IMG/VR virus record: IMGVR_UViG_3300005515_000051
Span: 1-26,364 of that record
DNA length: 26,364 nucleotides
Source: a virus
Direction: 5' to 3' (one strand)
Shown in pieces: positions 1-26,364 of this stretch (its first letter is position 1; each line of letters begins with the position of its first letter). The position numbers were made by a program, and so were the translations under genes. Under the pieces are notes generated by a model, which was given only the letters and a program-made list of their open reading frames with translations, did no database searches and was not told the origin of the DNA.

Positions 1-1458
1 GGTGCCGGCGTCGGTATCCGTCCCGTTGGCGTAGGCATAGAGCCGGTCAGACCGGCACGCGATGAGACGCCCATCCGTCGTACCGAGGAAGCCCTTGGCG
101 TCGGCGAAATATCCGGTCAGCACCACCCACCCGGCGCCCTGCTTGCTGAGGATGAACGCAAGCAACCCATCGTCATCGAGCTTGAAGCCGTAAATGCCGT
201 CGTGAGGGTAATAGAAGCTGCGGGCCTTCTTGTATTCGGTATCGCCCGTAAGCAGGGTCTTCACCTTCGCCTGGACGGTCGGGTCGATGTCGCCGCCAAG
301 GTCATCGACCACTTCCGCCTGCTCCGTCTGGTAGACCTTGCGGAGGGAGCGAACACCGGCAGGGCTGACGAACAGTGTATCGGTCGGGAGCCGCAGGACG
401 AGCTTCTGGTGGACCGTGCCGACCGGAATTGTCTTGGCCCATACGAAACCGCCAGCCGTGGACGGGTCCTGCCCGGTGTAGACGACCATGTAGCTCCGGC
501 CATGGAAGCACGCGGAGCCGTCGATCGAGGACATCGCCACCAGCTCGTCAAACTGGGGCACCTTGTTGCGCAGGTTGATGAAGGGGATGGCCTGCGTTGC
601 CGGCGCATACCAGGAGTTCTCGTTGTTGGCCGCAGCTTGGTACCAGACCTTCATGCCATCAGAGCCCCGGAATACCTTGGCCTTCAGTTCGCCCGGAGAG
701 AGGCCCCACAGCATGTCGAGGTGGACAAACATGAAACTGAATGCCGGTGGTTTGGCGTAGTATTCGACCTTGCTGATCGTTTCTGTCAGTGCCGGGAACG
801 GCGTCCCTGTCACGTTGATGGTCAGAACGTTGGTTCCGCTGTTGTAGGACGTTGAAGATACGGTAGCAGAGACAACCCCTGTGCTGTTGAAGGTCACCTT
901 GATTGCGGTCCCGTTCGCATAATCAGCGGCCCCGCGACCGGCAGCGGGCTTGATGGTGATCTGCGATGTGCTGGTATGGACAAAGTTGTTGGCGAGGGCG
1001 TCGATGACGTACTCGCCCAGGTCCGTGCAGGTGCTGCCGTCCCACGCAAACGGCTGGTCGATGCCGTTGTAGAAGACGAGCTTGCCGTTGAAGGGGACCG
1101 CGCCGACCGTCCCCGAGGCGCTCAGGCCGGTCTTGATGCTGGTGTAGGCTCCTGTCCCTTCGTTCAGGGTTCGCAGGCTGCCGTCGCTAAAGTATTGAAT
1201 GAGTTGGATAGTGCCATCGCTCTTTCGGTACTCGAAGGGTTCGCCCACCCCGGTCACGCCGCTGAAAGCGTTGCCCTTCGGCATTAAGCCGAACCGCTTC
1301 GCTCCACTTCCGGCCTTGTTGGTATTGGGAATGATGTTCTCGATGAGCCGCGCCTGCTTATCCTTCGGCACCAGCGTCGGACTGAGGGCGGTGTTTAGCA
1401 GCGCACGGGGAAAGAGCGTGATCAGCCGACCGTCGAAGATACCGATACGCGTACTCAC
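1..1458 (-). CDS. Phage tail / DNA-stabilisation protein, P22 gp10-like (partial)
   Basis: The frame is open for 486 codons and runs off the left edge, so the C-terminus is missing. It starts at a GTG that overlaps the TGA of the adaptor gene (GTGA), as is usual in phage structural operons. The N-terminus reads MSTRIGIFDGRLITLFPRALLN, followed by a region rich in beta-strand-type Gly/Asn/Thr sequence and short aromatic repeats such as VFYNG and FAWDG. That composition, and the position directly after a head-tail adaptor, fits the tail-hub/packaged-DNA stabilisation proteins of P22-like phages, which plug the portal after packaging. The family call comes from composition and gene order, not from a clear motif. 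Coding is certain; the exact function is inferred. Confidence 0.8.
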   Translation of the reverse strand, partial: MSTRIGIFDGRLITLFPRALLNTALSPTLVPKDKQARLIENIIPNTNKAGSGAKRFGLMPKGNAFSGVTGVGEPFEYRKSDGTIQLIQYFSDGSLRTLNEGTGAYTSIKTGLSASGTVGAVPFNGKLVFYNGIDQPFAWDGSTCTDLGEYVIDALANNFVHTSTSQITIKPAAGRGAADYANGTAIKVTFNSTGVVSATVSSTSYNSGTNVLTINVTGTPFPALTETISKVEYYAKPPAFSFMFVHLDMLWGLSPGELKAKVFRGSDGMKVWYQAAANNENSWYAPATQAIPFINLRNKVPQFDELVAMSSIDGSACFHGRSYMVVYTGQDPSTAGGFVWAKTIPVGTVHQKLVLRLPTDTLFVSPAGVRSLRKVYQTEQAEVVDDLGGDIDPTVQAKVKTLLTGDTEYKKARSFYYPHDGIYGFKLDDDGLLAFILSKQGAGWVVLTGYFADAKGFLGTTDGRLIACRSDRLYAYANGTDTDAGT

Positions 1459-2093
1459 CCGAGATAGCTTCTCACCTGTTTCTTCTGCTTGGGCGCATGG
1501 GCGTCGAACCAGCGCCACATCCTGTCTTGAGCCCTATCAAGTTCAGTCTGGGTGTAAGCCAACTCGGCGCTGACGACCTTGTCCCGCTCGTCATATGCCA
1601 GCAGCGCCAGAGTTCCCCATATCAAAACATCATGGTGCACGGGCTGGAGCTTGATGTCGGATTCCGCGCTTTCGTTGCTCAGAACCGACGGATTCGGCGT
1701 AAAGCGCACTCGGAGCGTGGTGTCGTTCTGCGGCCAGGAGCAGAGCGTTTCGAAGCCGAGTACGTAAAAATGGCTGGGATTGCCTGAAGAGATAAACTCG
1801 GGATCTTGCTGCTCGACTGTGGCGATGTCTGTTGGGTCGAGGAAGCGCTTGCCGTTCAGATCATAGACGCTGAGGATGTGAAGCGGCTGGGTCTCGAACT
1901 CTCCTTCGCCATCGACAACCGCGACCTCCTGCACGTCCTGGACGAACCAAGGATACCGCTCCGCCACCTTCTCGTAGATGTCCCGGTATGCCGTATTGAA
2001 GTAAGCCTCAACCCTCGTAAGGTCCGCGGCGCCGGTTGTGCCGACCAAGGCAAGGCTGCGGATGTTCGTGATGAGCTGGGCAGCGGTAGGCAC
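1455..2093 (-). CDS. Head-tail adaptor / neck protein (gp4/gp6-like)
   Basis: This 212-aa protein starts at GTG. It begins with a helical segment (PTAAQLITNIRSLALVGTTGAADLTRVEAYFNTAYRDIYEKV), then Trp-rich beta-type sequence (YPWFVQDV, FYVLGFETLCSWPQ), and ends in a basic helical tail. Size, layout and location between the capsid gene and the tail gene match the adaptor proteins that dock below the portal ring and start tail assembly in P22-like podoviruses. It overlaps the next gene by 4 bp, so translation is probably coupled. The SD in front of the GTG is weak (GAAAG). The structural class is fairly secure; equivalence to a particular P22 protein is inferred from order. Confidence 0.75.
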   Translation of the reverse strand: MPTAAQLITNIRSLALVGTTGAADLTRVEAYFNTAYRDIYEKVAERYPWFVQDVQEVAVVDGEGEFETQPLHILSVYDLNGKRFLDPTDIATVEQQDPEFISSGNPSHFYVLGFETLCSWPQNDTTLRVRFTPNPSVLSNESAESDIKLQPVHHDVLIWGTLALLAYDERDKVVSAELAYTQTELDRAQDRMWRWFDAHAPKQKKQVRSYLG

Positions 2094-2138
2094 GTTCGTT
2101 CTTTCAATTAGTTAGGGGCTTTGACCCGCCCCTTGAGG

Positions 2139-2525
2139 TTAGGGGTTGTAGACGCAGAGTCCGCGCACGGAGTCACCCGTGGCGATCGTTCCGCTCGTGG
2201 CATTGCTGCCCGTCACAGTCACCGTGCCGCTGGTCCGCGACATGTTCAGACGCTTCAGGCTTCCGCTCACGTCATATGAGGCCAGGAGGCAACCGACGAT
2301 GTTGCCTGCACCTTTGGGAGCGGGAACATCGAAGGTGAAGGCGTTGGCTGACACACCGCCGGAGCTTACCACCTGATGAACGAAGCCAATCTGCGGCGAG
2401 GCGCCGACGGGCTTAATCGACTTGCGCGCGGAAGTCGTTGAGCTGGTATCGGCAGCATGCGGGGCACTCATAAGAGCGCCCAACATAACTGCCACCAGAC
2501 CCAGAGCTTTGAGGTTCTGGTTCAT
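2139..2525 (-). CDS. Small protein with signal peptide in the virion operon
   Basis: The 128-aa product starts with a textbook signal peptide: basic N-region (MNQNLK), hydrophobic core (ALGLVAVMLGALM) and an Ala-X-Ala-like cleavage region around residues 21-25 (SAPHAAD). The mature part is small, Ser/Thr/Gly-rich and probably beta-structured (TVTVTGSNATSGTIATGDS). It begins 5 bp after the capsid stop codon, with GGAG from the capsid 3' end as its SD, so it is co-transcribed with the capsid gene. I do not recognise the family. It could be an exported moron, for example a surface or superinfection-exclusion protein. It could also be a decoration protein whose hydrophobic start only resembles a signal sequence. 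Confidence 0.8.
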   Translation of the reverse strand: MNQNLKALGLVAVMLGALMSAPHAADTSSTTSARKSIKPVGASPQIGFVHQVVSSGGVSANAFTFDVPAPKGAGNIVGCLLASYDVSGSLKRLNMSRTSGTVTVTGSNATSGTIATGDSVRGLCVYNP

Positions 2526-2530
2526 GGCGC

Positions 2531-3646
2531 CTACTCCACCGCTGCGGTGTAGTGGTGAATGGTACCGAAGGACTGCGAGGTACCGGAGGTGTTCTCGCAG
2601 AGTTGCTTGGCGCCAATCACGTAGGAGAAGCCGGCCTCGACCTTTTGGCCGTGGTCTTTCTCCATGATGGTGATTACGCCACGATCTTCCGGCGAAGCGA
2701 CCTTCTTGATGGCCGTGCCAGGCGTCAGCGGAACCTTACCGAAGCCTAGACCCAGCGCATTCTGACCCAGCAGGAAGTTGTGGGCGATCTGAATTCCGCC
2801 AGCGCCAGCAGAGGCTTCAAGCATGCTGTCGTTGTTCAGCTCATAGATCATCACGCCTTCGTACTCGCCGATGTAGTCGGAGCCACCGATGAGGTCGAAC
2901 TCAGGACGGTCCTTGTAGATGATCTGGTTCAGGAAGTCCGGGTCATCCTTCAGGTCGCGGATCGACAGCGAGTGCGCCACGTAGATCCACTTACGGGCAG
3001 GAGCACCGCCCTCGCCGGTCTTGATCTGGTACGGGTTCATGCGGAGGCCGCCGGAAACGTACTTGCGCTTGGCCTGGAGAGCCAGGTTCTTGATGTCGGA
3101 CAGCTTCAGTTTGTCGTCGGTGTTATCGACGTTGGCCTTTGCGGTCGAGGCGGTTGCGTTGTAGTTCGCATAGTCCGAGCCATAACGGTAACGCTCCTGC
3201 ACACGGCCAGCGCTGGTGTCGAGAAGAGCCTGGAGGATTACGTCCTCGGTCTTTTCACCCACGCTGCGCTTAAGCTCAAACGTGTCGTTCTCGTAGAGAT
3301 CGAACGTCGCGCGGTTCTGGCTCATGGTGAAGCCGTTGATCAGGATCGGAACACGCTTGAGGCCGATGGTGATGCTGTCAGTGGTTTTCACCAGCTGCGC
3401 ACCGGTATCTTCCATCACGGTCGTATCAGCCACCCAGGAACTGAGCGGGACACCGGCAGAGAACGGGAACTTGAAGGTATCGCCGTCACCCTTCTCGAAG
3501 AACTTCGTGTTGATGATGTTGTTTTCACCGCTGCCCATGAGGCGCTTGAAGCGGTTGTCTTCCTTATAGCCACGGAAGACGCTGTCAGCCACGTTGACGG
3601 GCTTGAGCGAACTGCCGGTTGCTACGTTTTCGGTAAATGTCGTCAT
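2531..3646 (-). CDS. Major capsid protein (N4-gp56 / DUF4043-like)
   Basis: The 371-aa protein has the features I associate with the N4-gp56-type major capsid family: an N-terminal stretch ending in a TKFFEKGDGDTFKFPF block, a central part containing HSLSIRDLKDDPDFLNQII, and a C-terminal GYSYVIGAKQLCEN-like end (here GFSYVIGAKQL). It assembles the icosahedral shell around the scaffold. It follows the acidic scaffold gene by 25 bp and is followed by the small secreted-looking protein. The start ATG at 3646 is preceded by GAAAGTGAGG. Coding and role are well supported by sequence and gene order; the family label is from memory. Confidence 0.9.
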   Translation of the reverse strand: MTTFTENVATGSSLKPVNVADSVFRGYKEDNRFKRLMGSGENNIINTKFFEKGDGDTFKFPFSAGVPLSSWVADTTVMEDTGAQLVKTTDSITIGLKRVPILINGFTMSQNRATFDLYENDTFELKRSVGEKTEDVILQALLDTSAGRVQERYRYGSDYANYNATASTAKANVDNTDDKLKLSDIKNLALQAKRKYVSGGLRMNPYQIKTGEGGAPARKWIYVAHSLSIRDLKDDPDFLNQIIYKDRPEFDLIGGSDYIGEYEGVMIYELNNDSMLEASAGAGGIQIAHNFLLGQNALGLGFGKVPLTPGTAIKKVASPEDRGVITIMEKDHGQKVEAGFSYVIGAKQLCENTSGTSQSFGTIHHYTAAVE

Positions 3647-3671
3647 CTACCTCACTTTCGTTGCGTTGTTT

Positions 3672-4436
3672 TTATACCGCGTCGTAGAAGCTCCTGCCGG
3701 GCTGACGCGGCTTAGGCGTCACGGAGGCGCTGCTATTCAGCGGCGTCCTGTTTTGTTTCGGCGGCTGAGGAGCGGGTTTGGCCGGCGCCTTGGATGCGCG
3801 GTACGCATGCAAGATCGAGCCATGGGCCTTCAACTCTTCGTACTCCGAGAAGAACTCCTTACCCTTACGGATGACATAAGCCACGACCTTGCTCGGCTCG
3901 ACGTCAGCGAGGGCTTCACCCTCGGACTTGTCGACGCCAATCAGGAAGTCGAAGGCATCAAAGTATTTTTGAGTGTCTTCGCCATAGGCTTCGTCCATCG
4001 CCAGCTTGAGGTCGCCGGGCTTCTGCGGATTGAACTGCTCAATCAGCTTCTGCGCGTTGGCCTGTGCCGGGTCCGCGGGAGCAGGCTCTTGGCTGAGGAC
4101 GCTGCGCAGTGCGCGCACGTCCACACCTTGAGCTTCGGCGGCCTCTTCGATGGCTTCGTCGGTCAGCAAGCCTTTGTCCTTGAGGGCCTTGAGGGTCCTC
4201 GTGACAGTGGCAAGCTGGCCGTTCGTGATATTTGCTTTATCACGCCACTTCTTTGCCTCCGCGTTTTCCTGCGGTTTGAGCTCTTCTTGCGGTTCGGCCG
4301 CGGGATCTTCGTCAGAAGGTTGCTGACCGCCCTCCTCACCCGGCTCCTCTTGGGGAGCGTCGGGCTCGTCGATTGGCTGCTCTTCCTCGGGAGCTTCCGC
4401 TTCCGGTTGCACTAGGTTCTCTTCAGTCGTCGTCAT
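3672..4436 (-). CDS. Capsid scaffolding protein
   Basis: This 254-aa protein has an extremely acidic, Pro/Glu/Gln-rich first 65 residues. A mixed-charge helical middle follows (KKWRDKANITNGQLATVTRTLKALKDKGLLTDEAIEEAAEAQ), then a basic, Pro-rich C-terminus ending RQPGRSFYDAV. Acidic N-terminus, helical core and basic tail is the usual layout of phage scaffolds, where the basic end binds the inner face of the coat protein. It lies between portal and major capsid, the canonical place. The SD GGAAG sits 9 bp before the ATG. No protease domain is visible, so it is probably a separate scaffold that leaves the head, as in P22. Confidence 0.85.
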   Translation of the reverse strand: MTTTEENLVQPEAEAPEEEQPIDEPDAPQEEPGEEGGQQPSDEDPAAEPQEELKPQENAEAKKWRDKANITNGQLATVTRTLKALKDKGLLTDEAIEEAAEAQGVDVRALRSVLSQEPAPADPAQANAQKLIEQFNPQKPGDLKLAMDEAYGEDTQKYFDAFDFLIGVDKSEGEALADVEPSKVVAYVIRKGKEFFSEYEELKAHGSILHAYRASKAPAKPAPQPPKQNRTPLNSSASVTPKPRQPGRSFYDAV

Positions 4437-4464
4437 TGTTCGCTACTTCCGTGGTTGTAGTGCT

Positions 4465-6300
4465 CTACGCCGGTATTGGCGCCCCGAGCTGAGGGGTGTT
4501 CGTCGGCGCGAGGCCTCCTACTGAATTCTTTGCGGTTGCTTCGGCAGCGGCGTTGGCGGCTGCGAGCTTCTGCGGCACGCCCTGCATCACTTCCTGCATG
4601 AGTTTCGAAGACTGGGGCACGCCCAGCAGCTCCAGGAATCCGGGTGTGAGGTTCTGGAGGCCGCCAATACCAGGCAGCGCCTGCAAGATCATGTCGCGGG
4701 CGACTTCTTGCTGAGAGGCAACGTCCGGAACTTCCTCCACGAATACGTCGTAGACGCCGGTCTTGATGTCGTACTTGAGGACCGGACTGCCGTTCTTGTC
4801 TTTGAGCGGCTTGTTGTCCGGCCCCAGCTCGGGCTGGTTCAACACCAGCTGCTGCATCTCGTTTTTGTCATCGACCACCCAGAACGCGGTCTGCTCGGTG
4901 AAGACGGATTGGATGAGGAAGAGCAGCTTCTCGGCCCAGCGCTTCTTGGATGCCAGCGCGTTGTCGATGACCATGGCCATGTTGCGGGAGGAGCCAACCT
5001 GGCGCTTTTGGATGGCCACGCCACTGTTGGCGTTGGTCTCGATGCCAAGGCTCTCGTCATAGATGCCGAGCGCGGCCTGGATGTCCTTGTCGTCGCTATC
5101 GAGGGATTGCAGGTGCTGGGCAATAGCCTGTTCGTGACGATTGATTTCGAGCTTCTTTCCCGGCTTCACGATAAGAACGCCATCCGGCCGGGCGGCCTCA
5201 TCCCGCACCGCTTGCTCATCAGAGGCATCACCTTCCATGATGACCTGGTGAGAGGCTTGCAACCAGGTCAGGCGGGTCTTGGTCTTGTTGTAGCGCCGCT
5301 GCGGGTCGATGGCGTTGCGGACCAGACCGAATGGGATGCCGGTGTCGTTGTCCCGGAAGCAGACCGTGGGGGTGAGCATGAACAGCCCCTTGGCCGGGTT
5401 GAGCTGGTAGCTGTCCTCGAGGACCTCGAGCAGCACGTTGCCGGTGAAGTAGACTATGATGATCTTGTAGCCCTGCTTCACCGTGATGTTCTTGTATTGG
5501 GGACGAGCGGCGATGGCCTTGGCTTCCGCCTTATCAAAGGTCGTCACGAGGCGGTTCGCCCGGTCGATCACCTCGTAATACTTGGTCGGCACCCGCATCG
5601 ACCACTCGACCACGAAGACCATCTCGTTCTCGGCGTTCAGGTAGCCGCTGCAGGTGGTCACCGGGCAGTAGGCCATGCCAGAGTCGAACGGCGTCGTGAG
5701 ACCCCATTGAGCAGCTTCGATATCGGCGTCTGGCCATTTCTGCTTGATGAGGTTCTTGGGCAGCCAGCAGCCCTTGCCGACGTGCCGTTGCTCGGTCAGG
5801 CCGGGGGTACGGTCAGCCAGGTCAGGAATTGTCAGCAGCGGGTCGGAGCGCCCTTCCCGGATGACGCCGTCCTGCACGTCGAACTCATGCCAGCCTAGCC
5901 CGCACACCCGGGCATCGTGGCCTACCTGACTGAGGATGTGGGTGGAGTTGTTCTTGTCCTGGACGAACATAGCGAGGTCGCTCAGGGCCTCCGCCGTGTC
6001 CTTTTCCTTCGGGTCATACGAGCGAGCCCGGAACGTGACCTTGGTGCGGGTTTGGACCTCCATGCCGGCGACGTTGTTCAGACGCGGCAGGATCTTGTTG
6101 AAGGTCAGGGGCGTGATGCCCATCGCTTCGATGGAGGCAATCTCTTCCGTCGTCCAATGCTTGAGGCCGCCCTCGTAGAAGCCATATGCCTGCTTCGCCT
6201 GCTTGTACCATTCCTGGTACGCGCTGTTGCATATGGCCGCCTCGAACTGCCTCTTAGCTTCTTCTAAGAGTTCAGCTTCGCGGGCGGTGTATTCTTTGAT
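4465..6300 (-). CDS. Portal protein, P22-like, with non-standard start
   Basis: The portal forms the dodecameric ring at one vertex through which DNA is packaged. The first ordinary start, ATG at 6123, would give only 552 aa. It would cut off sequence that clearly belongs to the family N-terminus (WYKQAKQAYGFYEGGLKHWTTEEIASIEAMGITPLTFNKI). The frame is open upstream to an in-frame TAG at 6309-6307, the stop of the preceding gene, and that stretch has no ATG, GTG or TTG. I give 6300 (an ATC codon nine bases after the TAG) as the most upstream plausible start, yielding about 611 aa. Alternatives are readthrough of the TAG, or a mutation or sequencing error. The C-terminus is Ala/Gln-rich. Function is secure; the start is not. 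Confidence 0.9.
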   Translation of the reverse strand: MKEYTAREAELLEEAKRQFEAAICNSAYQEWYKQAKQAYGFYEGGLKHWTTEEIASIEAMGITPLTFNKILPRLNNVAGMEVQTRTKVTFRARSYDPKEKDTAEALSDLAMFVQDKNNSTHILSQVGHDARVCGLGWHEFDVQDGVIREGRSDPLLTIPDLADRTPGLTEQRHVGKGCWLPKNLIKQKWPDADIEAAQWGLTTPFDSGMAYCPVTTCSGYLNAENEMVFVVEWSMRVPTKYYEVIDRANRLVTTFDKAEAKAIAARPQYKNITVKQGYKIIIVYFTGNVLLEVLEDSYQLNPAKGLFMLTPTVCFRDNDTGIPFGLVRNAIDPQRRYNKTKTRLTWLQASHQVIMEGDASDEQAVRDEAARPDGVLIVKPGKKLEINRHEQAIAQHLQSLDSDDKDIQAALGIYDESLGIETNANSGVAIQKRQVGSSRNMAMVIDNALASKKRWAEKLLFLIQSVFTEQTAFWVVDDKNEMQQLVLNQPELGPDNKPLKDKNGSPVLKYDIKTGVYDVFVEEVPDVASQQEVARDMILQALPGIGGLQNLTPGFLELLGVPQSSKLMQEVMQGVPQKLAAANAAAEATAKNSVGGLAPTNTPQLGAPIPA

Positions 6301-6306
6301 GGTCTG

Positions 6307-6621
6307 CTACTTCACACTGACCACGATCATGCCGTCGACTTCGATCGGCTTCTCATTGACCAACTCCACCTCGACGGTGTGATTGCCGGTGTCACCTTCG
6401 GCCTCGTCGGACTTCGGCGCCTTGCCTGCGGGGATGAGGGTGAGGCCGGACTTCTCGTTCAGTGCCTTGGTGTAGAGTTCGAGCGACTTACCAGTCACAC
6501 CAAGCTTCTTGGCCTTGGCGATCTTCTTGGCGATGTCTTCCTGCCGCTCGGCTTCGCGTTCGGCTTTCAGACGTTCCATACGTTGGTCTTGGGTCTCCAT
6601 TTCCTTTTTAGGGGCGTTCAT
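6307..6621 (-). CDS. Hypothetical protein between terminase and portal (104 aa)
   Basis: The product is highly charged. Residues 1-40 form a probable coiled coil (KEMETQDQRMERLKAEREAERQEDIAKKIAKAKK), followed by a short C-terminal part ending VELVNEKPIEVDGMIVVSVK. It sits in the virion operon and its stop codon is in the same frame as the portal gene. A stop-codon readthrough product would therefore be a fusion of this protein to the portal. The SD before its ATG is weak (AAGAAAG). I do not recognise the family. A small structural or packaging accessory role is only a guess from position. Confidence 0.75.
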   Translation of the reverse strand: MNAPKKEMETQDQRMERLKAEREAERQEDIAKKIAKAKKLGVTGKSLELYTKALNEKSGLTLIPAGKAPKSDEAEGDTGNHTVEVELVNEKPIEVDGMIVVSVK

Positions 6622-6682
6622 GACTTATGACTTTCTTTGTTGCTGAATCATAAGGCCGAATATTTTTCGCTGGCAAATGATT

Positions 6683-7960
6683 TTAGCAGGCGATGACACG
6701 GCGGGGTGCGCGCGGCTGCACGTTGTCGTTCGCCGCACGCAAGCCTTTGTGCTCGTCCTGATACACGGAGAAGCCACGAAATGAGGAGACACCGTGCGAC
6801 GTCCAGTCATGCTTGAACTTCCACAGACCAGACTTCTCATCCTTCTCTTGTCGGTGATTGCGCAGCGAAGCCAACAAGCCAGAGCAACGCTCCCTATCGA
6901 AACGGCACCGTGGCAAGAGGAGGCGGACGTTCGTCACGTCCTGCTCAACATCCTTGCTACGAGCTTGAACCTCTACGGCAAGGCCAAAGCTCTCCACGAG
7001 CTGCTGGTCGCTTTTCTCGGTGTGAGAATTCACGTTGGCGCCATCATGCGGCAGGATCTGCTTCGCGTAGGTATAGCCACGTCCCAGGAGCACATCCTTC
7101 ACCACCTTGGGCAGTCCGACGTTGTTACCTTCCCAATGGTCGAAGACGTCGAAGCCTGAGCCGTCTCCCGGCTGTACAAAGGTGATGGAGTGGGGATCTC
7201 CCTTCCCACTTGCCGAATGGCTCAAGTCCCAGAAGGCCCAGACCGGCTTGTTCGGGTTATACGGGACATCACCAATCCGCCCAGCACGTTCCAACCCCTC
7301 CATCTCTTCACGGAAGAAGGCCCCTTCCGCAAATTGCCGAACGTTGCCCTCGTAGACGTTGTCGTAGGCTTCCGGGTCAGTCAGGCGCATGTGTTCCCGA
7401 TCGTCATCGAGTTCAACCGAGCGCCAAGGGTTGTCGTACCAGTTCACTTTGACGACGAGGGAGCGCGGCTGAGGATTGGTGATGAAGCGGCGGTAGGTCG
7501 GAGCATCAGCCGTGACAGGGTTAAAGCTCACCCAGATCTCGCTGCCCTCTTTGCGGACTGTGGGGATGAGGTTCTTCCAGCTCGGCTCGGAGACGTTCTG
7601 CGCCTCCTCGACCCACACCCGGTCGGCGCCTTCCAACGACTTGACGGCCATCGCGTCCTGCTTGGCCAAGCCGATGAAGATGAACTCGGTGCCGATATCG
7701 TTGTAGATCCGATATTTGTCCACGTGATACGGCAGCCCGTAGTGGTCTATCCGCTTCTCAAGAAGGTGGTGCACCGACTCTTGGATAGAGTTTTGGAATT
7801 CACGGGCACATACGATGCGGAGCGGCGTGCGCGCTCCGGTGTGCAGCAGAGCATCAGCGAATGACCAGCTCTTCGCGGCATCTCGCCCGCCATAGTAGAC
7901 TTTGAAGCGGTGTGGCTCAAAGAGCCCGGCGAACTTCTCCGGGATTTCGATGCGGTTCAA
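6683..7960 (-). CDS. terL: Terminase large subunit
   Basis: This 425-aa protein is the ATP-driven DNA-packaging motor and genome-cutting nuclease. The ATPase part shows a Walker A-like loop at about residues 23-31 (YGGRDAAKSW), a Walker B at about 110-118 (ADRVWVEEAQ) and a coupling-type motif (WVSFNPV). The C-terminal part begins at AFWDLSHSASGKGDPHSI, with the first nuclease aspartate, and contains ILPHDGAN. Near the end, where many terminases have an Asp before Ala-x-Arg-Tyr, this protein reads HGVSSFRGF, so the third acidic residue seems replaced or displaced. It starts at TTG, overlapping the upstream 48-aa ORF by 4 bp, with AAGGGAAG upstream. Confidence 0.93.
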   Translation of the reverse strand: MNRIEIPEKFAGLFEPHRFKVYYGGRDAAKSWSFADALLHTGARTPLRIVCAREFQNSIQESVHHLLEKRIDHYGLPYHVDKYRIYNDIGTEFIFIGLAKQDAMAVKSLEGADRVWVEEAQNVSEPSWKNLIPTVRKEGSEIWVSFNPVTADAPTYRRFITNPQPRSLVVKVNWYDNPWRSVELDDDREHMRLTDPEAYDNVYEGNVRQFAEGAFFREEMEGLERAGRIGDVPYNPNKPVWAFWDLSHSASGKGDPHSITFVQPGDGSGFDVFDHWEGNNVGLPKVVKDVLLGRGYTYAKQILPHDGANVNSHTEKSDQQLVESFGLAVEVQARSKDVEQDVTNVRLLLPRCRFDRERCSGLLASLRNHRQEKDEKSGLWKFKHDWTSHGVSSFRGFSVYQDEHKGLRAANDNVQPRAPRRVIAC

Positions 7961-8103
7961 GCATCCGGGCTTCCCTTGGGGCGATAGATGGTGAAGCCGC
8001 CGACCTCAACCTCCAAGACAACATCAGGACCAGGGATGTACTCCCAGACCACCGACCCATCAGGCTGTGAGACCGGGGTCATGTTGAGGGTGACGGGCTT
8101 CAT
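7957..8103 (-). CDS. Small ORF between the terminase subunits (48 aa)
   Basis: This short gene is locked between its neighbours. Its ATG overlaps the terminase small subunit stop (ATGA), and its TGA overlaps the TTG start of the large subunit. The product reads MKPVTLNMTPVSQPDGSVVWEYIPGPDVVLEVEVGGFTIYRPKGSPDA, which looks like a small beta-rich domain. The 4-bp overlaps on both sides and the in-operon position argue that it is translated and couples expression of the two terminase subunits. No family is recognised. Confidence 0.7.
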   Translation of the reverse strand: MKPVTLNMTPVSQPDGSVVWEYIPGPDVVLEVEVGGFTIYRPKGSPDA

Positions 8104-8501
8104 CCATTTGAGCTTCCCTTGGCGCGCACCAGCACGACTTCAAGCTTGCTGCTGACCTGGACTGGGTTGGCGGGGTCGCCGCCCTCCAGCTTGTCCGGCA
8201 CCTTCCCCCAACCGCGCTCGACGATGAACTGCGCCCACGCCTTGTCGCCTTGGAGCGCCTGCAGCAGCCCGACGATGAACACGGCGTCGATGGCCTTCTT
8301 GTCCTCCCCGCACTGGGCGCGAATGGCATCGGCTATCGGCTGAGGCAGCTTGGTCTCGCCGTCGAGAAGAGCGCGGACACGGGCTTCGAGGTTGGGAATG
8401 CCCGGGGGACGGCCAGCCGGATTGCCCGACTCACCCGCCTGGAACGGCTTGCCGACCGGCATCCCGTCCGGTCGTGTCGCCGCTGTTTTTCCTCTGATCA
8501 C
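8100..8501 (-). CDS. terS: Terminase small subunit candidate (DUF5681-like)
   Basis: The 133-aa protein has the N-terminal signature KPFQAGESGNPAGRPPGIPN, typical of the DUF5681-type proteins encoded just upstream of large terminases in many proteobacterial phages. A mostly helical region follows (IADAIRAQCGEDKKAIDAVFIVGLLQALQGDKAWAQFIVERGWG). Small terminase subunits recognise the packaging site and feed DNA to the motor. The assignment rests on the signature and on being first in the virion operon, directly before the large subunit. The start given is GTG at 8501. A GGGG run abuts it closely, so an internal ATG (MPVGKPF) is possible. Confidence 0.8.
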   Translation of the reverse strand: MIRGKTAATRPDGMPVGKPFQAGESGNPAGRPPGIPNLEARVRALLDGETKLPQPIADAIRAQCGEDKKAIDAVFIVGLLQALQGDKAWAQFIVERGWGKVPDKLEGGDPANPVQVSSKLEVVLVRAKGSSNG

Positions 8502-14871: not shown

Positions 14872-15107
14872 GTAACAAGGTAAAACGCAGCATCCGAACC
14901 GCACCCGAGAGCGACTACGAGATTCATCGGCTGGCAAAGGTATGGGGCATTACCGTCACCGCGGCGCGGGAGCGTTGCTACCACTTCGCAGCTGCCCACT
15001 ATGCCAAGATTGCACCGGAGGATCTGCCGATGAAGTTGGCGGCTGATATCCGCAAGGCCGAGGCTAAGGTCGAAATGCTGCGCGGCTCTACGCCGGGTCC
15101 TCAGTAA
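14868..15107 (+). CDS. Small DNA-binding-like protein (79 aa)
   Basis: The basic N-terminus and central helix-turn-helix-like stretch (YEIHRLAKVWGITVTAARERCYHFAAAHYAKIAPEDLPMKLAADIRKAEAKVEML) suggest a small regulator. RLAKVWGITVTAARERCYHF is the possible recognition part. It ends the plus operon, and its last 20 bp overlap the 3' end of the convergent 169-aa gene. No terminator is visible between the two. Confidence 0.7.
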   Translation: MSNKVKRSIRTAPESDYEIHRLAKVWGITVTAARERCYHFAAAHYAKIAPEDLPMKLAADIRKAEAKVEMLRGSTPGPQ

Positions 15108-15597
15108 ACCGGAACTTCGGGTATTTCAGTTCCGCTCCCGGCCGATATTTCTTTAGGAAGCGGTGCCAGAACATCATCACGTCCTCGATTATAAATACAG
15201 CCTCAATCCAACGCTTGTGGCCGTTCACGGTCGCTTCGACTTCTAATATCTGCTGAGTATACCCTTCCGCGTAATCATCCGCATATGAGTCACTCGTTTT
15301 AGTCGGCCTGATGTTTCTTGCGTAGTGCTTGCTGCCATTGGTGATGTCTTGGACGACGACAAACCAAGGCTGCTTGTCGTGAACCCACTGCAGAAAGCTG
15401 CTCTTGTCTCTGATGCCCAGTTCGCGCCACGTCTCGTAATCATTCTGCAGCCAATCGCCCCAGATCCATTCTGCGAGGTGGAAGCCGGTAATGGCGCAGT
15501 TTATGGCGTGGCGCGACGAGTCCGGGTGATCGGACAGGTCGTCGAAATCTTCGACCATCTTGTTGAAGAATGCTACGGAATCCGAGAGATCAAACAT
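15088..15597 (-). CDS. Hypothetical protein with DITNGSKH motif (169 aa)
   Basis: I choose ATG 15597 because GAGGAG lies 10 bp upstream. An ATG at 15621, directly after the RuvC stop, would add eight residues. The product contains RHAINCAITGFHLAEWIWGDW in the middle of a helical N-terminal part and VVVQDITNGSKHYARNIRP further on. It looks like the uncharacterised helical proteins with an N-G-S-K-H motif that I have seen in bacterial and phage genomes. A relation to HEPN-type folds is possible but unproven. It ends the minus replication/repair operon. Confidence 0.75.
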   Translation of the reverse strand: MFDLSDSVAFFNKMVEDFDDLSDHPDSSRHAINCAITGFHLAEWIWGDWLQNDYETWRELGIRDKSSFLQWVHDKQPWFVVVQDITNGSKHYARNIRPTKTSDSYADDYAEGYTQQILEVEATVNGHKRWIEAVFIIEDVMMFWHRFLKKYRPGAELKYPKFRFTEDPA

Positions 15598-15621
15598 TGG
15601 CGCGTGCTCCTCGCCGCGCAT

Positions 15622-16074
15622 CTACGTGGTGAACAGAGCCGTGTCCAATGCAAATGCGCCCGCCCATGACGCGTCGGCCTCATCCTCGGTAAGCCGCTGC
15701 CCCCAGCGCGCCCTTGCCGCCGCCTGCATCTCCGGTTTCTTGGCGTTGCCTTTGCCGGTGGCGTGGATCTTCAGCTTGCTGAGGTGGACCGTCGAATATG
15801 GGAGCCCCTCCAGCTCGCAGGCGAGTATGGCAGCGCCGAGCATGGGGAAGAGAGCTTTAACGCTGGAGAATTGTCCGGAGAACGGTTCCTCGATGCAGAC
15901 GCCGACGCAGTCCGGTCCGGAATGGCGCCTGATGACGCCGTGAACGCCGAGCGTCCGGCTGCTGATGTTGCCTTCAAACCGAAGTGCCTGGGCATCGAGA
16001 CCTCCATCCAGATACACGCGGCTGACGCCGAGCGTCGTCCCCAAGTCCAATCCGAGCACGTACCTGCGGCCCAA
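15622..16074 (-). CDS. ruvC: RuvC-like Holliday-junction resolvase
   Basis: The 150-aa protein shows the RNase H-like RuvC layout. The first catalytic Asp is at residue 10 in YVLGLDLGTTLGV, Glu is at 62-63 in VCIEEPFSG, and the late acidic pair is in EDEADASWAGAFAL (131-134). The segment KIHATGKGNAKKPEMQAAARARWG is typical of phage RuvC proteins. It should resolve branched DNA made by replication and Rad52-type annealing before packaging. The start TTG (16074) follows the TGA of the 58-aa gene. The SD is weak. The call is firm; the exact start is less so. Confidence 0.88.
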   Translation of the reverse strand: MGRRYVLGLDLGTTLGVSRVYLDGGLDAQALRFEGNISSRTLGVHGVIRRHSGPDCVGVCIEEPFSGQFSSVKALFPMLGAAILACELEGLPYSTVHLSKLKIHATGKGNAKKPEMQAAARARWGQRLTEDEADASWAGAFALDTALFTT

Positions 16075-16251
16075 TCAAATGGCTTTGCCTGGTTTGCCGA
16101 CAACGTACACAGGAAGCTTACGCGGGGCCTTGCGGATAAGAGCTTTAACCTCGCCCACGAGTCTTGCCGGCACGCGAACGGGAACGGTTCGTTCGTTGTA
16201 CAGGCTCGGCCTTCCAGGCCGACGCCGCTTCATGGTCTTCGATGTTTGCAT
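16075..16251 (-). CDS. Small basic protein, AT-hook/RHH-like (58 aa)
   Basis: The product (KRRRPGRPSLYNERTVPVRVPARLVGEVKALIRKAPRKLPVYVVGKPGKAI) starts with an AT-hook-like RRRPGRPS. It continues with TVPVRVPARLVGEVKALI, which resembles the strand and helix of a ribbon-helix-helix protein. DNA binding is therefore likely. ATGs at 16251 and 16233 are both possible. It sits directly before ruvC. The C-terminal block LPVYVVGKPG reappears as LPVYMVGKLAG in a remnant at 17462-17527. Confidence 0.65.
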   Translation of the reverse strand: MQTSKTMKRRRPGRPSLYNERTVPVRVPARLVGEVKALIRKAPRKLPVYVVGKPGKAI

Positions 16252-16272
16252 GGGCTGAATCGTGAGCCGACA

Positions 16273-16410
16273 TCAGCTTCGCGTCAACCGGAACAAGCAC
16301 AGGCCAACGACAGCGAAGAAGATAACGACCGCTGCAACGATCGCTAGCGTTCCCTTCGCGGTTAGCGTCAGGAGCCAGAATTCGAGATGCAGCTCGGGAA
16401 GATCGGACAT
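16273..16410 (-). CDS. Tiny membrane protein A (45 aa)
   Basis: MSDLPELHLEFWLLTLTAKGTLAIVAAVVIFFAVVGLCLFRLTRS has one strong membrane helix. The ATG has GGAGAG upstream. The same 16-bp leader with two changes precedes a related gene at 17305 (AATGGAGAGCTGTGCC here, AATGGAGAACTGCGCC there). The proteins share HLEF, then a Gly, then IVAAV, so the two are paralogs. The function is unknown. Confidence 0.65.
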   Translation of the reverse strand: MSDLPELHLEFWLLTLTAKGTLAIVAAVVIFFAVVGLCLFRLTRS

Positions 16411-16669
16411 AGGCACAGCTCTCCATTGAAGTTTGGATTCTGCGGTGCCCTCTAAGATTCATAAGACCAGAGATTCGATTCCTTGCAACAGAATTGATTC
16501 ACACTTGGGGCGTCTAAAAACTTGACCCCGGTTAACGCCGCAAAGCGAACCTACTGTTGCGCTGAGGAAAATCGTTCTCTTCCAAGACGCTGGAAAACTT
16601 TTACAAAGTCATTCTTGTGACCCGAGATCACATACTCCGGATTCGGTCTTCCCCGTAGTTTCCAGGTAT

Positions 16670-16897
16670 TCAGTATTGGGGCCGCTTCAGCAGCTCGGGA
16701 AGCCTAGAGATGGCTTTTGCAATGCGCCTCGCCTCCTCCCGTGAGAGGAAGTCGTTGGCGTATTGATAGCTTCGCTGGTGCAGGTCCTCCCGGTGAGGAA
16801 CGGCGCAGATGAAGAACCCGCTGGCGTCAAATACCCGGAAGCCGTCGCGGTCCTCCTTCATTACCCATGGAGCCGGGAAGCGGCGAAGGTTGTCCAT
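16670..16897 (-). CDS. Hypothetical protein (75 aa)
   Basis: The ATG directly follows the upstream TAG. The product reads MDNLRRFPAPWVMKEDRDGFRVFDASGFFICAVPHREDLHQRSYQYANDFLSREEARRIAKAISRLPELLKRP. It ends in the LSxxEARRIAKAIxRLPELL helix that I associate with a common small-protein family in rhizobia and their phages. No function is known to me. The 207 bp that follow, up to the 45-aa gene, hold no visible gene. Confidence 0.75.
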   Translation of the reverse strand: MDNLRRFPAPWVMKEDRDGFRVFDASGFFICAVPHREDLHQRSYQYANDFLSREEARRIAKAISRLPELLKRPQY

Positions 16898-17131
16898 CTA
16901 CCACTTTCGGCCGCCCAGCACCTTCCCCCTCACGGGACCGGGTTCGGCCTTCTTCATCTCGTCCCGCTGCAGGCACATCTGCTCCACCCTGTCCTGCATC
17001 CGGGCAAGCAGGGCTTCAGCCGAGGCCGTACCAACGCCGGCACGCTGAAGCTGGAGGATTTCCTTGCGCTGGCGGCTGATCTGCGAGCGCATACGCTCGA
17101 TTTCCGAGCGGAGATATTCGAGGGTGGGCAT
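16898..17131 (-). CDS. Coiled-coil protein (77 aa)
   Basis: I choose ATG 17131 over an upstream TTG at 17182. The product is nearly one helix: PTLEYLRSEIERMRSQISRQRKEILQLQRAGVGTASAEALLARMQDRVEQMCLQRDEMKK, with heptad-like spacing in two halves around a GVGTAS turn. It should form a helical hairpin or a dimer. Its stop abuts the next gene's ATG. No family is recognised. Confidence 0.7.
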   Translation of the reverse strand: MPTLEYLRSEIERMRSQISRQRKEILQLQRAGVGTASAEALLARMQDRVEQMCLQRDEMKKAEPGPVRGKVLGGRKW

Positions 17132-17185
17132 GGGCGTACCTGGGATTTTGCCCAATAGAACGAAACGAGAACGAAGAGTCAAGGC

Positions 17186-17305
17186 TCACCATGGCCTAGG
17201 CACCCACGCCAACAACACGATGATGGCGACGGCGGCGACGATCCCAAGTCCTGTGGCGGAGATGCTGAAGCCCCACCCTTTGAATTCCAGATGATGTTTC
17301 GACAC
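17186..17305 (-). CDS. Tiny membrane protein B, paralog of the 16273 gene (39 aa)
   Basis: MSKHHLEFKGWGFSISATGLGIVAAVAIIVLLAWVPRPW starts at GTG 17305, behind GGAGAA. It shares the HLEF and IVAAV blocks and the upstream 16-bp leader with the gene at 16273-16410. The pair indicates duplication within the operon. A single membrane helix is the only other feature. Confidence 0.6.
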   Translation of the reverse strand: MSKHHLEFKGWGFSISATGLGIVAAVAIIVLLAWVPRPW

Positions 17306-17461
17306 GGCGCAGTTCTCCATTGAGAGAAAGGTCATGTCCGGAGGGGATGATTGATGTGACCGATTTTCTGAGTCCGCCGCAAGGGCTTTTGAAAAATTAT
17401 TTCAGTGTTGGAGCGACATCCTTTTGAATCTGCTCACGTTAGTCAGTCATGGTGAGGGAAG

Positions 17462-17527
17462 TTATGAACAGCCCGCGAGCTTGCCGACCATGTAGACGGG
17501 TAAATTGCGGTTCTTGATTCGACCCTG
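17462..17527 (-). pseudogene. Remnant of an LPVYxVGK protein
   Basis: Immediately after the TAA of the 80-aa gene the frame reads QGRIKNRNLPVYMVGKLAGCS before the next stop. There is no usable start codon before the internal ATG. LPVYMVGKLAG matches LPVYVVGKPGK at the end of the 58-aa basic protein (16075-16251). It looks like the leftover 3' end of a duplicated copy. The 150 bp between this and the gene at 17305 hold nothing I can identify. Confidence 0.4.
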
Positions 17528-17770
17528 TTAGGCCTCCGCCATCAACTCCCTTACCGCCTCCTTCCTCAGCCGCTGGCGGTATTTCAGGCAGAAGTCGCTC
17601 TTCTTGCGCTGATAGTCCCGCATGTTGAAGAGCGTCTTCACCTGTTTGCAGCAAGGGCACTGCTCCTCGATGGAGCCGATTGTCTTGGGGCGCTTATGGC
17701 TCCGGATGCCGTTACGCCGCAGCCCCATCTCGTCGAGGCAGGCATGGCAGTAGAAGACATCGGCTTTCAT
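17528..17770 (-). CDS. Zinc-binding small protein (80 aa)
   Basis: The product has a CHACLDEMGLRRNG start and a CPCC knuckle in the middle (EQCPCCKQVKTLFNMRDYQRKKSDFCLKYRQRLRKEAVREL). Two Cys pairs at residues 8/11 and 39-42 could bind one zinc. The C-terminus is a basic helix. This looks like the small zinc-finger proteins that sit beside O-like replication genes in phages. Its start overlaps the stop of the O-like gene by 4 bp, so they are co-translated. The partner may be nucleic acid; this is inferred. Confidence 0.75.
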   Translation of the reverse strand: MKADVFYCHACLDEMGLRRNGIRSHKRPKTIGSIEEQCPCCKQVKTLFNMRDYQRKKSDFCLKYRQRLRKEAVRELMAEA

Positions 17771-18561
17771 GACGCCAACCCCATCTGACGCCGCTTGTCC
17801 TCTTGCGCGGCTTTGATACGGGCTTGGAAGTCCCGCTCAGCTTGCTCTTGCCGTCGGCATGAGGCCTCGATGTCCGCAGCGGTGATGACGGTGGCGCCAG
17901 TGGCATCCTTCCAGCGCTCCTGATTCAGCCAGGTCACAAGCTGTGGCACAAGCGGCGTGCATTCTTTTGCGACTTCGACGCCGACGCGGGCTTTCACCGC
18001 TGCGAGGATGTCCGATGGTGAAGATCCCCGCTTCAACGCAGCGGCGTATGCCTTGAGAGCTGGCTGCCGTGGATTGGGGGCTGTACCCCTGCTCCACTTC
18101 ACCTTCCAGATTTCTTCAAACCCGTCCGGCTCCCCCTTGGGGGTTGGGGGGATGGTTGAGTTAGTGGTTGTTGAGTGAGTGTCTGTAATAGTTTGGCTGT
18201 TTTCGCCAAAGCCTTTGGCTATTTCAGCCGAACCCTTTGGCTGTTTTAGCCAAAGCTCCCAACCGGCAGCAGTGAGAGTGTACCACGTTGTACGGGCATA
18301 CATGCCCTCGCTGTAGTGTCCGCGCTCTATAAGCCCCGCCTCAGCGAGTGTTTCCAGCGAGGAGCGCAGTGTCCCTTCACCGATGTACCCAAACTCTTCC
18401 AGCCACTCGCGTCGGCTCATGTACATCCAAGCCTTCCCGTCGCGCTGACGGTCTGGTTTGCTGCGGTTGTGCTTCGCCCAATACCCGATGGCTTGAAAGA
18501 GAACGGCACATTCAAGGCCATACTCTTTTGCGACTTCGACGTCGAAGGTTTGCAGGTCCAT
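17767..18561 (-). CDS. Lambda O-like replication initiator
   Basis: The 264-aa protein begins with a winged-helix domain (residues about 1-105: LFQAIGYWAKHN..., SRREWLEEFGYIGEGTLRSSLETLAEAGLIERG, YARTTWYTLTAAGWELW). A low-complexity linker follows (about 105-145, including THSTTTNSTIPPTPKG). The C-terminal domain contains ALKRGSSPSDILAAVKARV and PQLVTWLNQERWKD, the pattern of phage O/replication proteins that recruit helicase. The linker codons 103-123 carry the three 22-bp iterons. Lambda O also has its origin inside the gene. The stop of the ASCH-like gene overlaps its ATG by 1 bp. No helicase or helicase loader is visible, so host functions are likely used. Confidence 0.85.
   Translation of the reverse strand: MDLQTFDVEVAKEYGLECAVLFQAIGYWAKHNRSKPDRQRDGKAWMYMSRREWLEEFGYIGEGTLRSSLETLAEAGLIERGHYSEGMYARTTWYTLTAAGWELWLKQPKGSAEIAKGFGENSQTITDTHSTTTNSTIPPTPKGEPDGFEEIWKVKWSRGTAPNPRQPALKAYAAALKRGSSPSDILAAVKARVGVEVAKECTPLVPQLVTWLNQERWKDATGATVITAADIEASCRRQEQAERDFQARIKAAQEDKRRQMGLAS
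18192..18254. repeat. Three 22-bp iterons, putative phage replication origin
   Basis: Repeats start at 18192, 18214 and 18236, exactly 22 bp apart, with consensus TTTGGCTRTTTYNGCCRAA. Each is itself an imperfect dyad (TTTGGCT ... GCCAAA). Two share TTTGGCT-GTTTT-GCCAAA; the middle one is TTTGGCT-ATTTCA-GCCGAA. Because 22 is not a multiple of 3, they read in different codon phases of the O-like gene, so selection at DNA level is likely. The adjoining GT-rich stretch (18160-18191) may be the unwinding region. Confidence 0.7.
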
Positions 18562-19229
18562 CAGGCGGCCACTCGCTTGAACTCAATCGCCCACACCCAG
18601 GGGTTGGCGTTCCAGCTATCAGGGCCGTTTATCGACGACCATAAATCACCGAATGCATCGCAAGGAAATTCAACGCGCCACTGCAGCTCTTCGCTGCCTC
18701 TATACTCAGGCATCCAACTAGCATTTCGACACTCTAGTCCTTCAGCAAAAGCGTCGCGCTCAGAAATGTCCTGCAACCGCTCCGCGCGTACGCTGATAAT
18801 CTCCAGCGTGATGCGGCTGGCCCAGCGGGGCATGTGGATGGAGGGGCGCAGAAAGCTCTCGCGCTCGTACGGCTCGTCTGCCGGATAAAACACAAAACCC
18901 TTGTTTGTGATTTTCGATGGAGCTGTATCGTTCCAGCATGGAGGCACTTGCCAGTTCTCCCGAACCCAGAGCCGGTCACCGGTTGCGCCGTATGGGCAAT
19001 GCCATTGCAGCCCCTGCATTCCGGCAGAGACTGGGCCTCCGCTTTGAGAAACACCGCCCCCCTTCGACTTTGGAAGAGGTAGCGCAAAGCCGTCTCCGTA
19101 GGGCACAAGCTGAGGCTTGATAATTCGCCGCGTCTGCGTTTTGCGGCCTTCCAATATCGCGCGCACCATGGCGGCGCTGAAGATTATTGGGCGTTCTTTT
19201 ACTTGGCGTGGAGAGGCAATGGCATCCAT
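18561..19229 (-). CDS. ASCH-like phage protein (222 aa)
   Basis: I choose ATG 19229, preceded by GAAGG, over a GTG at 19262. The N-terminus reads KERPIIFSAAMVRAILEGRKTQTRRIIKPQ. Further on come WHCPYGATGDRLWVRENWQ, a MPRWASRITLEI...VRAERLQDISERDAFAEGL segment, and an ending FGDLWSSINGPDSWNANPWVWAIEFKRV. That order is the well-known phage protein family with an ASCH-type (PUA-like) fold, thought to bind RNA or modified nucleic acid. The precise role is unknown. It is the first gene of the leftward replication operon. Confidence 0.8.
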   Translation of the reverse strand: MDAIASPRQVKERPIIFSAAMVRAILEGRKTQTRRIIKPQLVPYGDGFALPLPKSKGGGVSQSGGPVSAGMQGLQWHCPYGATGDRLWVRENWQVPPCWNDTAPSKITNKGFVFYPADEPYERESFLRPSIHMPRWASRITLEIISVRAERLQDISERDAFAEGLECRNASWMPEYRGSEELQWRVEFPCDAFGDLWSSINGPDSWNANPWVWAIEFKRVAA

Positions 19230-19417
19230 GCACCTTCTTTCTGTTGTTTGACGATGCACCAAAAGAAAACGTCGGGCGGCAAGGGTGCATGCTCACCGCC
19301 TTACGAAGAAGGTGATTCAGATAAAAATATTCGTCAAACACAAAAATGGAACAAACTTTAATGTTGTATCGAAGTTGATCAGGAGGGCCAACCAATTAAC
19401 CCGGCCCACTGGAGATT

Positions 19418-19711
19418 ATGACAATGACTACTGCAACTACGTATCTGACAATGAAAAGCTACCGATTGAAGTGGGGAGACGTTGACATTGGAGACATGCC
19501 TATCGCTGCCGACTCAATCGAAAAAGCGAAACAGGAAGCATGCGACGCCTTGCTCGCCAGCTTTAACAATGTGCGTCATTCATCTAAGAAGCCGCATACC
19601 GCCCAGCTGATCGATCACGCCGGAAAGGTGGTCGCTCAATTCGACATCCGCCAAGTGGTTGGTGTCGGCCCCAAGCCGGTCGATGTGCCTTGTCGTCCTC
19701 CGGGGGAGTGA
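19418..19711 (+). CDS. Hypothetical protein (97 aa)
   Basis: ATG 19418 is preceded by CTGGAGATT. The product (MKSYRLKWGDVDIGDMPIAADSIEKAKQEACDALLASFNNVRHSSKKPHTAQLIDHAGKVVAQFDIRQVV...) alternates strands and helices and looks like a small cytoplasmic domain. The 188 bp between it and the ASCH-like gene should hold both divergent promoters; for the minus side TTGTTC-17 bp-AATATT is a possible pair. A 7-bp stem (19700-19720) sits over its stop codon. No family is recognised. Confidence 0.75.
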   Translation: MTMTTATTYLTMKSYRLKWGDVDIGDMPIAADSIEKAKQEACDALLASFNNVRHSSKKPHTAQLIDHAGKVVAQFDIRQVVGVGPKPVDVPCRPPGE

Positions 19712-19720
19712 CACCCCCGG
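19700..19720 (+). terminator. Hairpin at gene end, no T-tract
   Basis: CCGGGGG - AGTGACA - CCCCCGG forms a 7-bp stem with the gene's stop codon in the loop. The downstream sequence is not T-rich, so intrinsic termination would be inefficient. It may instead stabilise the 3' end. Confidence 0.35.
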
Positions 19721-19736
19721 CGATCGCTCAACTTAG

Positions 19737-19762
19737 TTGCGGTATACGATTTAACGTCGCAC
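19737..19762 (+). promoter_or_regulatory. GTATAC leader, copy 2
   Basis: TTGCGGTATACGATTT, six bases, then GCAC. It precedes the zinc-binding gene at 19808 by 45 bp. Its flanks resemble copy 3 more closely than the other copies (CAACTT before the motif, TCTCAAC further downstream in both). Confidence 0.65.
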
Positions 19763-19807
19763 CATTCTGCCTCACCGAAAATCTCAACCGTTTTTGCGGA
19801 GGCAGTC

Positions 19808-19993
19808 ATGCCGTTCGAAACACGCCCGTGCCCGTGTGGGTCCGGGCTCACCTCCTACTGGGAAAATGATGCTCGCGGAATTCCTCTCGCCCGCGTATGC
19901 GATAAGTGCGCCGAGGAGAAGTTGGGCCACTACCGACCGGAAGTGTTGACGGATTCCAATTATGAGGCGGACGAAGACATCGACGCCGATTGA
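19808..19993 (+). CDS. Small zinc-binding protein (61 aa)
   Basis: MPFETRPCPCGSGLTSYWENDARGIPLARVCDKCAEEKLGHYRPEVLTDSNYEADEDIDAD contains CPCGSG and CDKC, so four cysteines can bind a zinc ion. The tail is acidic. GCGGAGG precedes the ATG. The GTATAC leader lies upstream. Short zinc proteins with this CxCGSG start are common in phages; the partner is unknown. Confidence 0.8.
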   Translation: MPFETRPCPCGSGLTSYWENDARGIPLARVCDKCAEEKLGHYRPEVLTDSNYEADEDIDAD

Positions 19994-20136
19994 AAGCCGT
20001 CAGTGCGAACCTTCCCAGGGCAGCGACGAGGCACGCTGGCGCGGTCAGGGAAATTTAGTGGCATTTAGCCCACGCGCTAATTTTCACTGAATGAAGCCGC
20101 GTTGAGAGCTTAGGACTCGCAAGGTGCTGACGACTT

Positions 20137-20161
20137 CCCCGGCTTCGGCCGGGGCTTTCTT
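20137..20161 (+). terminator. Strong intrinsic terminator
   Basis: CCCCGGC - TTCG - GCCGGGG, a 7-bp stem with a UUCG loop, is followed by CTTTCTT. It ends transcription from the 19808 gene before the next GTATAC leader. The 143 bp before it contain no gene that I can see. Confidence 0.75.
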
Positions 20162-20188
20162 GTGCCCTCGTATGCCCTCGCAACTTCG

Positions 20189-20214
20189 TTGCGGTATACG
20201 ATTTCCGCGAGCAT
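20189..20214 (+). promoter_or_regulatory. GTATAC leader, copy 3
   Basis: TTGCGGTATACGATTT, six bases, then GCAT. It lies just downstream of a strong terminator and 47 bp before the ATG at 20262, so it is well placed to drive a new transcript. Confidence 0.65.
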
Positions 20215-20261
20215 CATCGCTTCACTTCAAACGACATCTCAACTTTTTCAACGGGGGACGC

Positions 20262-20474
20262 ATGTTCCGCTGCCACTACACTTGCGCGTTCTGCAAGCTT
20301 TGGTGGGACGAGCTTTGGGATGAAATCCAATCCATGCCCTGCCCGCGATGCCGGACGGAAATCACAGCCAGTCCGTACCGAGCACAGTGGGTGAAGCCTT
20401 CGCGGCTCCTGGACAACTTCCTCGCCTGCCGCGATCCCAACCAACTCAAACTCTTCGGAGACGACGATGCTTAA
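20262..20474 (+). CDS. Zinc-ribbon-like small protein (70 aa)
   Basis: I choose ATG 20262 because ACGGGGGA lies just upstream; a reading from 20124 would pass through the terminator and leader. The product MFRCHYTCAFCKLWWDELWDEIQSMPCPRCRTEITASPYRAQWVKPSRLLDNFLACRDPNQLKLFGDDDA contains C-x2-C (TCAFC) and CPRC, a zinc-ribbon layout. Its end overlaps the next gene's ATG by 8 bp. Confidence 0.8.
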   Translation: MFRCHYTCAFCKLWWDELWDEIQSMPCPRCRTEITASPYRAQWVKPSRLLDNFLACRDPNQLKLFGDDDA

Positions 20475-20751
20475 GAGCGTGCGCTTTTCGCTGGCGCGGG
20501 CTGAAGACCCCGTGCCTTTCTCCCACTTCATCAACCTCGACGGCAACGTCGCGGCCTTCCAGATGTTCGATGAAGTCGAACAGATCCACATCGGCGTCAT
20601 CTGCAACGACAAGCTACCGACGAACGAGCAGATGGAGCAGATACTCGTGATGTGCCGCCAGGCGGTGGCCATGAACGAGATGGTGTCGATCCACTTCGCC
20701 GCCGGCACCGCCATCTTCGAGCCGTGGGTGGATACGGTCGCCCGCGATTGA
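20467..20751 (+). CDS. Hypothetical protein (94 aa)
   Basis: The start overlaps the zinc-ribbon gene by 8 bp, so the two are co-translated. The product (MLKSVRFSLARAEDPVPFSHFINLDGNVAAFQMFDEVEQIHIGVICNDKLPTNEQMEQILVMCRQAVAMNEMVSIHFAAGTAIFEPWVDTVARD) looks like a compact alpha/beta domain. It is followed by a strong terminator at 20844. No family is recognised. Confidence 0.8.
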   Translation: MLKSVRFSLARAEDPVPFSHFINLDGNVAAFQMFDEVEQIHIGVICNDKLPTNEQMEQILVMCRQAVAMNEMVSIHFAAGTAIFEPWVDTVARD

Positions 20752-20843
20752 CGAGCTTGGGGCGCTGACCGCTAGGTGCAGCTCGCCTTCAATGGCAACC
20801 CCAACCCAACCCGCGCTTCCCTCCTCCCGGCGCGGCTCACTTG

Positions 20844-20871
20844 GCCCTGCACTTCGGTGTAGGGCTTTTTT
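20844..20871 (+). terminator. Strong intrinsic terminator
   Basis: GCCCTGCAC - TTCG - GTGTAGGGC, a 9-bp stem (one G-U pair) with a C(UUCG)G loop, is followed by six T. It ends the two-gene unit 20262-20751. Confidence 0.85.
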
Positions 20872-20950
20872 CGTTCCGCTTCTCTCGTCAATCCGGAACG
20901 GCAAAAATACTTCGCTTATCATTATGCGAACCGTCCGCTAGATTCCGGCG

Positions 20951-21319
20951 ATGCATCAAGTACAGACCCTGACCTTCGGGACCAATGCCGAGGCAATCCC
21001 CGGCTATCACATCCGTATCTTCGGGGACGGGACTGCAAAGCAATACGACGATTCCGAGCACTTGCAGGTGCTGGTGTCGTCCCGTGACGGTCAACCCAGC
21101 GACCTGCAGGCTGAGGTCATGCTGAGCCTGCTGTACGAGGTTCTGCTCGACAACCCGGACCTCAAAGTCGTTTACCTCTACAAGGAGCCAAAGCCATGTA
21201 CCGATTTGTCAGATGGCAGATGCGTACAGTTGAGAGGATCTTCCCAAACCTCCCGGCGCCGCCGCCCCTGTGGGTTTTACACGTCACAGGGGCGGTCACG
21301 CTTATGGCGACGGCTGTAG
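20951..21319 (+). CDS. Hypothetical protein (122 aa)
   Basis: The first 80 residues look like genuine protein (MHQVQTLTFGTNAEAIPGYHIRIFGDGTAKQYDDSEHLQVLVSSRDGQPSDLQAEVMLSLLYEVLLDNPDLKVVYLYKEPKP). The last 40 overlap the 48-aa membrane gene in another frame and are of poor quality, so the tail may be tolerated rather than selected. The ATG has no clear SD. A TTCGC/GCGAA dyad at 20911-20930 lies before the start. No family is recognised. Confidence 0.65.
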   Translation: MHQVQTLTFGTNAEAIPGYHIRIFGDGTAKQYDDSEHLQVLVSSRDGQPSDLQAEVMLSLLYEVLLDNPDLKVVYLYKEPKPCTDLSDGRCVQLRGSSQTSRRRRPCGFYTSQGRSRLWRRL

Positions 21320-21342
21320 GCCTCTATCAGGTGTTCAGGTAG
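21196..21342 (+). CDS. Small membrane protein overlapping its neighbour (48 aa)
   Basis: MYRFVRWQMRTVERIFPNLPAPPPLWVLHVTGAVTLMATAVGLYQVFR has a basic N-terminus, a Pro linker and one hydrophobic segment. The ATG has AAGGAG 8 bp upstream, inside the 20951 gene, which it overlaps by 124 bp in another frame. Its stop overlaps the end of the convergent H-NS-like gene by 8 bp. No family is recognised. Confidence 0.65.
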   Translation: MYRFVRWQMRTVERIFPNLPAPPPLWVLHVTGAVTLMATAVGLYQVFR

Positions 21343-21634
21343 CGCGGAACGCTTCGAGCGGCTTCCCGCTTTCCGCCATCTCCGCCTTGAGCCAGGTCGG
21401 CTCAGCCCCTCTGCCCGCCCAGGTCTTGGCCGGGTCACGGAGGCTGCGATACTTCACTGCCGCAGCCGGTGGCTTCCTTCCCTCGCCCGGCCTGAAGCCC
21501 AAGGCTTTAATTTCCGCCTCAAGGGCGACCCTGCGAGCATCCTTGGCAGCATTCAGCGCCGCAGTGATTTCGGGGTAGGTCCGGATCATCTCGTCCAGCG
21601 TCAGCGCCTTAAAACTAGCGACGATTCCCGCCAT
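21335..21634 (-). CDS. H-NS/HvrA-like DNA-binding protein
   Basis: The 99-aa product has an N-terminal helical oligomerisation part (MAGIVASFKALTLDEMIRTYPEITAALNAAKDARRVALEAEIKALGF). Its C-terminal DNA-binding domain reads KYRSLRDPAKTWAGRGAEPTWLKAEMAESGKPLEAF, with the AT-hook-like TWAGRGAEPTW at 71-81. This is the H-NS/HvrA pattern; such proteins coat AT-rich DNA and silence genes. GGGAGG precedes ATG 21634. It may silence prophage or host genes, or interfere with the host H-NS-like network. Divergent from the HEPN-like gene 85 bp away, it could control that gene. Confidence 0.85.
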   Translation of the reverse strand: MAGIVASFKALTLDEMIRTYPEITAALNAAKDARRVALEAEIKALGFRPGEGRKPPAAAVKYRSLRDPAKTWAGRGAEPTWLKAEMAESGKPLEAFRAT

Positions 21635-21719
21635 ACAACCTCCCGCTGATGAAAGCCGTAGGCTATGCTTTGCGCCGAAGACGGCCAAGTTGGCTTGGCG
21701 AGGTGTAAGGGGGCAGACA

Positions 21720-22379
21720 ATGGGAGAGCGGTTAATCCGCGTGCGACGGCAGGAGCAGCGCAACGTCTACATCCACAACGACCTGGATAGTGCGGCGATC
21801 TATTTCAATGACCGGATCAAAAAACGGCTGGAAGCGGACGATAGAGAAGGCATTGCCTACGACTGCATGGCGCTGGCCACCATGTGCGCCTTCAGCTGGG
21901 AAGCGTATCTCAACTTCTACGGCTTCAAACTCCTCAAGGCTTTCTGGCACGAGCGATGGCCGCTTCACCGGAAGATCCACCATGTCTTCCAAAGGCTCAA
22001 GATCAAGCCTGACTGGCGCAACAGGCCCTACCAGTCCATCCGCAACCTGACGACCGTTCGCAACATCCTTGCCCACGGCAAGCCCGTGGAAGAGACGATC
22101 GACAAAATAGAGGAAGGCTCCCCCAGCGAGATCGATAGGCACCGCATCGACTTGAGTGGTAAGTGGCAAGAGTTCTGCACAACTGACAAGGTGCTCGAAC
22201 AGTTTGAAGACCTGCAAAAGGTCTGGGAAGAGATGTTCAAGGCGTCCGGGCTTGGCCCATTTGATACGATGACCCACGGTCAAGGCGGCGTAGAGTATAT
22301 CGAAGAGGTCAAGGTCGAAGAAGTCATCACCAAGAAAGCAGCCTTCGCAAAGGGCTTGGCAAAGCCAGCGAAATCGTGA
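21720..22379 (+). CDS. HEPN-like protein with RNILAH motif (219 aa)
   Basis: The start is ATG 21720, behind AGGGGGC. The protein is mainly helical. Residues 57-75 read AFSWEAYLNFYGFKLLKAF, and 114-119 is RNILAH, an R-x4-H motif of HEPN domains, preceded by SIRNLTTV. Many HEPN proteins are RNases found in toxins and antiphage systems; others only bind nucleotides. The C-terminus is a charged helix with a Lys/Ala-rich tail. An abortive-infection or superinfection-exclusion role for this prophage is plausible but inferred. No antitoxin partner is obvious; the divergent H-NS-like gene is its closest neighbour. Confidence 0.75.
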   Translation: MGERLIRVRRQEQRNVYIHNDLDSAAIYFNDRIKKRLEADDREGIAYDCMALATMCAFSWEAYLNFYGFKLLKAFWHERWPLHRKIHHVFQRLKIKPDWRNRPYQSIRNLTTVRNILAHGKPVEETIDKIEEGSPSEIDRHRIDLSGKWQEFCTTDKVLEQFEDLQKVWEEMFKASGLGPFDTMTHGQGGVEYIEEVKVEEVITKKAAFAKGLAKPAKS

Positions 22380-22455
22380 GAGTCTTCGCGCGGGGCGCTT
22401 GCGTACTTTCCTTGAACAAGATTTGCGCGGCGCTCCAAATTATTTCGGATTTTCC

Positions 22456-22481
22456 TTGCTGTATACGACTTTCCAGAGCAT
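22456..22481 (+). promoter_or_regulatory. GTATAC leader, copy 4
   Basis: TTGCTGTATACGACTT, six bases, then GCAT. It lies 39 bp before ATG 22511, with the same arrangement as the other three copies. It probably drives the unit that ends with the methyltransferase. Confidence 0.65.
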
Positions 22482-22510
22482 GATTCAGATGTTCAAGGAA
22501 AGAAATCGAT

Positions 22511-22789
22511 ATGCAAAATTCAATTCACCTCGCTCCCGTCTCCATGTGGACGACAGCGGACATCGAGGCCAATCACACCTTTACCGTCACTCGCCATGAC
22601 CGGGGTATTGCGTTCCTCGCCCGCGTCTGCTCGCTGACCATTGCCAAGTTTGAAGACCTCGATGAAGCCACTGCCTTCGTGGGCAACCTCGAAGACTTCC
22701 GTGGTGACGAGCTTTCCATCCGTGACGAGAACGATGAATGCCACTTCGCCGCCGAATGGGACGAAGACCTTGGCCGGTATTTGAACTAA
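22511..22789 (+). CDS. Hypothetical protein (92 aa)
   Basis: ATG 22511 is preceded by AAGGAA and the GTATAC leader. The product (MQNSIHLAPVSMWTTADIEANHTFTVTRHDRGIAFLARVCSLTIAKFEDLDEATAFVGNLEDFRGDELSIRDENDECHFAAEWDEDLGRYLN) looks like a small alpha/beta protein with an acidic end. It leads a unit with the 54-aa gene and the methyltransferase. No family is recognised; a link to the methyltransferase is only positional. Confidence 0.75.
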   Translation: MQNSIHLAPVSMWTTADIEANHTFTVTRHDRGIAFLARVCSLTIAKFEDLDEATAFVGNLEDFRGDELSIRDENDECHFAAEWDEDLGRYLN

Positions 22790-22804
22790 GAGAAAGTGAG
22801 GACT

Positions 22805-22969
22805 GTGACGCTCTTTGGAATTATTTGGGAAGACATGCAGGAGTCCGGTGAGTCTCCCCGCGAAAGCTACTTCGCCGAAACTCACTCACCAGCTTGGTAT
22901 GCTGCCCGAGAGCTTTGCCGTCAGCGGACTGCTGAGCGTCGAGCCAAAGCGGAGGGTCGGCATGAGTGA
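22805..22969 (+). CDS. Small hypothetical protein (54 aa)
   Basis: A GTG start follows GTGAGGACT. The product reads MTLFGIIWEDMQESGESPRESYFAETHSPAWYAARELCRQRTAERRAKAEGRHE, with a basic helical end. Its TGA overlaps the GTG of the methyltransferase (GTGA), so the pair is translationally coupled. No family is recognised. Confidence 0.7.
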   Translation: MTLFGIIWEDMQESGESPRESYFAETHSPAWYAARELCRQRTAERRAKAEGRHE

Positions 22970-24003
22970 ACCTCTACAATGACAATGATCCGGCGGTTTG
23001 CGCTTGGGTCGAAAGATTGGTGGCCGCTGGTCGAATTCCACCCGGCGACGTGATTTGTAAATCAATTACTGAAATTTCTTCCGATGATTGCCGAGGATAC
23101 GCTCAATGCCACTTCTTCTGCGGAATTGCAGGATGGCCAGTTGCTCTTGCCGTTGCAGGTTGGCCAGCAGATAAACCAGTTTGGACCGGGAGCTGTCCCT
23201 GCCAACCCTTCAGCGCGGCCGGACGTGGAGAAGGCGCAGAGGATGAGCGCCATCTCTGGCCCGCTTTCCATTCCCTCATCAGCGAGTGCAAACCTTCAAC
23301 GGTCTTTGGAGAGCAGGTTGCGAGCGCTGACGGAAGGCTGTGGCTCACCGCTGTACGTTCTGACTTGGAAGCATTGGGATATGCCGTTGGGGCTGCCGAT
23401 CTGTGCGCTGCGGGCGTCGGTGCGCCGCACATCCGACAACGGCTGTATTGGGTGGCCCACTGCAAGAGCGGAGGACAGTCAATGTTGCGGTGGCCATCGC
23501 GGCAAACCGGACTCGCTCTTGGCGGCGGCTCGGTTGGCGGGTTGGCAAACCCCAAAAGCCATGGATGGGGAGAGGACCAGCGCAGCAGTTCGAGGGCGTC
23601 ACGACTTGAGGACGGGGCGCAGGAGCTTGAAGGGAGAAGCTTGGATGGCGGGCTGGCCGACCCCAATGGCTCACGAAGCGAGGCTGGGCTACCAGCGCCG
23701 CGACAGGGGGAAGAAAGGGACACAAGAGAGCCTGACCACAGTTGTCGTCAACGGGGTGGGCATGAAGGAGCACCTGCCGGACCATATCGTGTTGCGAGTG
23801 AATCACCTTGGGCAAGACCTGACTTCTTATTCTGCCGCGACGGAAAGTGGCGGCCAGTTGAACCCGGAATTAGCCCGCTGGCTTATGGGGTTCCCGAAAG
23901 GGTGGTCCAACTACGCGGCTACGGGAACGCCATCAACCCGTACCAAGCGGAGGTCTTCATAAGGGCTGCGAACGACAACGCAGCCAAGTCGGAAGCCGCA
24001 TAG
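22966..24003 (+). CDS. C5 cytosine DNA methyltransferase
   Basis: The 345-aa protein transfers methyl from S-adenosylmethionine to cytosine. Visible motifs: I as FFCGIAGWPVALAVAGW, IV as TGSCPCQPFSAAGRG (catalytic Cys in PCQP), a VI-like VFGEQVAS, VIII as GAPHIRQRLYWVA, and IX/X as RVVQLRGYGNAINPYQAEVFI. The stretch between VIII and IX is the variable target-recognition region, with LADPNGSRSE-type repeats. A C-terminal FLFCRDGKWRPVEPGISPLAYGVPERV block is typical of phage enzymes. No cognate endonuclease is visible, so anti-restriction or regulatory methylation is likely. A second frame is coded inside (23084-23962). Confidence 0.93.
   Translation: MNLYNDNDPAVCAWVERLVAAGRIPPGDVICKSITEISSDDCRGYAQCHFFCGIAGWPVALAVAGWPADKPVWTGSCPCQPFSAAGRGEGAEDERHLWPAFHSLISECKPSTVFGEQVASADGRLWLTAVRSDLEALGYAVGAADLCAAGVGAPHIRQRLYWVAHCKSGGQSMLRWPSRQTGLALGGGSVGGLANPKSHGWGEDQRSSSRASRLEDGAQELEGRSLDGGLADPNGSRSEAGLPAPRQGEERDTREPDHSCRQRGGHEGAPAGPYRVASESPWARPDFLFCRDGKWRPVEPGISPLAYGVPERVVQLRGYGNAINPYQAEVFIRAANDNAAKSEAA
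23084..23962 (+). CDS. Second coding frame nested in the methyltransferase (292 aa)
   Basis: The whole ORF lies inside the methyltransferase gene in its +1 frame. The translation has family-like features: SPLYVLTWKHWDMPLGLPICALRASVRRTSDNGC, three GW-x-T(P/A) repeats (GWPTARAEDS, GWQTPKAMDG, GWPTPMAHEA), and an ending GGQLNPELARWLMGFPKGW. I recall these motifs, especially LNPxxxxWLMGxP, from phage proteins in databases. The same bases give GLADP/GLANP in frame one and GWPTP/GWQTP here, so the codes interlock. The start is uncertain: ATG 23084 has no good SD, and translation may begin later. Whether it is expressed is unproven. Confidence 0.55.
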   Translation: MIAEDTLNATSSAELQDGQLLLPLQVGQQINQFGPGAVPANPSARPDVEKAQRMSAISGPLSIPSSASANLQRSLESRLRALTEGCGSPLYVLTWKHWDMPLGLPICALRASVRRTSDNGCIGWPTARAEDSQCCGGHRGKPDSLLAAARLAGWQTPKAMDGERTSAAVRGRHDLRTGRRSLKGEAWMAGWPTPMAHEARLGYQRRDRGKKGTQESLTTVVVNGVGMKEHLPDHIVLRVNHLGQDLTSYSAATESGGQLNPELARWLMGFPKGWSNYAATGTPSTRTKRRSS

Positions 24004-24007
24004 AAAA

Positions 24008-24030
24008 AGGCCCCGGGGTGACCGGGGCCT
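24008..24030. terminator. Bidirectional terminator
   Basis: AGGCCCCGG - GGTGA - CCGGGGCCT is a 9-bp stem four bases after the methyltransferase stop. On the minus strand it is followed by TTTTT, which suits the small minus ORF at 24097-24201. On the plus strand the tail CAATTCT is weaker. Confidence 0.75.
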
Positions 24031-24096
24031 CAATTCTGGTGGGGCGGCATCTTTCAGCAGACGAACTTATCACAACGTGCCAGTAGCATTGCATAC

Positions 24097-24201
24097 TCAA
24101 CCCCGAGGGGTCCCCAGCGCCGCAAGTAGTGCGAGCCCTTTCATGCGCAGACGCATCGATAGTGTGATTTGCATGAACATGTCGGTGACGTGCTTTCTCA
24201 T
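24097..24201 (-). CDS. Possible small ORF (34 aa)
   Basis: The frame MRKHVTDMFMQITLSMRLRMKGLALLAALGTPRG has GGAGG exactly 8 bp before its ATG. It is followed 67 bp later by a hairpin with a T-run in the same direction. The product is basic and amphipathic, with a short hydrophobic end. The SD and terminator support it; the length and lack of homology knowledge do not. It could be a small toxin-like or leader peptide. Confidence 0.4.
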   Translation of the reverse strand: MRKHVTDMFMQITLSMRLRMKGLALLAALGTPRG

Positions 24202-24589
24202 CCTTAGATCCTCCGTTGGTGGGCTTTTGGTCCGTTCGACTTGGGGCTTTTGGCCTTTGGTCCGGACCGGGGGCTTGAACGGAAACCCTTGGGTTGATCT
24301 GCAACGCCACATGGGCATCGAAGTGAATTGCCGGTCCTACTGCCGAACCGTGAATTCACCTTCCACATAGGTTATGGCCGGCGCTTCGCAAGCCCGCCCG
24401 ACGTCGGCTCTCGCGTCCTGACCTGTGCATAAGGGGGACTACCGGGGGTAGGCCGACGCAAAATCTTGTGGGTCCCCCCCTTGTTCCCTTACAACTTATA
24501 CCCATCTGATTCGAGTTTAGCTGAGCTTTGGGGGCTCCCAACAAGAAGAACAAAATGAGTCTTCTGGGTTCGTTCTCATAGGGGCATTT
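24202..24589. other. 388-bp non-coding, structured stretch
   Basis: No convincing gene is visible. The stretch holds a palindrome GTGAATTCAC (24350-24359) with another GTGAATT at 24323, and a palindrome GGTCCGGACC. It also holds a nested fold: GGGGGAC (24433-24439) pairs with GTCCCCC (24472-24478) around a CTACC-GGG-GGTAG hairpin (24439-24451). A TTATAC at 24496-24501 may be a -10 for the 372-aa gene. Together these could be a leader, attenuator or small RNA. Confidence 0.5.
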
Positions 24590-25708
24590 ATGACCAAAGG
24601 CGACCGTAAGTCGCGTGGCGTAAAGAGTTCGAGTGAAACCAAAGAGCTACCCTGGCGGCCCTTCCATGACCGGCCGACAGGAATCTGGATCGACGAGACG
24701 GTGGCGCGGATCAAGGAGACCGGACAGCCGGAGCTGATCGAGTCCCTGTACCGGAATCCGATCCCGAAGAACTCGACCTTCCGGGTGCTCCGGCATCTGA
24801 TCACCGTGGACGGCACCAAACGGCCGGAGGGCGATAACTGCCCCTGCCCGATGTGCACGCCGAACCGCTTCCTGACCGGTTCACTGGTCTGGTTTCCCGA
24901 ACTCCAGTGCTGTGCCTTCATCGGCAACTGCTGCGCCGATGATGACGTCTTGGCCGAGGCCGAGAAGGAGCGCAAATGGCGCGAACGGCGAGACTTCGAG
25001 GAGGACTATCTCCTTGCGGCGCTACCGCTGGTCGGGCCGAAGCTGATGGTCCTGGAGACGCTGAAGCCGATCGCTCTGGAGGCCGTGCGATCTTACCGGA
25101 AGATCCGCAACACCCTGCCCCAAGTCCACGAGCAGCTCCGGAAGATGAAGCAGCATCACGGCGGCGAGCTTACGCTGACCGAGATCATCAAGGACGACTC
25201 CCAGCAGCGGGACGACGACTACTTCGGACCGGCCGGTTTCAAGGGTCGCGGCAAGGACGGCATCGAGAGCCGCGACCATACCTTCGGCATCTTCTCCGGC
25301 CACATCGCCGTCCATAAAGACTACAACCCCACCAAGGAGCTTGAGGATATCCACCGGTCCTTTACGTCGGTGGCGTCGGACTCCTACGGCCAGGATGCAC
25401 TGGACTTCATCGTCAGCATGACCGAAGCGCAGCGCCACGCCGCAGTGGTCATCTTGCGCGACGCCGAGGCCAAGACCGTCAGGTTCAAGGAACGCCTGCT
25501 CGATCTTTCCATGTTCTTCACCCGCGCCAATGCCGAGAAGCTCAACCGCTTCTTCACGCACGACCTCAACAACATCTACTACAAGGTCGAGTACACGACC
25601 GTGCGAGGCCAGCCGACGCTGAGGTTCAAGAAGGGCGCGAGCAACTACGACCTGATCCGGGGCTCGTGGGCGGAGAAGCTGGAGTTCGACTGGCCCAAGT
25701 CAGAATAA
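24590..25708 (+). CDS. Unrecognised 372-aa protein next to the attachment site
   Basis: ATG 24590 follows AGGGG. The N-terminal third holds a Cys cluster, CPCPMC at about residues 83-88 and CCAFIGNCC at about 106-114, which could bind zinc. A helical region follows (KERKWRERRDFEEDYLLAALPLVGPKLMVLETLKPIALEAVRSYRKIRNTLPQVHEQLRKM). Then come a Gly/Asp-rich loop (DDDYFGPAGFKGRGKDGIESRDH) and a helical C-terminus with a DLNNIYYKVEYTTVRGQPTLRF strand end. I do not recognise the family. Being the last gene before the att site, with codon use richer in GC than its neighbours and structured flanks, it looks like an independently acquired cargo gene. Confidence 0.85.
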   Translation: MTKGDRKSRGVKSSSETKELPWRPFHDRPTGIWIDETVARIKETGQPELIESLYRNPIPKNSTFRVLRHLITVDGTKRPEGDNCPCPMCTPNRFLTGSLVWFPELQCCAFIGNCCADDDVLAEAEKERKWRERRDFEEDYLLAALPLVGPKLMVLETLKPIALEAVRSYRKIRNTLPQVHEQLRKMKQHHGGELTLTEIIKDDSQQRDDDYFGPAGFKGRGKDGIESRDHTFGIFSGHIAVHKDYNPTKELEDIHRSFTSVASDSYGQDALDFIVSMTEAQRHAAVVILRDAEAKTVRFKERLLDLSMFFTRANAEKLNRFFTHDLNNIYYKVEYTTVRGQPTLRFKKGASNYDLIRGSWAEKLEFDWPKSE

Positions 25709-25729
25709 GGAGGGCGGAGAGGGTTTAAT

Positions 25730-25796
25730 TGACGCCCGTCCTTCGGACCTAAGACCCCACGCCACCCGCCCGATGGGCGTCATCAGACACGTGGGG
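25730..25796 (+). other. Structured element with interleaved inverted repeats
   Basis: TGACGCCC (25730-25737) pairs with GGGCGTCA (25775-25782), and CCCCACG (25755-25761) pairs with CGTGGGG (25790-25796). The order A-B-A'-B' would give a pseudoknot in RNA. Competing local hairpins are GTCC-TTC-GGAC (25738-25748) and CGCCC-GAT-GGGCG (25767-25779). It begins 22 bp after the 372-aa gene. It may be a 3' UTR, a small RNA, or part of the att arm. The remaining sequence to 26004 holds no gene I can support. Confidence 0.5.
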
Positions 25797-26004
25797 CTGT
25801 AGACACGGGGCGACGGAGAGACCGAATTCTGGATGGGCGCCTACACCATCCCCATGAAGCCAAGGAGAAGGTTATTCTCCATTTCGGAAGGGGTGTCCCC
25901 GAACTGTCCCGGACCTGCTGCACCGGAGCGCCCTTTGCCGCCCTCCGCTGCCGATCGAGGACCCGCTAAGAGCTTGGAAGAACTCGGATGCCCTAAACGT
26001 ACCG

Positions 26005-26053
26005 TGGTTTTGTAAACCGAAGGTCGGGGGTTCAATCCCCTCAGCCGGCACCA
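26005..26053 (+). tRNA. 3' part of tRNA-Thr(TGT): prophage attachment site
   Basis: The segment has the TTTGTAA anticodon loop (TGT), its 3' stem side, a T-arm (GGGGG-TTCAATC-CCCTC), the acceptor end AGCCGGC and ACCA. The 5' half is missing: upstream bases do not give the matching GCCGGCT acceptor strand or a D-arm. The anticodon stem also has a mismatch at its base. This is what remains at one end of a prophage integrated in a tRNA gene; the intact tRNA should be at the other end. It marks the border between phage and host DNA. Confidence 0.8.
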
Positions 26054-26065
26054 ACTTCTGACAGC

Positions 26066-26364
26066 TCAGCTTGAAATCTGCTTCGCCACGCTGCCTTGCT
26101 GGAAGTGCTCGGCGCCTGGGATCTCCACCCAGCCGTGTTTCGACTGCTCGAACACCGATCTGATCGGCGCTGGAAACTCCGGATCCGCGATGGCGCCAAC
26201 GGCAACGCCGATCATGGCAGGCAGATTGTCCGCCTTCCAATAGACCGTCGAGCCGCAGTCGGGACAAAAATGGTTGCGGATCTTGCCGCCGCTCGTGGCC
26301 GTCCGAACGTATTCTTTTGACGATCCGGAGATTGTAACCGCGTCCGCCGGGTAGAACGCGCCGA
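26066..26364 (-). CDS. GFA-family protein, host gene (partial)
   Basis: The frame runs off the right edge, so the N-terminus is missing. The visible 98 residues read GAFYPADAVTISGSSKEYVRTATSGGKIRNHFCPDCGSTVYWKADNLPAMIGVAVGAIADPEFPAPIRSVFEQSKHGWVEIPGAEHFQQG. NHFCPDCGSTVYW is the zinc-binding signature of the GFA (glutathione-dependent formaldehyde-activating-like) family. It belongs to the chromosome, not the phage, and shows where host DNA starts. The original tRNA-Thr 3' end would lie 13 bp from its stop codon. Confidence 0.88.
   Translation of the reverse strand, partial: GAFYPADAVTISGSSKEYVRTATSGGKIRNHFCPDCGSTVYWKADNLPAMIGVAVGAIADPEFPAPIRSVFEQSKHGWVEIPGAEHFQQGSVAKQISS

Follow-up and report, generated by a model that had tools for sequence, protein, structure and literature searches.

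Does a long reading frame nested inside a viral methyltransferase gene encode a protein of its own, and if so, what would that protein contribute? The question is raised by a 26.4 kb virus record (the window, i.e., the whole stretch of 26,364 nucleotides analysed here), in which terminase, portal, head, and replication genes are present. Long same-strand dual coding has rarely been demonstrated in bacteria and phages, and at this locus it would span about 880 bases. Unless a locus handle is given, coordinates below are those of the window, and alpha, beta, and their mapped parts lie on its + strand.

Two reading frames at one locus

The frame-0 gene, alpha (22966..24003), has a GTG start and encodes a 345-aa C5-cytosine methyltransferase matching PF00145 (4.6e-13) and phrog_363 (1.2e-67). 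A Shine-Dalgarno-like GGAGGG (22951..22956) is located 9 bases 5' of the GTG. A 54-aa ORF (22805..22969), for which a Pfam search gave no match, shares a four-base overlap (GTGA) with the alpha start and is possibly coupled to alpha in translation, judging from this arrangement. The nested ORF, beta (23084..23962), is read in the +1 frame, which is open from 23054 on; its start is uncertain, and from the ATG it encodes up to 292 aa. Both ORFs are present as claimed by the initial annotation, which had also correctly described three GWxT(P/A) repeats (GWPTA, GWQTP, and GWPTP) and LNPELARWLMGFP, all in the +1 frame, and the reading of the same bases as LADP in frame 0 and WPTP in +1.

Just 3' of alpha, a GC-rich inverted repeat (ggccccggggtgaccggggcc, 24009-24031), spotted by eye, is possibly a terminator. 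Downstream, a 372-aa ORF (24590-25708) has phrog_33379 (2.5e-08), a family of unknown function, as its sole match.

Conservation of the +1 frame

Eighty viral homologues were chosen by frame-0 alignment only. All of them (80/80) have a stretch of 246 or more codons without a stop, always in the +1 phase, and each of these stretches matches the +1 protein of the window significantly. The longest +2 run in the same homologues has 31-146 codons and never reaches 246. In a larger set of 159 homologues, 99% have a +1 run spanning 60% or more of alpha, a coverage reached by the +2 run in 0% and by antisense runs in 2-8%; since some of these homologues were found via the +1 protein, the 80 frame-0-selected loci constitute the cleaner sample. 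Conserved antisense coding is ruled out by these figures: the minus-strand frames that the initial annotation had noticed are indeed open in the window, but they are not a conserved feature. A tblastn search with the +1 protein matched 183 phage records, every one with less than 60% identity, and a single-sequence scan of viral contigs with frame 0 recovered one locus only.

The +1 frame could also be a mere shadow of a conserved methyltransferase frame combined with high GC content. When frame 0 of the window was shuffled synonymously, a +1 run of the observed length arose in 8/2000 trials, so the window alone is not decisive. Across the 80 homologues the observed run was reached in 153 of 24,000 shuffles, and for 10 homologues of 43-48% GC in none of 3000, which, like the +2 frame that is never open, argues against a shadow.

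Selection on the two frames

The substitution pattern bears on the same alternative. Read as effect sizes rather than as a formal test, as homologue pairs are not phylogenetically independent (the same holds for the divergences and codon figures below), per-site differences at codon positions 1/2/3 of frame 0 amount to 0.086/0.047/0.230 in motifs I-VIII and 0.075/0.070/0.348 in motif X, where frame 0 leads, and to 0.404/0.272/0.308 in the target recognition (TRD) region from VIII to X and 0.217/0.117/0.176 in the motif IX-like stretch, where +1 leads. Because the first position of a frame-0 codon is the third of a +1 codon, the selected frame switches exactly between VIII and X.

Outside beta, 4-fold sites diverge by 0.63-0.65 on its 5' side and 0.49-0.57 on its 3' side. 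Inside it, the values drop to 0.20-0.25 over alpha codons 106-150, to 0.165 at motif IX, and to 0.144 at LADP/WPTP. With the codon use in unoverlapped parts as background, several alpha residues are locked to one codon: Pro304 to CCG (100%, background 41%), Ala306 to GCT (100%, background 17%), and Gly308 to GGG (100%, background 21%), as well as, upstream, Phe114 to TTT (99%, background 29%) and Leu127 to CTC (95%, background 21%). Codon choice in motif X is near background. The lock implies that A(H/Y)GxPxR in alpha largely shadows LMGFP in beta.

The initial annotation had named two observations beforehand as speaking against dual coding, namely +1 stops in homologues and selection confined to the methyltransferase frame. 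None of the 80 frame-0-selected homologues breaks the frame, and the region from VIII to X follows +1. The shuffles, the position-specific flip in substitutions, and the codon lock rule out a shadow of frame 0, an explanation left with practically no probability, and dual coding at the locus is near certain.

Motifs divided between alpha and beta

Alpha contains the AdoMet motif I (FFCGIAGWPVALAVAG, 23113..23160, delimited in the alignment of homologues), the PCQ of motif IV (PCQPFS with the catalytic Cys79, 23197..23214), the Glu of motif VI (GEQV replacing ENV, 23308..23319), the RxR of motif VIII (GAPHIRQRLYWVA, 23419..23457), and the GN of motif X (LRGYGNAINP, 23911..23940), all of them features of C5-cytosine methyltransferases. 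Residues F51, G53, P78, C79, E116, R157, R159, G320, and N321 are invariant in 85 homologues; H155 in motif VIII and A322 in motif X are invariant too. The alpha model, with M.HaeIII and M.HhaI as the nearest solved folds, has two confident parts, residues 1-165 (the catalytic core) and 320-345 (the motif X helix). The part between them is predicted to be disordered (pLDDT about 36-59 in the stretch over the beta modules, 23461..23817, where substitutions are of the +1 type). By alignment and by model, the polypeptide with the catalytic motifs holds neither motif IX nor a recognisable TRD. The initial assignment of all C5 motifs to frame 0 thus stands for I, IV, VI, VIII, and X, but not for motif IX and the TRD, which are in +1; their position is the key to the role of the nested gene.

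The suspicion that the +1 protein belongs to a family was borne out by a database search, in which beta matched the catalogued phage family phrog_1008 (1.2e-31) and its C-terminal part phrog_31772 (1.4e-22). Both families bear the name 'DNA methyltransferase'; Pfam and NCBIfam have no model for beta. Between VIII and IX, betas contain repeats of the form WPTPxAxD...LAG (median 36 aa); the number of strict WxTP matches in a protein ranges from 0 to 5. In the window, module 1 (WPTARAEDS...LLAAARLAG, 23453..23542) and module 2 (WQTPKAMDG...AWMAG, 23543..23653) were delimited from the sequence and the module analysis; they are followed by module 3 (WPTPMAHEARLGY..., 23654..23812), which the alpha frame reads as LADPNG. 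Modules at least 60% identical recur in betas of 26-45% overall identity, at differing array positions, as would be expected of swappable recognition or specificity modules. Multispecific C5 methyltransferases are defined by several exchangeable TRDs between VIII and IX, and the repeated modules of about 36 aa make beta a candidate for an arrangement of this type.

The C-terminal end of beta consists of the motif IX-like LNPELARWLMGFPKGW (23858..23905, GISPLAYGVPERV in the alpha frame), where the codon lock is also found, and a short tail; W266, L267, and G269 are invariant in 108 betas. In the beta model, a motif IX helix is predicted at residues 261-268, while the modules are poorly predicted (mean pLDDT 60). 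The most confident part is a helix and hairpin at residues 66-113 (23279..23422; pLDDT 82-90 at residues 71-110), read over alpha motifs VI-VIII. Comparison of the model with PDB folds gave no match and no methyltransferase small domain, and searches of PDB sequences with beta and C-terminal profiles gave no usable solved structure.

Start of beta

In homologues, a start codon with a Shine-Dalgarno sequence is enriched at alpha codons 28-45 (0.49 vs. 0.13 in shuffles). At the matching place in the window, ATG 23084 is without a Shine-Dalgarno sequence, and better sites are located at TTG 23147 and ATG 23243. As constraint is raised from about 23191, the beta start should precede this position, which disfavours ATG 23243. 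The conserved DERH site (alpha codons 84-97) was also considered as the place of the start and rejected as weaker, GAT not being favoured over GAC there (28 vs. 78). Both frames are annotated as genes in PhiXhv-5, K1ind2, and Arcticfreeze, and the +1 frame only in PMG1; dual coding explains why 'DNA methyltransferase' annotations are found on one frame, the other, or both.

Programmed frameshifting, in which the ribosome leaves frame 0 for +1 after motif VIII, would yield one fused enzyme rather than two proteins. Given two shifts, the order I-VIII (frame 0), TRD-IX (+1), and X (frame 0) is indeed that of a canonical enzyme. However, motif X requires a second shift back, and the +1 frame is locked well 5' of motif VIII, as indicated by the low 4-fold divergence at alpha codons 106-150 and the codons of Phe114 and Leu127. 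The model also predicts that +1 upstream of motif VIII folds as the confident helix and hairpin, and starts with a Shine-Dalgarno sequence are enriched upstream. Frameshifting is therefore considered very unlikely.

One-frame, tandem, and nested relatives

The mycobacteriophage protein ShiLan gp70 is a methyltransferase read in one frame, the C-terminal half of which consists of LPTPxAxD modules and LAPAFSEWMMGWPAGWVT, followed by motif X. The beta family, phrog_1008, matches its residues 196-388 (2e-61), and the alpha family, phrog_363, matches the whole protein; phrog_1008 is thus a family of both nested betas and single-frame C-termini, catalogued just as DNA methyltransferase. Like beta, the single-frame ShiLan gp70, PHappiness gp71, and Babsiella gp54 contain PTPxAxD modules and an LxxAFxEWMMGxPxGW motif IX; unlike the locus, they have everything, including I-VIII and X, in one frame. 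Their +1 frame is open over at most 27-39% of the gene, so the single-frame enzymes have no comparable +1 frame, another point against a shadow. Comparison of the beta C-terminus with single-frame and tandem-split C-termini by hhalign gave 2.1e-9 over 21 columns at motif IX.

Tandem-split relatives are found in Romney (gp78/77), Dorothy (gp71/72), and MadKillah (gp6/5), where the second gene contains the TRD, IX, and X. The nested form occurs also in Paenibacillus phage Arcticfreeze, plasmid pAP1, and Clostridia genomes, and dual coding, with clear signals in both frames, is seen in phages that infect Gram-negative as well as Gram-positive hosts. The same enzyme thus exists in single-frame, tandem, and nested forms, a series from which it may be proposed that the nested form descends from a one-frame ancestor through frame changes that compensated each other.

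Accessory functions are common among overprinted genes, and beta might be genuinely overprinted yet serve a different purpose, e.g., as a regulator or an anti-restriction protein binding the methyltransferase. Its N-terminal helix and hairpin, which is not known from single-frame enzymes, would fit such a role. Yet beta holds the TRD-IX half of single-frame methyltransferases, and alpha is without that half; a separate role appears unlikely.

A probable two-polypeptide methyltransferase

The arrangement of motifs and homologies suggests that the locus very probably encodes a two-polypeptide cytosine-5 DNA methyltransferase with its specificity half overprinted in +1. Alpha, with motifs I-VIII and X, would supply the catalytic fold and the AdoMet site. 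Beta, translated in the +1 frame from a separate start codon inside alpha, would supply the part that lies between VIII and X in a normal enzyme, namely target recognition by the WxTP modules and the motif IX helix holding the TRD. The two polypeptides would assemble into one active enzyme, with beta presumably setting the methylation specificity and target site of the complex.

Cytosine-5 methyltransferases made of two polypeptides have precedents. In M.EcoHK31I, the larger polypeptide contains motifs I-VIII, X, and the predicted TRD, and the smaller one motif IX, whereas in M.AquI motifs IX and X are in the smaller subunit (PMC3404938). Judged from coding frames and motif layout, the locus resembles M.EcoHK31I (YGGCCR) in that alpha has I-VIII and X, and motif IX is in a second reading. 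The coding sequence of the small M.EcoHK31I subunit lies within that of the large subunit, in a different frame, and the enzyme requires the two subunits together in vitro. The locus differs from it in the TRD, which is apparently in beta and would consist of several modules (the WxTP repeats), alpha being disordered in the model and evolving in the +1 manner at this place. It also differs in being a phage gene with no recognised endonuclease alongside. With M.AquI (CYCGRG) the locus shares the split of a C5 enzyme in the variable region, and the tandem splits of mycobacteriophages resemble M.AquI; however, motif X stays in alpha at the locus, so that IX and X are not together in the second subunit, and beta is nested. 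Taken by this comparison, the locus would work most like M.EcoHK31I, except that target recognition seems to fall to beta. Searches of the open-access literature turned up no description of overprinting of this kind in phage C5 methyltransferases.

It appears moderately probable that the locus represents a class of phage C5 methyltransferases that is widespread but has gone unrecognised, with a whole specificity subunit in +1, in which modules recombine between phages while both frames stay open. Specificity would then evolve in the overlapping gene, and the catalytic chain would carry its disordered shadow. Cloning a phage methyltransferase as one recoded ORF is predicted to leave out its second half in many cases. 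The locus also offers a tractable system for studying the evolution of two frames, and of swappable recognition modules, within one stretch of bases.

Variants of the nested frame

A second 'DNA methyltransferase' of Streptococcus phage P0095 (L224:1652-2071), annotated in +1 within the gene of a canonical enzyme, was set aside as probably a different phenomenon: it contains neither WxTP nor motif IX, and the canonical enzyme around it has a motif IX of its own. The ORF is probably a spurious gene call.

Close relatives among the nested loci (L006-L021, about 37-41% GC) differ chiefly by whole WxTP modules gained or lost, both frames staying open. Five betas (L014, L016, L020, L217, and L227) have another N-terminal segment (YDPxTxSLRTFQxSL...LPKSGMMRNGK-like). 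These include the beta of Arthrobacter phage Lymara, where the +1 frame within gp76 appears to be joined in frame to gp77. In L134 (1387-2829), the beta frame continues past motif IX without a stop into an MT-A70 methyltransferase (PF05063, 8e-25). This is either a genuine fusion, or else the two genes overlap without a gap and the second has a start of its own. In L194 (1312-2619), the +1 frame continues into a recombination endonuclease VII domain (PF02945, 6e-24).
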